From Verrucomicrobiota bacterium (lineage in GTDB: Bacteria; Verrucomicrobiota; Verrucomicrobiia; Chthoniobacterales; UBA10450), in NCBI GenBank assembly GCA_019244415.1, contig JAFASN010000030.1, positions 1-64,000 of the forward strand: a stretch of DNA of 64,000 nt, in the 5' to 3' direction. A program made the position numbers and the translations under genes. The notes under the pieces are model-generated. The model ran no database searches. It was not told where the DNA came from and saw nothing but the letters and a program-made list of their open reading frames with translations. Numbering within the stretch: position 1 is the first letter of the stretch; the number at the start of each line of letters is the position of its first letter. Below are positions 1 to 64,000 of the stretch, in pieces.

Positions 1-1
1 G

Positions 2-355
2 GCGTTCGCGTTAACGATCTGGATCGACCAGATGTTTGATGCAGATTCGACGCTGCAAAACGAGCCATCGGCGGTGAAGCTCGCTACCCACGCCGCACTG
101 GCCAGCGCGAAATTGGCGGCCGCGCTCAGCGGTGAGGATGTGGACGAAATCGGCATGACTATCGCCTATTTGAAGCGCGCGCTGAAGGCGATCACGCTAT
201 CCATGGATGGCGCAGCGGCGCTGCTACGCGAAAAGCGGATTTCGTCCCAGCAGCATGGCGTACTCATGCAGCGTCTCTTCCAAGTACGGGACGGAATTAT
301 AACGCTTACCGGCGAGTATCGCTGCGAATGGCGGCGCCGCTTCGGCAGCCGCTAA
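2..355 (+). CDS. Hypothetical protein, 5'-truncated by window edge
   Basis: The reading frame is open from base 2, ten codons before the first ATG at base 32, so the gene probably starts outside the window. The visible part encodes a mostly helical, Ala/Leu-rich stretch that ends in a basic tail (CEWRRRFGSR). No signal peptide or known motif is visible in this part. It ends about 40 bases before the ECF sigma gene on the same strand. The family is not recognised. Starting at the internal ATG would give 107 residues. Confidence 0.5.
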   Translation, partial: AFALTIWIDQMFDADSTLQNEPSAVKLATHAALASAKLAAALSGEDVDEIGMTIAYLKRALKAITLSMDGAAALLREKRISSQQHGVLMQRLFQVRDGIITLTGEYRCEWRRRFGSR

Positions 356-396
356 ACGCGGTTGCTTGAATGAATTAGCCCCGCTTCCGTCCAACC

Positions 397-996
397 ATGC
401 GAACGGAAGCCACAGATGTCTCCGAGCTCGAGCTGGTGGAACGCTGCCAGCGCGGCGAGGCGGCGGCATTTGACGAACTGGTGACCCGTTACCGGACGAG
501 GGTTTTTGGAATGATTTACAACATGGTCCATAACGAGCAGGACGCCTGGGATCTCGCTCAAGACAGCTTCGTGAAAGCGTGGAAGTCGATCGCGCGTTTC
601 CGCGGCAAATCGTCGTTTTACACCTGGCTTTATCGCATCGTGATGAACGTCAGCATAGACTGGCTGCGCAAAAAACAGGTCAAAGGCGCAGGCACGGAGT
701 TCGACGACGCGGTGCAGCTGCGCGAAGTGGACCCGGCATCAAAAACGCTGCCAAGGGCCGAAGCGTTGCCGCATCAACGGATGGAACGTGAGGAGATCCG
801 CACGCGAATCGATGAAGCAATTGCGCAGCTCACGCCGGAACACCGCGCCGTCATTTTGATGAAGGAAACCGAAGGGATGCAGTACCACGAGATCGCGGAA
901 GCGCTCGGCTGCTCGATCGGGACGGTGATGTCGCGGCTGTTTTACGCGCGCAAGCGGCTCCAGAATTTGCTCAGGGACGTGTATGAAAACGTTTGA
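397..996 (+). CDS. ECF-type RNA polymerase sigma-70 factor
   Basis: This 199-residue protein has the two-domain layout of ECF sigma factors. Region 2 lies at about residues 25-90, with the DAWDLAQDSFVKAWKSI helix and an FYTWLYRIVMN segment typical of core binding and -10 recognition. Region 4 lies at about residues 135-190, with LTPEHRAVILMKETEGMQ followed by the YHEIAEALGCSIGTVMSRL helix-turn-helix for -35 recognition. The linker between them is long and charged. Its last 14 bases overlap the next gene, which encodes a one-span membrane protein with a hydrophilic N-terminus. That is the usual arrangement of an ECF sigma with its anti-sigma factor. The inducing signal cannot be read from the sequence. 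Confidence 0.93.
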   Translation: MRTEATDVSELELVERCQRGEAAAFDELVTRYRTRVFGMIYNMVHNEQDAWDLAQDSFVKAWKSIARFRGKSSFYTWLYRIVMNVSIDWLRKKQVKGAGTEFDDAVQLREVDPASKTLPRAEALPHQRMEREEIRTRIDEAIAQLTPEHRAVILMKETEGMQYHEIAEALGCSIGTVMSRLFYARKRLQNLLRDVYENV

Positions 997-1495
997 GGAA
1001 AAATGGACAGCCTGGATCGATGACCAGCTTACTGGTCGCGAGCTGGACGATTTCCTCGCCTCACTGCCGGATCGCGCGGCGGCGGAAGGGGAAAAGCAGG
1101 AGGCGAAACAATTAGGCACACTTTTACGCGAGCAGGCGGTGTCGCTGAGTAACGCGGATTTCTTTAGTCATCAATTGCGGCAGCGGATTGAAAAGGACGA
1201 TCAGGAGCAAGATCATGAGCAGGAGCAGGAGAGCAGCGGATGGTGGACGATCCGGCGGCTGCTCTGGGGGGCGGCAGTTTCCTTCGCGGTGTTCCTCGCC
1301 TGTGCGGTGTTCGTTTTCCAGAACAAGACGCCACAGAGCCAGTCGCAATACTTGACGGAGATTCTGAGCTACCGGGTCGATCCAAACGTGAGCCCAAACG
1401 CGAGCATCACCACGTTCGAGAAAAAGGATGATCACGTAACGGTGCTCTGGGCTGACGGTTTGCAATCCTTCCCGAAAGAGTACGCGGCGAAGTAA
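983..1495 (+). CDS. Putative membrane anti-sigma factor
   Basis: The 170-residue protein starts inside the upstream sigma gene, so the two are probably translationally coupled. Residues 1-75 are hydrophilic and helical and would face the cytoplasm. A Gln/Glu/Asp-rich stretch (KDDQEQDHEQEQE) precedes a single transmembrane helix at about residues 88-110 (LLWGAAVSFAVFLACAVFVF). The remaining roughly 60 residues would be periplasmic. I see no HxxxCxxC zinc-binding anti-sigma motif, so the assignment rests on topology and position rather than on a conserved domain. Confidence 0.7.
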   Translation: MKTFEEKWTAWIDDQLTGRELDDFLASLPDRAAAEGEKQEAKQLGTLLREQAVSLSNADFFSHQLRQRIEKDDQEQDHEQEQESSGWWTIRRLLWGAAVSFAVFLACAVFVFQNKTPQSQSQYLTEILSYRVDPNVSPNASITTFEKKDDHVTVLWADGLQSFPKEYAAK

Positions 1496-1498
1496 GTC

Positions 1499-1945
1499 AT
1501 GAGTACGCGGCTGAAATTGCTCGTCGCGATTTTGGCTGTCGTACTCACGAGCGGCGTGGCCGACGCGCGCGAGGAACAAACTGTCTGGAGCGGATTGTTG
1601 ATCGCGAGCAACTCCGCGCCCTCCGAGCCGACACCGGCGGAGATCGCGCACCTCGAAGGAACGTTGCGGCAATTGTTCGGCTACTCGCGTATTCAGCTCA
1701 TCGGTGAAGCGCGCCAGACGCTCAAAAGCGGGCAGGAAGATTGGGTGGCGACGAGCAAATATTTCGCCCTGCACGTGGATGCGCGCGGGCAGAAAAACGG
1801 CGCCTACGTTTTAAACTTGAAGCTGTTTCAGGATAAGAAGCTCCTGCTCGAGACAGACGCAAAGCTGAACAAGCAAAGCCCACTGGTAATTCGCGGCCCG
1901 CAGGTAGGTGACGGCCAGTTGGTGATCGTACTCGTAGTACAGTAG
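1499..1945 (+). CDS. Hypothetical secreted protein
   Basis: This 148-residue protein has a clear signal peptide of about 23 residues ending in an AxA-like site (LTSGVADA). The mature part is a small mixed alpha/beta protein with no motif I recognise. It begins three bases after the anti-sigma stop codon and is very likely in the same operon, possibly as a periplasmic partner of that system. The last codons contain a perfect inverted repeat, GTACT-CGT-AGTAC, at 1928-1940. Confidence 0.7.
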   Translation: MSTRLKLLVAILAVVLTSGVADAREEQTVWSGLLIASNSAPSEPTPAEIAHLEGTLRQLFGYSRIQLIGEARQTLKSGQEDWVATSKYFALHVDARGQKNGAYVLNLKLFQDKKLLLETDAKLNKQSPLVIRGPQVGDGQLVIVLVVQ

Positions 1946-1991
1946 CCCGGCGCGGCGTTGCCTGAAACGCGCTTCGCTGTTAACTCAGCAG

Positions 1992-4622
1992 ATGCGTACT
2001 CGCTTTCTTCTGCTCACGTTCGCCCTTGTGACTTCGCTGCACGCCGAGAAGCCGTTCGATTTCGCGAGTACACCAGGGAAGCTGCCGAAGACAATCCGGC
2101 CAACTGAGTACGCCATCTCTATTCAGCCTGACGTTCAGCACCTCACGTTCACCGGGCGCGAGACGGTCAAGCTGAAGGTGGAACAACCTGCGGGCGAGAT
2201 CGTTTTCAACGCGCTCGAGATGACGATCTCCGATGCGCGCATTGACGACAACGCGCTTCCGGCATCAGCGATCAAGATCGATGCGCAGAAGCAACTGGTC
2301 ACAATCACGCTGCCGCAAGAAATTCCGGCGGGCGACCACACGCTCGCGCTGAATTTCGCCGGCAAGATAAACCAGTCAGGCGTGGGGCTGTACTACGCGC
2401 GTTACCAGGAGCAAGGCACCGGCGCGAAAAAGCTACTGCTCGGGACGCAATTCGAGCCGACCGACGCGCGCCGGCTTTTCCCCTGCTGGGACGAGCCGAG
2501 CTTCCGCGCGATTTTCCAGTTAACCGCGGTCGTGCCGGAGAACTGGATGGCGGTTTCGAACATGCCGATCGCGACAGAGAAGAAGGTGGAAGGCGGCAAA
2601 GAGGTCAGCTTTCAACCCACGCCTTCGATGGCGAGTTACCTGAATGTATTTTGCGCGGGCGAGTTCGACGCCGTCGAATCCGAGGTGGATCACACCAGGC
2701 TGCGGGTCATTACCACGAAAGGGAAAGCCGAACAGGGGCGCTATGCCCTCGAAAGTACGGCGAAGATTCTCCATTACTACAATGAGTACTTCGGGATCAA
2801 TTATCCGTTGCCCAAGCTGGATCAGCTCGCCATTCCAGGCGGGTTCGGCGGCGCGATGGAAAATTGGGGCGGGATCACGTACTACGAAACCGCGCTTCTA
2901 TTCGATCCAAAGAATTCGTCGGCGGCGACGAAACAGCGCGTCTTTGAAGTGATCGCACATGAAGTGGCCCACCAATGGTTCGGCGATTTGGTGACAATGG
3001 CGTGGTGGGACAATCTCTGGCTGAACGAAGGCTTCGCCTCGTGGATGGGCAGCAAATGCACCGCCCATTTTAATCCGCAATGGGAAGTCTGGTTGCAACG
3101 CTCGGTGCCGCGCGATCCCACGCGCCGCATCGGTATCCCGAAAGAAACGGCGATGGAGGGCGACGCGCGAGCGACCACGCATCCGATCCAGCAAAAAGTC
3201 GGGACCGAAGCGGAAGCAAACAGCGCATTTGACGACATCACCTACAAGAAAGGGCAATCGTTTTTGCGGATGCTGGAAAATTTCCTCGGGGAAGATGTTT
3301 TTCGCGATGGGATTCGCGGGTACATGCAGGCGCATCAGTACTCGAACGCCACGACGGCCGACCTTTGGAATGCGCTGAATGAGGCTTCAGGTAAACCAGT
3401 GGACGCGATCGCTGCCAGTTGGACTGAGCAGCCGGGCTTTCCGGTGATCACGGTGAAGCGTGAAGAGGACGACCAGGCGTCACTCACGCAGGAACGTTTC
3501 ACGATTAATTTCCACGACACGAGCAACTCGCTCTGGAAAATTCCACTCACCTACATGGTGGATGGCGGTGGCGCACCGGCGGCGCGTTTGATGGAAGATA
3601 AAAGTACGACGTTGCCTGACATCCCGGCTGATCGCGCGCTCAAGCTCAATGTGGACGGCGCAGGCAACTACCGGGTCGCCTACGACGAGCCTTCGTGGAA
3701 GCTGCTGCGGGCCAGCTTGCCCGGCATGAATGTGCCAGACAAAGTAAATTTGCTCAGCGACGCCTGGGCCTTCGTGCAAGCGGGCCGGCAGCCGCTCGCT
3801 TTCTACGCGGATCTCGCCAGCCAAATGCCGGCTGACACCGCGCTGGCTTTGCGCGAGCAGATGATCACGGTGGTTGATGCCATCGACCACCTTTTGGCAG
3901 ATACTCCCGAACGCCAGGAGTTCCGCGCCTTCGCCAGGCGATTGCTGCGTCCCACGCTCGATACTCTTGGCACGCAGCCGAAGTCGGGTGAACCCTCGAC
4001 GGCGGCATGGCTTCGGGCGGATTTGATGCAGGAGCTGGCGCTGCTCGGCGATGCTGACGTCATCAAAGTTTGCCGGCAGAATTTCGAAGCGTTCGTAAAG
4101 AATCCGGCCAGCGTGTCGCCCGATCTCCGCCCGGCGACTTTCGACGTCGCGATGCGCAACGGTGATTCAGCAGTCTGGAACAAGCTGCACGAGCTCGGTC
4201 TGAAAACCGCGAGCGCGGAAGAGAAGCAGAATTACTACGACGCGCTGGCGTTCACGACCGATCCGGCGTTGATCAAGAAAACGCTCGCGCTCTCGCTCAC
4301 TGATGAGTTGCCGACGAGTCGCGCCGTTTACCTTGTCACGAAAGTGGCGCGTGAAAGCGATCGGCCTGATCTGGCGTGGGAATTCGTCAAAGCGAACATC
4401 AAACCGCTGCTCGGGAAGCTGGACGCACTCGGCGCAAACAGTTATGTGCCTAGCCTGTTCACATTTTTCAGCGACACTGCCCGGATCGATGAGCTGAAAA
4501 CGTTCGCGGAAAAAAATCTCACTCCGGATGCAGCGAAGGCCATCGAGATCGCGGCTGATGAAGTACGCTTCCGCGCGGATTTCCGCAGCCGGCTGATCGA
4601 GCAGGTGCGCGAGCTGAAATAA
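1992..4622 (+). CDS. M1 family zinc metallo-aminopeptidase
   Basis: The 876-residue enzyme removes N-terminal residues from peptides. It has a signal peptide (about residues 1-18, ending SLHA), so it probably acts in the periplasm. The exopeptidase signature GGAMENWGG is near residue 285. The zinc motif HEVAHQWFG is near residues 323-327, with the third ligand Glu in NEGFASW about 19 residues later. A beta-sandwich region and a long helical ERAP1-like C-terminal domain (about residues 550-870) follow, as in mammalian aminopeptidase N relatives. The length is normal for the family and all expected catalytic residues are present. Its stop codon abuts the end of the convergent M50 gene. Confidence 0.96.
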   Translation: MRTRFLLLTFALVTSLHAEKPFDFASTPGKLPKTIRPTEYAISIQPDVQHLTFTGRETVKLKVEQPAGEIVFNALEMTISDARIDDNALPASAIKIDAQKQLVTITLPQEIPAGDHTLALNFAGKINQSGVGLYYARYQEQGTGAKKLLLGTQFEPTDARRLFPCWDEPSFRAIFQLTAVVPENWMAVSNMPIATEKKVEGGKEVSFQPTPSMASYLNVFCAGEFDAVESEVDHTRLRVITTKGKAEQGRYALESTAKILHYYNEYFGINYPLPKLDQLAIPGGFGGAMENWGGITYYETALLFDPKNSSAATKQRVFEVIAHEVAHQWFGDLVTMAWWDNLWLNEGFASWMGSKCTAHFNPQWEVWLQRSVPRDPTRRIGIPKETAMEGDARATTHPIQQKVGTEAEANSAFDDITYKKGQSFLRMLENFLGEDVFRDGIRGYMQAHQYSNATTADLWNALNEASGKPVDAIAASWTEQPGFPVITVKREEDDQASLTQERFTINFHDTSNSLWKIPLTYMVDGGGAPAARLMEDKSTTLPDIPADRALKLNVDGAGNYRVAYDEPSWKLLRASLPGMNVPDKVNLLSDAWAFVQAGRQPLAFYADLASQMPADTALALREQMITVVDAIDHLLADTPERQEFRAFARRLLRPTLDTLGTQPKSGEPSTAAWLRADLMQELALLGDADVIKVCRQNFEAFVKNPASVSPDLRPATFDVAMRNGDSAVWNKLHELGLKTASAEEKQNYYDALAFTTDPALIKKTLALSLTDELPTSRAVYLVTKVARESDRPDLAWEFVKANIKPLLGKLDALGANSYVPSLFTFFSDTARIDELKTFAEKNLTPDAAKAIEIAADEVRFRADFRSRLIEQVRELK

Positions 4623-5366
4623 TCAACGGCGCAACTCTTCCGCCGCCGCACTGGGCGAAGGTGAAACCATCACGCCGTGCTCTTCGGCAGCAATCATGGC
4701 TTTTGCTTGCTGCCAGCCGTAAGCGGCGCGGCTCAGAAGGAAAAACGCGAGAATGGCAATCCAGAACGAGTGCCACGAGAGGCCAACCAGCGCCAGCAGA
4801 CCGGCGCCCGCCAAACCGAGCACGCTGGAAATTTGCAGACTGCGAATTTCACCAAACGGATACCACAACAGCGCGCGCAGAATCTGGCCGCCATCGAGGG
4901 GAAATATCGGTAGGAGATTAAAGATGAGCAGGCCGTAATTGATGTATTGAAGGGAACTGACAAAGCGGAGAACGTCAGTGGACGCGAGTACGCTCTGGCG
5001 CTGCGAGATAATCGCCACCGCCGCATTAAAGACGGGGACGAGGGCGACATTGATCAGCGGTCCGGCCGCGATGCTCCAGAGATAAGCGCCGGCGCGCCGC
5101 GGCGGATCGACAAAAGCAATGCCGCCGAGTGGCCAGAGGACGATACGATTCGCGATGCCACCGACCTGGCGGCAGGCGAGCGCGTGCCCAAACTCATGAA
5201 AAAGTACGATGCCGAACAGCGCCAGGTACTCGAGCGCGCCCCACACGGGTGAGCGATAGCGCCCGGCAAATTGCGTCACTTCAATGGCCGCGATGACGAA
5301 CCAGCTGAAGTGTAAGTACACCGTGATACCGGAAATCTTGAAAAGCCGAATCACGCCAGTGCGCAT
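4623..5366 (-). CDS. Site-2 protease family (M50) membrane metalloprotease
   Basis: The 247-residue polytopic protein has the M50 zinc motif HEFGH at residues 57-61 inside the hydrophobic segment ALFGIVLFHEFGH. The second family motif, FPLDGGQI, lies in a later transmembrane segment and supplies the third zinc ligand. Compact M50 proteins like this one lack PDZ and CBS domains and cleave membrane-spanning substrates within the bilayer. The substrate is unknown; proximity to a sigma/anti-sigma pair is suggestive only. It converges directly on the M1 aminopeptidase gene with no spacer, so no terminator fits between them. Confidence 0.92.
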   Translation of the reverse strand: MRTGVIRLFKISGITVYLHFSWFVIAAIEVTQFAGRYRSPVWGALEYLALFGIVLFHEFGHALACRQVGGIANRIVLWPLGGIAFVDPPRRAGAYLWSIAAGPLINVALVPVFNAAVAIISQRQSVLASTDVLRFVSSLQYINYGLLIFNLLPIFPLDGGQILRALLWYPFGEIRSLQISSVLGLAGAGLLALVGLSWHSFWIAILAFFLLSRAAYGWQQAKAMIAAEEHGVMVSPSPSAAAEELRR

Positions 5367-5404
5367 GCCGTTCTCTCCGCTGAAACTTCGCGCCCCGCAA
5401 TCGG

Positions 5405-5926
5405 CTAGAGCGTGATCTCCTGGAGCGGTGTCTCCGGGGTGATCAGGATCCGCATCGGGATCATGGCGGACTCGAAAAAGCCGTGGCGTTTAAAGAAGGC
5501 CTGCGATTTGATTTCCGGGCGGTCGGTGAGCAGCGTGATGCGTAGGAAATTTTTCTTGCGCGCGAAATCGATCGCGTACTCAAGCAATTGCGAGCCATAG
5601 CCGTGATCGCGATATGCCTTGTGAATGACGAGGTCCTCAAGCAGAAGGACAAAGCCGCCTTCAGCCGTGCTGATGGTGAAAAGCAGGTTGATCATGCCGA
5701 CAATCGAGTGATCGCGCCGTAGAACGAAGACGCGGCCCCGATTCGGCTCCTCGAAAATTAAGCGGAGGCCACGCAACTGTTTCTCTTTATTCGGGCGGAA
5801 ATCGCTTTCCTCGCTGAACAGCTCGCCGAGCAGATCGGACAATTCATCCAGGTCTTCCGCCGTCGCAGGCTCGATGACCACATTGCTCACAGGCCTGTTT
5901 ATCTCAGAAAAGCGCCGCGCGAGCAA
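5405..5926 (-). CDS. GNAT family N-acetyltransferase
   Basis: The 173-residue frame matches a single GNAT domain. The N-terminal strand and helix (VIEPATAEDLDELSDLLG) are followed by a central sheet. The acetyl-CoA loop region is LVIHKAYRDHGYGSQLLEYA, which fits the R/Q-x-x-G-x-G/A pattern as YRDHGYG. A C-terminal FFKRHGFFES segment is typical of the family. The start is uncertain. The longest frame begins at a TTG (5926) with AGGAG about 12 bases upstream; an in-frame GTG at 5890 would give 161 residues starting VSNVVIEP. The acetyl acceptor is unknown. Confidence 0.85.
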   Translation of the reverse strand: MLARRFSEINRPVSNVVIEPATAEDLDELSDLLGELFSEESDFRPNKEKQLRGLRLIFEEPNRGRVFVLRRDHSIVGMINLLFTISTAEGGFVLLLEDLVIHKAYRDHGYGSQLLEYAIDFARKKNFLRITLLTDRPEIKSQAFFKRHGFFESAMIPMRILITPETPLQEITL

Positions 5927-6004
5927 CCTGCGAGTCGTGCTCCTGCACGTTTTTCACGCCCGTCCGAGTACGAGCAGGATCAGAAGTAAGTGTTCGCGTT
6001 GTCG

Positions 6005-6032
6005 TTGACAATGGCCGCGCGACTTTTACTTT
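6005..6032 (+). promoter_or_regulatory. Sigma-70-like promoter of rpmH
   Basis: A perfect TTGACA (6005-6010) is followed 16 bases later by TACTTT (6027-6032). The rpmH start codon is 21 bases further on. The same -10-like word TACTTT recurs upstream of rplT (53779) and of the PEP-CTERM gene (52758), which supports it as a promoter element in this genome. Confidence 0.6.
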
Positions 6033-6053
6033 GCCCGTCCGCTCCGCGGTCCC

Positions 6054-6227
6054 ATGAAACGTACTTACCAGCCCTCGAAGCGCACGCGCAAACGCCAGCA
6101 CGGCTTTCGCGCGCGCATGAAGACGAAGGGTGGACGCGCTACTCTCGCCCGGCGTCGTCAACGCGGGCGTAAGCGGCTTCTGCCGAAGGGCGTGGAAAGT
6201 AAGTACGCCCGGCACACGCAAGCTTGA
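6054..6227 (+). CDS. rpmH: 50S ribosomal protein bL34
   Basis: The 57-residue product starts [19 protein letters not shown] and continues through the family core [20 protein letters not shown], so bL34 is unambiguous. It is a component of the large ribosomal subunit. Most bL34 proteins end shortly after the RGRKRL segment. This one carries a short extra tail ([16 protein letters not shown]). No rnpA, the usual neighbour, is visible downstream; the 210-base gap before rpsU has no recognisable gene. Confidence 0.95.
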
Positions 6228-6438
6228 TTATCGATCCTCGGCGGAACGCCAGGGACTCGGACGGATACGTGTGCAGTAACGAACGTGGCTGCGGAGATTG
6301 TTCTCCTATTCCCTACGATCCCTTTGGTCCAGAAAAGCCGGTTCCGTGTGCCGTTTGACGCGTAAACCGCGCCCAAGTAAACTTGAGTACTGCCCGCTCG
6401 ATGCGCGGGCGAAATTTTCCCAGGATCGAGGTGAATTG

Positions 6439-6639
6439 ATGCCAGAAGTTATCGTGCGCAAAGGCGAACCGGTGGATCGAGCGCTCAAGCGGTTAAAGAG
6501 CAAGCTCGACGCCGAGGGCATCCTCGATGAAGTGCGCCGGCTCCGAGCATTTGAGACGCCGTCCCAGAAAAGCCGGCGCAAAGCCAAAGCGAACGCAAAA
6601 CGCGGCCGGACGAAGTTCCGCTTCAATCCCAACGGTTAA
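6439..6639 (+). CDS. rpsU: 30S ribosomal protein bS21
   Basis: The 66-residue protein reads MPEVIVRKGEPVDRALKRLK and then a basic tail with KSRRKAKANAKRGRTKFR, the pattern of bS21, a small-subunit protein involved in initiation. The ATG at 6439 is preceded by a GAGGTG ribosome-binding site 6-11 bases upstream. A longer open frame beginning at 6298 has no ribosome-binding site and is not part of the gene. A good intrinsic terminator follows at 6671-6697. Confidence 0.95.
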   Translation: MPEVIVRKGEPVDRALKRLKSKLDAEGILDEVRRLRAFETPSQKSRRKAKANAKRGRTKFRFNPNG

Positions 6640-6670
6640 TCCCCCGGACACGGCCAGGTGTAAACTCACG

Positions 6671-6697
6671 AAAACGCGGCGCGCAGCCGCGTTTTTG
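6671..6697 (+). terminator. Intrinsic terminator after rpsU
   Basis: AAAACGCGGC and GCCGCGTTTT form a perfect stem around the five-base loop GCGCA, and a T-rich tail (TTTTTGTTT) follows. It lies 32 bases after the rpsU stop codon. The A-tract on the other side may let it work for the convergent efflux operon as well. Confidence 0.85.
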
Positions 6698-6737
6698 TTT
6701 CCTCAGCTTGGCAGTTCCCACGCGCTGCCTCGCAGGT

Positions 6738-8312
6738 CTAATGGGCGGCGATCGGGCCTCCCGCTTGCCGTACTTTTCTAAACAGCAGCACGAGCGGCGC
6801 GGTGAGAATACAGGCGAAAGCGAAGACCCGAAAATTTTGCACATAACTGAGCAGCGCGGCCTGCTGTTGCACCAAGCCGTAGATGATGAGGGGCGCCCGC
6901 TTCAACGCTTCCCAGCTTCCGCCATGCTGCATCAGTCCGGCTTGCAGCGCCGCCAGCTTGCTCTGCAATAACGGGCTGAACCGTGACGTGTGCGATGAGA
7001 GCAGCGCCTGGTTCACTTGCGCCGTGCGCGCCACCAATGTCGTGATCATCGCGATGCCAATGCTGCCGCCCAGATTCCGCATCAGGTTAAAGATGCCGGT
7101 TGCGTTCCCGATCTGCTCCTGACTGAGTGTTCCCATCGTCGATGTCGTCAGCGGAACAAAGATCATGCTGATGGCGGCGCCGCTGATGATGATCGGCCAA
7201 ATGATGCTGCTCATGCCGATTTGCAGGTTTATGTGCGCGAGCAGCAAACACGAGTAACTCAGCAAAAGAAATCCGGCGCCGATGAGAATGCGGTTGCTGA
7301 TTTTCCCGACCAGCCGCCCAACGATAATCGTCGTCAAAAATGCGCCGATCCCGCGCGGGCTCATGGCAATTCCCGCGTCCACGGCAGTGTAGCCGAGCAG
7401 GTTTTGCATGAAGAGCGGCAGGATCGCGGTCGTGCCGTAAAGCAATGAGCCCAGGAGCAGGATCATCACCGCGCCCACGGCGAAGTTTCTGTTCTTGAGT
7501 ACTCGCAGGTCGACGATCGGGTGCGGTGTGATCAACTCGCGCGCGACGAACGCGACAAATGCCGCGCCCGAGATGAGCATCGACCAGACGATGGCGCGCG
7601 AGCCGAACCAGTCGAGCTCCTGCCCCTTATCGAGTACAAACTGCAGCGTCGCCAGCCAGATGCTGAGCAGGCCAAATCCAATGTAATCAATGTTCGCGAC
7701 GGAGATGCGCTTCAGGTAAGGGGGATCTTCGACAACGCCGTTCGCCATTAGCGCAGCAAGCGCGCCGATCGGCAGATTGATGTAAAAAATCCATCGCCAT
7801 GAGTAATTGTCAGTGATCCAGCCGCCCAGCGTCGGGCCGAGAATCGGCGCAACGACAACGCCCATGGCGAAAACTGCCATCGCTGCGCCGCGCTTCTGCG
7901 GCGGAAAACTTTCCAGCAGCACCGCCTGTGAAATAGGTTGCAGCGCGCCACCGCCCGCGCCTTGCAACACACGAGCGAGAATGAGGAAGCCGAGGCTGTT
8001 CGCGATGCCGCACAAGGCGGAGGCGAGCGTGAACAGCACGATACACGTGATGAGAAAGCGTTTGCGGCCGAAGAGCTGCCCGAGCCACGCCGTTGCTGGC
8101 AAGATGATGGCATTCGCGACAAGGTAACTGGTCAGTACCCAGGTGGCTTCATCAGTCGTTGCCGACAAACTTCCGGCGATGTGCGGCAGCGACACGTTGG
8201 CCACGGAGGTGTCGAGCACTTCCATGAACGTGGCCAGCATCACCGCCATAGCGATGAGCCACGGGTTGTGACTCGGCGTCCATTGCGCCGGCTGTTCCGC
8301 CCGCTGCGCCAT
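6738..8312 (-). CDS. DHA2 family MFS multidrug efflux permease (EmrB/QacA-like)
   Basis: The 524-residue protein has about 14 hydrophobic helices, the number expected for the DHA2 drug:proton antiporter family. Family features include MAVMLATFMEVLDTSVANVS in helix 1, the WVLTSYLVANAIILP region, the GxLaDRxGrk-like loop GQLFGRKRFL, and the motif C region GVVVAPILGPTLGGWI. It starts 3 bases after the HlyD-type adaptor gene and probably forms a pump complex with it. The likely role is efflux of amphipathic compounds. It is the last gene of a tetR-adaptor-permease operon. Substrate identity cannot be inferred. Confidence 0.94.
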   Translation of the reverse strand: MAQRAEQPAQWTPSHNPWLIAMAVMLATFMEVLDTSVANVSLPHIAGSLSATTDEATWVLTSYLVANAIILPATAWLGQLFGRKRFLITCIVLFTLASALCGIANSLGFLILARVLQGAGGGALQPISQAVLLESFPPQKRGAAMAVFAMGVVVAPILGPTLGGWITDNYSWRWIFYINLPIGALAALMANGVVEDPPYLKRISVANIDYIGFGLLSIWLATLQFVLDKGQELDWFGSRAIVWSMLISGAAFVAFVARELITPHPIVDLRVLKNRNFAVGAVMILLLGSLLYGTTAILPLFMQNLLGYTAVDAGIAMSPRGIGAFLTTIIVGRLVGKISNRILIGAGFLLLSYSCLLLAHINLQIGMSSIIWPIIISGAAISMIFVPLTTSTMGTLSQEQIGNATGIFNLMRNLGGSIGIAMITTLVARTAQVNQALLSSHTSRFSPLLQSKLAALQAGLMQHGGSWEALKRAPLIIYGLVQQQAALLSYVQNFRVFAFACILTAPLVLLFRKVRQAGGPIAAH

Positions 8313-8315
8313 GCC

Positions 8316-9581
8316 TTAGCCGCGGATGCGCCCGAGCCAGAGCGCAGTAGCAACAACGACGAGGAAAATCGCGATGACCGCAATCACGCCGACCGTTACC
8401 GCAACGCCGAAACCGGATTTCACCTTCACATCCGGCACAGCGGACATTCCCGGCCCGAGTACGCGCTGGACATCCGGTTGTTCGTCAAAAACGATTTTCA
8501 CCGGCACGCGCTGCACCACTTTTACGTAATTTCCGGTGGCGTTCTCCGGCGGCAGCAAGCTGAAACGCGCACCGCTGCCGGCCTGGATACTATCGATATG
8601 TCCGCGCAACAGCCGGTCAGGATAGGCATCAACCGCGATGCGTACTTGCTGACCCGGCCGCATATCGCGCAATTGCGTTTCCTTGAAGTTCGCCGTGACC
8701 CAAACTTCTGGCGTGACCAGCGCGAGCAAACTCTGCCCCACCTGTACATAAGCGCCCGGCTCGACCGCCTTGTTCGTGATGCGCCCATCCTCCGGCGCGG
8801 TGATCTTCGTGTAGCCCACTTGTAATTGCGCCTGCTTCGCCGCCGCCTCTGCTTCGTCCACTTCGGCCCTGGCAGCGTCCACCTGTGTGTGCGACGCCTG
8901 CGCTGACTTCTCCGACTCTTTCATGTAGGCGGCGGCGGCATCCATCTGTTTCTTTTTCGAGTCGAGCGTTGCCTGCGCGGCCTGTGTGTCGATGGACGAA
9001 TGCTCGAAGTCCTGTTTGGAAATTGCCCCGCGCGAGACGAGCTGCGTGTTCCGCTCGAGGTCGCCACGATTCTTGTTTGCATCAGCAGCGGCCGCTGCCG
9101 CACTCGCTGCCGCCGATTCATACGCCGCGTGCAATGTTCCTAAATGAGCGTCCGCCTGCTCCGCCGCGCTCTGCGCACTGCGCAGCTTCGCCTCGGCCAC
9201 TTCCACGGCCGCACGTTTTTGCGCCAGCAGCGCCATGGCATCGGCCGGATCGATGTCCACCAGCGGATCGCCTGTTTTTACCGGCTGGTTGTCATTCACG
9301 TGCACAGCAGTGACACGGCCGGCGATCTTCGGCCCCACGGCGATGATGTGCGAATCGATAAACGCGTCGTCCGTCGATTCGTGTGTGAACGAGTGAAACA
9401 GCATTCGCGCGCCGAAGATGATCGCCAGGATCGCCACCACCGCGACAGCAACGACAACGCTCGGCCGATAGAACAAACCGCGCTTTGTCTCCGCTTTCTG
9501 CTCGGATCGCACTGGGCGATCTTGCCGGCCTGGCCGCGCAATCTGCGTTCGTGGTTTTTCCGGTGCTTCTATCGCGCTCAT
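8316..9581 (-). CDS. HlyD/EmrA family efflux membrane-fusion protein
   Basis: The 421-residue product has a short cytoplasmic N-terminus, one membrane anchor at about residues 40-65, and a biotinyl-lipoyl-like half-motif (VNDNQPVKTGDPLVDIDPAD). A long Ala-rich coiled-coil hairpin and the second half (GYTKITAPEDGRITNKAVEP) follow. A weaker hydrophobic segment closes the C-terminus. The ATG at 9581 has GGGAG upstream and sits on the tetR stop codon (4-base overlap), so I chose it over the longer frame that reaches 9758. With the downstream DHA2 permease it forms an EmrAB-type system. Confidence 0.93.
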   Translation of the reverse strand: MSAIEAPEKPRTQIARPGRQDRPVRSEQKAETKRGLFYRPSVVVAVAVVAILAIIFGARMLFHSFTHESTDDAFIDSHIIAVGPKIAGRVTAVHVNDNQPVKTGDPLVDIDPADAMALLAQKRAAVEVAEAKLRSAQSAAEQADAHLGTLHAAYESAAASAAAAAADANKNRGDLERNTQLVSRGAISKQDFEHSSIDTQAAQATLDSKKKQMDAAAAYMKESEKSAQASHTQVDAARAEVDEAEAAAKQAQLQVGYTKITAPEDGRITNKAVEPGAYVQVGQSLLALVTPEVWVTANFKETQLRDMRPGQQVRIAVDAYPDRLLRGHIDSIQAGSGARFSLLPPENATGNYVKVVQRVPVKIVFDEQPDVQRVLGPGMSAVPDVKVKSGFGVAVTVGVIAVIAIFLVVVATALWLGRIRG

Positions 9582-10243
9582 GCTTTCTCCCCTTCCCTTT
9601 CGCCGCGCGCCCTGCATCCGCTCGCGCAAAAGCTGATGATCCGATGCAAAACAGCGTCGCTGTTGCCAACGCGGCAGCGTCCGCGGGACGACAGCTCGAG
9701 CACGTGCGAGTTCGCCAGCGCGTGCAGGAAAACGCCGTGCGCGAAATGGAGCCGCCAATGCACATCTTCACTCGAGAGGTGAGGGAGCGCTCGCCTCATG
9801 GCGGAGTGGAAACGGCGGTTGCGCTCTGCGAATTCCTCCTGAATGAGCGGCTGCAGAAACGCCCCGGGCTCGATCAAGCATTGTGCGATCAGGCGAACAA
9901 AATAGCGGCCCGCCTTGCGGTCGCGTGCGATCAACTCGAGTGGCGGCCGGAAAAGCGCCTCCAGAATTTTCTCTACCTTGAGCGGCCTGCCCCCGGCTTC
10001 GGCTTCGAACCGGTCGAGCAATGCCAGGCGTTCCGCGTTGAGGGGACGCATGCGACGCCGGAGCACCGCCAGGATCAGGTCGTCCTTGGCAGTGAAGTGG
10101 TAATTCACCGCGCCGAGGTTGGCCTGGGCTTCACCGGTGATGGCGCGCAAGGAGGTGGCCTTGAATCCGTGCGCGGCGAAGAGGCGTTCGGCTGCGTTTA
10201 AGATCGCGCTCTTGGTGTCAGGCAATTTATGGGGGGTCAGCAC
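9578..10243 (-). CDS. TetR family regulator, CecR-like, of the efflux operon
   Basis: The 221-residue protein has an N-terminal TetR helix-turn-helix (residues about 10-55: AILNAAERLFAAHGFKATSL ... ANLGAVNYHFTAKDDLI). Its ligand-binding domain has the FRPPLELIARDR segment seen in DUF1956/CecR-type regulators. It starts with GTG. It is the first gene of the operon and overlaps the adaptor gene by 4 bases. A perfect inverted repeat lies 13 bases upstream of its start, so autoregulated repression of the pump relieved by its substrate is the natural reading. Confidence 0.93.
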   Translation of the reverse strand: MLTPHKLPDTKSAILNAAERLFAAHGFKATSLRAITGEAQANLGAVNYHFTAKDDLILAVLRRRMRPLNAERLALLDRFEAEAGGRPLKVEKILEALFRPPLELIARDRKAGRYFVRLIAQCLIEPGAFLQPLIQEEFAERNRRFHSAMRRALPHLSSEDVHWRLHFAHGVFLHALANSHVLELSSRGRCRVGNSDAVLHRIISFCASGCRARGEREGEKA

Positions 10244-10255
10244 ACGTTCAGCTTA

Positions 10256-10275
10256 ATTCATACGTTTGTATGAAT
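10256..10275. promoter_or_regulatory. Palindromic operator for the TetR regulator
   Basis: ATTCATAC-GTTT-GTATGAAT: perfect 8-base arms around a 4-base centre, immediately upstream of the tetR-type start codon and within its presumed promoter. Size and placement fit a TetR-dimer binding site. Confidence 0.75.
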
Positions 10276-10426
10276 CAACCCGCAGGGTGATGTTTGTACT
10301 TTGCTTGGTCCCAAGCACCGAAGCGGAATCGCAATGCGCTTCCCGTACTTTTTACGGCATCGAACTTCCGCGAGCGTTGGCGCAACGCTCATGTTCTCAC
10401 TAGTTTGCCAGGAAGTAATTATCTGA

Positions 10427-11014
10427 ATGGATCCATTTACTTACCTCTCAGTCCTCATCTCCATCGTGCTTGCCCTCGGGATGACACGAGTTCTCCTTGG
10501 CGTCGGCGAAATGCTACAGGCACGGCATCGCGTGCACTTTCATTGGATCCAGTCACTCTGGACGCTGAATTTGTTTCTCTATCTCGTCATCGCGTGGTGG
10601 ATTTTCTACCGCTGGCGATTTCAGCCGCACTGGCCTTTTTTCCTGTTTCTGTTTGTCCTCATCTCGCCCACGCTGCTCTACCTCGCCGCCGTCGTTCTAT
10701 TCCCGAGCGAATGCCCGCCCGGCGAGCATGGGCACGACTACGGCGAGCATTTTTTCCGGAACCACCGCGTCTTCTTCACGGTATTCGGACTCTTCGTGCC
10801 AGTGGATGTCGTTGACACATTGCTCAAGGGCCACGCGCACTTTCTTGCCCTCGGCCCGAAGTACATCATCAGTTCCGCCATTTTGTTCATCTTGTTTGCC
10901 GTGGCGGCGATAACGCCGAGCAAACGTTACCATGCCTTTTTCGCCATTTACGCCCTGCTGCACACTCTGGTGATGAGCGACGTTCTCTACTACAACCTGC
11001 GCTCGGGAATATAA
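10427..11014 (+). CDS. Hypothetical integral membrane protein
   Basis: The 195-residue protein has about six hydrophobic helices: residues 5-25, 45-62, 70-90, 115-135, 145-165 and 170-190. Between helices 3 and 4 lies a hydrophilic loop with PGEHGHDYGEHFF, a His/Glu cluster that could bind metal. I do not recognise a characterised family. It is divergent from the TetR operon. The roughly 150 bases upstream contain two GTACTTT words but no convincing -35 partner. Confidence 0.75.
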   Translation: MDPFTYLSVLISIVLALGMTRVLLGVGEMLQARHRVHFHWIQSLWTLNLFLYLVIAWWIFYRWRFQPHWPFFLFLFVLISPTLLYLAAVVLFPSECPPGEHGHDYGEHFFRNHRVFFTVFGLFVPVDVVDTLLKGHAHFLALGPKYIISSAILFILFAVAAITPSKRYHAFFAIYALLHTLVMSDVLYYNLRSGI

Positions 11015-11104
11015 GCATAATAGCCGTTGCACCGCCCAGCGCGGTGTGCGCTGGCCGTACTACTTTGCGAGCCGCTGCTAAGTGAGGGCGGCTATTTCGA
11101 TTGA

Positions 11105-11581
11105 TCAGTAATGACCCCGCGGAAAGCGGAAGCTCGAATCCTGGAACGCAGCGCCGGCAGTGATCTGCAAGTGGTCATTGCCTACTTCGCCCATGATGTA
11201 AGCTTCTTTGAAATCAGCGCTGTACTTACCCGCGGAGTGCCCGTAGAGAAAACCGATTTCGCCGGTGGCGTAATCGAGCTTGGGCGCCCAATCAGCGAGC
11301 CGGTCGGAGAAATTTGCCGGTGACCTTGTTCGTGCAGTCATCGAAGGCTGGTACATCGCTGTGTACGATGGCAAAGTACTGGCCGGTACTGTCCACGCGA
11401 AAGAGAGCCCGGAAGTCACACTGCGCGAAGCCCAGAAGCTCGGCAGCGGAGAGGCGGGGAAAAGCGCTGGATCATCGAGTCTCAACGGCGGCCCGAGCAA
11501 AGTTTGCTGGGCGAAGGAACTTGATCCAAAAAAACAGGCCAGGCCTGTGACGAGAAACCCTGCGACAGCCCGTGTCCTCAT
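11105..11581 (-). CDS. Hypothetical secreted or outer-membrane protein
   Basis: The 158-residue protein has a signal peptide of about 24 residues (FLVTGLACFFGSSSFA). A Pro/Ser-rich stretch follows, then alternating aromatic and polar residues. The segment IGFLYGHSAGKYSADFKEAY followed by IMGEVGNDHLQITAGAAF resembles beta-strand pairs. It ends FRFPRGHY, with a terminal aromatic residue as in many outer-membrane proteins. No domain is recognised. It converges on the preceding membrane-protein gene. Confidence 0.65.
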   Translation of the reverse strand: MRTRAVAGFLVTGLACFFGSSSFAQQTLLGPPLRLDDPALFPASPLPSFWASRSVTSGLSFAWTVPASTLPSYTAMYQPSMTARTRSPANFSDRLADWAPKLDYATGEIGFLYGHSAGKYSADFKEAYIMGEVGNDHLQITAGAAFQDSSFRFPRGHY

Positions 11582-11635
11582 GTGGGAAGTTCGATCAATT
11601 TGCTCCTTGCGCCAGCGAAATTCTAAGCGGCGTAC

Positions 11636-13162
11636 TCAGAGCTGGTCGAGCCACTGCATTTCCCTTAGCAATTCGCGGAAGCCTTCGCTGTCGACTGAAA
11701 GCGGGGGCAGCCATTCGCCAACCGGCTCGCGTTTCCACCACGCTGGATTCCCCGGCGGCGCAAAACGGTAACGGTAAAGCCGCGCCCGGATAAAGCGCGG
11801 CGGCGGACCAGGGAACGGATTATTTGCCAGCAACGAGAGCGTGCCGGCGTCATTGTGAAGCAGGCGCCAGACGAAGTGCAGGGTCCACGGGTACTCAGCG
11901 GGAGAGGACATGGCGGCAAACCACATCTGCCAATCGATCCGCGGCTGGTATGGTGCGATGAAAGGGGGGCGCCGGTTTGGATCGCCCGGTTTGGCTTTGA
12001 ATTCGTACTCTTTCCACCTTGTACTCGCGGTGATAACAGCGTCGCTTGTGCCTTCGAAAATGATCTCGTCGCGTTCTTTGCCGACGGCGCCGAAAGCGCC
12101 GTAGGTATTCACCAAGTCGAGCGGATCGAAGGATTCATTCATCACCTGGCGGTTCGAGATCATGTTAGTGACCGGCGTGATGCTGAGGTACGCGATGACG
12201 CAGGCGAGAGCGGCGGCGATTTGCAGTTGAAAACGAGGGGCGGGCGCGGGCGGCTCGTCCATGCGCCGGGTGAGTACACGAGGAAGAACGCGGCGCCAGA
12301 AGCTATCGTCGAAGCAGGCCAGGAACGGGATGATGGTGAGGTAGTTCAGGAAAGATAAGTTGCCGCTGATAATCAGGAATAGCTGGAAACTAACGAGAAA
12401 AATACCGGCGAAGTGACGCGCCCGCCGCCGTCCGAAGGAGAACCATGGAACAATCAGCTCGACGAAATGGTTCCAGGCCGTGCCCACCTTCTGAAACCAA
12501 TGCGGCGCGAAGTGCAGGTAACGGCTGATCGGATTCGGAATCGGCTGGGTCTCGTAATGGTAGTAGAGGCAGGTCAGATCACGCCAGCATGGGTCGCCTC
12601 GCAATTTAATTAGCCCTGCGCCCAGCATGATGCGAAACCCGAGCCAACGGAAAAGCCAGATCACGAGAAGCGGTGGCGCGGTTTTTGGGAATGGCCGCAG
12701 GTCCAAGAGCGGGCAAAGAAAGATGGCGAGAAATCCCGTCTCGAGGGTCTGGGTTTCCCAGCCGTAGCCGTACCAAATCTGGCCGATGTGGACAATGGAC
12801 ATGTACATTGCCCAGAGCACCGCGAGCACGATGGCGTTGGCGTAGCCGGCCAGGACAGCGAGCGCCAGCCCGAATCCGATCCATGAGAACACGAGCAGCG
12901 CCCGATCTGAAATCCCGAACCAAAAGAGCGTTGGAACATTGAACGCGGCCGCGTTGCTGGAACCGAAGTGCGTCCGTAGCAGCTCGAGGTACTGGTCCGC
13001 CGGCGTGAGACCGTGATGACCGATCAGCGGCACGAGCTGGTTTATGGCGACGAGGAACGCGATGGCGTAGACGAACCCGAGCAGGCGAAGGATGACGAAT
13101 CGGGTGAGACGGTACTCAGCGCCGCCACGGGCAAGTTTCTGCCACAACTCCGTATTCGTCAC
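11636..13162 (-). CDS. Lipase maturation factor family membrane protein
   Basis: The 508-residue protein resembles the LMF1 family, which in animals helps fold secreted lipases; bacterial members are uncharacterised. It has about eight transmembrane helices in the first 330 residues, with the conserved region RIMLGAGLIKLRGDPCWRDL followed by TCLYYHYETQPIPNP. A soluble C-terminal domain contains RPPFIAPYQPRIDWQMWFAA and ARLYRYRFAPPGNPAWWKRE, both typical of the family. The true start is probably the GTG at 13162 (VTNTELWQKL). The longer open frame reads through the tRNA gene on the same strand. Confidence 0.9.
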   Translation of the reverse strand: MTNTELWQKLARGGAEYRLTRFVILRLLGFVYAIAFLVAINQLVPLIGHHGLTPADQYLELLRTHFGSSNAAAFNVPTLFWFGISDRALLVFSWIGFGLALAVLAGYANAIVLAVLWAMYMSIVHIGQIWYGYGWETQTLETGFLAIFLCPLLDLRPFPKTAPPLLVIWLFRWLGFRIMLGAGLIKLRGDPCWRDLTCLYYHYETQPIPNPISRYLHFAPHWFQKVGTAWNHFVELIVPWFSFGRRRARHFAGIFLVSFQLFLIISGNLSFLNYLTIIPFLACFDDSFWRRVLPRVLTRRMDEPPAPAPRFQLQIAAALACVIAYLSITPVTNMISNRQVMNESFDPLDLVNTYGAFGAVGKERDEIIFEGTSDAVITASTRWKEYEFKAKPGDPNRRPPFIAPYQPRIDWQMWFAAMSSPAEYPWTLHFVWRLLHNDAGTLSLLANNPFPGPPPRFIRARLYRYRFAPPGNPAWWKREPVGEWLPPLSVDSEGFRELLREMQWLDQL

Positions 13163-13197
13163 GCCAATGTTCCGCCTCGACGGCGCGCAGATGTCTC

Positions 13198-13269
13198 TGC
13201 CAGGGGGGAGAATCGAACTCCCGACCAAGGGCTTATGAGTCCCCTGCTCTACCGCTGAGCTACCCTGGC
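13198..13269 (-). tRNA. tRNA with CAT anticodon (Met or Ile2)
   Basis: Read on the minus strand, this gives a full cloverleaf. The acceptor stem is GCCAGGG/CCCTGGC and the D arm is GCTC...GAGC. The anticodon loop is CTCATAA with anticodon CAT, and the T arm is GGGAG-TTCGATT-CTCCC. Acceptor and T stems are perfect. The anticodon stem GGGGA/GCCCT has a G-T pair at its base and an A-G opposition next to the loop. CCA is not encoded. The CTCATAA...CTTGGTC context resembles tRNA-Ile2, whose CAT anticodon is modified to lysidine, as much as elongator tRNA-Met, so the amino acid is left open. Confidence 0.93.
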
Positions 13270-13363
13270 GTGAGAATGCTTTGTAGCTCAGGCTCTGTTC
13301 ATCCTCAAATCCAGAGGAGCACGTGCGCAGCGCCAAAGTACCGCTCAGCTTGCATCGGCGACG

Positions 13364-14113
13364 TTACTCTTTCACGTAGCGCGCCAGGTCCTTCTTCGGC
13401 CCGCGAATTGCCGCCATAAAAAGTACACCCGCGCGTTCGCGAACCGCACCCGTCCAGCCTTCCTGCTCGATGTAACGCCAGCCGCTGAATTCCTGCGGCT
13501 GCGCCGTCTTCGCATCACGCGGGGCGGGAAAGAGGAAGAGCTGCATTCGCTTTTCATCAACCGCGATCTCGGCTACACGACCGGCTTCCTCGTCGTCGAA
13601 CACGCGTGCGCCGAGCGTGCGCAACCTGGCGAACTCCGGAGGCACATCATAATGCTCGAGCCGATGTTTCATCAGGAAAAGATCGCCCATGGTGCCAGCA
13701 TCGGCCTGGATCGTTTCGAGCTGGGACGGCCGCGTCGTGCTGGCGACGCTAAGGAGTTTGCGTGCGATCGGTTCGCCAGGGAAGGTGTGCATCTGCTCGC
13801 TGAATTTTGCCCACGAGATGAACCCGATCACTGCCAGCGCGATGGCGATCGCGATCACCGCGGGGTGAAAGGCGGTGCGCCACCACTTTCGGCGCGCTCC
13901 TTGCGCCATGCTTTCGTTGGCAAACCACTCCTTGATCTCAGCCGGCACGCGGGTGCCGTGAACCAACCGGGCAATTGCCCGATCGAATCCCTGCTGGCGC
14001 GAAAAGCGGTCACTGCGTTTCGCCGACCCGATGGCGGCGCGCATGCGGCGATCGGCATCGCGCGCGTTACTGATGGGGGCGCAATCGGCGAGTAGTTGCA
14101 GGCCGCGTCTCAT
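13364..14113 (-). CDS. Hypothetical one-span membrane protein, anti-sigma-like
   Basis: The 249-residue protein has a cytoplasmic N-terminal half of about 85 residues, one transmembrane helix (FHPAVIAIAIALAVIGFISW, about residues 82-101) and a periplasmic domain of about 145 residues. It overlaps the upstream sigma-like gene by 4 bases (ATGA). This repeats the sigma/anti-sigma organisation at 397-1495. No zinc anti-sigma motif is visible. The periplasmic part ends with a small beta-rich region (SGWRYIEQEGWTGAVRERAG) that I cannot assign. Confidence 0.6.
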   Translation of the reverse strand: MRRGLQLLADCAPISNARDADRRMRAAIGSAKRSDRFSRQQGFDRAIARLVHGTRVPAEIKEWFANESMAQGARRKWWRTAFHPAVIAIAIALAVIGFISWAKFSEQMHTFPGEPIARKLLSVASTTRPSQLETIQADAGTMGDLFLMKHRLEHYDVPPEFARLRTLGARVFDDEEAGRVAEIAVDEKRMQLFLFPAPRDAKTAQPQEFSGWRYIEQEGWTGAVRERAGVLFMAAIRGPKKDLARYVKE

Positions 14114-14586
14114 TCGAGGGTGGCGGCCGGCGCGCTGGCGTTAAGCCAGGCCTGGAATTCACGTCTGCCGGAGGAGATTGCTGCCGACAACTCGGGCAAC
14201 TTCAGCTCAGTAATGCTCAGGATTTCGCGGTAGCTGAACTCGTCGAGGTAATAAAGCGCGAGCGCGCTGCGCTGCGGCTCGGGCGCGGCGGAAATCCAGG
14301 CGGCCAATTGCTCCGGTTCGAGCTGCGCGATTTGCTCCGGCGCGCTCTCAGTGATCTCAGCCGTTTCCTGCGATAAGGCCTCTGGCTGTACTCCTTTTGC
14401 CGCGAGGGCGAGACAACGCCAGCGCGCTTCACGGAAAAACCACAGCCGGTCAGATGGCGCGTCGCCGTTGGCAGCGAGGAACGCCGCTTCGCGCACGGTG
14501 TCCTGAAATACTTGTTCGGCTTCGGCCTGCTGCCCGCACATTAGGAAACAGAACCGGTAAAGTTGCGGGAGGTTGTGGGCAGCCAC
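14110..14586 (-). CDS. Divergent ECF sigma-like protein
   Basis: The 158-residue protein aligns by eye with ECF sigma factors but is weakly conserved. LPQLYRFCFLMCGQQAEAEQ followed by VFQDTVREA resembles region 2, where sigma factors have a D-A-x-D/E-x-x-Q-x-T/S-F segment. PEPQRSALALYYLDEFSYRE followed by ILSITELKLPELSAAISSGR resembles region 4. The Pro between helices and the acidic linker are unusual. Promoter recognition may have diverged. It is cotranscribed with the membrane protein that overlaps it. Confidence 0.6.
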   Translation of the reverse strand: MAAHNLPQLYRFCFLMCGQQAEAEQVFQDTVREAAFLAANGDAPSDRLWFFREARWRCLALAAKGVQPEALSQETAEITESAPEQIAQLEPEQLAAWISAAPEPQRSALALYYLDEFSYREILSITELKLPELSAAISSGRREFQAWLNASAPAATLE

Positions 14587-14633
14587 GCGGGAAGCAAGAT
14601 TTTACGCGCGGTGAGTGTTCGCTCAAGCGCAAG

Positions 14634-15869
14634 CTAGCTCAAAGTTGCTAATCGGCGCGCCACTTCCTCGGCGTTCTCGCGACTGTTAAAGGCCGAAATA
14701 CGAAAGTACCCTTCACCCTTTGACCCGAATCCGCTGCCGGGGGTCACGACCACATTCAGCTCGCGCAGCATGCGATCGAACATTTGCCAACTGCCCAGGT
14801 TCTCCGGCGTTTTCACCCAGATGTATGGCGCGTTGCGCCCGCCGTAAACCGCGAGGCCCCCAGCTCGCGCCCCTTCACTGAGGATGCGCGCGTTCTGCAT
14901 ATAATGCTCCACGAGCCTGCTCACCTGCGCGCCGCCTTCTGTACTATACAGAGCTTCCGCGCCACGCTGTACTGGGTAGCTCACGCTATTTGCCTTCGTG
15001 CTCCAGCGCCGGTGCCACAACGGATGCAGCGGTAACTTTTTACCTTCCTCTGTTTTGCCCAGCGTCTGCTTGCGCATGACCGTGAACCCGCAGCGCACAC
15101 CGGTGAAGCCACCCGTTTTCGAGAAACTGCGGAACTCCACTGCGCACTCCTCCGCACCCGGTACTTCGAAGATCGAATGCGGAATCTCCGCTTCGGATAT
15201 GTACGCTTCGTAGGCGGCGTCGAACAGGAGCAAGGCATCGTGCGCACGCGCGTACTCCACCCAGCCGGAAAGTTGCTCGCGCGTGGCTACCGCGCCGGTC
15301 GGATTATTCGGGAAACAAAGGTAAACCAGGTCCACATGGGCCTGCGGCGGCTCAGGCACGAAATTGTTTTCCGCCGTGCACGGCAAGTACACGATGCCCT
15401 CATAGCCGCCATTCGCGCGTGCCGTTCCGGTGTGACCGGCCATCACGTTCGTATCGACGTAAACGGGATAGACCGGGTCGGTGATCGCCACCCTGTTTTG
15501 CGCGCCCAGAATATCGAGGATGTACCCGCAATCGCACTTCGATCCGTCGGAAACAAAAATCTCATCATCGGCGACATCGATGCCGCGGTCCCGGTAATCG
15601 TGCTGCGCGATTTTCTCCCGCAGAAATTCGTAACCCTGCTCCGGCCCATAACCGCGGAACGTCGCGCGGTCTCCAAGCTCCTCCACCGCCGCCTTCATCG
15701 CATCGATCGCTGCGCGCGGCAGCGGCTCGGTGACATCGCCGATCCCGCAACGGATCAATCGCTTTGCCGCTTCGGGATTCTCCTCGCAGAACTGCCGTAC
15801 TCGGCGGCCGATTTCCGGGAACAAATACCCGGCCTGAAGTTTAAGGTAGTTTTCATTTAGGAACGCCAT
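14634..15869 (-). CDS. dapL: LL-diaminopimelate aminotransferase
   Basis: The 411-residue PLP enzyme converts tetrahydrodipicolinate directly to LL-2,6-diaminopimelate, using glutamate as amino donor, in lysine and peptidoglycan synthesis. Family features are the start [20 protein letters not shown], the segment [13 protein letters not shown], the [12 protein letters not shown] region and the PLP-lysine motif [14 protein letters not shown]. DapL is the route used by Chlamydiae, Verrucomicrobia, plants and some others instead of the acylated dapD/dapC/dapE pathway. It stands alone. The roughly 105-base gap upstream is shared with a divergent MFS pseudogene. Confidence 0.96.
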
Positions 15870-15975
15870 TGCTTATCTCATCGCGCGAAACGCCTTCGTC
15901 CGCATGAACATCTTGCGACGTTTGTTTCGCATTGTGCTAAAAGACGGGCGCCGTGCGCCAGCGACATCTCACCGC

Positions 15976-16604
15976 GTGATTCACGTTTTTCTGCTCGTCA
16001 TTCCGTACGGCGCCAGCAACGGCTTTGTCACTATCGCCCGCCCTTTGCGTTAACGCGCGCGGGCTTTTCCGTGGCCGAAGCGGGCGCAATCGCCGCACTT
16101 GGCTGCGGGCAAAGGGCGTGCCGCTGGCTGGTCCTAGGCTGGCCGAACACCGTGGCTCTCGTCACGGGCGTACTCAACGGTCTCGTCAGCGCTGTGGGTT
16201 GCATCATCGGCAGATGGATGGTGGACCGTTTTGGACGCTGGTGGGTGTACTTCGGCTTCGGCGCCGCGCTTGCCTTCGTTGCCATCGGTTTTGCCGTGAT
16301 TGCGCGCACGCCATCGACTTACGTCTTGGCGGTTTTGGTCTACGCATTCGCAACCGGCGGCGGTTACGCCACGTACTCAGGCCTCGTCGTTGACGCCATC
16401 GTCCGCGGTGTTGCCTCGACCAAGTACGCCATCTGCCAGTCAATCGGCAACGTGCCCGTTTCCTACATGACAGCGGTGGATGGCCTGGTGCACGATCACT
16501 ACGGCACCGCTGCCATGCTCACCAGCGAAGCAGTGGCCGGCCTTCTCTTTATCGGCGTGGCAAATATCGCCCTGCGCGTGATCCAGCGGGGCGAGGTGAA
16601 TTGA
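15976..16604 (+). pseudogene. MFS transporter remnant with frameshift and internal deletion
   Basis: A GTG at 15976 opens a typical first MFS helix (VIHVFLLVIPYGASNGFVTI) that hits TAA at 16051-16053. One frame over, the same protein continues as PPFALTRAGFSVAEAGAIAA from about 16038. After GCGQRACRW the sequence jumps to a helix normally found in the second half of such transporters (VALVTGVLNGLVSAVGCIIG). It then runs through about five C-terminal helices to a normal stop. So roughly helices 3-6 are missing and the N-terminal part is out of frame. The remaining in-frame part (16071-16604) is unlikely to transport. Confidence 0.75.
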
Positions 16605-16634
16605 CGCACGCCGGCGCTACGTGCACGCTCGAAA

Positions 16635-17750
16635 ATGGCGAGCACCCGTTCGACGTTGCAGCCTCCGCTCGAAAAGCACTCTGCAACAACGCTTGAGCAG
16701 CGGTACTTCGTTTCGGCTCAGCTTTTCGCCAGAGAACAGCAAGAGATTTTCGCCCGATCGTGGTTGCTCGCCGGCCACGTCAATGACATCCCGAACCCCG
16801 GAGATTACTTTCTCGCGAACGTCGCCGGTGAAAGCCTCATCATTGTCCGCGACGCGACCGCCGACGTCCGCGCCTGCTACAACGTTTGTCGCCATCGCGG
16901 AACGCGCATCTGTGAAAACGAAAGCGGCAGCGTGCGCATACTACAATGCCCATACCACAACTGGAGCTACGGATTAGATGGCCGGCTCCTCGCCGCTCCG
17001 CATATGGATGAAGTAACCGGGTTCTCCAAAGACGAGTACTCGTTGGCCCAAGTAAACGTCGGAGTCTGGGAAGGTTTTATTTTCGTTAGCCTTGAGCCGG
17101 ATCAACTGCCACTTAGCGATTGGTTCGCACCGCTGACCGGCAAGTTCTCGCCCTGGAACCTTGCCCGACTTAATTGCGTTAGAAGGATTACTTACGATGT
17201 GCGCGCGAACTGGAAGCTGATCTTCCAGAACTACTCGGAGTGCTACCATTGTCCGGGTGTGCATCCGGCGCTGTCAAAGCTCACGCCCTATGATTCAGCG
17301 GAGAATGATCTGTGCGAAGGACCATTCCTTGGTGGATTCATGCCCATCAGGCGCGGCCACAGTTTGACTTTGAGCGGCAATGCCTCTGCCCGGCCAGTCG
17401 GCGACGTTCCCTCTGAGTACAACCATCGCGTACTCTACTACTCGATCTTTCCAAACATGCTGCTGAGCATGCATCCCGACTATGTGATGGTGCATCAGGT
17501 TTGGCCACGTGCCACTGATCGCACGCTGATCTTCTGCGATTGGCTGTTCCATCCCAACGCAGCGGGGTCGAGCAATTATAATCCGGAAGATGCGATCGAG
17601 TTCTGGGACATGACCAACAAACAGGACTGGCACGTTTGCGAACTCAGCCAGCAGGGCATCGCGTCGCGCGCCTACAAACCGGGGCCGTACTCATCCCGCG
17701 AAAGCATTCCCGCCGCATGGGACCGTGAATACCTGCGACACATGAGCTAA
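16635..17750 (+). CDS. Rieske non-heme iron oxygenase, alpha subunit
   Basis: The 371-residue oxygenase has a Rieske [2Fe-2S] domain with C85-x-H87 (CRHRGT) and C105-x2-H108 (CPYHNWSYG). A catalytic domain follows with NYSECYHCPGVHP, where H205 and H210 are expected iron ligands. The position that is usually the electron-relaying Asp (three before the first His) is Glu202, as in CntA-type carnitine monooxygenases. That points to a quaternary-amine or related substrate rather than an aromatic ring, though this is inference. No reductase or ferredoxin gene is adjacent. Its last 4 bases overlap the end of the convergent downstream gene. Confidence 0.92.
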   Translation: MASTRSTLQPPLEKHSATTLEQRYFVSAQLFAREQQEIFARSWLLAGHVNDIPNPGDYFLANVAGESLIIVRDATADVRACYNVCRHRGTRICENESGSVRILQCPYHNWSYGLDGRLLAAPHMDEVTGFSKDEYSLAQVNVGVWEGFIFVSLEPDQLPLSDWFAPLTGKFSPWNLARLNCVRRITYDVRANWKLIFQNYSECYHCPGVHPALSKLTPYDSAENDLCEGPFLGGFMPIRRGHSLTLSGNASARPVGDVPSEYNHRVLYYSIFPNMLLSMHPDYVMVHQVWPRATDRTLIFCDWLFHPNAAGSSNYNPEDAIEFWDMTNKQDWHVCELSQQGIASRAYKPGPYSSRESIPAAWDREYLRHMS

Positions 17751-19168
17751 CGAAACGCAGCCGAAGCTGGCGAGAGCCACAAGGTGTAGTACGAATGGTT
17801 AAGCGCGGCGTTTTGTTGCGGCTGCCATCCCATGGCAAGCAATGTTTCTTCAAACACCGGCGTCGGAACATAGCTTCGGACCGCGATCACAGCCGGCGCA
17901 TTTTCAATTTCGCGCTTGAGCATAGGCGGCAACTGGCGGGGCCAGTTTCCCTGAACAGCGTTCGTGTCCAACTGGAAGAAGAGTGACTCGCCCACATATC
18001 CCGTGGCGCGGTACGCGATGGTCGGGTCTTGTGGTGAAATGGCGTGGAACGCGCGCCCGACGGCAACGGCGGCACCATAGTGCGGGTCACCGCTTCGAAG
18101 ACGAAGAAGAGCGATGTCTCTCTGCACCTGATAGAGGAATGAGACGACAATAAGAGCAGCTATCGTTGCCGCCGCAGCCCCTTGCCACGTTGCTGAGAGC
18201 GAGCTGATCCAGGTCTTTATTGCCTCAAGTCGCGCAAGAAAGAGTGCTGTGATCGCCAGATAAACAGGCAAAAGCGAATTGTAAGAACCGCCGGCTTTGC
18301 ACAGCGTCCATATCGAAGCGGGCAGCAGCACAATTAGCGCAGCGAGTGCCCAACGCTCGCGCTCACCCGGAGGCACGCGCGATGAGCGGAGCGCCAGCAG
18401 AGCCGGTAGCAAAACCGGAAACGTGGCGAATAGATAGATCACGATGGCCGGCGCGCGCTCCGGACGCACTTCGATAGATGCTGGCACGGTTACTATCGCG
18501 TGGAACGTGGCGGGCCAAATCGATGCCAGCGCGACAAGTGTGAGGGCGAGACAAACCGGCAGTAGCGCTGCTCTGGACACTGCTTGCAGTTGCAACCCAC
18601 GTGGCAAAAGCGCCAGATACACGAGCGGAATGATGCTGAAAGCCGCGGCAGTCTGCTTGAAGAGCATGGCAGCGACGAGAAGTACAGCTGCCCAGCCGGC
18701 GTTGCGCCGAGCGAAAAGCCAGATCGCAACACTGGCCAGGAGCAACGCTGTGCTGTCCGGCTGCACGACCAGGAAGATCAGGTCGGCGCGCAAACAGCTG
18801 GCGTAAAACAGAAGAACACCGAAGACGATTCTCGCAATCGAGAAGGGGTGGACGAAAATGCGCGCCAGAAATAACGACAGCGCAAACCCGGTGCACGAGA
18901 GAACAAACCTCGCCGCCGGAATGCTCAGGCCGGTGAGGCGAAACAGCGCAGCCAGGCTCGCGGTCAGCAGCGGGCCATAGATGTGCGTCGCGTGCGGCGC
19001 AGCATAGACAGGGAGCCGCAGGTTCATGCGCACTGCCTCCATGGCAATGGCCGGTTCCCACGGCGTGATCGCCGCTGTTTGACTCAACCGAGCGACGACC
19101 GCTGAGCAGACTGCGATTGCAATGGGCGCGGCCGCTATCGCGAACGGTAGCCGCATGCCCCAGCGCAT
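17747..19168 (-). CDS. Polytopic membrane protein, GT39/ArnT-like glycosyltransferase candidate
   Basis: The 473-residue protein has about eleven hydrophobic helices. A periplasmic loop after helix 1 contains PWEPAIAMEAVRMNLRLPVY and then the AAPHATHIYGPLL segment. This layout, an acidic residue and a YGPL-type motif in the first loop, is seen in GT-C glycosyltransferases using lipid-linked sugars. The C-terminal 110 residues are soluble and end in YYTLWLSPASAAFR. The donor and acceptor are unknown. It lies 10 bases downstream of sod on the same strand and may be cotranscribed with it. Confidence 0.65.
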   Translation of the reverse strand: MRWGMRLPFAIAAAPIAIAVCSAVVARLSQTAAITPWEPAIAMEAVRMNLRLPVYAAPHATHIYGPLLTASLAALFRLTGLSIPAARFVLSCTGFALSLFLARIFVHPFSIARIVFGVLLFYASCLRADLIFLVVQPDSTALLLASVAIWLFARRNAGWAAVLLVAAMLFKQTAAAFSIIPLVYLALLPRGLQLQAVSRAALLPVCLALTLVALASIWPATFHAIVTVPASIEVRPERAPAIVIYLFATFPVLLPALLALRSSRVPPGERERWALAALIVLLPASIWTLCKAGGSYNSLLPVYLAITALFLARLEAIKTWISSLSATWQGAAAATIAALIVVSFLYQVQRDIALLRLRSGDPHYGAAVAVGRAFHAISPQDPTIAYRATGYVGESLFFQLDTNAVQGNWPRQLPPMLKREIENAPAVIAVRSYVPTPVFEETLLAMGWQPQQNAALNHSYYTLWLSPASAAFR

Positions 19169-19178
19169 TCGCGCGCGG

Positions 19179-19784
19179 TCAGGCGCCGTACTTTTTGGCT
19201 ACTTCGTCCCAGTTGACCACGTTCCACCACGCTTTGAGGTAGTCGGGGCGGCGGTTCTGGTACTTAAGGTAATAGGCGTGTTCCCAGACATCGACGCCGA
19301 GCAATGGTGTGTTGCCATCCATTAACGGCGAATCCTGGTTCGGCGTGGAAACGATTTCCAGTTTGCCATTCTTGTTTTTGATCAGCCATGCCCACCCGCT
19401 GCCGAAACGACCGCCGGCCGCGGCAGCGAATTTCTCCTTGAATTGATCGAAGCTGCCGAACGTACTTTTGATCTCTTCTGCGAGTTTGCCCGTGGGCTCG
19501 CCGCCTTTGCCCGGACCCATGATCTTCCAGAAGAACGAGTGGTTCGCATGCCCGCCGCCGTTATTACGCACAGTCGTGCGGATCGCCTCCGGGACAGCGT
19601 TAAGATTGCGGATCAAGTCTTCGACGGATTTGCTGGCGAGCTCGGGATGATCCTTGAGCGCGTTGTTGACGTTTGTGATGTAAGCCTGGTGATGTTTGTC
19701 GTGATGAATTTCCATCGTGCGCGCATCGATGTGCGGCTCGAGTGCGTCGTATGGGTATGGAAGTTTCGGTAGTTCGTAAGCCAT
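19179..19784 (-). CDS. Superoxide dismutase, Fe/Mn family
   Basis: The 201-residue enzyme converts superoxide to oxygen and hydrogen peroxide. Metal ligands are visible in [13 protein letters not shown] (first His), [11 protein letters not shown] (second His) and [17 protein letters not shown] (Asp and third His). [11 protein letters not shown] and WNVVNWDEV are further signatures. The [10 protein letters not shown] and SPLMDG pattern resembles manganese-preferring members, but metal choice cannot be settled by eye. There is no signal peptide, so it should be cytoplasmic. Confidence 0.96.
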
Positions 19785-19892
19785 GCTCTCACTTAGGGCG
19801 CGAAGAGCGACGCGTCAACGGGCGTGAGTACGAGGCCCAATCAGCGGGATTGATTTTAGCGGTGCCTTAATGAAAACTGCCGTGGAAAAGGA

Positions 19893-21830
19893 ATGCAGCA
19901 CGTCACAGCTTTCTCGGTCCCGCAAACACTGCCGGCTGCGCCACCCGCGGCGCGCAAGCCTCAGCTGTGGATTCTCAATAGCTGGCGCGACCTCATCCTT
20001 TATGTCTGCACGCCGCTGCTGATCGTCCCGATTTTCCTCATCGCGCAGTCACGCTGGAGCGCGGAAAATATTTACCTGTTCGTGGCGGCGTTCGGCGCGA
20101 TGGGACACCATCTGCCGGGGATGATCCGCGCTTACGGCGATCGGGCGCTGTTTGAGCGGTTCAAATGGCGCTTTATCATCGCGCCGGCTTTTCTCGTACT
20201 TGTCTGCGCGACCTTTTTCTTTTGGGACCTGAAAGGCATCGTGCTGGTCGCATTTGTGTGGGGCGTCTGGCACGGAATGATGCAGACTTACGGCTTCTGC
20301 CGAATCTACGATGCGAAGGTCGGCTCGTTTCGGGCAATGACGCGACGGCTGGATTTTGCTCTTTGCGGCGTCTGGTTCGCGGCCGCGGTTTTACTCTCGC
20401 CCCAACGAATGACAGACACGCTGGAGAGTTACTACTCATCGGGCGCGCCGTTTATCTCGCCCGCGGTGCTGCACGGCGCGCAGCAGGTGGTCGCTGCAAT
20501 AGCAATCATCGTGACCTCTCTTTTCCTGGCAAACTTCATCTGGATGTGCATGCGTGGTTCAAGACCGAACCCGGTGAAGCTTGTCCTGCTCGCGACCAGC
20601 ATTTCGTTTTGGTGGTACTGCAATAACATCGTGGCCAGCATTCTTGTGGGCGTGGCGCTTTTCGAAGTCTTCCACGACGTGCAGTACCTCTCGCTTGTCT
20701 GGATTTACAATCGTAAACGGGTGGAGACGGACAGCTCTATCGGCGGTTTCATGCGATTTGTCTTCCGGCGTAGCGGGTCGCTGGTCGGGCTTTATATCGG
20801 GCTCATTTTCGCCTACGGCGCGCTCGGTTATTACAAGTCGAGCGTCAGCATTGAAGCCGTGAAGCGCATCCTCACCGGCGTAGTCACAGCGTCAGCGCTG
20901 CTGCATTTCTACTACGATGGGTTCATCTGGAAAGTACGCGAGAAATCAACGCGGCAATCTCTCGGCATCACCGGCGGAACGGCGGACATTTCGCTGGGCG
21001 GTTTCCTGCCCGGATGGGCGTTGCATGGGGCAAAATGGGTGGCGGCTTTCGTTATTCCCCTTGGGGCGCTCTGGTTTTGGCAGGTGCGCGTGGGCCGGAG
21101 TGACGTGGACCGGCTGGGGATGATCGTGGCCGATTTGCCGACGAGCGCGCGTGCTCATGTGAACTACGGCAACGCCTTGCAAACTGCCGGTCGGGTGGAC
21201 CAGGCAGCGGAGCAGTTCTCTACCGCGTTGCAAATCAATCCCGGCTCGGCCAAGACGCACGCCAGCCTTGCCGAGATGCTGGCCGCGAAAAGCGATCTAA
21301 ACGGCGCCCGCAGAGAATTTGAAGAAGCGGTGCGGCTCGATCCTTCCGACGCCGAGTTTCACTCTGGCTACGCTTATGTTCTCGACCAGCTCGGACTCGA
21401 AGATCAGGCGCGCGCTGAATGCGAAGCAGCAGTGCGGCTCGCACCCGCCTCAGCTCAGGCCTGGTATAGCTACGGCCAGTTCTCCGAAAAACACGGCAAG
21501 CTTGGCGATGCGATCCCCCAGTACCGGCAGGCGCTAAAGGTTGATCCACACATGCTTGATGCTCATCTCGATCTCGCCACTGCGCTGCTTTCCCAAGGAA
21601 ACCTGGACGAAGCAAAGCCGCACTTCGAAGAAGCGACACGCCTCGATCCGAAGCTGGCTCAGCCGCACAATTACCTCGGCGAAGTACTAATGCGACAGGG
21701 CAAAATCAACGAAGCGATTCCGCAGTTTGAAGCAGCGCTGCGTCTGCATCCGGATTTCCCAGAGGCGGAAGAGAACCTTCGCGCCGCCAAAGAAAACCAG
21801 ACGCAGTTCGTCTCGCAACCGCCAAACTGA
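19893..21830 (+). CDS. Membrane protein with C-terminal TPR repeats
   Basis: The 645-residue protein has two halves. Residues about 30-400 form roughly nine transmembrane helices, with charged loop motifs such as GMIRAYGDRALFERFKWRF and FEVFHDVQYLSLVWIYNRKR. Residues about 410-640 are six tandem TPR units (for example VNYGNALQTAGRVDQAAEQF, HASLAEMLAAKSDLNGARRE), likely a protein-binding platform. The His residues in the membrane half (MGHHLPG, VWHGMMQ, FHDVQYL) could bind a metal or substrate. I do not recognise a characterised homologue. It is convergent with shc across a 110-base gap. Confidence 0.75.
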   Translation: MQHVTAFSVPQTLPAAPPAARKPQLWILNSWRDLILYVCTPLLIVPIFLIAQSRWSAENIYLFVAAFGAMGHHLPGMIRAYGDRALFERFKWRFIIAPAFLVLVCATFFFWDLKGIVLVAFVWGVWHGMMQTYGFCRIYDAKVGSFRAMTRRLDFALCGVWFAAAVLLSPQRMTDTLESYYSSGAPFISPAVLHGAQQVVAAIAIIVTSLFLANFIWMCMRGSRPNPVKLVLLATSISFWWYCNNIVASILVGVALFEVFHDVQYLSLVWIYNRKRVETDSSIGGFMRFVFRRSGSLVGLYIGLIFAYGALGYYKSSVSIEAVKRILTGVVTASALLHFYYDGFIWKVREKSTRQSLGITGGTADISLGGFLPGWALHGAKWVAAFVIPLGALWFWQVRVGRSDVDRLGMIVADLPTSARAHVNYGNALQTAGRVDQAAEQFSTALQINPGSAKTHASLAEMLAAKSDLNGARREFEEAVRLDPSDAEFHSGYAYVLDQLGLEDQARAECEAAVRLAPASAQAWYSYGQFSEKHGKLGDAIPQYRQALKVDPHMLDAHLDLATALLSQGNLDEAKPHFEEATRLDPKLAQPHNYLGEVLMRQGKINEAIPQFEAALRLHPDFPEAEENLRAAKENQTQFVSQPPN

Positions 21831-21844
21831 GACTCGTTATCGCG

Positions 21845-21887
21845 AGTACAGTCGAGTCATCCAATAAGTACCGTCACCCGCTGTACT
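21845..21887. repeat. Inverted AGTACAG/CTGTACT pair between convergent genes
   Basis: AGTACAG at 21845-21851 and CTGTACT at 21881-21887 are perfect 7-base inverted arms separated by 29 bases, with a further AAGTACC between them. The pair sits in the gap between two convergent genes. No T-run follows, so it is not a classical terminator. Confidence 0.5.
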
Positions 21888-21941
21888 TTGGGACGTGTTC
21901 CGCCGCTTGAAATCCTGCGTCTCCCGTCGGGAAGGCGCGGT

Positions 21942-23957
21942 TTACGTGCAGCTGAAGAAACTCCGCTGATGTCCGATGCCGCGGCGGTAATTCACATAAG
22001 TGGCAAGCGCGAGCAGCGGAAAATTTTGCCGGTACATGTCGTATTTAAGGTAGAACACCTTCGGAAATCCCGTGCCGGTAATTTCCTTCTCATCCCAGGA
22101 GCCATCACTTTGCTGGGTCGAGAGTAGATAACGCAGACCGCGTTGCACACTCGGCCGATCAAGATCGCCGCAGGCGCACAATCCCATCAGCGCCCACGCC
22201 GTTTGTGAGGCGGTACTCGGGCCTTCTCCTTTCACCGACGGATTATCGTAGGTGGCGCAAGTTTCGCCCCAGCCACCGTCCTCATTCTGGCAGCTCTCGA
22301 GCCAGTCGCGCCCGCGTAAAATCCAGTCCTGCGTCATCTCCTGACCGATGGCGCGCAGCCCCCGCAAAACCTGCCATGTGCCATAAATGTAATTCACGCC
22401 CCAGCGACCGTACCACGAGCCATCATCCTCCTGAGTTTCCATGAGATAGCGCAACGCCCGCTCGACTGACTGATCGCGTTTATCGAAATCGATGTAGCCG
22501 AAAAGCTCGAGTGTGCGCGCCGTGAGATCACTGCACGTCGGATCAAGAATCGCGTTGTGATCGGCGAAAGGCATGTTCTCGAGCCAGCCATCGATCACAT
22601 CCTTGTCGAACGCAGCCCAGCCGCCATCGCGACACTGAAAGCTGAGCTGCCACCGGAGTGCGCGGTTGAACATCTCGTGGTAGGCGGCGGCGTCGTTCGG
22701 CTGCACGAGCCGCAGCGCCATCAGTACCATCGCCGTATCATCGGTGTCCGGGTAGTACACGTTGTTGTACTCAAAGGCCCAGCCGCTCGCTTCGGGGTGC
22801 TCGTTGTTCATGGCCCAATCGCCGCGGAAACGCACCTCCTTTTCGAGCAGCCATCGCGCAGCCCGTTGCAGCGCCTCATCCTCGGGTGACACTCCGCTTT
22901 CCGCGAGCGCGATGATGTTGATGGCCGTATCCCAAACCGGCGAGAGACACGGTTGAATGCGGAAATTCCCCGGGTCATCGACAAACAGTGTGGCGAAATC
23001 CTGCTGCGCTTTGATGAACACCGGGTGCGTGGCCGGATAGCCGAGCGCACGCAGTGCGATGAGAGCGTTCAGCATTGCCGGGAAAACGGTGGCAAGACCG
23101 TCGCTCCCCTCGCCGATTCGGTCGAGCATCCAGCGCTCGGCTTCCTCCAGCGCGCGCCGCCGGAACGGCTTCCAGTCGATGCGTTGCAGCACCTTGAGTA
23201 CGTCGTCCGCGCGGAGAAACAAATTGCGCCAGGTGAGTGCGCGCTCGTCACGCGGCAGCCGGAAATCGCGGTGCTCGGTCCCGAGAGGATAAAGCTCGTG
23301 CAGATGCAGCTCGCCCGGCAATTCACGTGTGGGTTTAAAATGATTGATGATGGCGAGAGGCACGAGCATGGCCCGGCTCCAGCTCGACATTTTGTAAATG
23401 TGAAACGGTGACCACGTCGGCAGCAGGATCATCTCGACCGGTATGGTCGGCAGATATTTCCATGGGAATTGTCCTAGCAGCGCGAGGTAAAGCTTGCTGA
23501 ACGTGTTCATGCGCGGGATGCCGCCGAGGCGCAGAATGTTGGCGCGCGCTTCCCGCATGAACGGCAGATCAGTCGAGTACCCGGCGAGCTTTAAGGCAAA
23601 GTACGCCTTGACCGATGCATTGATCTCGCTCGGGCCGCCGAAGTAAATGTTCCAACCACCGTCCGGTAACTGCCGCCGGATGATGTGTTGCGCGCAGCGC
23701 TCCTGGAGCTGCCGATCCACATCGCCCAGCCAGTGCATGTAAAGCACGTAATCAGAGCAAAGCGTACTATCGACAAACAACTCGCCGCACCAGTGGCCAT
23801 CTGGCTTTTGCTGGCGGAGCAGGTTCTCTTGCGCGCGAGAAATGGCGGACGCGATCTGCGGATCGTCCGCGGAGTAGGCGTTTGCGCGTTCCGGTCGCGC
23901 GCTTGGAAGCGAGACCAGGTTTAGAGGTTGAGAGGTTGAGAGGTTCAGAGCCCTCAC
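21942..23957 (-). CDS. shc: Squalene-hopene cyclase
   Basis: The roughly 671-residue enzyme cyclises squalene to hopene/hopanol, the first committed step of hopanoid synthesis. The catalytic DxDD motif is present as PDTDDTAM near residue 404. Repeated QW-type motifs are visible (QKPDGHWCGELF, CQNEDGGWGETC, TQQSDGSWDEKE). Length is normal. The start is odd: no ATG lies before residue 50. The best start is a GTG at 23957 overlapping the stop codon of the upstream gene (GTGA). The first 15 or so residues (RALNLSTSQPLNL) are then encoded by the GAGAGGTTGA-type repeat. A TTG at 23963 is an alternative. Confidence 0.95.
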   Translation of the reverse strand: MRALNLSTSQPLNLVSLPSARPERANAYSADDPQIASAISRAQENLLRQQKPDGHWCGELFVDSTLCSDYVLYMHWLGDVDRQLQERCAQHIIRRQLPDGGWNIYFGGPSEINASVKAYFALKLAGYSTDLPFMREARANILRLGGIPRMNTFSKLYLALLGQFPWKYLPTIPVEMILLPTWSPFHIYKMSSWSRAMLVPLAIINHFKPTRELPGELHLHELYPLGTEHRDFRLPRDERALTWRNLFLRADDVLKVLQRIDWKPFRRRALEEAERWMLDRIGEGSDGLATVFPAMLNALIALRALGYPATHPVFIKAQQDFATLFVDDPGNFRIQPCLSPVWDTAINIIALAESGVSPEDEALQRAARWLLEKEVRFRGDWAMNNEHPEASGWAFEYNNVYYPDTDDTAMVLMALRLVQPNDAAAYHEMFNRALRWQLSFQCRDGGWAAFDKDVIDGWLENMPFADHNAILDPTCSDLTARTLELFGYIDFDKRDQSVERALRYLMETQEDDGSWYGRWGVNYIYGTWQVLRGLRAIGQEMTQDWILRGRDWLESCQNEDGGWGETCATYDNPSVKGEGPSTASQTAWALMGLCACGDLDRPSVQRGLRYLLSTQQSDGSWDEKEITGTGFPKVFYLKYDMYRQNFPLLALATYVNYRRGIGHQRSFFSCT
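23923..23945 (-). repeat. Tandem GAGAGGTTGA-type repeat, right flank of four-helix-bundle gene
   Basis: On the plus strand the unit GAGAGGTT(GA) occurs about three times. It is the inverted counterpart of the repeat at 24328-24352. It lies just downstream of the four-helix-bundle gene and at the same time encodes part of the N-terminus of the squalene-hopene cyclase. Confidence 0.8.
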
Positions 23958-24322
23958 GAGCAAAGCTGCGCGGTACGCAACGCGTTTAGCTGGCGCGAGA
24001 CTGATTCGATCAGGTCGCGAAGCGTTTCTTCGTCGCCAGCTTTCGCGAAACCCAGATCGGCGGCCACGATCAACAAACAGGCAAGCTCCATGAGAGATCC
24101 ATAAGCGATTTGCGAGAAGCGCGCCTGGTCCCTACGGCTGGTTCGGCCCGAGCCTTCCGCCAAGTTCGCCACGAGCGACACAGCAGCGCGATTGATCTGC
24201 GAAGTCAGGCCGTAAAGCTCACGCTGCGGAAAACCATTCGTGACCTGATAAACGTTCTGCACCAGCTCACGCGCGCTCTGCCAGACGCGCAGCTTCTCGA
24301 AAGGATAGGCGTGTCGCGCCAT
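23954..24322 (-). CDS. Four-helix-bundle protein (S23/IVP family)
   Basis: The 122-residue protein has the family signature FEKLRVWQSARELVQNVYQV near the start, followed by YGLTSQINRAAVSLVANLAE and GSGRTSRRDQARFSQIAYGS. This identifies the four-helix-bundle family first found as open frames in 23S rRNA intervening sequences; its relatives include the Avd proteins of diversity-generating retroelements. The cellular role of stand-alone members is not settled. The ATG at 24322 is preferred over a TTG inside the upstream repeat. Its TGA stop overlaps the shc start. The gene is bracketed by inverted short tandem repeats, which suggests it arrived as a cassette. Confidence 0.9.
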   Translation of the reverse strand: MARHAYPFEKLRVWQSARELVQNVYQVTNGFPQRELYGLTSQINRAAVSLVANLAEGSGRTSRRDQARFSQIAYGSLMELACLLIVAADLGFAKAGDEETLRDLIESVSRQLNALRTAQLCS

Positions 24323-24327
24323 TGTTC

Positions 24328-24352
24328 TTCTCAACTTCTCAACCTCTCAACC
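24328..24352 (+). repeat. Tandem TCTCAACT/C repeat, left flank of four-helix-bundle gene
   Basis: On the plus strand TTCTCAAC-TTCTCAACC-TCTCAACC reads as three units. On the minus strand it is GGTTGAGAGGTTGAGAAG, the inverse of 23923-23945. The hpnH stop codon (TGA, 24347-24349) lies inside it, and the repeat ends 5 bases before the four-helix-bundle ATG. Confidence 0.8.
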
Positions 24353-25675
24353 GACTTTCGCCGCAACTTCCGGCGCGCGTTTTCCGGTCAGATGGCCATT
24401 CCCCGAGCTCACGCCGTTAAATACCGCGATCTCGTTTCCGCGGCCGTTGCTTTTCGGCCGGGCGCCGAAGTTGAACTTGATCGTTTTCCACGTGTCGCCC
24501 CGCTTGGCTTGCAAACCGAGGCTGGCCGTCGGCTCATAGCCGCAATGGGTCATGCAATTCTCACAGCGCGGATCGCGCGCTACGCCATCAACGACGCCGT
24601 ACTTATCCCAATCGACGCTCTCCAGCAGCTCAGCGTAGCTGCTAAAATGCCCCGTTCCGTTTGTGCCGACGGCATCCGTCATGAAATAGCACGGCGCTTT
24701 CCAGCCGCGAAGGTTGCGCGTAGGAATCGCCCAGGCTGAGCAGGTCAGCTCGCGGTGGCCGGCGAGAAACTCGAAGTAAATGGGCGTTCCGAAAAACGTG
24801 TAGCGGTTCATCCATTCATCCATCCGCGCAAACTTCTCGACCGTACTTTTGCGGGTAAGAAAGAAGTTTTCCGGCTGCAAATTCAGCCGTTTGATCATGT
24901 CGCGCTTGGCCGCATCGTAATCGTAGCCGGGAGTGATGGTGTGGCCGTCCACGCCGAGGTCGCTCAGGAAATCGAACATCTGCTCCACTTCATCCATGTC
25001 GGTTTCTTTATAGATGGTGGTGTTGGTAGCGACCTGGTAGCCCAGCCGTTTCGCCATTTTGATGGCGAGAATGCATTCCTTGAAAACGCCTTCGCGCTCG
25101 ACGATCAGGTCGTGCGTCCTCTCGAGCCCATCGAGATGGACATTCCAGTACATCCACTTACTCGGCGCAATGGTGATTGGATTTCTGATTTCTGATTTCT
25201 GATCTCTGATTTGGGCGGCGTCCTTCTCGTTGATCAACCCTTCAGCAAGCAACGCATCGAGCTTGTGCTCCAGCTCATTTCGCATTCCGCCTTTCGCATT
25301 CCGCAATTCCAGCCGAAGCCACTCGCGCATTTTTTTGCGCATGAACATGGCGTTGGTGCAGACGTAAACGATGCGGCCTTGCTCGAGCAGGCCATTGATC
25401 AGCGCCTCGATGTGCGGATAAATCAGCGGCTCGCCGCCGCAGATTGAGACCATCGGCGCATTGCATTCCTGGGCGGCGCCGAGGCAATCCTCCAGCGGCA
25501 TCATGTCCTTTATTGAAGTCGAGTACTCGCGGATTCGCCCGCACCCGGTGCAGGTGAGATTGCAGGTATGCAGCGGCTCGAGCTGAAGGACGGTGGCGAA
25601 TTTCTTCGTGCCCCGAAGCTTATGCCCCACGATGTACGCAGCGATCTTGCTGGTGAGGGCCAAAGGGAACCTCAT
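24347..25675 (-). CDS. hpnH: Adenosyl-hopene transferase HpnH (radical SAM)
   Basis: The roughly 442-residue enzyme joins the adenosyl group of SAM to hopene to make adenosylhopane, the entry to side-chain-extended hopanoids. The radical-SAM cysteines are CNLTCTGC (Cx3Cx2C) near residue 33, and SICGGEPLIYPHIEAL follows. The C-terminal part contains GHRELTCSAWAIPTRNLRGW and further cysteines (CENCMTHCGYEP). The ATG at 25675 (MRFPLALTSKIAAY) is preferred to an upstream start. About 50 residues around 115-166 look inserted relative to family members I know, and this stretch is partly encoded by simple repeats. It lies upstream of shc in the same direction. Confidence 0.94.
   Translation of the reverse strand: MRFPLALTSKIAAYIVGHKLRGTKKFATVLQLEPLHTCNLTCTGCGRIREYSTSIKDMMPLEDCLGAAQECNAPMVSICGGEPLIYPHIEALINGLLEQGRIVYVCTNAMFMRKKMREWLRLELRNAKGGMRNELEHKLDALLAEGLINEKDAAQIRDQKSEIRNPITIAPSKWMYWNVHLDGLERTHDLIVEREGVFKECILAIKMAKRLGYQVATNTTIYKETDMDEVEQMFDFLSDLGVDGHTITPGYDYDAAKRDMIKRLNLQPENFFLTRKSTVEKFARMDEWMNRYTFFGTPIYFEFLAGHRELTCSAWAIPTRNLRGWKAPCYFMTDAVGTNGTGHFSSYAELLESVDWDKYGVVDGVARDPRCENCMTHCGYEPTASLGLQAKRGDTWKTIKFNFGARPKSNGRGNEIAVFNGVSSGNGHLTGKRAPEVAAKVG
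25180..25213. repeat. In-frame simple repeat (ATTTCTG units) inside hpnH
   Basis: Plus-strand ATTTCTG is repeated three times perfectly, followed by ATCTCTG and ATTTG. On the coding strand it yields QIRDQKSEIRNP. Intergenic-type simple sequence within a coding frame is unusual. Confidence 0.8.
25278..25304. repeat. In-frame direct repeat (TTTCGCATTCCGC x2) inside hpnH
   Basis: Two copies of TTTCGCATTCCGC are separated by one C. On the coding strand it gives LRNAKGGMRNE. Together with 25180-25213 it delimits the extra segment in HpnH. Confidence 0.75.
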
Positions 25676-25814
25676 AGAACGCGCAAGGTAACGCCCACCC
25701 ACCGGGTGTCAACCGCAGCGGGGCCTGCTTGTTCGCGTGCGCCAAGTCGTTGTCCGGAGGGTTAAATCGTGGAAAGCTAGACAGTAACACAGAAGTAAAA
25801 GGAGATTGGAACAG

Positions 25815-26201
25815 ATGAAAACATTGCTATTAAGCGCAGGTGCTGCCGCGGGATTGGGCCTTCTTGCCGGTTGCACAACAGCGGGCCCGCAACCACCGAC
25901 GGTGACTACCGGCTTGCCGTACTCAGCCTACGCGCGGTCAAATGATTACCGCGTGCCGGTTACAAACAGGTATCGCAGTTGGTCAACAGCACAGCTCCAG
26001 GAGCGTCGGAAGGAACTCTACTACATGATCCCCCAGACGCAGGACCGCAACGGCGTTGCTGCCTATTATCGCGGCAGCCTGCCCTTGCCTCAGGAGGACG
26101 AACTCCGGCTGGTGGAAGCGGAGCTGAACCGGCGGTATCACGCTGGCGATACCGCTGCCATGTTGCAGCCGGTCTGGCCTGAGTCGCGGCGGCACGTGTA
26201 A
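25815..26201 (+). CDS. Small lipoprotein, hypothetical
   Basis: The 128-residue protein has a lipoprotein signal with lipobox LLAGC (cysteine near residue 20), so the mature form is lipid-anchored. The ATG at 25815 has AGGAG 10 bases upstream and is preferred to the TTG 9 bases earlier. The mature part has a Pro/Thr-rich linker and then a helical region (STAQLQERRKELYYMIPQTQ) ending in a second helix (EDELRLVEAELNRRYHAG). No function is recognised. It is divergent from hpnH. Confidence 0.8.
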   Translation: MKTLLLSAGAAAGLGLLAGCTTAGPQPPTVTTGLPYSAYARSNDYRVPVTNRYRSWSTAQLQERRKELYYMIPQTQDRNGVAAYYRGSLPLPQEDELRLVEAELNRRYHAGDTAAMLQPVWPESRRHV

Positions 26202-26222
26202 GCAACGCCGATCCGCAATCGC

Positions 26223-26594
26223 ATGCCCGTGAGCGAGGCGGTGGCCGTGCTCGGCGCTTCGCCGAGACCGGAGCGGTACGCCTTTCGCGCGATGCAAATG
26301 CTGCGCGAATATGGTCATCGGCCGATCCCGGTGAATCCCGCGTTTGATGAGATTTCGGGTGAACGCTGCTATCCCAGTGTCGGTGAGGTGCCCGAAAAAC
26401 TCGACACCGTCACCGTTTACCTTCGCAAAGCGCGCAGCGATCCGCTCGTGCAGGAGATCGTGGCCGCGCAGCCGCGCCGCATCATCATGAACCCGGGCGC
26501 GGAGAACGCCGCGCTCGCGCAGCTCGCCCGCGCCAGCGGCATCGAAGTAGTCGAAGGCTGTACTTTGGTTATGCTGCGCGCCGGGTTGTTTTGA
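26223..26594 (+). CDS. CoA-binding domain protein (YccU-like)
   Basis: The 123-residue protein is a single Rossmann-like CoA-binding domain. It starts with AVAVLGASPRPERYAFRAMQ, where GASPRP is the nucleotide loop, and continues with GHRPIPVNPAFDEISGERCY and PRRIIMNPGAENAALAQLAR. It ends in the family-typical EVVEGCTLVMLRAG with a conserved cysteine. Stand-alone proteins of this type bind CoA, but their reaction is unknown. Its stop codon overlaps the TTG start of the next gene. Confidence 0.88.
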   Translation: MPVSEAVAVLGASPRPERYAFRAMQMLREYGHRPIPVNPAFDEISGERCYPSVGEVPEKLDTVTVYLRKARSDPLVQEIVAAQPRRIIMNPGAENAALAQLARASGIEVVEGCTLVMLRAGLF

Positions 26595-28279
26595 GAGAAG
26601 CCAAGCCGTCGCGCCTTTCCAAATTTATCGGACCGATCGATCCGGTCCTGCTAGCGGCGCTGGTGCTCGCGCTGCTGTTTAGCCTTTACGGGATCCGCTG
26701 GGGCCGCGTGGAATGCTGGAACCGGGATGACATGGCCATGCGCGGGCTGAGCGGCCTGCGGCCCGGCACCTACGAGAAGCCGCCATTCCATACTTATCTG
26801 AATCACGCGCTGGTGATTTGGCCAATCGACGCGGTCGAGGCTGTCGGGGCCTGGCTCAGCCGGCACAAGGTCAAACTCAACGAAGCGAAGCTGCTGGAAT
26901 CGCGGCTCCTGATCACCGGCATGTTCCTGGCCACGGTCGCGCTCGCCTACTGGATCAGCCTCCAGTGTTTTGGAAAAAGTACGGCGCGTATCGTCGCGCT
27001 GGTACTCGCGACCAGCGCCGGATTCATCGAATACGAGCATTTCCTCACCTGCGACTCGCCGCTTTTGCTCTGGATGCTCGTGGCGTTTTTTTTCGCGCGC
27101 CGAGTGGCGTTGTATGGGGACGCCGTCAGCTACGCCCTCGGGGGATTCGCCACCGGAATCGCCACGGCGACGAAGTACAATGGTCTTGCCGTCGGCATTA
27201 CCATTCCCATTGCGCATCTTTTTGGCGCGGGTTTCCGCAGCCGCTGGCGCCGTTTTTTCATCGCAATGATCATGGTGCCGGCCGGATTTATCGCCGGAGC
27301 GCCCGCAGCTCCGTTTCAGTGGCGCAAACTCGTTAGCGATTTTACCTACAACGCCGAAGTCACTCCGCATTACGGCGGCCAAACTGGCGGCCGCGGCTAT
27401 TGGAAATTCCTAAAGCAACTGCCGGAGATTCTCGGCTGGCCCGGTGCCTTGCTCGTCTGCACAGCCGCGATTGTTTCCGTTTTCCTCGTCGTGCAGCGCC
27501 GTACTTTCCGCGATTCTGCCACCCTTTGTTTCGCGCTGGCGGCCAGCGTATTCCTGCTCTACTTCGCCCAGATCGGCGCTTTCGCGCGAATGGAGACACG
27601 GTTCGTTTTGCCAGCCGTGCCGTTCCTCATTCTCATGTGCGGACCGGCGTTCCAGATGCTCAGTCGCGTGCGAATCGCCGCATTCTTGATCCTCGTTCCG
27701 CTGATTGTGTACAACACGATTTGTTCACTCTCGATCGGTTACCGGTTGAACCGCGACCCGCGCATTGGGGCGCAAAACTGGATCGCTCGACGCGCCTCTG
27801 AAGGCGATAAACTCGTGATCGAGAGCAGCGGAACATCGCCGCGCTGGATCAAACTTCCTGAAGTACAGGGAACCGAAATCGATCTTGCCCATCCCGAACG
27901 GCACCGGCCGATAATCGGCAACGTCCGCGATCTGCGCATGCCCGAAGTGAACGGGCGGGTCGAGCTCTTCGGCAAACTATTCGGGCAAAATTCATGGGTG
28001 CAACAGTACGCCCGCGGCACCGAAGGCGATCCGAACGAAAACCTTTTCACGCTTGCAGCGCTGCGAATTCGCAACCCGGACGTCATCACCGTTCACTCGA
28101 CCGATTACAACGTGCCAAGCGCGACCGTGCGAAAGTACTACGCTGATCTCTTCCATCACAAAACGGAGTACGCGCTTGTTTACAGCGGCGCCACGATTGA
28201 GGCGCCACCCTGGATTTACCCGCGCAAAATCGATTTCCTCGATGGCCGAATGACGATCCTGACCCGGCCCCGTCTGTAA
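26591..28279 (+). CDS. GT39/ArnT-like membrane glycosyltransferase
   Basis: The 562-residue protein has about eleven to twelve transmembrane helices. The first periplasmic loop carries NRDDMAMRGLSGLRPGTYEK followed by PPFHTYL. This is the GT-C (PMT/ArnT) pattern of an acidic pair followed by a K-P-P motif. TCDSPLLLWMLVAFFFARRV is a second family landmark. A soluble C-terminal domain of about 170 residues follows. Such enzymes transfer a sugar from a polyprenyl carrier to lipid or protein on the outer side of the inner membrane. It starts with TTG overlapping the stop of the CoA-binding gene. Confidence 0.82.
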   Translation: MREAKPSRLSKFIGPIDPVLLAALVLALLFSLYGIRWGRVECWNRDDMAMRGLSGLRPGTYEKPPFHTYLNHALVIWPIDAVEAVGAWLSRHKVKLNEAKLLESRLLITGMFLATVALAYWISLQCFGKSTARIVALVLATSAGFIEYEHFLTCDSPLLLWMLVAFFFARRVALYGDAVSYALGGFATGIATATKYNGLAVGITIPIAHLFGAGFRSRWRRFFIAMIMVPAGFIAGAPAAPFQWRKLVSDFTYNAEVTPHYGGQTGGRGYWKFLKQLPEILGWPGALLVCTAAIVSVFLVVQRRTFRDSATLCFALAASVFLLYFAQIGAFARMETRFVLPAVPFLILMCGPAFQMLSRVRIAAFLILVPLIVYNTICSLSIGYRLNRDPRIGAQNWIARRASEGDKLVIESSGTSPRWIKLPEVQGTEIDLAHPERHRPIIGNVRDLRMPEVNGRVELFGKLFGQNSWVQQYARGTEGDPNENLFTLAALRIRNPDVITVHSTDYNVPSATVRKYYADLFHHKTEYALVYSGATIEAPPWIYPRKIDFLDGRMTILTRPRL

Positions 28280-28280
28280 G

Positions 28281-28862
28281 TCAGCGCACCTGCCAGCCAC
28301 GCCGGATCAGGCTGATCGCGATCGCCGCCAGCAGCAGCGCAATCAGCTTTGACACGCCCCGCAAACCCTGCCTGCCCATCAAACGCGCGAAGCGATCAGC
28401 GTTACACAACGACACTGCGACGAGCGCAAGATTGACCAGCAGCGAAGCAATCGTGAAAACAACGCCGACCGCATCGATCAAAATCAGCAGCGCAGTCAGC
28501 AAGGCTGGACCGGCGATGAGCGGCATCCCGAGCGGCACCACGCCGAAATCTTCACCCCCGCCTCTCTCCTGCGGGAAAAAGCCCACCAGCTCGCGCACAG
28601 CCAGACAGAGCAGAATCAGACCACCTGCGACCTGAAAGTCAGCCACCGTAATCCCGAGTGCATTGAAGATCACTTTGCCGAGAAAAATAAAACCGATGGC
28701 GACGAACAGGCCGGTGAAGATGCCGAGAAAAGCCTGATGTTTTCTCGCCTGCGGAGAACCGCCTGGTCCGAGCCCGATGAAAAGCGCCACTAGTCCGATG
28801 GGATCGATCGCGACAAAGAGCGGGATGAACGCGAGCATGAATTTTTCTGCGACGCCGCGCAT
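28281..28862 (-). CDS. MarC family integral membrane protein
   Basis: The 193-residue protein has six transmembrane helices and the MarC landmarks IPLFVAIDPIGLVALFIGL near the N-terminus and PLGMPLIAGPALLTALLILI in the middle. The function of MarC proteins is unresolved; they are not the multiple-antibiotic-resistance determinant they were once thought to be. The start is taken at the ATG 28862, and an in-frame ATG at 28838 is possible. It converges on the glycosyltransferase gene with a one-base gap. Confidence 0.9.
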   Translation of the reverse strand: MRGVAEKFMLAFIPLFVAIDPIGLVALFIGLGPGGSPQARKHQAFLGIFTGLFVAIGFIFLGKVIFNALGITVADFQVAGGLILLCLAVRELVGFFPQERGGGEDFGVVPLGMPLIAGPALLTALLILIDAVGVVFTIASLLVNLALVAVSLCNADRFARLMGRQGLRGVSKLIALLLAAIAISLIRRGWQVR

Positions 28863-28943
28863 GCTTTGGAGTGTGCAATGTAGAAATGGTTGTGCCAAGC
28901 GCGCGCTCGACAAGCAACAGCGCAGCGAAATAGCCTGCGCTGA

Positions 28944-29615
28944 ATGAAGAGAGCTATCACGGCGAGGTTCGGAATCATTGTCGTGGCTGCGTACTCCGCG
29001 GTCGCGGCTGAACAATCGCCGGATGACAACCTCGCGCGCCAGATTGCCGAGTCGCGCATGGCCATTGCGGTAAAAAAACACTGGGATTACAGGACAGGTT
29101 TTACCATGCCGCCGATTGAGTTGGCAGACGACGTCAGTGGCAGTGACTCTCCTCAGCTGACGGAACTGCTAAAGAAGCATGGCACCGTCTGGAAAGAGAT
29201 TGATGACAGCTTCGCCGCGTTGTATGCGCGACGGCTCGCTCCGCTGAACAATCAGCATCTGAAAAACGCGGCCGAGCTGCGCGGAGACATCGCCGGGGCG
29301 ATCGAAGCCGCCGGTCATGCGCGCGGTGGCGGTTCCACCAGCGCCATGCTGCTTAAGTACGCCGAAGCGCAGACCGAATGGATCCTGCGGCAACTCTGGA
29401 CCGGAACAACAGGGCCAGACTTCACGACGCAAGAATTTCTCAGTGAAATGCGGAAAGCTGTTTTCTACTTCAACGACACGCACACCGCGCGCGATGCACA
29501 GGCGGCGGCTGAATTTTCCCGCGCAGTCGCGTTGCTCAGCAAAGCTGAGAATTCGTTAACTGCCGGCCAGCAGGCGATCGTGCGGCAAGCCTTACTTGAG
29601 TACTTCAAACAATAG
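28944..29615 (+). CDS. Hypothetical secreted helical protein
   Basis: The 223-residue protein starts with a signal peptide (about residues 1-22, AYSAVAAE). The mature part is almost entirely helical and charged (QLTELLKKHGTVWKEIDDSF, LLKYAEAQTEWILRQLW). It has no cysteine and no catalytic motif I can see. It is divergent from MarC and followed after about 70 bases by the M28 peptidase on the same strand. Confidence 0.7.
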   Translation: MKRAITARFGIIVVAAYSAVAAEQSPDDNLARQIAESRMAIAVKKHWDYRTGFTMPPIELADDVSGSDSPQLTELLKKHGTVWKEIDDSFAALYARRLAPLNNQHLKNAAELRGDIAGAIEAAGHARGGGSTSAMLLKYAEAQTEWILRQLWTGTTGPDFTTQEFLSEMRKAVFYFNDTHTARDAQAAAEFSRAVALLSKAENSLTAGQQAIVRQALLEYFKQ

Positions 29616-29687
29616 CGCCTTGAGAGTGTTGCGCGATTTGCGGCAGAGCAGGAGCGCTAGTACACAAACCACAAATCTGGAGGTCAC

Positions 29688-31358
29688 ATGAAGCTGTTCA
29701 TTTATCTCACCACCTTGTTCGCGTTCATTGGGGCGTCCATGGCCGCTGATACGGAAGCCGAACGCCTCAAGCCGGCGCTGGATTCCATCACACCGGACGG
29801 CATGCTCGCGCACATCAAAGTACTGGCATCCGACCAATTCGAAGGGCGCGCGCCGGGCTCGAAAGGCGAGGAACTTTCCATCAAATACATCAGCGATCAG
29901 TTCAAGCAGATCGGCCTCAAACCGGGTAATCCAGACGGCAGCTATTTCCAGGAAGTACCGCTTGCCGGAATCACCACCACGCCGACGGCGTCCTTCTCGG
30001 TCAACGGCAAATCAATGGAGCTAAAGTACCCTGACGATTACGTCGCTTCGTCGGCACGGCTGCAAAATGAGATCAAGGTGGAGAATTCCGACATCGTATT
30101 TGTCGGCTACGGCGTAGTCGCGCCTGAGTACGGCTGGGATGATTACAAGGGCGTGGATGTCCGCGGCAAAACGCTGCTGATGTTGATCAACGATCCGCCG
30201 GTGCCTGATCCGCGCGATCCATCGAAGCTCGATGAGAAAATGTTCAAAGGGAAAGCCATGACGTACTACGGTCGCTGGACCTATAAATACGAAATCGCCG
30301 CGGAAAAAGGAGCTGCGGCGGCAATCATTATCCACGAGACGGAGCCCGCCGCCTATCCGTACTCAGTCGTGAAGTCGAGCTGGTCGAAGGAGAATTTCGA
30401 GCTCGATTCACCGGACAAAAATGCGGGCGCTGTCGGCGTCCGTTCATGGATCACGCTGGACGTGGCGAAAACATTACTAGCCGGCTGCGGCCAGGATTTC
30501 GACACGCTGAAGAAATCCGCCGTGAGCAGGGACTTCCGTCCGGTCGCGTTGAATGCCCAAGTTAACTTCGACCTGAAGCAACAGTTGCGTTCATTCAAGT
30601 CGCACAACGTCATCGGCAAAATCGAGGGCAGCGACGCCAAGCTGCGCGATGAGTACATCATCTACAGCGCGCACTGGGATCACCTCGGCAGGCACTCGGA
30701 ACTGCAAGGCGACCAGATCTTCAATGGCGCGGTGGATAACGCGTCTGGCGTCGCTGCGGTGATCGCGCTCGGGCGCGCATTCACTAAAATCAATCCACCG
30801 CCGCGGCGGACAATTCTTTTCCTCTCGACCACCGCCGAAGAAGCAGGATTACTCGGGGCGAAGTGGTACGCGTTGCACCCGCTCTACCCGCTCAACAAAA
30901 CGTTGGCCGACATCAACATCGATAGCATGAACGTGTGGGGCAAAGCGCGCGACGTGGAAGATACAAGCTGGGGAATGTCTACGCTCGACGACCTGCTGGC
31001 GAAGCGCGCACAGACGCAAGGGCGCGCCTGCATTCCCAATCCGCGCGCCGAAAAAGGCAGCATCTACCGCGCCGACAACTTCGAGTTCGCGAAGGTGGGC
31101 GTGCCTGCGCTTTACATCGGGAAAAATGTCCATCTGCTCTCCCGGCCACCTGATGGCCCCCTGCGCGGAGATGAGTTCGACCTGCACGATTACCACCAGG
31201 TGTCCGACGAAGTAAAACCGGACTGGGATTTATCCGGCGCGGTGCAGGACGCGCAGCTACTTCTCGAGGTCGGCTTTGAAGTTGCCGACGCAAACACATG
31301 GCCGGAATGGAAGCCCGGCAGCGAATTCAAAGCCAAACGCGACGCGATGCTGAAGTGA
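29688..31358 (+). CDS. M28 family zinc peptidase with PA domain, secreted
   Basis: The 556-residue protein has a signal peptide (residues about 1-19, FIGASMAA). A protease-associated region lies near residues 130-230 ([20 protein letters not shown] and [17 protein letters not shown]). The M28 di-zinc core follows: [11 protein letters not shown] (His and Asp), [16 protein letters not shown] (bridging Asp) and [17 protein letters not shown] (catalytic Glu-Glu pair), with further ligands downstream including DIDSMN-like INIDSMN and DYHQVSDE. It should act as a periplasmic or extracellular aminopeptidase. The start ATG has GGAGG 7-11 bases upstream. Confidence 0.94.
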
Positions 31359-31378
31359 TGTCATCGCCGGGATGACGA

Positions 31379-31927
31379 ATGCCAATGCACAACACAGGAA
31401 TGTCCGTTCCAGTTGTCAGCGTCATCATCGGCGCGGTCATTCTGCTTTTTGGCCGGAAGCTGTTCTGGCTTTGCGTGGCCGCGATTGGATTTGCTGCCGG
31501 GATGGAGCTCGCGCCCCACCTGGTTCATGAAGCCACGCCGTTATTGCAGCTAACGCTCGCTATTTTGCTCGGCTTTATCGGCGCGCTGCTCGCGTTGTTT
31601 CTGCAAAAATTCGCCATTGGGCTGGCCGGTTTCCTCGCCGGTGGCCGGCTCGCGGTCGGACTGCTCGCGACCTTTTTCGTGCAATACGCCAGCCATTACT
31701 GGATCGTGTTCATCATCGGCGGAATTATCGGCGCGGTGCTGTTGCTGGCGATATTCGACTGGGCTCTAATCTTCATTTCTTCCCTCATCGGCGCGCACCT
31801 CATCACGCACGTCCTTGTCTTACCTGATCCTGGGCGTGTGCTGGCGTTCGCCGCGCTTGTACTTTGCGGGATCATCGCGCAGGTAGCCACTTTCCGGCGT
31901 TCAGCGCGCCTGCCGGCAAAAGTATAG
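31379..31927 (+). CDS. Membrane protein, DUF4203/TMEM198-like
   Basis: The 182-residue protein is made of about seven short hydrophobic helices rich in Gly and Ala, with small-residue packing motifs (IGAVILLFGRKLFWLCVAAI, AGFLAGGRLAVGLLATFF). The layout resembles the DUF4203 family of unknown function. It starts 20 bases after the peptidase and is followed 4 bases later by the TonB-domain gene, so the three are probably one transcription unit. Confidence 0.7.
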   Translation: MPMHNTGMSVPVVSVIIGAVILLFGRKLFWLCVAAIGFAAGMELAPHLVHEATPLLQLTLAILLGFIGALLALFLQKFAIGLAGFLAGGRLAVGLLATFFVQYASHYWIVFIIGGIIGAVLLLAIFDWALIFISSLIGAHLITHVLVLPDPGRVLAFAALVLCGIIAQVATFRRSARLPAKV

Positions 31928-31931
31928 CGTC

Positions 31932-33056
31932 TTGTTTGCGAAGGGGCTTGTGGCAGTTTTTTGCGTGCGGCGTTCCGGCTCGATTCGCAGGACCTTTTCC
32001 CTCGCATTTTGGCTGAGCTTTTCATTGTTCGTGGCGACAAGTTGCAGCCGTCATCCAGCCGCGCCCGTGACGAAGATCAGCGACGAAACTCCGCCGCCGG
32101 AGCAGGCCGAGCCTCGCACGCCGTTCGTCCCTATGGCCGAGAAGATCCGGCCCGCGGTTGTTGTACTCATCACCTTTGATGAGCACGGCGGGGTCGTCGC
32201 GACCGAGCAAGCCTTTTTCACTTCCGCGGACGGCGATCTGCTGGCGGAGCGTACGGCCATGAACAACGCCACGACCGCAATCGTGAAGAGTGCCGACGGC
32301 CACGCCTACGATATTTTCGGGACGTACGTCCGTTCCACTGCGCCCAATCTCGTTTCATTGAAAACAAACGCCCATGACGTGCCTTTTCTGACCGCACCGG
32401 CGGCGCTGCAAGTACCCGACGGCACCGCGGCGGCGGTTGTACTCAGCGCGGCGGGAAGCGTTCCTTCCTCACTGATCGAGGGCCGAATCACCGGGCGCAA
32501 AAGTGATCGTGAAGGCGAGTGGCTCGCCTTTGAACCAGCGCCGCCTAAGAGCGCCCTCGGCGCCCCTGTCATCGACGCAACCGGCGCTGTCATCGGCGTA
32601 CTCGCGCAGCGCGATGGGGCAAACACGCCGGCGGTGTTTCGTTTCACCGGCGGCAATGTACCAGCGGTAGCGCAGGGCGCCGAAGCATCTCCGCCCGAAA
32701 GCTCACCGGTGGAAGCGGCGCCCTCGCCGCCGGCTGAAGGTCCCCCGCCCCGCGCGCGCCCAACTCCGCCGGTCACCGGCGCCGTCAAGCCGCCCGTCTC
32801 AACCCGCGGAAAAATCATCTACCATCCAGCGCCGGTTTATCCCGTCACGCTGGCGTGGTTTCATTTGGATCTGCGCGCGACCGCCAATTACCGCATCACT
32901 TTCAACCCGCAGGGCGAAGCCACGGATGTGCAGATCGCCCACTCTTCCGGTCATCCTTTGATGGACAAAGCTGCTTTGGAAATGTTGCGCACCTGGCGCG
33001 CCGAACCAGCGGCACAGGAATGGAGCATCGTCGTGCCGGTCAGGTTCAAGCCGTAG
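31932..33056 (+). CDS. TonB C-terminal domain protein with trypsin-like pseudoprotease region
   Basis: The 374-residue protein has an N-terminal hydrophobic signal ending in SCS (possible lipobox FVATSC). Residues about 60-235 resemble a trypsin-like beta-barrel (IRPAVVVLITFDEHGGVVAT ... APVIDATGAVIGVLAQR). Where active proteases have GNSGGP it reads KSALGAPVID, so the serine motif is absent. A Pro-rich linker (residues 250-290) leads to a TonB C-terminal domain (YRITFNPQGEATDVQIAHSS ... ALEMLRTWRAEP). Fused this way it may sense or anchor rather than cleave. No ExbB/ExbD is nearby. The start is TTG. Confidence 0.78.
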   Translation: MFAKGLVAVFCVRRSGSIRRTFSLAFWLSFSLFVATSCSRHPAAPVTKISDETPPPEQAEPRTPFVPMAEKIRPAVVVLITFDEHGGVVATEQAFFTSADGDLLAERTAMNNATTAIVKSADGHAYDIFGTYVRSTAPNLVSLKTNAHDVPFLTAPAALQVPDGTAAAVVLSAAGSVPSSLIEGRITGRKSDREGEWLAFEPAPPKSALGAPVIDATGAVIGVLAQRDGANTPAVFRFTGGNVPAVAQGAEASPPESSPVEAAPSPPAEGPPPRARPTPPVTGAVKPPVSTRGKIIYHPAPVYPVTLAWFHLDLRATANYRITFNPQGEATDVQIAHSSGHPLMDKAALEMLRTWRAEPAAQEWSIVVPVRFKP

Positions 33057-33069
33057 CGACGGCTGCGTT

Positions 33070-34590
33070 TCAGTGGCGGAAATGCCGCAGGCCGGTAAAG
33101 ATCATCGCGACATCCCGCTCATCCGCCGCGGCAATGACTTCCGCGTCGCGAACCGAACCGCCGGGCTGAATGGCGCACGTCGCACCGGCTTCCGCGGCAG
33201 CAACCAAGCCATCTGGGAATGGAAAGAACGCGTCGCTTGCCACGGCACTTCCTTTTAGCGAAAGCCCTGCTTCCTGTGCTTTCCAAACGGCGATGCGCGA
33301 AGCATCGACACGCGACATCTGTCCCGCGCCAATGCCGAGAGTCCGATCGGCCGCGGCGTACACAATCGCATTCGATTTCACGTGCTTGACGACGCGCCAG
33401 CCGAAGCGCATCGCCGCCAGCTCGCTCTCACTCGGCTGACGCTTCGATACGACACGCTCACTTTTTTCCACGCCCGCATCCGCCTCTTGGACGAGGAGCC
33501 CGCCGCAGACAGAGCGAATGTCGCGCGCTGCTTTGTCATCGCACCCTGCAAGCAATCGTATGAGGCGCAAATTCTTCTTTTTCTGCAAAACGGTGCGGCC
33601 GCCGCCCGAGAACTCCGGCGCGATAATGACCTCACTGAAGATTTCGCTGATCGCCTTGGCCAATGATTCATCGATCTCGCGATTGCAGATGATGATTCCG
33701 CCAAAGGGCGCCTGCTTGTCTGTCGCGAACGCCTTTTCCCAAGCCTCACGCAGGTCAGCGTCGCTGCCCACGCCGCAGGGGTTGGTGTGTTTCAGGATCG
33801 CGACCGTAGGTTCGTCAAAGTCGCTGATCAGGTTCGCCGCCGCGCTGATATCGAGGATATTGTTAAACGAGAGTTCCTTGCCGTGCAGCTTCTCAAAATG
33901 GCGGTCGAACTCGCCGTACAGTGCCGCGCTCTGGTGCGGGTTTTCGCCATAACGCAATCGCGCGACCAGCGGCAATGTGAGCGAGAACGAGGCTTCCGTT
34001 TTCTGCTCCTGGTTGAGGAATGTCGCGATGGCTCGGTCGTACTCAGACGTCTTAATGAACGCCTTGATCGCCAGTTGCTCGCGCAACTTCAGCGTCGTCT
34101 CGCCCTCATGGTCGCGCAACGTTTCAATCACCAGGTTGTAATCCGCTGGGTCCACCACCACCGTCACGCTCTCGTAGTTTTTCGCCGCGCTGCGGATCAT
34201 CGATGGTCCACCGATGTCAATGTTCTCGATCGCTTCAGCCAGGGTGACGTTCGGCCTGGCGATCGTCTGCTCGAACGGATAGAGGTTTACCACGACGAGA
34301 TCGATCGGCTCAAACCCGCACTCGCGCGCCTGCGCCTCATGCGTCTCGTTGCCTCTCTTGTAGAGCAGCCCGCCATGCACTCGCGGATGCAACGTTTTCA
34401 CCCGCCCCTCGAGCACTTCCGGGAAACCGGTAAAGTGCGAAATGTCGCGCACTGGAATCTTGTTCTTGCGCAGCAGCTCCGCTGTTCCCCCGGTGGAGAT
34501 AATATCCGCACCATGTTGCTCGAGCGCGCGCGCAAACGCCGCGATGCCTTTCTTGTCGGAAACGGAAATGAGAGCGCGAGTGATTTTCAC
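33070..34590 (-). CDS. purH: Bifunctional AICAR transformylase/IMP cyclohydrolase
   Basis: The 506-residue enzyme performs the last two steps of IMP synthesis. The N-terminal IMP cyclohydrolase (MGS-like) domain shows [31 protein letters not shown] and [13 protein letters not shown]. The C-terminal transformylase shows [40 protein letters not shown] and [12 protein letters not shown]. It ends in [20 protein letters not shown] and TGLRHFRH. Length and motifs are complete. It is convergent with the TonB-domain gene, 13 bases apart. A long hairpin lies upstream of its start. Confidence 0.97.
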
Positions 34591-34614
34591 GTCCAGAACT
34601 CTCTAAAGAACGCC

Positions 34615-34659
34615 CGAAAGCAGGAAGTACAAAACAAGTTTCCTGCCTTCCTGCTTTCG
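34615..34659. other. 12-bp perfect hairpin between AraC-type gene and purH
   Basis: CGAAAGCAGGAA at 34615-34626 and TTCCTGCTTTCG at 34648-34659 are perfect inverted arms around a 21-base loop that itself repeats TTTCCTGCC. The element lies downstream of the AraC-type gene and 25 bases upstream of the purH start. It has no T-run on either side, so it may be an RNA processing or stability element rather than a terminator. Confidence 0.7.
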
Positions 34660-34674
34660 TTAGTGATCCTCAGC

Positions 34675-35610
34675 TTAGCGGCCCAAGATCACGTTCTTCG
34701 CCGCGGGATACAGCGCCGGGCAGCAGCCGATCGTTTCACAAAATGCTTTGCTGAAATGGCTCAGGCTGGAGTACCCCACTTCCACGGCTGCTTCAGTGAC
34801 ATTGAACCGGCCAGTGCGCAACAACTCGGCCGCACGTTCCATGCGGATGTTCCGTAAGTACTGCGGAATCGTCAGGCCGACTTCGCGCGAAAAAATGCGG
34901 CTAAGATAAAACGGCGAGCAGCCTGCTTCGGCTCCAAGTTGTTCCAGCGCGGGCGGATTGGCCAGGTCGCGCGCCAGCGATTCTTTCACACGCGCGACGC
35001 GCTCACGCGCCACTCGCTTCTGCCGCATGCAAAAAAGCTCCGGATCCTTCGGCTCGAAAAGAAAATGCGCCATCAACTCCAGCGCCTTACTCTGGTACCA
35101 AAGCGCGTGCGCCGCTTTCGCGACCGGTGGGGCGCTAAGCGTGCCGATGACGTTGCGCTGCTCGCGCGTCAGCGCGCGTGGGGACGAGACATGCGGGCGC
35201 TCGCCGAAAATCGCGCCGCGCATTGCCGGGTCGAGCGCTTGCTCCTGCCCGGCGAGCTGCTTCTGCAAATGCGCGCGCGAAAACTCGAGCGTGACAAATC
35301 GATGATGGTCGTTGGCTTCACGTGAAGCCGTCAATGGCTCGTCCGCGACGGCATAATAGCCGGACGTTCCCGCGACGAAATCACTGCGGGCGCGCCCGAG
35401 CTGCACCGCGCCCCGGCCACCCATGTTCAGGCAAAATTCGATGCTCTGCGGATGAAAGCTGCGGCCCCAATCCAAGGAACGGGCCGTGCGGAAATCGTGC
35501 GACTGCACGCTCACACCCAGCTCGCCGAAGTCGCCGTAGAGTTGCCGCCAGCCCAGCGGCACATCACGCCACGCGCCTCTCTCCGCCGAAGCGGCGTCGC
35601 CGGAATACAT
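34675..35610 (-). CDS. AraC family transcriptional regulator
   Basis: The 311-residue protein has a cupin-like N-terminal sensing half and a C-terminal double helix-turn-helix at about residues 205-305. Landmarks are LEQLGAEAGCSPFYLSRIFS, REVGLTIPQYLRNIRMERAA and the second helix-turn-helix NVTEAAVEVGYSSLSHFSKA followed by FCETIG. Effector and target genes are unknown. It is divergent from the Dps gene across 149 bases, which makes that gene a candidate target. The gap has only one GTACTC word and a ribosome-binding site for dps. Confidence 0.92.
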   Translation of the reverse strand: MYSGDAASAERGAWRDVPLGWRQLYGDFGELGVSVQSHDFRTARSLDWGRSFHPQSIEFCLNMGGRGAVQLGRARSDFVAGTSGYYAVADEPLTASREANDHHRFVTLEFSRAHLQKQLAGQEQALDPAMRGAIFGERPHVSSPRALTREQRNVIGTLSAPPVAKAAHALWYQSKALELMAHFLFEPKDPELFCMRQKRVARERVARVKESLARDLANPPALEQLGAEAGCSPFYLSRIFSREVGLTIPQYLRNIRMERAAELLRTGRFNVTEAAVEVGYSSLSHFSKAFCETIGCCPALYPAAKNVILGR

Positions 35611-35759
35611 CCGTTCAATTTACAAGTGAGCAGCGCGCGAATGCAAGAGCAGTTGTTGCGGCGATGAGGCTGTACTCAGGACGATCGGACCGGAATTACG
35701 AATTAGCCGCAATCCAGCAGCGTCGTGGAATCCGAACCTGAGAAAGGAGACTGAAACAA

Positions 35760-36290
35760 ATGAAAAGAAATGAAGCTGTACTTAGAAAGTTCGAAGCGCC
35801 ATTAATCACACCCAGCGACCTCGGACCGGAGGCAACGAAAAACATTGCCGCCGCGATGAACGCGGTCCTGGCCGATGTTTTTGCGCTCTACGTGAAAACC
35901 AAGAACTTCCACTGGCACATGAGCGGCCCGCATTTTCGCGATTACCACCTCTTGCTCGATGAGCACGGCGAGCAGCTGTTCGCGATGACAGACGAGATCG
36001 CCGAGCGCGTGCGCAAAATTGGCGGGATCACGTTGCATTCCATCGGGCAGATTTCAAAAATGCAGCGCGTGGCGGACAACGATGCCGATTACGTCGAGCC
36101 ACTCGATATGATCGCTGAGCTGCGGGACGACAACAAAGAGTTGGCCGGGCGTTTGCGCGAGGCACATGACGTTTGCGACGAGTACCGCGACGTCGCCACC
36201 GCCAGCATGATCGAGAACTGGATCGATGAAGCGGAGCGCCGGACGTGGTTCCTGTTTGAAACCGCACGCGCCGGCACACCGCGCCACTGA
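35760..36290 (+). CDS. dps: Dps family ferritin-like DNA-protection protein
   Basis: The 176-residue four-helix protein oxidises and stores iron using hydrogen peroxide and coats DNA. The inter-subunit ferroxidase residues are visible in VKTKNFHWHMSGPHFRDYHL (His) and LLDEHGEQLFAMTDEIAERV (Asp and Glu). VRKIGGITLHSIGQISK follows. The basic N-terminal tail MKRNEAVLRK is suited to DNA contact. AAGGAG lies 12-17 bases upstream of the ATG. The nearby superoxide dismutase and quinone-related genes are in other units. Confidence 0.94.
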   Translation: MKRNEAVLRKFEAPLITPSDLGPEATKNIAAAMNAVLADVFALYVKTKNFHWHMSGPHFRDYHLLLDEHGEQLFAMTDEIAERVRKIGGITLHSIGQISKMQRVADNDADYVEPLDMIAELRDDNKELAGRLREAHDVCDEYRDVATASMIENWIDEAERRTWFLFETARAGTPRH

Positions 36291-36308
36291 CCGCTTACCT
36301 GCAACCCG

Positions 36309-36348
36309 TTGTACTTAGACCTCCGCTTCGCATAACGACAAAGTACAA
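36309..36348. repeat. Inverted TTGTACTT/AAGTACAA pair between convergent genes
   Basis: TTGTACTT (36309-36316) and AAGTACAA (36341-36348) are perfect 8-base inverted arms 24 bases apart, between the ends of dps and the CTERM gene. No flanking T-run makes a conventional terminator. Confidence 0.6.
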
Positions 36349-36415
36349 GGTTTATCTGCCTCTGATCCGTCCGAGCGATCTCGCCAGAGATAGCTGCAGT
36401 GTCTGGCAGGCTAAT

Positions 36416-37030
36416 CTAAACCCAGCGAGCTCTCCGAGTAAGTGTCGCGAGCGCGATTGACAGCAACAGCAAAGTCGAACCGCCATCAGGCACATGCGGC
36501 GGTCCGATCTGCACCGTGAGATTCTGGTTCGGCCCCGTTCCCCACGTCCATTCGTAAGTACCGGGGCGTGCATGAAGGCTGCGTAACGTCGTGTTATCGT
36601 ACATGGCCGTACTGTTCGCCAGCGGCGCGCCCGAGACGTAGCCGGCAGGCACAATGATGACCAACAAAGTGCCGTGACGAAAAGTACCCGTTCCTGCAAC
36701 CGGCCCGCTGCTGCTGTCCGCGAAGGAGGTGCCTCCGGTTCCGAAACTCGCTGGCATCGATCTTAATGCAGTGGAATAATCGTCCGCTTTTCCCGAGGCA
36801 AGTTCTGTCGTTGCCACCGAGGGTGTGATGGATGCGGAGGTGTCCACAGCTGCGAAAAGGAGCGAGAGCCCAGTCAGGTCGATCGAACCGCTTCCGCTGG
36901 CCACGACATTCGGCCCATTCTGTTCCACCGTTATCATGTAACCGGCGTGCGCCGAACAAAGGAAACTTCCACAGGCGATTACGATCGCGACGGCACCGAT
37001 TTTGAAGCGTGCAACAGAGACGTTGGTCAT
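36416..37030 (-). CDS. VPDGG-CTERM exported protein
   Basis: The 204-residue protein has a signal peptide (about residues 10-29, ending CSAHA), a Ser/Thr/Gly-rich body and a C-terminal sorting tail. The tail reads VPDGGSTLLLLSIALATLTR followed by RARW: motif, hydrophobic helix, basic end. This is the VPDGG variant of the PEP-CTERM signal, recognised by an exosortase for cell-envelope or extracellular delivery. No exosortase is in the window. The body has no known domain. Confidence 0.85.
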   Translation of the reverse strand: MTNVSVARFKIGAVAIVIACGSFLCSAHAGYMITVEQNGPNVVASGSGSIDLTGLSLLFAAVDTSASITPSVATTELASGKADDYSTALRSMPASFGTGGTSFADSSSGPVAGTGTFRHGTLLVIIVPAGYVSGAPLANSTAMYDNTTLRSLHARPGTYEWTWGTGPNQNLTVQIGPPHVPDGGSTLLLLSIALATLTRRARWV

Positions 37031-37204
37031 TGGCCGAAGATGACCTTCGAGACACTACTCAAAGGCGGCTCGTGGAGTCAATTCGATACGTTGTACTACA
37101 GATCACCCCTCGTCCCTTGGATGCGATGCGTTTAGGCAAGCCAGGCAAGACATCGAAACGCGATGTTCGGTTATGAAGAAGAACCGCGACTCAGTAATCT
37201 CACT

Positions 37205-38236
37205 ATGCGTGCCACTCTAATGTATCAAGCGGGCGACGTTCGCATCGAGAACGTGCCGGACGCGGGAATCATCGAACCGGCCGACGCGGTGATTCGCGTC
37301 ACTCGCGCTTGCATTTGCGGGAGCGATCTCTGGCCATATCACGATTTGGAATGGTCGGAGAATGGCCGGCGAATGGGCCATGAAGCCATCGGCATCGTCG
37401 AAGATGTCGGCGGCGACGTGCGCACGGTTAAGAAGGGCGACTTCGTCGTGATGCCTTTCGCGTTTTCCGACGGTACTTGCGAGTTCTGCGATGAAGGCCT
37501 GCAAACCGCCTGCATTCACGGCGGATTTTTCGGCAGTACCGACGTGGCCGGTGCACAGGCCGAGGCGGTGCGAATCCCGCTCGCGGACGGAACTCTTTAC
37601 GTGCTGCCGACACGCGATGTGAATGGCCTGCTTCCCTCGTTACTCACGCTGTCGGATGTGATGGGCACCGGCCATCATGCCGCGGTTGTCGCGAAAGTCG
37701 GTCCCGGCAAAAAGGTCGCGGTGGTCGGCGACGGCGCAGTCGGGTTGTGCGCTGTCATCGCGGCGAAGCGAATGGGCGCGGAGCAGATCATCATCATGGG
37801 CAGGCACCACGATCGCATTGCGCTCGCAAAGGAGCTCGGCGCGACGGATGCGGTGACCGAGCGCGGCGAAGAAGGAGTCGAGCGGGTGAAAACGCTGACG
37901 GGCGGCCATGGCGTGCATTCGGTACTGGAATGCGTCGGAAACGAACAGGCGATGGCGACCGCTGTTGAAATCGCGCGACCCGGCGGTGCGATCGGGCGCG
38001 TTGGCGTCCCACATTATCCTGGTATTCAGCCGGACACGACATTCTACAACAACGTGACCGTCGGCGGCGGCCCTGCGCCGGTCCGCGCGTACATCGACGA
38101 GCTGTTGCCCGATGTGCTTGAAGGAGCCATTCAGCCTGGCCGCGTCTTCGATCGCGTCATCGGTCTGGATGAAGTCCCGGATGGCTACCGCGCGATGGAC
38201 CAGCGCGAGGCAATCAAGGTGATGGTTAAGCCGTAA
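37205..38236 (+). CDS. Zinc-dependent alcohol dehydrogenase (MDR family)
   Basis: The 343-residue enzyme has the MDR layout. The catalytic zinc site is ACICGSDLWPYH (Cys, Asp) and MGHEAIGIVEDVG (His, Glu). A cysteine cluster, CEFCDEGLQTAC, has one cysteine fewer than the usual four-cysteine structural-zinc lobe. The Rossmann NAD(P) loop is KVAVVGDGAVGLCAVIAAKR. The ATG at 37205 (MRATLMYQAGDVRIENVPDA) is preferred to one 42 bases upstream. It is followed by an aldo/keto reductase and a carboxymuconolactone-decarboxylase-like gene, suggesting a small redox operon. Confidence 0.93.
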   Translation: MRATLMYQAGDVRIENVPDAGIIEPADAVIRVTRACICGSDLWPYHDLEWSENGRRMGHEAIGIVEDVGGDVRTVKKGDFVVMPFAFSDGTCEFCDEGLQTACIHGGFFGSTDVAGAQAEAVRIPLADGTLYVLPTRDVNGLLPSLLTLSDVMGTGHHAAVVAKVGPGKKVAVVGDGAVGLCAVIAAKRMGAEQIIIMGRHHDRIALAKELGATDAVTERGEEGVERVKTLTGGHGVHSVLECVGNEQAMATAVEIARPGGAIGRVGVPHYPGIQPDTTFYNNVTVGGGPAPVRAYIDELLPDVLEGAIQPGRVFDRVIGLDEVPDGYRAMDQREAIKVMVKP

Positions 38237-38243
38237 CGAATGA

Positions 38244-39278
<1,035 letters not shown>

Positions 39279-39297
39279 TTAAACAGGAGGAACAGTC

Positions 39298-39621
39298 ATG
39301 ACGAAAGAACCATCAGGAGCAGAGAAGATGTTCGGCGGTTTTGCGCCGAAGCTTGTCGAACTTACGGACAACGTCCTCTTCGGCGATATGTGGGAGCGGA
39401 CGGAGTTATCGAAGCGCGATCGCAGTCTCGTTACCGTTGCTGCATTAGTCGCTTTAAATCGGCCGGAACAGTTGCGCTTTCATTTGCCGAACGCGGTGAA
39501 GAATGGCGTTACACAAGAGGAACTTATCGAAGCGATCACGCACCTCGCGTTCTACTGCGGCTGGCCGAACGCGATGAGCTGCATGGCTGTCGCGAAAGAA
39601 CTATTCAAGCGCGAGGCCTAA
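39298..39621 (+). CDS. Carboxymuconolactone decarboxylase/AhpD-like protein
   Basis: The 107-residue helical protein has the family core FGDMWERTELSKRDRSLVTV, AALVALNRPEQLRFHLPNAV and EAITHLAFYCGWPNAMSCMA. The cysteines are C-x8-C (YCGWPNAMSC) and do not form the CxxC of AhpD peroxidases, so a decarboxylase-like or unknown role is more likely than alkylhydroperoxidase. AGGAGG lies 8-13 bases before the ATG. It is the last gene of the redox group starting at 37205. Confidence 0.9.
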   Translation: MTKEPSGAEKMFGGFAPKLVELTDNVLFGDMWERTELSKRDRSLVTVAALVALNRPEQLRFHLPNAVKNGVTQEELIEAITHLAFYCGWPNAMSCMAVAKELFKREA

Positions 39622-39655
39622 GTACGAACAATACGACCGTTAAAGCGACAAAGGA

Positions 39656-40198
39656 ATGGCCACGCTGCTCGCCGGATGGGAGAACTTCTACGTGATTGTC
39701 GGCTCATCAGCCGGTGCACTGATCGGATTACAATTCGTGGTCGTCACGCTTATGGCCGAGCTTCCGATTCCGCGCGACGCGGCCTACGCGAGCGGCGCGT
39801 TTTCTACTCCAAGCGTGGTGCACTTTACGATCGTACTTTTTCTCTCAGCGCTCATCAGCGCGCCGTGGAGAGGGATTGCCATCCTCGCAGTGGCTTGGGC
39901 GCTTGTTGGTGTCAGCGGGGTTCTTTACAGCGCCATTGTTGCGCTGCGCTTGCGACAGCAAACAGCCTATCAGCCCGTAATGGCGGACTGGTTATCCTAT
40001 GTGTTTTTACCGCTCGTTGGCTACGTGATGCTTGCTACCTCGGGCTTGCTAGCTTTTTCACACACCGGGCCGGCCATGTTTCTCGTCGCGGCTGCCACTC
40101 TACTCCTGCTTTTCGTCGGTATTCACAACGCATGGGACACCGTCACCTATCACGTGTTTGTTCAGCGGCGAAAAAGCGAAGCGGCAGTTAATCGATGA
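39656..40198 (+). CDS. Hypothetical membrane protein
   Basis: The 180-residue protein has five predicted transmembrane helices, near residues 10-30, 55-70, 72-95, 115-132 and 137-155, and a basic C-terminal tail (VFVQRRKSEAAVNR). No family is recognised. Its stop overlaps the start of the efflux adaptor gene by 4 bases, so it may be coexpressed with the RND pump. Confidence 0.7.
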   Translation: MATLLAGWENFYVIVGSSAGALIGLQFVVVTLMAELPIPRDAAYASGAFSTPSVVHFTIVLFLSALISAPWRGIAILAVAWALVGVSGVLYSAIVALRLRQQTAYQPVMADWLSYVFLPLVGYVMLATSGLLAFSHTGPAMFLVAAATLLLLFVGIHNAWDTVTYHVFVQRRKSEAAVNR

Positions 40199-41349
40199 GA
40201 CTCATACGCGCCGTTATCGCCACGAGCTGCATCGCGATTTGCTGCGCCGGCTGCGGCAAAAAGGCGGCGCCACCTCCGCCTCCGCCGGAAGTCCTCGTGA
40301 CGCAAGTAAAACGGCAGGACGTTCCCATTTACAACGAGTACGTCGGCCAGCTCGACGCCTCGGTGAACGCAACCATCGAAGCGCGGGTGCAGGGTTATCT
40401 CACATCACAGAACTACAAGGAAGGCCAGCCGGTGAAAAAGGGCGATGTGCTTTTTCAAATTGATCGGCGTCCGTTTGACGCTGCGCTGGCGCAGGCGAAG
40501 GCGGCGTTCCTGCAGGCAGACGCATCCGCGAAACAGGCAGAGCTGAACGCGCAGCGCGCGACCGATTTGTTCCAGCGCAAAGTTTCGAGCGAACAGGAGC
40601 GCGATAACGCCGTGCAAAGCGCGGTGGCGGCACGCGCTCAGGCCGAAGCGCAACGCGCTGCCGTGGAGCAAGCGCAACTCAATCTCGATTACACCACCAT
40701 TACCGCGCCGGTGGATGGAATTGCCGGTTTGGTAAAGGTGCAGGTCGGGGATTTGATCAGCGCCGGAACTGTACTCACCACCGTGACGAAGGTCGATCCG
40801 ATCAAGGCGTACTTCACCGTGAGCGAACAACGTTACTCTGAGTATTCCAAACGTTATGCCGATCCGCAGGTCCGCGCCGCCCACGAAAAAGCGCTGCGAT
40901 TCCAGTTGATCCTGGCAGATGGCTCGACCTATCCGCACGAAGGCGATCTCTACGCGGCCGATAACCAGGTGGACGTTCGCACCGGCTCTCTGCGCGTTGC
41001 GGCCCTGTTCCCGAATCCGGGAAACATTCTGCGCCCGGGACAATTCGCGCGTGTGCGGGTGCAATCGGAGGTCAGGCACGGCGCGCTGCTCGTGCCGCAA
41101 CGAGCGGTGATCGAACTACAGGGAACGTATCAGCTAGCCGTCATCGGCGCCGACAACAAAGCGCACATTCAGCCGGTAACGATGGGGCGCCGCATCGATC
41201 ACGATTGGATCGTCGAAGAAGGAGTTAAGCCGGGAGAACGCATCGTCGTCGAAGGCGTGCAGAAAGTACGAGAGGGATCAACCGTCTCGCCGAAGCCTTG
41301 GACGCCGCCGAGTCCCTCGCCGAGCGCGGCGGTTGCCGCCGGCAGCTAA
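40195..41349 (+). CDS. RND efflux periplasmic adaptor lipoprotein (AcrA-like)
   Basis: The 384-residue adaptor has a lipoprotein signal (AICCAGCGKK), so it is probably anchored in the inner membrane by lipid. The barrel-sandwich halves are visible in ATIEARVQGYLTSQNYKEGQ and LDYTTITAPVDGIAGLVKVQ. A helical hairpin between them is rich in Ala/Gln, and beta-barrel and membrane-proximal domains follow. A Pro/Ser-rich tail closes the protein. It works with the permease downstream; the two genes are separated by a 200-base gap containing a palindromic repeat. No TolC-type outer-membrane gene is present. Confidence 0.95.
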   Translation: MRLIRAVIATSCIAICCAGCGKKAAPPPPPPEVLVTQVKRQDVPIYNEYVGQLDASVNATIEARVQGYLTSQNYKEGQPVKKGDVLFQIDRRPFDAALAQAKAAFLQADASAKQAELNAQRATDLFQRKVSSEQERDNAVQSAVAARAQAEAQRAAVEQAQLNLDYTTITAPVDGIAGLVKVQVGDLISAGTVLTTVTKVDPIKAYFTVSEQRYSEYSKRYADPQVRAAHEKALRFQLILADGSTYPHEGDLYAADNQVDVRTGSLRVAALFPNPGNILRPGQFARVRVQSEVRHGALLVPQRAVIELQGTYQLAVIGADNKAHIQPVTMGRRIDHDWIVEEGVKPGERIVVEGVQKVREGSTVSPKPWTPPSPSPSAAVAAGS

Positions 41350-41397
41350 CAAAATGACGGCAAGACATTCGATCGCTCGGCCGCGCGCGAAGAACGC

Positions 41398-41492
41398 CGT
41401 CATCCCGAGCGAAGTCGAGGGATCCCGTGATGTCACGTTCAAGGTCGCTTCACGGGATTGTTCGACTCCGCTTCGCTCCGCTCACAATGACG
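41398..41492. repeat. Palindromic dispersed repeat, copy A
   Basis: A roughly 95-base element begins CGTCATCCCGAGCGAAGTCG and ends GCTCACAATGACG, with imperfect inverted arms of about 35 bases around a short non-conserved loop. It is intergenic between the RND adaptor and permease genes. Related copies lie at 55371-55464 and 56016-56111. Confidence 0.9.
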
Positions 41493-41551
41493 GTGTTGTT
41501 TTAGCCGTCACCATTCCAATCGAAGCGCGCGCCATAGCTCGTTAGCTCACA

Positions 41552-44500
41552 ATGTCGAAGTTCTTCATCAACCGGCCGATCGTTGCCATCGTCATCGCCA
41601 TTCTCATGACGATTGTTGGCACGGTGGCGATGATCCAGCTGCCGATCGCGCAGTACCCGAACATTGTGCCGCCGGAAATCCAGGTGCGCGCCAACTACTT
41701 CGGCGCAGATGCGCAGACGATCGAACAATCAGTCGCCACGCCGATCGAGATGCAAATGAGCGGCGTTGATAAGGCCAATTACATCCAGTCGGTGAACGCG
41801 AATGGCTCCATTCGCATGACCATTAACTTCGACATCAGCACTGACCCGAACGTCGATCACATCCTCACGCAAATGCGCGTCAACCAAGCCGCATCGCAGT
41901 TGCCGCAGGACGTGAATAACGCCGGGATCACGGTGATGAAATCGACCACGGCGCCGCTGCTGCTGGTCGCGCTGAACTCGCCCAAGGGCACCTACAACAA
42001 CATCTTTCTCGCCAACTACGCGAACATTAACCTGATCGACCAGATCACGCGTGTGCCCGGCATTTCGAATGTGCAGGTCTTCGGCGCGGGTCAGTACGCG
42101 ATGCGCTTGTGGGTGAAACCAGACCAGCTCGCGAAGTTGAACGTCACCGTGACTGACATCATCAATTCCGTGAAAGCGCAGAACACGGTGAACCCCGCCG
42201 GTCAGATCGGGGGTGAACCGGCGCCGCCTGGCCAGGAATTTACTTACACGGTGCGCTCGCCGGGTCGCCTCACCAGTCCCGCGGAATTCGGCGAGATTGT
42301 GATTCGCGCAAATCCTGATGGCTCGCTCCTGCGCTTGAAGGACGTCTCGCGGATTGAGCTCGGCGCGCAGACGTACTCACTCGCTGGCCGGCTCAATGGT
42401 AAACCATCCGCCATCCTTGCCTGCTACCAGCTTCCGGGCACAAACGCGCTCGATGCGGCGAATGGCGTGAAAGCGCTGATGACGCGCGTCTCGAAAAACT
42501 TCCCAGCGGACATGAGCTACGCCATTTCTCTCGACACCACTCGCGCCGTGACCGCCGGAATGCGCGAGATCATTTACACGCTGCTCGAGGCGCTCGCGCT
42601 CGTCATTCTTGTCGTTTTCATTTTCCTGCAAGGCTGGCGCGCAACGCTGATCCCACTTTGCGCAGTCCCGGTCTCGCTCATCGGCACGTTTATGCTGTTT
42701 CCGATCTTTGGGTTCAGCATTAACACGCTCGCGCTTTTCGGGCTCGTACTCGCCATCGGTCTTGTCGTTGATGACGCGATCGTCGTGGTCGAAGCGGTCG
42801 AGCATCACATTGAAGAAGGAATGGCACCGCGCGATGCGACGCTGCGCGCGATGGAAGAAGTTTCCGGGCCGGTGATCGGCATCGCGCTCGTACTTTCGGC
42901 GGTGTTTGTCCCGACCGCATTCATTCCCGGAATTACCGGGCGGCTTTACCAGCAGTTCGCGCTCACGATTGCCATCTCAGTCATCTTCTCCGCATTTAAT
43001 GCGCTCACGCTTAGCCCCGCCCTTTCCGCGATGTTGCTGCGACCGCGAAAGCCGGCGCGCGGGCCGCTCGGCTGGTTTTTTGGGAAGTTCAATCGTGTCT
43101 TTCGGCGGACAACGGAGCGCTACGTAGGCATCTCGCGCGTCGCGATTGGGAAAAGTGCCCGAACCATGGTGCTGCTGGTGGTGTTTGCGATTCTTGCCGC
43201 GCTCTTCGGATCGCGTCTGGCGAAAAGCTTTCTGCCGGAGGAAGACCAGGGTTATGTTTACGGCTCGTTAGCTCTGCCCTATGCCACTTCCATGGAACGC
43301 ACCGGCAACGCCGCCAGCAAAGTCGAAGACGCGCTGCTGAAAATGCCCGAAATCGAGCACGTCACCACCGTACTCGGCTTCAACCTGCTGAGTACGGTGC
43401 AAAGCACTTTCAACGCGTTTTTCTTTATCACGTTCAAGCCCTGGGACGAGCGCACCAAACCCGAGGAGCAATACGCCGCGCTGAAGACGAAGATCAACCG
43501 CGCGCTCGCCGCCATTCCTGACGGGCTCGGCTTTGCCTTTCCCCCGCCGGCGATTCCCGGCATCGGCACCGCCGGTGGCGTGACGATGATGATCGAGGAC
43601 CGCGCCGGCGGTGACGTCAAGTTTCTCGCCGATAACCTTTCCAAGTTCCTCGATGCAGCGCGCAAACGCCCTGAGATCGCATCCGCCACGACGACATTCC
43701 TGCCCTCGGTACCGCAGGTCTTTATCGATGTCGATCGCGACAAAGTACTAAAGCAAGGAGTCGATCTCACCGAAGTCAGTCAAACCCTGCAAACGTTCAT
43801 GGGCGGTTACTTCGTCAATTACTTCAACGAGTTTGGCCGGCAGTGGCAGGTCTTTGTCCAAGCTGAAGGTGATTACCGCACCAAGGCGGAGAACGTCGGG
43901 TTATTTTATGTGCGAAGCTCAAACGGCGAAATGGTTCCGCTGAGTTCCGTGACGAGCGTGCAGGAACGCGACGGCCCCGAGTTCACCATGCGCTTCAACC
44001 TTTACCGCGCCGCGCAGGTCAACGTCACCGCCGCGCCCGGGTTTAGTTCAATGCAAGCCATGCGCGCGCTCGAAGACACCTTCGCCGCCACGATGCCCAG
44101 CGACATGGGCTACGACTACGCCGCGATGTCATTCCAGGAAAAAAAGGCGCAGCAAGGTGTGTCGCCAAGCGTCGTGTTCGGAATGTCGCTGCTCTTTGTC
44201 TTCCTCATTCTCGCCGCGCTCTATGAGAGCTGGGCGCTGCCATTCAGCGTGCTGCTCGGGACGCCGATTGCGGTGTTCGGTGCTTTCGCCGCGTTATGGG
44301 CGCGAAGCATGGAGAACAACGTGTACGCGCAGATTGGGCTCGTCATGCTCATCGGGCTCGCGGCCAAGAACGCCATTCTTATCGTGGAGTTTGCCAAGCT
44401 TTCGCGCGATCGCGGCACGCCGTTGCTCGAGGCGGCGCTCGAAGGCGCGCGGCTGCGTTTGCGCCCCATCATCATGACCTCATTCGCGTTCATCCTCGGA

Positions 44501-44731
44501 TGCATCCCGCTCTGGCGCGCGTCAGGTTCCGGCGCCGTCGCGCGCCGCGTGATGGGCACAACGGTGATCGGCGGAATGCTGGCGGCAACACTCATTGCCC
44601 TGTTTTTGATCCCGGTGACGTACTATGTCGTTGAACGAATAGCCGAGCGGCGAAAAAGCGCGGCGACCGAGGGTACTCGCGAACGCGCGACGGCTCGCGA
44701 GGAAGAGCTCGTGTCATCGCATCGGCCCTAA
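41552..44731 (+). CDS. RND multidrug efflux permease (AcrB-like, HAE1)
   Basis: The 1059-residue proton-driven pump begins MSKFFINRPIVAIVIAILMT, the usual HAE1 start. It has two porter regions between helices 1/2 and 7/8. The helix-4 proton-relay Asp pair is present in AIGLVVDDAIVVVEAVEHH, and the helix-10 Lys is in GLAAKNAILIVEFAK. Twelve transmembrane helices are expected. The C-terminus is charged (ERATAREEELVSSHRP). Length is typical. It exports diverse compounds from the periplasm together with the adaptor gene upstream and an unlinked outer-membrane channel. Confidence 0.97.
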   Translation: MSKFFINRPIVAIVIAILMTIVGTVAMIQLPIAQYPNIVPPEIQVRANYFGADAQTIEQSVATPIEMQMSGVDKANYIQSVNANGSIRMTINFDISTDPNVDHILTQMRVNQAASQLPQDVNNAGITVMKSTTAPLLLVALNSPKGTYNNIFLANYANINLIDQITRVPGISNVQVFGAGQYAMRLWVKPDQLAKLNVTVTDIINSVKAQNTVNPAGQIGGEPAPPGQEFTYTVRSPGRLTSPAEFGEIVIRANPDGSLLRLKDVSRIELGAQTYSLAGRLNGKPSAILACYQLPGTNALDAANGVKALMTRVSKNFPADMSYAISLDTTRAVTAGMREIIYTLLEALALVILVVFIFLQGWRATLIPLCAVPVSLIGTFMLFPIFGFSINTLALFGLVLAIGLVVDDAIVVVEAVEHHIEEGMAPRDATLRAMEEVSGPVIGIALVLSAVFVPTAFIPGITGRLYQQFALTIAISVIFSAFNALTLSPALSAMLLRPRKPARGPLGWFFGKFNRVFRRTTERYVGISRVAIGKSARTMVLLVVFAILAALFGSRLAKSFLPEEDQGYVYGSLALPYATSMERTGNAASKVEDALLKMPEIEHVTTVLGFNLLSTVQSTFNAFFFITFKPWDERTKPEEQYAALKTKINRALAAIPDGLGFAFPPPAIPGIGTAGGVTMMIEDRAGGDVKFLADNLSKFLDAARKRPEIASATTTFLPSVPQVFIDVDRDKVLKQGVDLTEVSQTLQTFMGGYFVNYFNEFGRQWQVFVQAEGDYRTKAENVGLFYVRSSNGEMVPLSSVTSVQERDGPEFTMRFNLYRAAQVNVTAAPGFSSMQAMRALEDTFAATMPSDMGYDYAAMSFQEKKAQQGVSPSVVFGMSLLFVFLILAALYESWALPFSVLLGTPIAVFGAFAALWARSMENNVYAQIGLVMLIGLAAKNAILIVEFAKLSRDRGTPLLEAALEGARLRLRPIIMTSFAFILGCIPLWRASGSGAVARRVMGTTVIGGMLAATLIALFLIPVTYYVVERIAERRKSAATEGTRERATAREEELVSSHRP

Positions 44732-44835
44732 GTAACGCGGCCGTGGGGCCGGTACTTTGCACCGAGAGCTGAATCGGCGTTGAGGCACGCGCATCAGCCA
44801 ATTCGCGCACGTAATTACTGCGGAGGTCTGGTCGT

Positions 44836-45291
44836 ATGAACGAAGATAAGCTGCGAAGCGTCACGCGCGATTTGCGAAAGCAACCGCCGCGCAGCCCGCG
44901 CGAAAAGCTCGGCGGATTTGTGATCGCGGCGCGCATGGTGGACAAGGCGCGCGCCGATCTGCTCGGCATTAACGGCGAATACAATTTTTATCCATGCGGG
45001 CTCGGCGCCTACTTCTGGAAGTTCACCGGCCTGGACGCGATGAAGTTCAAAGAATTCGTCGGCACCGGCGCGGGCGATGAAGAGATCGATCGATGGATTC
45101 GTGAGAACGCGACACAGAAGGACGCGCTCGCGATCATCAAGTGGAACAACGAAATGATCGGGCTGCGATTGTGCGATTTATCTGATCAGGTGCAGGAGTA
45201 TTTCGAAACGTACATCCCGCAATTCTGCAAGCCCGAGAGCAAAGTGAAATTCTTCTTCGATGTGTACGATGTGGAAGAAGGCGTCCTTTAA
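44836..45291 (+). CDS. DUF5069 domain protein
   Basis: The 151-residue soluble protein has the DUF5069 pattern: PPRSPREKLGGFVIAARMVD and KARADLLGINGEYNF near the start, then FWKFTGLDAMKFKEFV and a C-terminal region with WIRENATQKD. The function is unknown. The 104-base gap upstream contains GGTACTTTGC but no convincing -35 box. GGAGG lies 12-16 bases before the ATG. Confidence 0.85.
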   Translation: MNEDKLRSVTRDLRKQPPRSPREKLGGFVIAARMVDKARADLLGINGEYNFYPCGLGAYFWKFTGLDAMKFKEFVGTGAGDEEIDRWIRENATQKDALAIIKWNNEMIGLRLCDLSDQVQEYFETYIPQFCKPESKVKFFFDVYDVEEGVL

Positions 45292-45320
45292 TCGTGACGG
45301 CGAAATGACGAAGCGTGGAA

Positions 45321-45581
45321 ATGGAATGCACACACCTTGACCAGATAAGAGACGTCACACCGAGCGCAGACGTCTGCGAAGAATGTTTGCAGATGGGAGA
45401 CACGTGGGTGCATCTGCGTTTGTGCGAAATCTGCGGTCACGTCGGCTGCTGTGACGACTCAAAGAACAAACATGCGACGAAACATTTTCACGCCACCGGT
45501 CACCCGATCATCAAATCGTTTGAGCCCGGTGAAGATTGGGGCTGGTGCTATGTGGACCGGGTTTTCCTCGAAGGGATTTAG
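45321..45581 (+). CDS. UBP-type zinc finger protein
   Basis: The 86-residue protein is a single UBP-type zinc finger. Ligands are visible as CTHLDQI, VCEECLQMG, LRLCEICGHVGCCDDSKNKH and HFHATGHPI, with the final GWCYVDRVF segment typical of the fold. In eukaryotes this fold binds the ubiquitin C-terminus; bacterial single-domain versions are widespread and of unknown role. The ATG at 45321 begins MECTHLDQI; a GTG 6 bases earlier is possible. Confidence 0.9.
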   Translation: MECTHLDQIRDVTPSADVCEECLQMGDTWVHLRLCEICGHVGCCDDSKNKHATKHFHATGHPIIKSFEPGEDWGWCYVDRVFLEGI

Positions 45582-45607
45582 CCCATTCAGCGCGATGTGC
45601 GCGGCAA

Positions 45608-46597
45608 ATGTCGAATGACAAAATGACAGCGGGAATTTTCCCCGAGCTGCCTTTGGAAAAGTGGCAGGATACGAAGACTACGCTCCACATGTGGACGCAA
45701 GTCATTGGCAAAGTACGTCTCGCGCTGACTCCGCGCGAGAACCAATGGTGGAACGTTCCTCTTTACGTGACCTCTCGCGGCCTCACCACCTCGGCCATGC
45801 CGTACGAACTCCGCGTGGTTCAGATCGATTTTGATTTCATCAATCACCGACTCGACATCAGTTCTGACGACGGCCGGACGGAATCAATCGCGCTGGAGCC
45901 CCGCTCGGTGGCCGACTTTTACAACCAAGTCATGCGCGCACTTGGCCGGCTCGGGATTGACGTTCGTATCTGGACGATGCCGGTCGAAGTACCGGACCCG
46001 GTTCCATTTGAGAAGGACGAACGCCACGGCTACGACGCCGAGTACGCGAACCGCTTCTGGCAAGTCCTTGTGCAGCTCGATCGTGTTTTCACGGAGTTTC
46101 GTTCGCGGTTCACCGGCAAATGCAGCCCGGTGCATTTCTTCTGGGGCAGCTTCGACCTCGCGGTGACCCGCTTTTCTGGCAAACCCGCGAACCCGAAGCC
46201 GGGCGCAGATTTCATTACGCGGCTTTCGTACAACGCCGAGCTGAGCAGCGTCGGCTGGTGGGCCGGCGGCGGCGCGATTAACGGTCCGGCGTTCTATTCG
46301 TATACGTTCCCGGAGCCGGAAGGCTTCGCGCAGCAGAAGGTCGGCCCGTCAGGCGCGTACTATAACGATAAGCTGCACGAATTTATTCTGATGTACGACG
46401 ACGTGCGCGCGTCGAATGGTCCGGACGCGGCGATTCTCGAATTCGCGCAGAGCACGTACGAAGCTGGCGCGCGCCTGCAAGGCTGGCCGATTGACGAGTT
46501 CAAGCTCAAATCGGACGAGCGTTCCGCAAAAGCTGCCGCCGATCCTTCACAGCCGGTCTCGGAAATGGCGGCGTCAAAGGCGCCTGCTAACGACTAG
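45608..46597 (+). CDS. DUF5996 family protein
   Basis: The 329-residue protein has the DUF5996 features: an N-terminal LPLEKWQDTKTTLHMWTQVI, the segment NVPLYVTSRGLTTSAMPYEL, a central HFFWGSFDLAVTRFSGKPAN and the aromatic stretch SVGWWAGGGAINGPAFYSYT. The function is unknown. The ATG at 45608 (MSNDKMTAG) is preferred to longer frames that overlap the upstream zinc-finger gene. Confidence 0.87.
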   Translation: MSNDKMTAGIFPELPLEKWQDTKTTLHMWTQVIGKVRLALTPRENQWWNVPLYVTSRGLTTSAMPYELRVVQIDFDFINHRLDISSDDGRTESIALEPRSVADFYNQVMRALGRLGIDVRIWTMPVEVPDPVPFEKDERHGYDAEYANRFWQVLVQLDRVFTEFRSRFTGKCSPVHFFWGSFDLAVTRFSGKPANPKPGADFITRLSYNAELSSVGWWAGGGAINGPAFYSYTFPEPEGFAQQKVGPSGAYYNDKLHEFILMYDDVRASNGPDAAILEFAQSTYEAGARLQGWPIDEFKLKSDERSAKAAADPSQPVSEMAASKAPAND

Positions 46598-46677
46598 CAG
46601 ATAAGTTGTGGCACGATCAGTCAAACCCGAAGCTGGCCGCGGGCGCGCGCAGCCTTTCGCGTTGTACGAGCGGTTTT

Positions 46678-47244
46678 TTATTCGTGCGTTTCTCCAATTC
46701 GCCGCGTCCACTCAATCAAGCTCTCAAGTAGCTTGCGGATGTGTTTCTTCGTCTTTTCATCCGTGAGGTTGCCGTGCTCATCGAACCTTTCGCCGGCGTT
46801 GCCGATCATCACCTCCGGCCGATTGACCGGAAACATGTTCAGAAACACCATCGACTTGCGCAGATCGTACTGCGCGCGTGCCGTCGCGATATTCCCCATG
46901 GACGCGCCCATGATTGCTGCCGGTTTACCGTCCCACGCGCTGTCACCGTACGGGCGTGACGCCCAGTCGATCGCATTCTTCAAAACGCCGGGAACGGAAT
47001 AGTTGTATTCCGGCGTGACGAACAAGATCGCGTCCGCCTCGCGAATCTTGCGCTTGAACTCCGCCACTTTCGCCGGCGGATTCTGCTCGTCGTCCTGATT
47101 GAATCCAGGAATGTCGTTGAGGTCGAAGATTTCGATCGTCGCACCTTCCGGCACAAGCTCTGCGGCCGCTCTCAGTGCGCCGCGATTGTACGAGGCCTCG
47201 CGCAGGCTTCCGGCAATTCCGAGAATCTTCATTGGCTTGTTCAT
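46678..47244 (-). CDS. NADPH-dependent FMN reductase family protein
   Basis: The 188-residue flavodoxin-like protein has the FMN phosphate loop IAGSLREASYNRGAL and the flavin-contact segment FVTPEYNYSVPGVLKNAIDW followed by ASRP. Family members reduce quinones, azo dyes or chromate with NAD(P)H. The ATG is preceded by AAAGGA about 5 bases upstream. It lies in the same direction as the ring-cleaving dioxygenase gene and next to a hydrolase, a set resembling the methylhydroquinone-response genes of Bacillus. Confidence 0.92.
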   Translation of the reverse strand: MNKPMKILGIAGSLREASYNRGALRAAAELVPEGATIEIFDLNDIPGFNQDDEQNPPAKVAEFKRKIREADAILFVTPEYNYSVPGVLKNAIDWASRPYGDSAWDGKPAAIMGASMGNIATARAQYDLRKSMVFLNMFPVNRPEVMIGNAGERFDEHGNLTDEKTKKHIRKLLESLIEWTRRIGETHE

Positions 47245-47370
47245 TCAGTCCTTTCAAACCCCGCGTCACAGGCGACGGCAATGATGAATCGCAAATCAAT
47301 TCGGTCGGAGCCGCCGATCTCTCGGAAGCGCGGCAGATCCTTTGTCGTAGTTTGAACGAACTTGCCGACC

Positions 47371-48321
47371 TCAGTCGAGTGCCTCGAGATTTGCCGCGAT
47401 TTGGTCGCGATGACTTTCAAGGAATGGCGGCAACACAAGGTGTTCGCCAAGCGTGGACATGTCTTCGTCGATTCCGAATCCAGGCCCGTCGGTGGCAATC
47501 TCGAACAAGACGCCATTCGGCTCGCGCACATAGAGACTGCGAAACCAGAAGCGATCGACCTTGCCGCTATTCGGAATTCTGAACTCGTTTAGCCGGTCGG
47601 CCCAGGCGTCATAATCAGAGTCGTGGCTGCGGAAGGCAACGTGATGAACGCCGCCTGCGCCTTGCCGCGCGGCCGGCAAATCAGGTTGCACGGCGACGTG
47701 CAATTCAGCATGCGCGCCGCCGCCGCCCATCTCGAACACGTGCACGCGCGTGGCGGGATTGTCGGGATGCGGACAGTCGCGCACATGCCGCATGTTGAAA
47801 ACACGCGTGAGCAGAAGGTCTGTCGGGTTCAGCGTCGGCACGCTGATCACGATTGGGCCGAGCCCGCGAATCTGCCATTCGCCCGGCACTGGGCTCCTGT
47901 CCCATGGCGCAGCTTGGTCGCCTTTCCCGTTATCATCGATTAACGCCAGCCGCTGTCCTTCGCGGTCTTCGAAGGTTAACGTCAGCCGTTCGTCGCGCTC
48001 AAAGATTTCGCTATGAGGCACGCGCTCTTCATCGAATCGCCGCGACCACCATTGCAGTGCGCCGCGGCCGTTCACGCGCAAACACGTCCGCACGATACTG
48101 CGCGTGCCGCGCCGCTCGCGTGGCGCGTTCCAGCCGAAGAACGTGAGGTCTGTGCCCGGGCTGCCTTTCGCATCGGCATAGAAAAGATGATAGGCGCTGA
48201 CGTCGTCCTGGTTCACCGTCCGCTTCACCAGCCGCATGCCGAGCGTCTGCGTGTAGAACCGATAGTTCTCGCGGATTGCGCCAGAAATTGCGGTGAGATG
48301 GTGAATGCCTGAAAGTTCCAT
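47371..48321 (-). CDS. Ring-cleaving dioxygenase of the glyoxalase superfamily (MhqO-like)
   Basis: The 316-residue protein has paired VOC modules. The N-terminal metal-site segment is SGIHHLTAISGAIRENYRFY and the second-module segment is GGVHHVAFRSHDSDYDAWAD. NGVLFEIATDGPGFGIDED near the C-terminus carries the last metal-ligand Glu. MhqO-like enzymes are proposed to cleave hydroquinone-type rings in a thiol-dependent detoxification pathway. It is divergent from the MhqD-like hydrolase over only 52 bases, so both probably share a regulatory region. Confidence 0.92.
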   Translation of the reverse strand: MELSGIHHLTAISGAIRENYRFYTQTLGMRLVKRTVNQDDVSAYHLFYADAKGSPGTDLTFFGWNAPRERRGTRSIVRTCLRVNGRGALQWWSRRFDEERVPHSEIFERDERLTLTFEDREGQRLALIDDNGKGDQAAPWDRSPVPGEWQIRGLGPIVISVPTLNPTDLLLTRVFNMRHVRDCPHPDNPATRVHVFEMGGGGAHAELHVAVQPDLPAARQGAGGVHHVAFRSHDSDYDAWADRLNEFRIPNSGKVDRFWFRSLYVREPNGVLFEIATDGPGFGIDEDMSTLGEHLVLPPFLESHRDQIAANLEALD

Positions 48322-48373
48322 TTAAGCCAACCCTTGGGCTAACATCCGGAGCAGTGCACGGTCTGCAACAATC

Positions 48374-48985
48374 GTGAAAGCAGAGTTTGTCCATGAATTT
48401 GTTCGCGGTAATTCCGAACGGACGCTCGTGCTCCTGCACGGCACCGGGGGAGATGAGCGCGATCTGATCCCGATTGGGCGCGCCCTCGATCCCAATGCAT
48501 CGCTGCTCAGCCCACGCGGAAAAGTGCTGGAGAATGGAATGCCGCGCTTCTTTCGCCGTTTGTCCGAGGGCGTTTTCGACATCGATGATTTGAAACTGCG
48601 GACGACCGAACTGGCCGATTTCGTCACCGCGGCCGCGGAACGTTACGGGATTGACGGCAAACGCATTGTCGGAGTCGGGTACTCAAACGGCGCGAACATC
48701 GCCGCGAGCGTCCTCCTGCTCAGGCCGGAGATTTTCTCCGCCGCGATTCTGTTTCGCGCGATGGTCCCGCTCATTCCAGAGACGCAGCCAAAGATTTCTT
48801 CGGCGCATGTGTGGATCGGCGCCGGCAAATCCGATCCGATCATTCCGGCGGCGCAAACAGAGCAGCTGGCGGAACTGCTGCGAAAGGCCGGAGCGGATGT
48901 GACGCTTCGATGGTTCAGTGCCGGGCATGAATTGACGCCGCAAGATCTGAGTACAGCACATGAATGGCTGATGAGTTTGCGATGA
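48374..48985 (+). CDS. Alpha/beta hydrolase, carboxylesterase type (MhqD-like)
   Basis: The 203-residue enzyme shows the oxyanion segment LLHGTGGDERDLIPIG, the nucleophile elbow GVGYSNGANIA (Ser in G-Y-S-N-G), the acid in GAGKSDPIIP and the His in FSAGHELTP. It belongs to the small carboxylesterase group that includes MhqD and YpfH. Its divergent neighbour is an MhqO-like dioxygenase, which favours the quinone-adduct hydrolase role. The start is GTG. Confidence 0.92.
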   Translation: MKAEFVHEFVRGNSERTLVLLHGTGGDERDLIPIGRALDPNASLLSPRGKVLENGMPRFFRRLSEGVFDIDDLKLRTTELADFVTAAAERYGIDGKRIVGVGYSNGANIAASVLLLRPEIFSAAILFRAMVPLIPETQPKISSAHVWIGAGKSDPIIPAAQTEQLAELLRKAGADVTLRWFSAGHELTPQDLSTAHEWLMSLR

Positions 48986-49003
48986 GTTTGCGGCGACGGC
49001 CCG

Positions 49004-49252
49004 CTACTTTCGTTTGCCTTGCAGCAGCAGCTTGAGCAATCCGTAAAGCGCCATCGCAGCCCAGGTGGCCTCCATCAGGAATGCCGAGAGGTTAAATGCG
49101 CGCGTCATTGACAGGAGGATCAATCCGGCGCCGAGCAGATTCATCAACAACGCCGGTGCGCGTTTTGGATCGAACCAATCGAAGTGAATGCCGGCATAGG
49201 CGAGGAGGATGAGCAGAACGCCGAGTACGCCGCCAAAATCGAGCAAGGTCAT
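49004..49252 (-). CDS. Small CBU_0592-like membrane protein
   Basis: The 82-residue protein is three short transmembrane helices (GGVLGVLLILLAYAGIHFDW, ALLMNLLGAGLILLS, FLMEATWAAMALYGLLKLLL) with a basic tail, QGKRK. It resembles the small CBU_0592 family, function unknown. The ATG at 49252 lies just after the stop of the VOC-protein gene, so the two are cotranscribed. Confidence 0.8.
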   Translation of the reverse strand: MTLLDFGGVLGVLLILLAYAGIHFDWFDPKRAPALLMNLLGAGLILLSMTRAFNLSAFLMEATWAAMALYGLLKLLLQGKRK

Positions 49253-49260
49253 CGCGGGAT

Positions 49261-49746
49261 TTACGAATTGCCGGCTTCCCGCAACAGCGCTTCCACGTCG
49301 AGGGGACGCGTGAACATCGCGAGTTCGCCCTGTGGCGTGCGCGGCCATTTCTCGCGCGGTTTATCCCAGTACAGCTCGAGCCCATTGCCATCCGGATCGC
49401 GCAGGTAGAGCGCTTCACTGACGCCATGGTCACTGGCGCCATCGATGACAATGCGGGCCTGAACGAGCCGGCGAAGTGCATCGGCCAATGCGGCGCGGGT
49501 GGGATAAAGGATGCCGACGTGAAATAAGCCCGTTGTTCCAGGCGGCGGGGGCGAACCTCCGCGACTTTCCCACGTATTCAGGCCGATATAATGATGATAA
49601 CCGCCGGCGGACAGGAAAGCTGCTTCATTCCCCATGCGCTGCATCAGCTCAAACCCGAGTACGCCGGAATAGAAGCTGAGCGAGCGCTGCAAGTCCGCGA
49701 CCTTCAGGTGAACATGGCCGATGCGAACTTGCGGATCGACCTTCAT
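49261..49746 (-). CDS. VOC family (glyoxalase-like) protein
   Basis: The 161-residue protein begins MKVDPQVRIGHVHLKVADLQ and contains SLSFYSGVLGFELMQRMG, then GLFHVGILYPTRAALADALR and LYLRDPDGNGLELYWDKPR. Two beta-alpha-beta-beta-beta modules with His/Glu ligands fit a CatE-like or glyoxalase-like dioxygenase. The substrate is unknown. The ATG at 49746 gives a family-typical length; a longer frame to 49812 is less likely. Confidence 0.88.
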   Translation of the reverse strand: MKVDPQVRIGHVHLKVADLQRSLSFYSGVLGFELMQRMGNEAAFLSAGGYHHYIGLNTWESRGGSPPPPGTTGLFHVGILYPTRAALADALRRLVQARIVIDGASDHGVSEALYLRDPDGNGLELYWDKPREKWPRTPQGELAMFTRPLDVEALLREAGNS

Positions 49747-49847
49747 GAATCCGCAGGCGCGATCTGGTCGTCGGAAGGTTCGTCGTTCATCCGCATCTGA
49801 ATAGCGTCTCACCTTAGTACTCGCAACGCCTGCTTAGCAGCTCCCTG

Positions 49848-50370
49848 CTACAGAAAGGAATCAATGGGCAAGAAGGAAAGGAGCCGCACAGCTGCGCGCC
49901 GCCAGAAACTCGTCCCGGGCTCTTTGCTGTACGTAAGTACGCGGTCACCGCTGCGCACACTCCAGTAGAGTTGGTTCTGCGGCGAAAGATGAACTTCGTA
50001 GGCGTCCTCTGGAACACGGGTGGCGAATGTCCTTTCGACCATCCTGCGCGAGGGCGGGACTATCGATCACGAACCCAAGCTCCGTGTCGCGGATAACGAG
50101 GCGACGATCATCGGCGGCAGTAATCGACCGACGGGATGAGATGACGCGCTGTCATGTGTGTCGTTGCCCACCGGCACGCTGCTGTTCCAGGCGCTGCACG
50201 ATGCCGCCGATCGCGGCGTACGCGTCGAGCGTGGCCTCCGCTCGCTGGGCCAGGCGGATGCGGGCGGCGAACGCGTCGCGGGCGTCGCGCAGCGGAAAAA
50301 TGCCGGACAGATTCGGATGCGCTGCGAGCAGCGGAGCAATGGCGCGCCCGAGCTGCGTGTCACGCGTATC
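49848..50370 (-). pseudogene. Cardiolipin synthase/phospholipase D remnant with local inversion
   Basis: Three pieces of one PLD-family protein are visible. The N-terminal piece is on the minus strand (50370-50221): TQLGRAIAPLLAAHPNLSGI followed by FPLRDARDAFAARI. The next piece, TGTLLFQALHDAADRGVRV, is on the plus strand (50170-50226) and meets the first tail to tail at a GCGTACGC palindrome. The C-terminal piece is back on the minus strand (about 50110-49848): DTELGFVIDSPALAQDG, then a frameshift, then EPGTSFWRRAAVRLLSFLPI. The catalytic HKD motifs are missing. The gene is decayed by deletion, frameshift and inversion. About 730 bases here hold no intact gene. Confidence 0.72.
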
Positions 50371-50542
50371 GGTCGTCTCGGTGGAAATCGTCTGGGCTTG
50401 CAAAGGGACGAACCGTATCGTGATTGGGCAGCAGGAGCACGCCCTAGCCTGAGTACGAGAATAGCGCCACGCTGGTATGGTCGATTGCGAAGACACGGCG
50501 CACGAGTGACAGCGCGGAGCAAATCTGTTCTAATCAGAACGC

Positions 50543-51949
50543 GTGGCCATTAAGACGGAAAAAGACCTGAGCGACGAGCAGCGCGCGCATTGGCTGAAAG
50601 CGGTGGCGGCGATCGAGCTGCGCAATTTCGGCTATGCCATCTCGCTGTTGCAGGGCGTACTAAAGCAGCAGCCGGAATTTCTGACTGGGCGGCAGCTCCT
50701 GCGCCGGGCGGAAATTGCCAGGCAGAAATCGGCCAGGAAAAAGCTGTTTAACATTTCCACCGCGTCGGTGGCGCTGATGAAAGTACAGCGCGAGATGAAG
50801 CGTGATGCGCGGCGGGCGGTGGAGCTGATCGAGAAAATCCTGGAAGAGGAGCCGCGGAACAAGCAGGCAAATCTCGCCTTAAGAGAAGCGGCGGCCGCTG
50901 CGGGATGGCTGGAGACGGCGGTGTTCGCGATCGAGACCTTGCTGGAAGAAAGTCCCCGGGACACGAAGCTGCTGCACGAGCTGGGCCGGTTGTATCACGA
51001 GTTGGGGGAGACCGAGCGCGAAGTGGATGTGTACACACGGATTTGCGAGATCAATCCGGCCGATGCCGAAGCGTTGCGATTGAGCAAGGATGCCTCGGCC
51101 CGCGGGTCGATGAAACGCGGCGGTTGGGCTGAGGCCGAGAGCTATCGTGATTTGATCAAAGATAAGGACGCGGCGGTGTCGCTCGAGCAGCAGACGCGGA
51201 TGCAGTTGAGCGATGAAGCGCTGGACGAGCAAATCGCGGAGACGTATGCGCGTCACCAAGCCGAGCCGCAAAACGTGGATGTGGCGCGGCGGCTCGGCGC
51301 GTTAAGCGAGGAGAAGGACGACTTGGAAACGGCGATGGCATGGTACCGCTACGCCAGCGGCTTAACGCAGGAAAGCGATGCCGGGCTGGTGCGGAAAATA
51401 TCCGACCTGAACGCGACACGTGTCGAACGCGAGATTGCCGCGCTGGAGCAGGCGCTGGCCGCCGACGGCGGCGCGCTGGCCGATGTTGAGAAGAATCGCG
51501 CTGCCCTCGCTGAGGCAAAGCAGCGGCGAGCGCAACTGCTGCTCGGGGAAGCACGGAGCCGCGTCGAGCGGAATCCCACGGACTTGCAGTTCCGGTTCGA
51601 GCTGGGCGAGTGCCTGATGAACGCCAGTCAATACCGCGAAGCGGTGCCGGAGCTGCAACGCGCTCGCCAGAATCCCCACGCGCGGTTGCGGGCGATGAAC
51701 GCGCTTGGCCGCTGCTATCGCGAGCTCGGGATGTACGATCTGGCGGCGCGACAACTGGAGGAAGCTGCACGCGAAATCCCCGGCATGGACACGACGAAGA
51801 AGGAGATCATTTACGATCTCGGACTCGTCTATGAGCAGATGGGCGAAAGCGGTCAGGCGCTCGAATGCATGAAACAGATTTACGAAGCGGATTACGGTTA
51901 CAGGGATGTGGCTGAACGGGTGGAACGCTCATACGCGGCCGGCCGTTAA
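50543..51949 (+). CDS. Cytoplasmic TPR-repeat protein
   Basis: The 468-residue protein has no signal peptide or membrane span and consists of helical repeats. Clear TPR-like units are DTKLLHELGRLYHELGETER, VDVARRLGALSEEKDDLETA, LQFRFELGECLMNASQYREA, LRAMNALGRCYRELGMYDLA and EIIYDLGLVYEQMGESGQAL. A Glu/Ala-rich coiled-coil stretch lies near residues 285-330. The start is GTG. It is probably a protein-interaction scaffold. No partner is evident nearby. Confidence 0.82.
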   Translation: MAIKTEKDLSDEQRAHWLKAVAAIELRNFGYAISLLQGVLKQQPEFLTGRQLLRRAEIARQKSARKKLFNISTASVALMKVQREMKRDARRAVELIEKILEEEPRNKQANLALREAAAAAGWLETAVFAIETLLEESPRDTKLLHELGRLYHELGETEREVDVYTRICEINPADAEALRLSKDASARGSMKRGGWAEAESYRDLIKDKDAAVSLEQQTRMQLSDEALDEQIAETYARHQAEPQNVDVARRLGALSEEKDDLETAMAWYRYASGLTQESDAGLVRKISDLNATRVEREIAALEQALAADGGALADVEKNRAALAEAKQRRAQLLLGEARSRVERNPTDLQFRFELGECLMNASQYREAVPELQRARQNPHARLRAMNALGRCYRELGMYDLAARQLEEAAREIPGMDTTKKEIIYDLGLVYEQMGESGQALECMKQIYEADYGYRDVAERVERSYAAGR

Positions 51950-52125
51950 GCCCGTTCCTCAAACGAATCGCATCGAGCGCATCTGGCCTTGTGAGAGACC
52001 GGTTCTCCATTTGGTGCGCCGCGGGTGGTACTAACGAGACCGCAACTCATTACGGCCAGCGAGAAACCTGGGCGCGAATCCTCAGTGCCGGCGGGAACAC
52101 CGGCGCTACTCAACCAACAAATTCT

Positions 52126-52635
52126 ATGAAAAAAACAGTCTTGATAAATTCGGCGATTGCCATCGCTGCAGTCGCTCTCAGCGGTACCGCGTTCGCCGCT
52201 GATTCGTCAAAAACGAACACTTCGGCCAAGGGCAATTTCAGCTCAACCGACAAGTCCTTCATTAAAGACGCTGCTAAAGGTGGAATGATGGAAGTGGTGA
52301 ATGGTCGTGAAGCGGAGAAAAATGCAACGAGCGCTGAGGTGAAGAAGTTCGGCGCGCGCATGGTAGCCGATCACGGCAAAGCCAACGCGGAGCTGAAGAC
52401 AATCGCAAAAAGAGCAGGCGTCGAGCTTCCAGGTGAGCCGTCGGCGAACAAATGGAAGTCGGACAAGGATTACATGGACATGATGGTCAAGGACCATGAA
52501 AAAGACCTGGCCGATTTTGAAAAGCAAGCCAAGGACGGCACCGACGCTGACCTGAAACGGTTCGCTGAGAAGACGGCAAAGGTCGTCCATGAGCACCTGG
52601 ACATGGCGAAGGAAATTGACGGGAAACTGAAGTAA
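52126..52635 (+). CDS. Exported DUF4142 protein
   Basis: The 169-residue protein has a signal peptide (residues about 1-24, ALSGTAFAA). The helical DUF4142 domain, a ferritin-like up-down bundle, follows: DKSFIKDAAKGGMMEVVNGR, EVKKFGARMVADHGKANAEL and DYMDMMVKDHEKDLADFEKQ. The His/Glu/Asp-rich helices could bind metal, but this is not established for the family. An intrinsic terminator follows at 52653. Confidence 0.9.
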   Translation: MKKTVLINSAIAIAAVALSGTAFAADSSKTNTSAKGNFSSTDKSFIKDAAKGGMMEVVNGREAEKNATSAEVKKFGARMVADHGKANAELKTIAKRAGVELPGEPSANKWKSDKDYMDMMVKDHEKDLADFEKQAKDGTDADLKRFAEKTAKVVHEHLDMAKEIDGKLK

Positions 52636-52652
52636 ACGATCTATCAGCAAAG

Positions 52653-52688
52653 ACGGCGCGCTGGCACAACCATGCGCGCCGTTTTGCT
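52653..52688 (+). terminator. Intrinsic terminator after the DUF4142 gene
   Basis: ACGGCGCG (52653-52660) pairs perfectly with CGCGCCGT (52675-52682) across a 14-base loop and is followed by TTTGCTTT. It lies 18 bases after the stop codon. Confidence 0.8.
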
Positions 52689-52720
52689 TTCTCGAACGCC
52701 CGTACTCAGGGCGGCGGCGT

Positions 52721-52763
52721 CGCACGAGACCAGTGGTAATCGCGCGCGGCGGCGAGCTACTTT
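52721..52763 (+). promoter_or_regulatory. Repeated promoter region, copy 1, before the PEP-CTERM gene
   Basis: Bases 52721-52747 match 53744-53770 with a single mismatch (27 bases, beginning CGCACGAGACCAGT). A TACTTT (-10-like) follows at 52758-52763, 18 bases after a poor -35 (TGGTAA). The single difference destroys the TTG of the -35 seen in copy 2. Confidence 0.65.
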
Positions 52764-52842
52764 TATATGCAAAGATGGTTTAACGTTGGGGCGGAGAAGA
52801 ATTTGCTTGCTACTAAGCAGGTATTTTGCGCAGTCTGTTCAG

Positions 52843-53712
52843 ATGAACTTGCTTCACACCGGGCTCCGGGTTTCGCTTGCGTCTCTTCTCTTGCTAGCCG
52901 GCAGCATCTCGGCGCGCGCACAGATTTCTTTCGTGGACCTGTACCATACGAATGTTCTTAGCCAGACCGCAGACGGTAGCGCCGGGGTCAGTTACAACTA
53001 TTCCTACGCCGGCCTCGATCTCTTTTCTCAAACAGCGAACGAATACACGACCGTGCAGACGTTTTATCCAGGAGCGGGTTCGCCAGTAACACTCGCGAAC
53101 GACGATCCGAATGATGCGACGCATTACGAATATTCAGCCAGCTTTACCTCTCAGAACGCGATGAACACGGCTTTCCCGACAGGAACTTACTCGTATGCCG
53201 CGAATGGTGGCGGCCCGTCCGCTACGACCATGATTAACTATGCCAACGATGCCTATCCTGCCACTCAACCGTATTTAGCCGGCACCACTTATTCCAGCCT
53301 GCAGGGCATGAACTCGGCTGCGAGTTTCACTTTTCAGTTAAGTCCATTCACGAAAGACGCGTCTGCTACCAGCGCATACATTTTCTTGAACATCTTCAAC
53401 AGCCTCACTGGCAACGTAGTTTTCAGCGCCAACTTTCTCAGTCCAAGCACGACCAGCGTGTCAATGCCGGCTAATACCTTGCAGCCTGGCACCGCATACG
53501 TCTTCGACCTCGATTACTCCGATCGCGTCCTCGTATCCAGTCCAGGCGCCGACTACGATGCCACGCTCGGGTTTGATATCCGCACCGATGGGAATTTCAC
53601 CACCGCCATTCCCGAACCAGCCGTCTCACTGTTTGTCTTAGCGGGAATCGGAGCTTTTCTGCTTCGTCGCGTCAAAAAGGGCAGAACGATTGCGGCTTCG
53701 TTGCGCAAGTGA
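52843..53712 (+). CDS. PEP-CTERM sorting domain protein
   Basis: The 289-residue exported protein has a signal peptide (residues about 1-26, LLLAGSISARAQ). The Ser/Thr/Asn/Tyr-rich body looks like all-beta structure (YSYAANGGGPSATTMINYAN). The C-terminal tail is IPEPAVSLFVLAGIGAFLLR followed by RVKKGR. The PEP motif, hydrophobic helix and basic end are the exosortase sorting signal. The ATG at 52843 is chosen because it starts the signal peptide; the longer frame from 52672 crosses a terminator and promoter. Confidence 0.9.
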   Translation: MNLLHTGLRVSLASLLLLAGSISARAQISFVDLYHTNVLSQTADGSAGVSYNYSYAGLDLFSQTANEYTTVQTFYPGAGSPVTLANDDPNDATHYEYSASFTSQNAMNTAFPTGTYSYAANGGGPSATTMINYANDAYPATQPYLAGTTYSSLQGMNSAASFTFQLSPFTKDASATSAYIFLNIFNSLTGNVVFSANFLSPSTTSVSMPANTLQPGTAYVFDLDYSDRVLVSSPGADYDATLGFDIRTDGNFTTAIPEPAVSLFVLAGIGAFLLRRVKKGRTIAASLRK

Positions 53713-53743
53713 TCTAACGAATCGTCGATTTGTTGCATCGCGG

Positions 53744-53784
53744 CGCACGAGACCAGTTGTAATCGCGCGCAGCTGGTCTACTTT
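53744..53784 (+). promoter_or_regulatory. Repeated promoter region, copy 2, before rplT
   Basis: The repeat copy at 53744-53770 contains TTGTAA (53757-53762), and after 16 bases TACTTT (53779-53784) follows, a plausible sigma-70-type promoter about 125 bases upstream of rplT. GACCAG and CTGGTC also form a 6-base inverted pair overlapping it. Confidence 0.65.
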
Positions 53785-53908
53785 CCCCGTCCGGTTCGCC
53801 CGAACCGAGATCTGCACACCTGATCGCTCAATGGCGGTCGCATCAGCACGCGAGGTCGCGCAGATGAGTACATGAGAACAGCGCGCTGAAAGAACTCCGG
53901 AGAATAAC

Positions 53909-54289
53909 ATGCCACGAGCAACAAATGCACCTGCCAGCCGCGAGCGGCGGCGGCGCGTGTTGAAGAAAGCCAAAGGGTACCGCGGTCGCAGATCGAAGCT
54001 TTTCCGTTACGCCAAGGACGCGACGATGAAAGGTCAGTACTGGGCTTATCGCGACCGTAAGACGCGCAAACGCAATTTCCGCATGCTCTGGATTCAACGG
54101 CTGAACGCCGCCGTACGGGCGAACGGACTGACTTACAGCCGATTCGCTGAAGGTTTAAAAGCGGCAGGTATTGGCCTCGACCGCAAGATTCTGGCCGAGC
54201 TGGCCGTGAGCGATGAAAAAACGTTCGACGCGATCATCGAGCAGGCGAAGAACGCGTTGGGAAGCAAGCAGCAGGCGAAGGCTGCGTGA
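53909..54289 (+). CDS. rplT: 50S ribosomal protein bL20
   Basis: The 126-residue protein has the bL20 sequence: MPRATNAPASRERRRRVLKK, AKGYRGRRSKLFRYAKDATM and RDRKTRKRNFRMLWIQRLNA. It organises 23S rRNA early in large-subunit assembly. CCGGAG lies 8-13 bases upstream of the ATG. In many bacteria it follows infC and rpmI; here neither lies in front of it. It is followed by pheS and pheT, the usual downstream order. The 196-base leader could hold an autoregulatory site. Confidence 0.96.
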   Translation: MPRATNAPASRERRRRVLKKAKGYRGRRSKLFRYAKDATMKGQYWAYRDRKTRKRNFRMLWIQRLNAAVRANGLTYSRFAEGLKAAGIGLDRKILAELAVSDEKTFDAIIEQAKNALGSKQQAKAA

Positions 54290-54350
54290 GCTCATCGGCG
54301 CTGCCGCCGAATTCCGCGCCCACCGCTGAGGCTGGTTACCTCATCGCAAG

Positions 54351-55367
54351 GTGATGCATCCACTTGAGGAATTGCGCGAGAGAGCGCTCGCGCAGATCGC
54401 CTCGGCTGCGGACGAGCGCGCGCTCGAGGCCGTGCGCGTGCAATTTCTCGGCCGGCAGGGCAGCGTTTCGCAATGGGGCGAAACGATGAAGACACTGCCG
54501 AAAGAGCAAAAGCCAATCGTCGGCAAACTGCTCAATGAAGTACGGCAGGCAATCACGGCGGCAATTGAACAGCGGGTTGAGTACTTTCGCGCCGAACGGG
54601 AATCGGCAGCCGTTGCTTCCATCGACATCTCGCTTCCGGGCACACAGCACGAGCGCGGCAGCCTCCATCCCCTTACCCAGATGCTTGATCGCGCCATTGG
54701 CATTTTCCGCCGCATGGGTTTTGCGCTCGCCGAAGGTCCGGACGTCGAGACGGAATGGCACTGCTTTGATGCGCTCAACACGCCGCCCGATCACCCGGCG
54801 CGCAACGAGCAGGACACGTTCTTTTTGCCCGATGGCCGCGTCCTGCGCACCCACACGTCCACCGTGCAAATCCGCAGCATGGAATCGCAACGGCCGCCAA
54901 TCCGCGTCATCGCGCCCGGCGCCGCGTTCCGGCGGGATGAAGTGGATGCGACGCACAGCGCGCAATTCCACCAGATTGAAGGATTGTATGTGGACGAAGA
55001 CGTGAGCGTTGCTGATTTGAAAGGCGCGCTCGAGTTTTTCCTGCACGAGCTGTTTGGCGCCGACGCCGCCATTCGCTTTCGTCCGCATTTTTTCCCGTTC
55101 ACCGAGCCGAGTTTCGAGATCGACGTGAAATCGAAGGCGCTGAAAGCGGGCGAGAAATGGATCGAAGTTGCCGGCTGCGGCATGGTGCATCCGGCCGTGT
55201 TTGAAGCGGTCGATAAATCGCGCGGCGATGACGCCTACAATCCTGAGAAATGGAGCGGCTACGCTTTCGGTCTGGGCATGGATCGGCTGGCGATGATCCT
55301 TTTCGATGTACCGGATATCCGCTTCTTCGCGCAAAATGATCTGCGCTTTCTGCGCCAGTTCGCATGA
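54351..55367 (+). CDS. pheS: Phenylalanyl-tRNA synthetase alpha subunit
   Basis: The 338-residue class II synthetase subunit has an N-terminal coiled coil that contacts the tRNA, then the catalytic core. Motif 2 lies in VIAPGAAFRRDEVDATHSAQ followed by FHQIEGLYVDED. Motif 3 lies in YAFGLGMDRLAMILFDVPDI. GPDVETEWHCFDALNTPPDH and FRPHFFPFTEPSFEID are further signatures. It charges tRNA-Phe as an alpha2beta2 enzyme with PheT. The start is GTG at 54351 or ATG at 54354. A palindromic repeat separates it from pheT. Confidence 0.97.
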   Translation: MMHPLEELRERALAQIASAADERALEAVRVQFLGRQGSVSQWGETMKTLPKEQKPIVGKLLNEVRQAITAAIEQRVEYFRAERESAAVASIDISLPGTQHERGSLHPLTQMLDRAIGIFRRMGFALAEGPDVETEWHCFDALNTPPDHPARNEQDTFFLPDGRVLRTHTSTVQIRSMESQRPPIRVIAPGAAFRRDEVDATHSAQFHQIEGLYVDEDVSVADLKGALEFFLHELFGADAAIRFRPHFFPFTEPSFEIDVKSKALKAGEKWIEVAGCGMVHPAVFEAVDKSRGDDAYNPEKWSGYAFGLGMDRLAMILFDVPDIRFFAQNDLRFLRQFA

Positions 55368-55370
55368 ACT

Positions 55371-55464
55371 CGTCATCCCCTGTGAAGTCGAGGGATCCCG
55401 TTGCGAAGTGGAAAGGTAACTCGGCGGGATTGTTCGACTGGGCTTGGCTCCGCTCGGAATGACG
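55371..55464. repeat. Palindromic dispersed repeat, copy B, between pheS and pheT
   Basis: The 94-base element starts CGTCATCCCCTGTGAAGTCG and ends CTCCGCTCGGAATGACG. Its inverted arms are related to copies A and C. It starts 3 bases after the pheS stop codon and ends 10 bases before the pheT ATG, so it should form a hairpin in the pheST messenger next to the pheT ribosome-binding site. Confidence 0.9.
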
Positions 55465-55474
55465 AGGTGGTGAG

Positions 55475-57877
55475 ATGAAATTTTCCGTTAACTGGCTGCG
55501 CGAATTTGTCGATTTGCCCCTGAGTACGGAGGTACTCACGGATCTGCTCACGATGAGCGGCATCGAGATGGAGCAAATCGAGCAGCGCGGCGGGAATTTC
55601 GACAATGTGATCGTCGCGCAGATCACGGCGTCGAAGCAGCACCCGAATGCCGACCGGCTAAGCGTTTGCGAAGTGAACGACGGCAGCGGCAACGCGCGCC
55701 AGATCGTCTGCGGAGCGAAGAATTACAAAACGGGAGACAAGGTTCCGCTGGCGCTGCCTGGCGCGGAGTTGCCGAACGGATTGAAGATCCGCGCCAGCAA
55801 ACTGCGCGGCGTGGAGAGCAACGGCATGCTGTGCAGCGCCATCGAGCTTGGCCTCGGCGAAGAGGCGAGCGGCCTGCTCATTCTTTCACCGGAGACAAAG
55901 ATCGGTGCACCGCTGCGCGAAGTTTTTCCGCCAGACACAATCATCGACGTCGAGATCACGCCGAACCGCGGTGACTTGCTCAGTCATCTCGGACTGGCGC
56001 GCGAAATCGGCGCGCTGTCATCCCGAGCGAAGTCGAGGGATCCCGTGGAAGTCAGCTTAAAGGTAACGCTCCGGGGTTCCTCGACTCCGCTTGGCTCCGC
56101 TCAGGATGACATAACCATTTCCGCGTTGCGAGAATGTCCATTTTACTCCATTCAGCGCATCGAGAATGTGCGCGTCGGGAGAAGCCCTGATTGGCTGCGG
56201 GCGAAGATCGAGAGCGTTGGGATTCGTTCGATCAACAACGTCGTTGATGTGTCCAATTTCGTCATGCTTGAGCTGGGCCAGCCGACGCATGCGTTCGATG
56301 CGGCGAAGTTGCGCGGCACAATCAATGTGCGACTCGCACGCGAGGGGGAAACGCTTCTGGCGCTCGACGGGCGCACGTATTCGCTGCGACCGAATCAGGT
56401 CGTGATCGCGGATACTGAACGCGCCATCGGTCTGGGCGGAGTGATGGGCGGCGAAGAATCGGGCGTGAGTACAACGACCACGTCGGTGCTGCTGGAAAGC
56501 GCGTACTTTTCGCCCGGCAGCATCCGGCGCACAGCTCGCGAACTGAACCTGCCTAGCGATGCAAGTTACCGTTTTGAACGTGGCGTTGATCCGCAGATGA
56601 TTTTGCGGGCATCAAAACGCGCGACCGCAATCATCTGCGAAATCGCCGGTGGCACCGCCAAAGAGATGAGCATCGCCGGAGAACTGCCGGGTAATCCGGC
56701 GGACATATCGTTGCGTTACGAACGAGTGGACCGGGTGCTCGGAAGCCATATTGAGCCACAAGCAGCCGATGGAATTCTCACATGCTTCGGGCTGGAAAAA
56801 GCGAATGATTCGAGCACGAGCGTGAGTACGAGCACGTGGAAAATCCCGAGCTACCGGCGCGACTTGCAGCGCGAGATTGACCTGATCGAGGAGATTGCGC
56901 GAGCGCACGGTATTAACAAAATCCCGAGCGCGGATCGCAGTCGCTTTACCGCATCGAGCGAAGCGGACCGGCAATATGACTTCGAGTCGCAAATCCGGCG
57001 GGAGCTGGTTGCGCTTGGCTTCAATGAAGCGCGTACTTCGGCGCTGATCGCGCGCGGCGAGCTGGCACGCGCGAGTGGCGCGGTCGAGCTGCGCAATCCG
57101 CTCACAGAAGACCACGTTGCGCTCCGTACGAGCCTGGTGCCGGGCCTGCTCGCTGGCGTTGCCCGTAACGCACGCGCCGGAGCGGAACGAATCGCACTGT
57201 TTGAAATCGGGAACATTTTCGCCGCAATGACGGGCGAGCAGAAACGCTCGCTCGCGATCGTTCTGAGCGGGAACGTGCAATCGAAGAAGAGCTGGCGCGG
57301 CGCTGAGTACAGGCACTTTGATTTTTTTGACCTGAAAGGAGTGCTCGAATCGTTGTTTTCGGCGAGGGCGGACGAGCGTGAGTACAGGCGCACGGAACGC
57401 AGCGGGTTTGCGCTCGCAGCGGCGATTTCGTCTGGCGAAAAGACGATCGGCTTTGTCGGGCAACTTGCATCGGCGGAGGCGAACGCGCTCGATGCAAGCG
57501 CGCCGGTACTCGTGGCGGAAGTCGATCTCGCGGAACTCGCGCGAACACGAAAAACGGCTGCGGCATTCAGCGAAATGGAGCGTCACCCGTCGATCCGGCG
57601 AGATATCGCGATGTTTGTGCCGCGGCACGTAACGCACGCCGACATCTCGCGTGTGATCTCTTCGGGGGACGAGCCGCTGCTCGAGCGGGTGGAGTTATTC
57701 GATCTGTTCAGCGAAAAAGATGTGGCGGCAAACGAGAGGCAGGCACGAAAGTCGCTGGCGTATTCATTGACATATCGCGGCAAAAACCGCACACTCACAA
57801 ACGAGGAAGTGAGTGCGGCGCACGCGCGGATTCGCGAGCGGCTGCGAAGGGAAATTGGAGCGCAATTGCGCGAGTAG
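55475..57877 (+). CDS. pheT: Phenylalanyl-tRNA synthetase beta subunit with in-frame repeat insertion
   Basis: The 800-residue subunit has all the expected parts. An N-terminal start MKFSVNWLREFVDLPL leads to the EMAP-like tRNA-binding domain (CGAKNYKTGDKVPLALPGAE). The editing B3/B4 domain shows NNVVDVSNFVMLELGQPTHA, and the B5 domain is followed by a catalytic-like core (AFSEMERHPSIRRDIAMFVP). The C-terminal anticodon-binding domain shows VELFDLFSEKDVAANERQAR and SLAYSLTYRGKNRTLTNEEV. Residues about 181-213 (SSRAKSRDPVEVSLK onward) are encoded by a 96-base dispersed repeat and sit in the linker between the tRNA-binding and editing domains. The frame is intact around it. Confidence 0.96.
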   Translation: MKFSVNWLREFVDLPLSTEVLTDLLTMSGIEMEQIEQRGGNFDNVIVAQITASKQHPNADRLSVCEVNDGSGNARQIVCGAKNYKTGDKVPLALPGAELPNGLKIRASKLRGVESNGMLCSAIELGLGEEASGLLILSPETKIGAPLREVFPPDTIIDVEITPNRGDLLSHLGLAREIGALSSRAKSRDPVEVSLKVTLRGSSTPLGSAQDDITISALRECPFYSIQRIENVRVGRSPDWLRAKIESVGIRSINNVVDVSNFVMLELGQPTHAFDAAKLRGTINVRLAREGETLLALDGRTYSLRPNQVVIADTERAIGLGGVMGGEESGVSTTTTSVLLESAYFSPGSIRRTARELNLPSDASYRFERGVDPQMILRASKRATAIICEIAGGTAKEMSIAGELPGNPADISLRYERVDRVLGSHIEPQAADGILTCFGLEKANDSSTSVSTSTWKIPSYRRDLQREIDLIEEIARAHGINKIPSADRSRFTASSEADRQYDFESQIRRELVALGFNEARTSALIARGELARASGAVELRNPLTEDHVALRTSLVPGLLAGVARNARAGAERIALFEIGNIFAAMTGEQKRSLAIVLSGNVQSKKSWRGAEYRHFDFFDLKGVLESLFSARADEREYRRTERSGFALAAAISSGEKTIGFVGQLASAEANALDASAPVLVAEVDLAELARTRKTAAAFSEMERHPSIRRDIAMFVPRHVTHADISRVISSGDEPLLERVELFDLFSEKDVAANERQARKSLAYSLTYRGKNRTLTNEEVSAAHARIRERLRREIGAQLRE
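56016..56111. repeat. Palindromic dispersed repeat, copy C, in frame inside pheT
   Basis: The element is 96 bases, exactly 32 codons. It starts TGTCATCCCGAGCGAAGTCG and ends CCGCTCAGGATGACA. It shares its arms with copies A and B. It inserts 32 residues without a stop codon into the PheT linker. Confidence 0.92.
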
Positions 57878-57908
57878 TTCTTTTGAAATAGCCGCGGTGG
57901 GCGGTTGA

Positions 57909-57945
57909 GAGTCGAGGCGAAAACCAGCGCTTTTTGTCTCGGCTC
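57909..57945. other. Long hairpin after pheT
   Basis: GAGTCGAGGCGAAAA and TTTTTGTCTCGGCTC pair along 15 positions, three of them G-U, around a CCAGCGC loop, 31 bases after the pheT stop. No T-run follows the right arm, so it may protect the 3' end of the pheST messenger rather than terminate it. Confidence 0.55.
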
Positions 57946-57960
57946 TGAACCGGCGACTGC

Positions 57961-58187
57961 GGTACTTTGCCCTGCGGTGTTCGAGATACAGGCGAGATTC
58001 CCGAACCGATAAAAACTCAAAGGAGGCTAAGTCGCGCCTTGGGGAATATGGCATGCCTACTTACAGGAAGTCAGACGCTCTCGCGACGGTCATCCGCCCG
58101 TTACCGAAAGGGAACGGGTAATCTCCCTAACGGCACAAGCGGGGTATTTTTTAAGGCCCGAATCGCGGCAGCGATTCGGGCTTTCTC
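57961..58187 (+). promoter_or_regulatory. Long structured leader upstream of secretin, ending in a terminator
   Basis: The 485 bases between pheT and the secretin start hold no intact long gene. From a GGTACTTTGC word at 57960 the sequence has ATTCCC paired with GGGAAT (about 57998-58046), an AAAGGAGG with no start codon at normal distance, and a CCCGTT/AACGGG hairpin (about 58107-58118). A perfect intrinsic terminator closes it. A 22-codon frame (58053-58121, MPTYRKSDALATVIRPLPKG) lies inside. This could be a riboswitch-like or attenuating leader, or a separate small RNA. It does not match any riboswitch consensus I know. Confidence 0.5.
58156..58187 (+). terminator. Strong intrinsic terminator in the secretin leader
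   Basis: GCCCGAATCGC and GCGATTCGGGC form a perfect 11-base stem with a GGCA loop, followed by TTTCTC. It is 175 bases upstream of the secretin start, so transcription entering from pheT should mostly stop here unless anti-terminated. Confidence 0.9.
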
Positions 58188-58211
58188 ATGCTCGGGATGC
58201 AATCCACGACG

Positions 58212-58246
<35 letters not shown>

Positions 58247-58362
58247 GAAGAGGAAGAGAGAAGCAAGACTGCCTGCCGCCGCGTTTTTTCGGCTCGAAAA
58301 AGCGCCGCGCGGCGTTCTACAAGATTGACCTCCGCGCGCGTTCCCGTTACGCTGGCAATCCT

Positions 58363-60786
58363 TTGAGATCACGTTCCCCGATCGTCCTAATAAGCCTCGT
58401 CACCGGCGCCGCGAGCGCGTTTGCGCAGACGGTTCACATCGCGCCGAAAGCGAGCAGTTCGCCTTCGCGGCGCATCGCCCAAATCCAGGCGCTCGCCACG
58501 CCCCCCACCCAGCCCGGCCCGAACAATCCCGCGCCGCCGGGGCCGCCCGCCTCCGGCGTTGGCCAGCCGGCCACCGGCACGCCCGCTGCCACCTCGGACA
58601 TGGTGAAACTTCAGTTCCCAAACAGTGACGTGCAGGACGTGCTTCGCTTCTACGAACAGCTCACCGGCAAACGCGTTGTCACCGATAACTTCGTGCAGGG
58701 CAAAGTGAACATCACCGTGGCGGGAAGCGTGCCGCGCGATGAAGCCCAGCGCATCATCGAGATGAATCTGCTCATGAACGGCTTCTCCCTCATTCCGGCC
58801 GAGCCTGACATCGTGAAAGTACTCGGCCCGAGCAAAAACCCCCGCGCCTCGGGCATTCCCATCGTTTCCGATCCGGCGGACATCCCGCCGGGTGAACACG
58901 TCATCTCGTACGTATTCAAGTTGCGCTATGCTGATCCGACCGAGCTTCAGCAGGTACTCACGACTTATCTCGCGGGTGGCGCGGCCAATCCGTACTCATC
59001 CGTGCTCGCGCTGCCGAAGTCCTCCAGTCTGGTCGTCACCGAAAGCTCTACCGTGATTCGCGCGATCTCGAAGATCATCGATCAGATCGATGTCGAGCCG
59101 GCGGAAGTTGTGAGCGAGTTCATCCCACTTCAGCGCGCTGATGCGACGAAAGTCGTGGACATGCTCAAGGACATCTTCGAGAAAAGCGACCAGAACCGCA
59201 CTGGCCCCGGTGGAGTGAATCCCGGCGGCGTTCGCAACGTGCGCGGCATCGTGCCAAATCAGCCCGTGCCGCAGCCAGTGGGAGAAGATATTGCGGCGAC
59301 CGGCCTCTCGGAAGACTCAGTGATTGTAGGCAAGATCAAGATTGCCGCGGATGTGCGCACCAACCGGATTCACGTCATCACGCGGCCGATAAACCTGCCG
59401 TTCGTCCGCCGATTGATCGAGGAGTTTGATGCCAACGTGCAGTTTGCCAAGCCGGTCACGCGTCCTCTGCGCTACATTTCGGCTAGCGATGTTTTGCCGG
59501 TGCTCGTCCAAGCGCTGACCGAGCCGGGCCAGAATGAGCAAGGCGCAAGCGGCGGCACGGCTGGACCGCAGGCTGGCCCAACGCCTCAGCGGGCAAGTAA
59601 TCCCACCGCGACGAATCCGTACAATCCGGGCGAAAGCAGCACCGCTAGCGGCAGCAATCTGAACATTTCCGAGGAACTCTCCACTCAACCAGTCGATACC
59701 GCGCCAAAATCGGCCCAGGTGGGCAATACCAAACTGATCGCGGATCAACGCGCCAACACAATCATCATCATGGGCAACCGCGAGTCGGTGGTGAAAGTGC
59801 AGAAGATCCTCGACGAGATGGACGTCAAAGCTCCGCAGGTAACCCTCAGCACGGTCATCGGCGAACTTAGCCTCAACAACGACGAAGAATTCGGGGTCGA
59901 TTATTTCCTCACTCTCCAAAGGCAGCACGGCGGAAGAGGCGGCATAGGGTTCAGTTCGAATAACAGCGGCACCGCGGCTACCAGCATCGTCGATCCTTCC
60001 AGCCTGATTAACTTCACTCAACTTGCCGCGGCAGCTACGAGCGGCACAAATGTGTATCTCGCTGCTGGAAACACCCTGAAAGCGATCGTGAGTTTGCTTG
60101 ATTCGACCGGTCGCTTCAAAACGATTTCGCGGCCAACGGTGTTCACGAGCAACAATAAAAAAGCGATTATTGCGAGCGGCGAGGAAGTGCCTGTTCCTGT
60201 TAATTCAATCACTGCTCCGGTGGGTTCCGTAGTGACAGGTTCGCCTGGCACAACGACGACCGCCCCGTTCGCAACGTCTTCGAACATCGAATACAAGAAG
60301 GTTGCGCTGCAACTTGAGGTCGTGCCGCTTATTAACTCTGAAAAGGAGGTTTCGCTCGATATTCTACAGAAGATCGACAGCCTCGGAGCGGATGTGCAGA
60401 TCGACAACAACAAGATTCCGACAATTCAGACGCGCTATATCCGAACGAACGTTTCGGCTCCAAACTGCTCGACCATCGTTTTAGGCGGTCTGATTCAGGA
60501 GCAGCTAATGCGCAACACGTCAGGGATTCCAATCTTGGATCGGCTTCCGCTCGTCGGTGCACTGTTTCGTAACACAACCAAAAGCAAGCAGCGGAGCGAG
60601 TTGATTGTCCTCATGCGCCCGGAAGTCTCCTTAACGAAGCTCGATCTGTACCGGCTCCGTCAAAAGAATGAAGATCGGACGCACTTTGGGCCAGAACTGG
60701 AACAGGACGATTGTCCGGACTGCCCGAAGCCCGGAGATGGGAAACAGCTTCCACCGCCCGATGTTCCGTCGGCAAAAGGTCTATGA
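58363..60786 (+). CDS. GspD/PilQ-type outer-membrane secretin
   Basis: The roughly 807-residue protein starts at a TTG that gives a good signal peptide (PIVLISLVTGAASAFAQ). N-domains follow: VKLQFPNSDVQDVLRFYEQL (N0-like), then repeated N1/N2-type modules (FKLRYADPTELQQVLTTYLA, FIPLQRADATKVVDMLKDIF, TRPLRYISASDVLPVLVQAL), with Gly/Asn/Pro-rich linkers. The secretin barrel spans about residues 480-780, with SRPTVFTSNNKKAIIASGEE and CSTIVLGGLIQEQLMRNTSG followed by IPILDRLPLVGALF. It forms the outer-membrane ring of a type II secretion or type IV pilus-like system. Its stop overlaps the next gene's ATG. Confidence 0.94.
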   Translation: MRSRSPIVLISLVTGAASAFAQTVHIAPKASSSPSRRIAQIQALATPPTQPGPNNPAPPGPPASGVGQPATGTPAATSDMVKLQFPNSDVQDVLRFYEQLTGKRVVTDNFVQGKVNITVAGSVPRDEAQRIIEMNLLMNGFSLIPAEPDIVKVLGPSKNPRASGIPIVSDPADIPPGEHVISYVFKLRYADPTELQQVLTTYLAGGAANPYSSVLALPKSSSLVVTESSTVIRAISKIIDQIDVEPAEVVSEFIPLQRADATKVVDMLKDIFEKSDQNRTGPGGVNPGGVRNVRGIVPNQPVPQPVGEDIAATGLSEDSVIVGKIKIAADVRTNRIHVITRPINLPFVRRLIEEFDANVQFAKPVTRPLRYISASDVLPVLVQALTEPGQNEQGASGGTAGPQAGPTPQRASNPTATNPYNPGESSTASGSNLNISEELSTQPVDTAPKSAQVGNTKLIADQRANTIIIMGNRESVVKVQKILDEMDVKAPQVTLSTVIGELSLNNDEEFGVDYFLTLQRQHGGRGGIGFSSNNSGTAATSIVDPSSLINFTQLAAAATSGTNVYLAAGNTLKAIVSLLDSTGRFKTISRPTVFTSNNKKAIIASGEEVPVPVNSITAPVGSVVTGSPGTTTTAPFATSSNIEYKKVALQLEVVPLINSEKEVSLDILQKIDSLGADVQIDNNKIPTIQTRYIRTNVSAPNCSTIVLGGLIQEQLMRNTSGIPILDRLPLVGALFRNTTKSKQRSELIVLMRPEVSLTKLDLYRLRQKNEDRTHFGPELEQDDCPDCPKPGDGKQLPPPDVPSAKGL

Positions 60787-61190
60787 AGCTTTTTGCTCTG
60801 CTGATGGTCGCATTACTCGTCACGAGCGAGGCTCACGCTTTCATTCTTGATGAGGAAGTCTTCTCGCAGAAATCTTACGATTCGTTAGCGCCTCGTGATG
60901 AGTACGGCCCTTTGCACCAGGGCAAAGCGTTCAATTCGACCGATCTGGCGCCGCGCTACCACGTGCGTTTTCCGTACTACTTCAAGGCACCTGAGCAGCT
61001 GATCCTTGAGCCGGCTTACGTCGGCGCGCTCCAGCGGGATTTGCACCGGCTTGGTTATTATTGCGGGCCGATCGATGGGTTTTTCAGCGTAGAGGTCTCC
61101 GATGCCATCGCGCACTTGCAGAAAAATTATTCCATGCGCGTGACCGGAACTTTGACTGATCCGGTACGAAGAGCGCTACATTTACCGTAG
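60783..61190 (+). CDS. Small secreted peptidoglycan-binding domain protein
   Basis: The 135-residue protein has a signal peptide (residues about 1-19, VTSEAHA). A linker rich in aromatic residues follows (APRYHVRFPYYFKAPEQL). The C-terminal peptidoglycan-binding type 1 domain (about residues 75-135) shows YVGALQRDLHRLGYYCGPID, GFFSVEVSDAIAHLQKNYSM and VTGTLTDPVRRALHLP. It overlaps the secretin gene by 4 bases and precedes the ATPase gene by 5. A role anchoring or piloting the secretin in the cell wall is plausible but inferred from position. Confidence 0.85.
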   Translation: MKLFALLMVALLVTSEAHAFILDEEVFSQKSYDSLAPRDEYGPLHQGKAFNSTDLAPRYHVRFPYYFKAPEQLILEPAYVGALQRDLHRLGYYCGPIDGFFSVEVSDAIAHLQKNYSMRVTGTLTDPVRRALHLP

Positions 61191-61195
61191 AGGGA

Positions 61196-63115
61196 ATGCA
61201 GACAAAGGGAAACGGGACAGTTTCGGCCAATGGCGGGCGAGCTCCATTGGCTGCACATGATGTGAGTACGCCATCGCAATCTGGCCAGGAGCCGGCGCCG
61301 GCCGAGACGCGCCCACCGGATGCCGGCAACGGCACGGCGAACGCCGGAGCAACACCGCCACAGACGCATCAGCGGGCAATGAAATCGGCTGCGAGCCAGT
61401 CGCTGATTAATCTGCTGCTCGAGGGAGGCGTGGCGTCGCGCGAAGAAGCGATTCAGCTGGCGCAAAACCTCAACGGCGGCTCCTGGACAACGCAAGTACT
61501 CGATTCGGGCAAGGTCGATGAACAGCGCTTTCTCACCGCCATCGGCAAATTTTTTCGAGTACCGTTCCGGCCGCTCGACGCGAAGACGATCGATCGTCAG
61601 ACGCTGTCGATTCTGCCATCGCGTTTCGTCTTCCAGCACCATATTTTGCCGATCGCGGAGAAGGATAAGACGGTCGTGGTCGCGACCTATGATTTGTTCA
61701 ACTCCGCCGGTCGCCAGCTCGTTGGGCAACTGCTGAAGAAGCCGCCCGAATGGGTGCTCGTACCACGGGCGCAACTTCTGCGCGCGATGAAGACGCTCTA
61801 TGGCGTGGGCGCCGAAACATTCGACGAAATCCTGAAGACGAACCGCGGGTTCGAAGCATTGAGCGAAACGGAGACGAGCACCGATTTGAACGCGGATGAT
61901 CCGGAAGCGTCCGTGGTCAAGTTCGTCAACCAGATCATTCGCGAAGCGATCGTCGAGCGCGCTACGGACATTCACGTGGAGCCGCTGGAGAACGATCTGC
62001 GTATTCGCTATCGCATTGACGGCATCCTGCACGAAGTGGCGGTGCCGCCGCAGTTGCGGCTGCTGCAATCAGCCATCATTTCGCGCTTGAAAGTGATGGC
62101 GCACATGGACATCGCCGAGCGGCGACTGCCGCAGGACGGCCGCATCCAGTTGCACTCGAGCGGCCAGGACATCGATGTGCGCGTTTCCACCATCCCGACG
62201 GTGAACGGCGAATCGATTTCGCTGCGTTTGCTCAGTCGCACGGAGCAGCAGTTCGGGTTCGACCGCCTAGACCTCAGCGAAAAACAACAGGAGATCGTGC
62301 GCAATCTCCTCTCCCAGCCGAACGGCATCATCCTCGTGACCGGCCCGACCGGCTGCGGAAAATCAACTTCGCTGTACTGTTTTCTTTCCAGCATCAACTC
62401 GGTGCAGCGCCGGATCATCACCATCGAGGAACCAGTTGAGTACCGTTTGCCCGGCGTATCGCAGATCGACGTGAAACCGGAGATCGATCTCACCTTTGCC
62501 AAAGGTTTGCGCCACATTCTGCGGCAGGACCCGAACGTGGTCATGGTGGGCGAAATTCGCGATGTCGAAACCGCGGACATCGCGATCCGGGCGGCCATGA
62601 CGGGTCACCTCGTGTTCAGCACGCTGCACACGAATGATGCGGTGGGCGGCATCACGCGCCTGCTCGATATGGATATCGAGCCGTTCCTGCTTGCGAGCGT
62701 GGTGAAAGCGTTCATCGCTCAGCGGCTCGTGCGTACTATCTGCCCGGAATGCAAAACGCTGGCCGGGTATCCGGTTGATTACTTGAGGAATCTCGGCGTG
62801 CCGTTTCCGCCCGACTTTAAATTCTACCGCGGCGCGGGCTGCGACCATTGCCGGCAGACGGGTTACGTCGGCCGCGTGGCGATCTACGAGATGTGTGTCG
62901 TGACCGAACCGTTGCGCCGGCTGATTCTGCAAAAGCGCGACGGCAGCGAGCTAAAGCAATGCGCCATCGCACAGGGAATGGAAACCTTGCGCCAGGATGG
63001 CTGGCGGCGCGTGATGCAGGGCATCACCACCATTGAAGAAGTCGTGCGCGTCACGCAGACCGACGAGGTGATGGCGGAGACAATGCCGGACGCGGAGCCG
63101 GTCGTGGCGCGCTAA
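61196..63115 (+). CDS. GspE/PilB family secretion ATPase
   Basis: The 639-residue hexameric ATPase has a Pro/Ala-rich N-terminus (residues 1-60). An MshEN-like domain follows (SLINLLLEGGVASREEAIQL ... IADKFFRVPF-like IGKFFRVPFRPLD). The catalytic half has Walker A GPTGCGKST near residue 385, the Asp box RIITIEEPVEYRLPG, Walker B-like NVVMVGEIRDVETADIAIRA and a His box TGHLVFSTLHTND. A tetracysteine zinc site (CPEC ... CDHC) precedes GYVGRVAIYEM. It powers pseudopilus or pilus assembly with the secretin upstream. Inner-membrane GspF and pilin genes are not in the window. Confidence 0.95.
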   Translation: MQTKGNGTVSANGGRAPLAAHDVSTPSQSGQEPAPAETRPPDAGNGTANAGATPPQTHQRAMKSAASQSLINLLLEGGVASREEAIQLAQNLNGGSWTTQVLDSGKVDEQRFLTAIGKFFRVPFRPLDAKTIDRQTLSILPSRFVFQHHILPIAEKDKTVVVATYDLFNSAGRQLVGQLLKKPPEWVLVPRAQLLRAMKTLYGVGAETFDEILKTNRGFEALSETETSTDLNADDPEASVVKFVNQIIREAIVERATDIHVEPLENDLRIRYRIDGILHEVAVPPQLRLLQSAIISRLKVMAHMDIAERRLPQDGRIQLHSSGQDIDVRVSTIPTVNGESISLRLLSRTEQQFGFDRLDLSEKQQEIVRNLLSQPNGIILVTGPTGCGKSTSLYCFLSSINSVQRRIITIEEPVEYRLPGVSQIDVKPEIDLTFAKGLRHILRQDPNVVMVGEIRDVETADIAIRAAMTGHLVFSTLHTNDAVGGITRLLDMDIEPFLLASVVKAFIAQRLVRTICPECKTLAGYPVDYLRNLGVPFPPDFKFYRGAGCDHCRQTGYVGRVAIYEMCVVTEPLRRLILQKRDGSELKQCAIAQGMETLRQDGWRRVMQGITTIEEVVRVTQTDEVMAETMPDAEPVVAR

Positions 63116-63191
63116 GTACGCGCTGAAATCAACTGCTGTTGTACTTAGGTCGGCGCGATAAATTCCCGGCGCCCGTCTGTACTCAGAGTAC
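63112..63191. repeat. AGTAC/GTACT inverted repeats between gspE and ftsZ
   Basis: CTAAGTAC (63112-63119, containing the gspE stop codon) and GTACTTAG (63141-63148) are perfect 8-base inverted arms. A second perfect palindrome, GTACTCAGAGTAC, lies at 63179-63191. Both are in the 96-base gap between convergent genes. Confidence 0.65.
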
Positions 63192-63211
63192 CGGCGAACA
63201 AAAGCTGAGCG

Positions 63212-64000
63212 TCACTTCACCCGCACGTTCTTGCGCAGAAATGTCGGGACATCGAGGTCCTGGCCTTCCACAATTGTCGGCTCACTCTTCTCGAAACGAC
63301 CACGCGTGACGGGTTCGAATTGCAGTGTCTCCTGCCTGGCCACTTTTTCGCGCGAGCCTTTCTCAGGTTGCGGGTGGGGCAGTACTTTCGGTCCGGTATA
63401 ATCCGGAGCGAGTGGCGGTTTTTTCTTCGGCGGGATGATCCTTGCCACTGGCTCGGGCCGCGCGACTGGCTCCGGCGCGGGGGTCGGCTCAATTTCCGGC
63501 GCTGCCTGTGCCGCTGGCGCCTGCTCCGGTTCGTTTTGCTGAACGGGTGCAGCCTCCGGCGAATTTTCCTCCAGCGGCAGCAACTCCTTAGTCTTCGCGC
63601 TCACTGCCGGGTTCTCCTGCGCCGCTGGTTCGAGAGCAGCGGACTGCTCCGGCAAAATTGCCAGCAAAGGTTGCGGCGATGGTTCAGCGGGGGGCTGCGG
63701 CGCCGCCGGCGCAACATGCGTCTCCATCGGCCTTCGTACCGGCGGCGTTGCCGCGGGCGCGTCCTCGCGCCGCAATGAGCTAATCAAAGTGACGCTCAGG
63801 CGGTTGCCCATTCGACCATCGACCGCCGTCCCGAAAAGCAGCTGTGTTTCATCACTGATGTGCCTGTTCAGTTCCCGCATGAGAATCTCCACTTCCGACA
63901 ACGTCATCGCTGGGCCGCCGGAAACCTGCACCAGTACTCGGGTGGCTTGTTCCAGCATGCGGCCACGGTCCATCAACGGATTGCGCAGCGCCTGGTCCAG
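63212..64000 (-). CDS. ftsZ: Cell division protein FtsZ, C-terminal part (cut by window edge)
   Basis: The visible 262 residues are the C-terminal portion; the frame is open to the end of the window. They begin LDQALRNPLMDRGRMLEQAT and continue with RVLVQVSGGPAMTLSEVEIL and ELNRHISDETQLLFGTAVDG, the last helices and strands of the tubulin-like fold. A Pro/Ala/Glu-rich disordered linker of about 140 residues follows. The short end DLDVPTFLRKNVRVK resembles the conserved FtsZ tail that binds FtsA or other anchors. The GTPase domain lies outside the window. Confidence 0.94.
   Translation of the reverse strand: MDQALRNPLMDRGRMLEQATRVLVQVSGGPAMTLSEVEILMRELNRHISDETQLLFGTAVDGRMGNRLSVTLISSLRREDAPAATPPVRRPMETHVAPAAPQPPAEPSPQPLLAILPEQSAALEPAAQENPAVSAKTKELLPLEENSPEAAPVQQNEPEQAPAAQAAPEIEPTPAPEPVARPEPVARIIPPKKKPPLAPDYTGPKVLPHPQPEKGSREKVARQETLQFEPVTRGRFEKSEPTIVEGQDLDVPTFLRKNVRVK

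Follow-up and report, generated by a model that had tools for sequence, protein, structure and literature searches.

What is a small gene of the S23 family doing between hpnH and shc, and why is it enclosed by short tandem repeats that face each other? S23 genes, also labelled "four helix bundle protein," are common and unexplained small bacterial genes that owe their name to inserts in ribosomal RNA. In the window (the whole 64,000-nucleotide stretch of DNA that was analysed), the genes follow one another as hpnH, S23, and shc, all on the minus strand. We put the probability at roughly 0.7 that the unit in their middle is one copy of a widespread small mobile element of about 420 to 570 nt, in which an S23 gene is carried between inverted arrays of 7- or 8-base units.

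The hpnH-S23-shc locus

A sequence-only reading of this DNA had described a 122-residue S23/IVP-type gene between hpnH and shc on one strand, and profile matches confirm all three genes (Table 1). The S23 frame matches PF05635 with E 3e-33 and 114.5 bits (cut-off 33.8) over profile positions 1-106 of 106, and this full-length match above the curated cut-off places the protein in the family. It also matches PDB entry 2gsc (E 1.7e-25) and, weakly and below the cut-off of that profile, bAvd.

Table 1. Features of the hpnH-S23-shc locus, in window positions
Feature	Position	Strand	Description
shc (squalene-hopene cyclase), downstream host gene	21942..23957	minus	SQHop_cyclase N and C matches
3' arm	23926..23949	minus	TCTGAACCTCTCAACCTCTCAACC on the minus strand; inverted-repeat partner of the 5' arm
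S23 / 23S_rRNA_IVP (PF05635) gene	23954..24322	minus	122 aa, ATG start
5' arm (S23 sense)	24329..24352	minus	GGTTGAGAGGTTGAGAAGTTGAGA, 8-mer array; holds the hpnH stop
hpnH, upstream host gene	24347..25672	minus	PF11946 and radical SAM; 3' end within the 5' arm
S23-less 7-mer array in the hpnH frame	25180..25212	minus	AATCAGA on the minus strand
Second S23-less 7-mer array in the hpnH frame	25276..25310	minus	GGAATGC type on the minus strand; the two arrays are about 65 nt apart

The tandem repeats of opposite orientation proposed around S23 are likewise real: the arms are 24-nt inverted repeats, 92% complementary, and TRF places 8-mer arrays at 23917-23950 and 24327-24351. The inverted-alignment score of 38, against 16.6 +/- 2.5 (maximum 27) in shifted controls, lies beyond all 131 of these, so the inverted repeats are not due to chance. 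The element folds into a closed stem, better than its shuffles do (z -3.9). Farther along the window, at 58212-58246, lies a perfect hexamer array (ACGAGC x 5.8).

The repeats had been assigned to the host genes the wrong way round, with the hpnH stop on the left and the shc start on the right: it is the right array, the 5' arm, that holds the stop (TGA, 24349..24347), and the left one that encodes the first Shc codons. The 3' arm is stop-free in the shc frame and supplies part of a new Shc N-terminus (..LNLSTSQPLNL..), near which the only start candidates are a GTG (23957) and a TTG (23963), both within the element. The stop codon of S23 shares bases with the likely GTG start in the sequence GTGA (23957..23954); the shc start is therefore apparently within the element, and in the window its translation may be coupled to that of S23. 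Both host genes keep an open reading frame despite the element. The two arrays inside hpnH are in frame; some congeners have an IRNPQSAIRD-like sequence there, and most other genera a EIRKGPKDPAKPTIGPS-like one.

Empty, occupied, and exchanged junctions

Among 58 relatives, hpnH lies next to shc in nearly every case where one contig shows both genes. Junctions that lack the cassette, for which the earlier reading had suggested a search, were found in eight same-genus species and in most of the family. In congeners the empty junction is short (e.g., ..AAAGTTTCCTGATCTCTTATGGCGACGAACTCGCCTAACCTGATTTCT..), with HpnH ending ..AKVS* at the point of insertion and Shc beginning MATNSPNLISLPSA; in the window it reads ..AAAGTCGG[arm-S23-arm]CTGGTCTCG.., where the arm ends HpnH and Shc begins ..LNLSTSQPLNLVSLPSA. 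The arm sequences are absent from the empty congener junctions, and no scar is visible in the eight same-genus species. S23 does occupy the junction in three further genomes from two other genera (G023, G035, and G030); in the last of these, the element is decaying, with S23 broken by stops (L051 204-533) and the arms still visible. Polarity at this site is read from the predominance of empty junctions in genus and family. A single origin at hpnH-shc is not rejected (AU p = 0.34), and there may have been one ancestral insertion with later losses; in the tree, the window S23 falls in a clade with copies at three other sites (L021, L072, and L077). The gap-pgk and metK-ahcY junctions, too, exist in occupied and empty versions among close relatives.

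Sites of S23 elements are mostly within-operon junctions, with flanking proteins checked against Pfam. They include sdhA|sdhB (two separate operons), gap|pgk, metK|ahcY, nuoB|nuoC, nuoD|nuoI, a cysD|cysN-type pair, MoxR|DUF58, a branched-chain amino-acid transporter pair, an AcrB-type transporter with its presumed upstream partner, an HlyD-type protein|ABC ATPase, and a TrxB-type reductase|glycosyltransferase. Other lineages contribute cas6|cas4 in Anabaena and an iron-sulfur assembly gene|sufB in Riemerella. A census of shared sites gave 48 singletons and 17 sites of 2-8 loci, one of which is a single locus counted twice (L011/L068). No clear short target-site duplication was present at the junctions inspected, of which the old ones have diverged.

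At some fixed junctions, the element changes as a block. At three sites, flanks are 85-97% identical between species and elements 50-59% identical, and the change falls at the arms. Along L091/L102, an identity of about 95% drops at the 5' arm to about 56% and recovers where the downstream gene starts; similar breakpoints lie at the arms in L031/L081, L031/L086, and L008/L066. In control pairs, body and flanks diverge in step (L113/L121, body 98.5%; L031/L029, body 76% and flanks 73-76%). At MoxR|DUF58, G005 and G009 share flanks of about 91% identity with G007 and G002, with S23 at 63-69% and differing arms, and the S23 of G005 is 83% identical to that of G021, though the flanks of G021 are at 79%. 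At one sdhA|sdhB site, G007 compares with G002 at 95% in the flanks and 69% in S23, and with G006 at 76.5% and 82%. At these two sites, flank identity is counted in nucleotides and S23 identity in amino acids. Breakpoints at the arms of differing elements at one junction thus delimit a unit with defined boundaries. In the aligned element pairs, no homologous exchange dragging flanking DNA along was seen. Exchange would look no different from separate insertions into a junction that was empty before. The comparison covers nearest relatives only, in draft assemblies, and the replacement signal comes from few sites, where rapid local evolution of the element may be at work instead.

No recent transposition was caught, and no near-identical copies at two sites, forming a donor-target pair, were found; related copies at different sites (L002, L021, L072, and L077) are about 65-68% identical in amino acids. 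Vertical descent with losses explains part of the variation, since most of it sits at shared junctions. In one rival reading, which we consider unlikely, the units are domesticated regulatory cassettes: old, mostly vertical modules of S23 plus hairpin that set the ratio or the processing of two messages, with S23 binding the mRNA stem, RNase III cutting it, and loss accounting for the patchiness. It would fit the recurrence of one subfamily at one junction in as many as 8 species, which in some cases belong to different families (the metK-ahcY subfamily is shared across f1, f7, and f12), the junctions that often lie between subunits of one complex, the closed stem of the window element, and the orientation of S23, co-directional with both neighbors in 68/92 cases by a rough ORF test. 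But it does not sit well with differing elements at one junction whose boundaries fall at the arms, with the scarless empty junctions of the eight same-genus species, or with Nostoc nrdB|nrdA, where the same arm architecture surrounds an S23 gene that is antisense to both neighbors. Nor do the stems bear it out: mismatches between arms show no excess of G-U (75 vs. 69 A-C), and selection on the stem at the RNA level is not evident for that reason. Purifying selection on S23, treated below, is a further point in its favor.

The mobile-element reading remains the one we prefer, and the relatives support what had been inferred for the window, namely a mobile cassette inserted at hpnH/shc that leaves both genes translatable: there are empty sites, arms elsewhere, and block differences at the arms. 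An ancient conserved gene order with repeats absent or unrelated in relatives, the pattern named beforehand as speaking against a cassette, was not found.

Arrays, remnants, and possible movers

Inverted arrays surround S23 genes in general. The source genome has five such genes, 5/5 bracketed by inverted arrays and each with its own unit (TTGATGG, TTGAGAGG, GAAGGAT, GATTTCT/GATGGCT, and GATTTGC). Among the relatives, the inverted-arm score averages 36.0 for 115 S23 genes, including the source genome's five, against 17.4 for 217 controls, and 88.7% of these genes lie above the 95th percentile of the controls. Scanning cyanobacterial and other plasmids along with a single genome for each species yielded 87 further loci, most from other phyla, with a mean of 40.7 vs. 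17.5 in controls and 88.5% above the control 95th percentile; these represent Verrucomicrobia, Planctomycetes, Bacteroidota, alpha-, beta-, and gamma-proteobacteria, cyanobacteria, Clostridia, Acidobacteria, Gemmatimonadetes, and others. Arms were sought from the edges of the S23 profile outwards, and some overlap the S23 C-terminus. The array period is 7 in 123/200 arms and 8 in 41/200, and elements measure 417-572 nt (5th-95th percentile). At one planctomycetotal locus (L182), the arms reach about 165 nt each, with more than 20 GTGGACG/A units. In the source genome (G000), the S23 element of locus L003 (G000:C40) has on each side a copy of about 100 bp from the 3' end of gltX (1322-1421 and 1868-1967, 83% identical). 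No relatives were found in viral contigs.

The expectation that the same repeat pair would recur around other S23 genes held in part: inverted arrays are there nearly everywhere, but the unit differs per element, and the idea that all S23 elements share one repeat family is rejected. The more closely two S23 genes match, the more alike are their 5' arms (Mantel r = 0.249, p = 0.0005, pairs below 60% identity), against r = 0.04 for the host flank in the same comparison. The spacer between arm and gene also tracks S23 (r = 0.23); common descent is therefore enough to produce the link, which may reflect descent rather than recognition. Pairs at different sites whose S23 proteins are at least 50% identical keep similar arms (score 17.3 vs. 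about 9): an arm moves along with its gene. The two arms of an element agree weakly in how unit variants are ordered (29/107 in the top 10% of shuffles), which lends little backing to the idea that one arm is an exact ordered copy of the other.

Two junctions show remnants of the element and competing inserts. At gap|pgk, 9/30 genomes (L274-L303) have S23, G000 has a lone 3' arm of S23 type (GAGCACCAGCACGAGCACGAG), and G033, G031, and G021 have inverted pairs of TGGAGTA units without S23. In G002, half of such a pair precedes the S23 element. This junction collects varied small inverted-repeat inserts: S23 elements, TGGAGTA hairpins, and GTCATCCCGAG and AGGATTAAC types. At metK|ahcY, some genomes have S23, in one case (L308, G009) as a decaying element with a shortened gene and arms still visible, and others have a PF13366 (GxxExxY) gene between inverted arrays. 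In 30 PF13366 loci (L334-L363), the inverted-arm score averages 41.8 vs. 19.8, and 26/30 score at least 28; the units are mostly 8 or 9 bases long (e.g., ACACGAAGG or CACAAAGGA). One such gene, at L313 1065-1484, shows the same inverted-array design as the S23 elements.

In 389 kb sampled from the source genome, there are 25 period-7 arrays vs. 2 in a shuffle, several of them S23-less. Inverted 7-mer pairs without S23 lie between genes at L249 11161-11252 and L253 16477-16619, with loops of about 14 and 80 nt; these short-loop pairs look like non-autonomous copies. Given S23-less arm pairs and solo arms, movement in trans, which the sequence-only reading had allowed for, is no more than plausible.

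What moves the element? It encodes no recombinase, nuclease, or reverse transcriptase (RT). dN/dS of S23 is mostly 0.06-0.34; most of the tested pairs are under purifying selection, so the protein has some function. A DDE transposase is rejected as the mover, as S23 and DDE_Tnp_1 counts are uncorrelated in the 58 relatives. It is very improbable that S23, like its paralogue bAvd, serves an RT that copies element RNA: bAvd works with an RT, and the weak bAvd match of the window protein speaks for relatedness, but RVT_1 has no match in 34 S23-bearing genomes (G000 and 33 others) and S23 and RVT_1 counts show no correlation (rho -0.19). An RT in trans as a general requirement is rejected on the strength of those 34 genomes.

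In the 58 relatives, S23 copy number goes with the number of Y1_Tnp genes (rho 0.66). That correlation would suit a further rival, to which we give little credence, in which certain junctions tolerate any hairpin insert and S23 is a passive passenger of, for example, Y1/RAYT transposases; several unrelated inverted-repeat inserts at gap-pgk in different species, and the presence of either S23 or PF13366 elements at metK-ahcY, would suit it as well. But three genomes have S23 without Y1_Tnp, the arms follow the S23 subfamily, and Y1_Tnp genes in the same genomes end in REP palindromes rather than 7-mer arrays; for this last reason, Y1/RAYT is set aside as the mover and regarded as a parallel but separate system.

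Under the mobile-element reading, a sequence of steps can be proposed. The element would land in the gap between two operon genes, where its 5' arm would end the upstream gene, because a TGA-containing 7-base unit puts stops in all three frames. The complementary 3' arm, mostly stop-free, would leave the downstream gene an open frame and often a new start. Stop triplets in all frames number 234 in 5' arms and 106 in 3' arms. An insert can thus fit an operon, since one unit stops the preceding gene and its complement leaves the next one open. The element would ride on host transcription. Its S23 protein putatively recognizes its own arms, as DNA, or as RNA or a single-stranded DNA foldback, and would recruit host enzymes that copy or move the unit; at times it would also act on arm pairs that lack S23. 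The intervening sequence (IVS) of 23S rRNA, in its classical form, would be this element after it had inserted into a hairpin of the rRNA.

Comparison with known systems

RAYTs are HUH nucleases; S23 is not known to have catalytic activity. RAYT genes (TnpA-REP, Y1_Tnp) resemble S23 in being small genes within inverted repeats of their own type, several per genome, with non-autonomous repeat copies elsewhere. They differ in their ends, REP palindromes as opposed to 7-8-base tandem arrays, and in the gene inside, which here is S23, with Y1_Tnp genes located separately. The bAvd protein of diversity-generating retroelements is a related four-helix-bundle protein that needs an RT, whereas S23 occurs in genomes with no RVT_1 match. 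GxxExxY elements (PF13366, PDDEXK_3) share the inverted short-unit arrays and the metK-ahcY junction, and differ in protein family and in their 8-9-base units.

Heptamer arrays have been known for years in cyanobacteria and Xanthomonas without an origin. The STRR heptamers of the former and the GGGAATC arrays of the latter are dispersed 7-base tandem arrays, often in inverted pairs, and have been treated in Xanthomonas and Nostoc as repeats only, with S23 unmentioned (PMC4692102). Here, heptamer arrays are seen as the arms of S23 genes, including on Nostoc and Calothrix plasmids, and in the open-access literature we found no link of S23 (beyond Coxiella) or of GxxExxY to such arrays. As the gene now turns up between heptamer arrays in many phyla, the question of their origin becomes directly testable. 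A broader proposal, which we advance tentatively and hold to be somewhat short of an even bet, is that of a categorically new, pan-bacterial, transposase-free class of mobile element: a non-catalytic four-helix-bundle protein (in a sister class GxxExxY, a PD-(D/E)XK-like protein) would recognize a self-specific short-unit array, and the unit arm-gene-arm would spread via host enzymes through operon junctions, with the STRR and GGGAATC heptamers as products and the rRNA IVSs as a minor branch.

Among the closest known systems are the IVSs of 23S rRNA with an S23 ORF (Coxiella, Leptospira, and Xanthomonas), which, like the window element, have a terminal inverted-repeat stem around that ORF, measure about 430 nt, and are patchily distributed. 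They lie in an rRNA helix, whereas the window element lies between protein-coding genes, at hpnH/shc. A further defining trait of the classical IVS is its excision by RNase III. S23 in our sample is an operon-junction element with no sign of rRNA: a heuristic scan without a positive control detected no 23S motifs in any S23 locus it covered, and a comparison of 20 of these loci with Rfam turned up no rRNA. In Coxiella, the S23 ORF is believed to yield no protein; here, most S23 pairs tested are under purifying selection. The Coxiella IVS combines an S23 ORF with a 28-bp terminal stem and carries, at its 5' end near S23, three GACAGAT heptamers whose copy number varies between strains (PMC4990558). 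This published IVS has the same anatomy. We conclude that S23 elements form a pan-bacterial class of small mobile elements and that the rRNA IVSs are one special case of it.

Follow-up and report, generated by a model that had tools for sequence, protein, structure and literature searches.

The stretch of DNA considered here (the window) comprises positions 1-64,000 of contig JAFASN010000030.1, from a Verrucomicrobiota bacterium (Chthoniobacterales; UBA10450; assembly GCA_019244415.1). It carries an intact gene for the beta subunit of phenylalanine--tRNA ligase, and within the gene lies a palindromic element that belongs to a dispersed repeat family, designated family A. The relevant features are as follows.

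55475..57877, forward strand: pheT, phenylalanine--tRNA ligase beta subunit, 800 aa, intact (open reading frame, profile match)
56016..56111, forward strand: in-frame palindromic element of family A, with CGTC-type REP dimer architecture, coding for PheT residues 182-212 (BLAST, fold)
56017..56046, forward strand: left half of the element (GTCATCCCGAGCGAAGTCGAGGGATCCCGT), matching the intergenic copy at 55372 with 90% identity (alignment)
56059..56110, forward strand: right half of the element, matching the intergenic copy at 55412 with 81% identity (alignment)
55372..55463, forward strand: intergenic family-A copy between the upstream gene (pheS by sequence) and the adjoining pheT start codon, 77% identity (BLAST)
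41399..41491, forward strand: intergenic family-A copy between two open reading frames (ORFs), 83% identity (BLAST)

The pheT frame has no internal stops and matches the TIGR00472 pheT_bact profile at full length (residues 1-799); no second pheT was seen in the genome. The 96-bp element, TGTCATCCC...GGATGACA, codes for SSRAKSRDPVEVSLKVTLRGSSTPLGSAQDD, with its end bases falling into codons 181 (L) and 213 (I). The initial annotation, which had described 96 stop-free bases in frame at this position, homologous to intergenic copies at 41398 and 55371, is confirmed on these points. It had also spoken of residues of about 181-213 as added. The element does code for residues 182-212, but these make up nearly the entire variable linker and stand in place of some 20 older residues, for a net gain of 11 aa over the commonest linker of the family: the span from NRGD to CPF(F/Y) is 50 residues with that linker and 61 in the window genome (G000).

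Both intergenic copies in the window start with CGTCAT and end with ATGACG, placing the CGTC tag at the outer end, and the window copies are head-to-head inverted pairs in which the element pairs end to end. The pheT copy ends in TGTC, one base off the tag. As single-stranded DNA it folds with −24.2 kcal/mol (z −4.5; 0 of 200 shuffles were equally good), preferring a single long hairpin to two small ones of the kind that form a CGTC REP unit (8-9 bp stem, 4-5 nt loop); the intergenic copies fold more weakly (z −2.4 and −1.1). A BLAST search of the 3.15-Mb genome gave 53 matches at E<=1e-3, which reduce to 40 distinct places once overlaps are merged, the best of them 85% identical to the pheT copy over its full length. 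Chance similarity is ruled out by these 40 places and the extent of that identity. The pheT element has the architecture of a CGTC-type REP dimer and is a member of a dispersed family.

REPs tagged with CGTC or GTAG have been described as short palindromes that form head-to-head dimers and are mostly intergenic (Di Nocera et al. 2013, BMC Genomics 14:522, PMC3733652). According to the part of that report drawn on here, some lie in frame in genes, including uvrA, DNA repair genes and tRNA synthetases; the largest number of GTAG cases is that of Opitutus terrae, a member of the Verrucomicrobia; and recB of two Xanthomonas species carries different REPs at roughly the same site. The same part records CGTC REPs from five phyla, with Verrucomicrobia absent from the list, gives no dedicated transposase as known for them, and places the Rickettsia elements RPE-4 and RPE-6 in the CGTC superfamily (the Rickettsia elements are reviewed in PMC10969869). 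Family A resembles these dimers in its tag, its head-to-head arrangement and its 40 mostly intergenic places.

Seven of the 40 family-A copies lie in frame within genes, and in each case profiles of the host protein match on both sides of the element. The hosts are pheT, uvrA, miaA, egtB, the genes for a YdiJ-like dehydrogenase and a POT permease, and metH, whose copy separates the homocysteine domain from the pterin domain; the search for other in-frame copies proposed at the outset thus came out in favour of the initial view. Nine further ORFs that run over copies (L202, L206, L220, L190, L209, L210, L212, L214 and L215) were not counted: in these the element precedes the recognisable domain or touches its border, or the ORF lacked a profile check. 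The seven genic copies use two of the three forward frames, a number too small for a test of preference. About 15 of 39 copies would be expected to be stop-free in a given frame, and 8-20 are. The notion of an inherently stop-free family A is therefore unsupported, its copies being open in every frame about as often as chance predicts. Selection in the host, rather than a property of the element, would then account for the open frames, openness acting as a filter.

The nearest named relatives by PheT come from soil metagenomes and carry the labels Verrucomicrobia, Chthoniobacterales, Spartobacteria or Udaeobacter. Ten members of the genus have PheT sequences 66-72% identical to that of the window genome, with a wholly different linker. 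Sister genomes lack the residues in question, as the initial view of a mobile insertion implies, and a conserved protein insertion is ruled out by these relatives. Palindromic dimers are recognisable in 30 of the 68 readable PheT linkers of the family. They fall into seven sequence families. For 22 of the dimers, BLAST established a tie to dispersed copies in the genome that carries them; the other eight were assigned by eye (G004, G006, G014, G023, G044, G046, G075 and G080).

Family A: G000, G072, G073, G074 and G080
Family B (GTAGGGC..): 13 genomes
Family C (GTAGCTGCC..): G005, G008 and G025, with a variant in G006
Family D: G020, G021 and G026
Family E: G022 and G038
Family F: G019 and G024
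Family G: G030

The GTAG/CTAC ends are similar among families B, C, D, E and G, and the pheT copy together with five other linker palindromes gives DNA folds with z from −4.5 to −7.6. Two close relatives hold different families between the same flanks: in both G007 (family B) and G008 (family C) the palindrome follows CTGACGAACAAAAG and precedes AAGATCTCCGC. A PheT tree of 53 genomes, computed with the linker masked, requires at least 20 changes of element type and, counted separately, 11 of presence or absence; the tree was built by a quick method with some weak forks and six rows only about 21% filled, and its counts are blind to gain versus loss. Judged from these sequences, the same joint of PheT has been refilled many times by unrelated repeats across this bacterial family. 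The insertion first noted in pheT is present, but it is one of many independent events at the linker rather than a single one. REP-like sequences of differing families also occur in sister genomes in the linkers of MiaA (L334, L338-L343, L325) and of YdiJ-like proteins (L320, L322, L323, L327, L329-L331).

An AlphaFold model of PheT, computed from 43 sequences (mean pLDDT 83, pTM 0.57), gives residues 190-209 a pLDDT of about 35-38 and the flanking blocks about 90, agreeing with the early suggestion of a loop; solved PheRS beta chains align to PheT over the entire chain. Low pLDDT is support and not proof of disorder, because thinly covered stretches of an alignment also score low. The simplest reading is that the insert is a tolerated loop, predicted to be disordered.

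An extension of this pattern comes from MetH, where the linker that bears family A in the window genome holds a complete in-frame Y1 transposase in relatives. By following PF01797 matches in long ORFs, in-frame RAYT transposases were found in CarB, RecG, MetH (two linkers), AlaS, MqnA, ClpB, ValS, Sua5/TsaC and RarA. The HUH pattern recovered 41 embedded units (23 + 18, two free-standing genes being left out), all of them open and all with the Y[VI]xxNP tyrosine motif; units lacking HUH would escape this count because HUH served as the search handle, and L362, L455 and L458, which were not recovered, may have lost it. PF01797 scores above its cut-off in all nine fusions scanned, while NF047646 is listed in four and exceeds its own cut-off in one. 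Scans of the nine with Pfam and NCBIfam gave no match to an intein or splicing domain. REP-like inverted ends, checked in 20 units, were strong in 14 and weak in four, with none found in two; many carry GTAG or GGAG feet. Flank searches found no second close copy of CarB, RecG or AlaS in these incomplete genomes.

In vertically inherited pairs, with the exception of one nearly identical pair, dN/dS of the RAYT is 0.05-0.18. The values for host and RAYT are 0.087 and 0.077 in RecG (G005/G007), 0.156 and 0.070 in MqnA (G007/G008), and 0.113 and 0.167 in CarB (G004/G006). Embedded RAYTs that descend vertically thus appear to be constrained like their hosts. In other pairs, such as CarB of G009 and G003, the host sequences are close and the RAYTs saturated, which points to exchange. 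Within RecG the RAYT tree shows two lineages, and at both the CarB and the RecG site different RAYT lineages occupy one position in sister species.

The distribution of the embedded units may be recorded briefly. In many relatives RAYT units occupy a CarB linker (L345-L351, L442, L447, L449, L456, L457) that elsewhere is empty or has short inserts; varied REP-like dimers are present as well in a second linker of CarB. RAYTs of at least two lineages lie in frame in RecG (L352-L358, L416, L446, L448, L451, L452, L454), and the 686-aa RecG frame of the window genome is without one. The second MetH linker, ahead of the activation domain, holds a RAYT in L444 (G065) and L453 (G042). AlaS of the window genome has an in-frame RAYT domain (contig C96, L228:1-2007, minus strand); the contig ends inside the gene, so that the AlaS N-terminus lies outside it. 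None of the four Y1 genes of G000 has a family-A copy nearby; where a copy shares a contig with such a gene, the shortest distance is about 9 kb. Outside the family, in 41 genomes of the class, two of the matches listed (E to about 2e-7) fall in ORFs of more than 500 aa. Two genomes of another family in the class, G095 and G112, have many free-standing Y1 genes, with 48 and 15 among the matches listed.

These observations suggest a common process, which we regard as probable: mobile palindromes, and in several proteins complete RAYT units, are gained, swapped and eroded in tolerant linkers while the host proteins stay intact. At pheT, a head-to-head dimer of the CGTC type would have inserted into a tolerant linker that joins the tRNA-binding N-terminal part of the protein to its editing part, presumably entering by single-strand (HUH/Y1) transposition. 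Its survival would rest on a length and frame that leave the gene open, and it would be translated as a disordered loop replacing the older linker, the peptide most likely having no function of its own beyond spacing. Mobilization of the element is something we infer. Simple transposition predicts a clean addition and a replacement is seen, so deletions or recombination must be added to the scheme; the old linker may have been lost later. A few linkers, among them those of PheT, MetH, CarB, RecG, YdiJ and MiaA, would be reused in this way by unrelated families of REP dimers, and several would also receive complete RAYT units. A bolder form of the proposal, for which we put the chances at about even, is that essential enzymes carry RAYT-REP units as passengers translated in frame. 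The transposase would be made within CarB, RecG, MetH, AlaS and other proteins, would be catalytically intact under purifying selection, and would spread REP dimers to linkers such as that of PheT.

Replacement of the linker with retention of its flanks could instead reflect recombination or gene conversion between repeat copies, a cassette exchange through shared ends rather than repeated transposition. The GTAG/CTAC ends common to families B, C, D, E and G are consistent with such an exchange, but the families share only a few end bases, the CGTC family fewer, and the first entry still requires transposition; we hold this explanation to be possible, if doubtful. Active targeting, in which the mobilizing enzyme reads a DNA feature at these sites irrespective of what the protein tolerates, would fit the identical PheT flanks of G007 and G008 and the different RAYT lineages at the CarB and RecG sites. 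It seems unlikely, as the hosts are unrelated proteins with no common target motif identified, linkers tolerate inserts anyway, and most intragenic REPs lie at differing sites in the part of the survey of Di Nocera et al. (PMC3733652) used here.

A function for the host, with the peptide or an RNA hairpin kept by selection for PheRS tuning, translation or mRNA stability, is suggested by the strong hairpin and the related copy directly upstream of pheT. That the same place is filled by seven unrelated sequences and by plain linkers, and that the insert is unconserved and predicted to be disordered, makes such a role improbable. In a metagenome-assembled genome of 134 contigs, repeats may cause misjoins, and an assembly chimera might be suspected. 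The PheT frame, however, is unbroken across both joins, and dozens of other assemblies, some of them in 10-30 contigs (G020, G021, G026, G037, G038), have differing elements at these codons; the chance of an artefact is very small indeed.

In-frame REPs, including cases in tRNA synthetases and in a verrucomicrobium, were already published, and the pheT element alone adds one more. The succession of many unrelated families at a single linker across a bacterial family, and complete RAYT units read in frame, both seen here, are not described in the part of PMC3733652 consulted. In the open-access literature searched, no case came up of one linker exchanging unrelated families again and again, nor of RAYT fusions or in-frame transposase domains in essential enzymes. 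The parallel drawn at the outset with Rickettsia palindromic elements is apt, given the CGTC tags of the intergenic copies and the superfamily placement of RPE-4 and RPE-6 in the portion of PMC3733652 cited above: the Rickettsia elements, like that of pheT, are palindromes in frame in proteins and apparently tolerated. They belong to another phylum, and the likeness considered here is one of architecture and tag; at the PheT linker, moreover, the element largely replaces the linker and is swapped among families. REPINs and their RAYT (TnpA-REP) enzymes (PMC3116915, PMC2817692, PMC6006769) offer a second comparison, in that inverted REP pairs form the dispersed unit and the HUH/Y1 enzymes are flanked by REPs. 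Family A adjoins no RAYT in G000. Quentin et al. (2018) set unexpectedly long Y1 proteins aside, treating them as fused genes or faulty annotation; here RAYT units lie in frame in host enzymes of many genomes. Inteins are likewise mobile in-frame passengers of essential proteins, but the embedded RAYTs are intein-like in lifestyle only, the nine fusions scanned having no match to a splicing domain.

Dispersed palindromes thus appear as a recurrent source of linkers in essential genes outside Rickettsia. The seven families at one site are natural replicates that may help to distinguish function from tolerance. Should the embedded RAYTs be active, they would be expressed by way of essential host genes, and the question of why RAYTs are retained would then have a direct and testable answer. 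If the passenger reading is true, these bacteria would harbour a mobile-element lifestyle that resembles that of inteins but dispenses with splicing.
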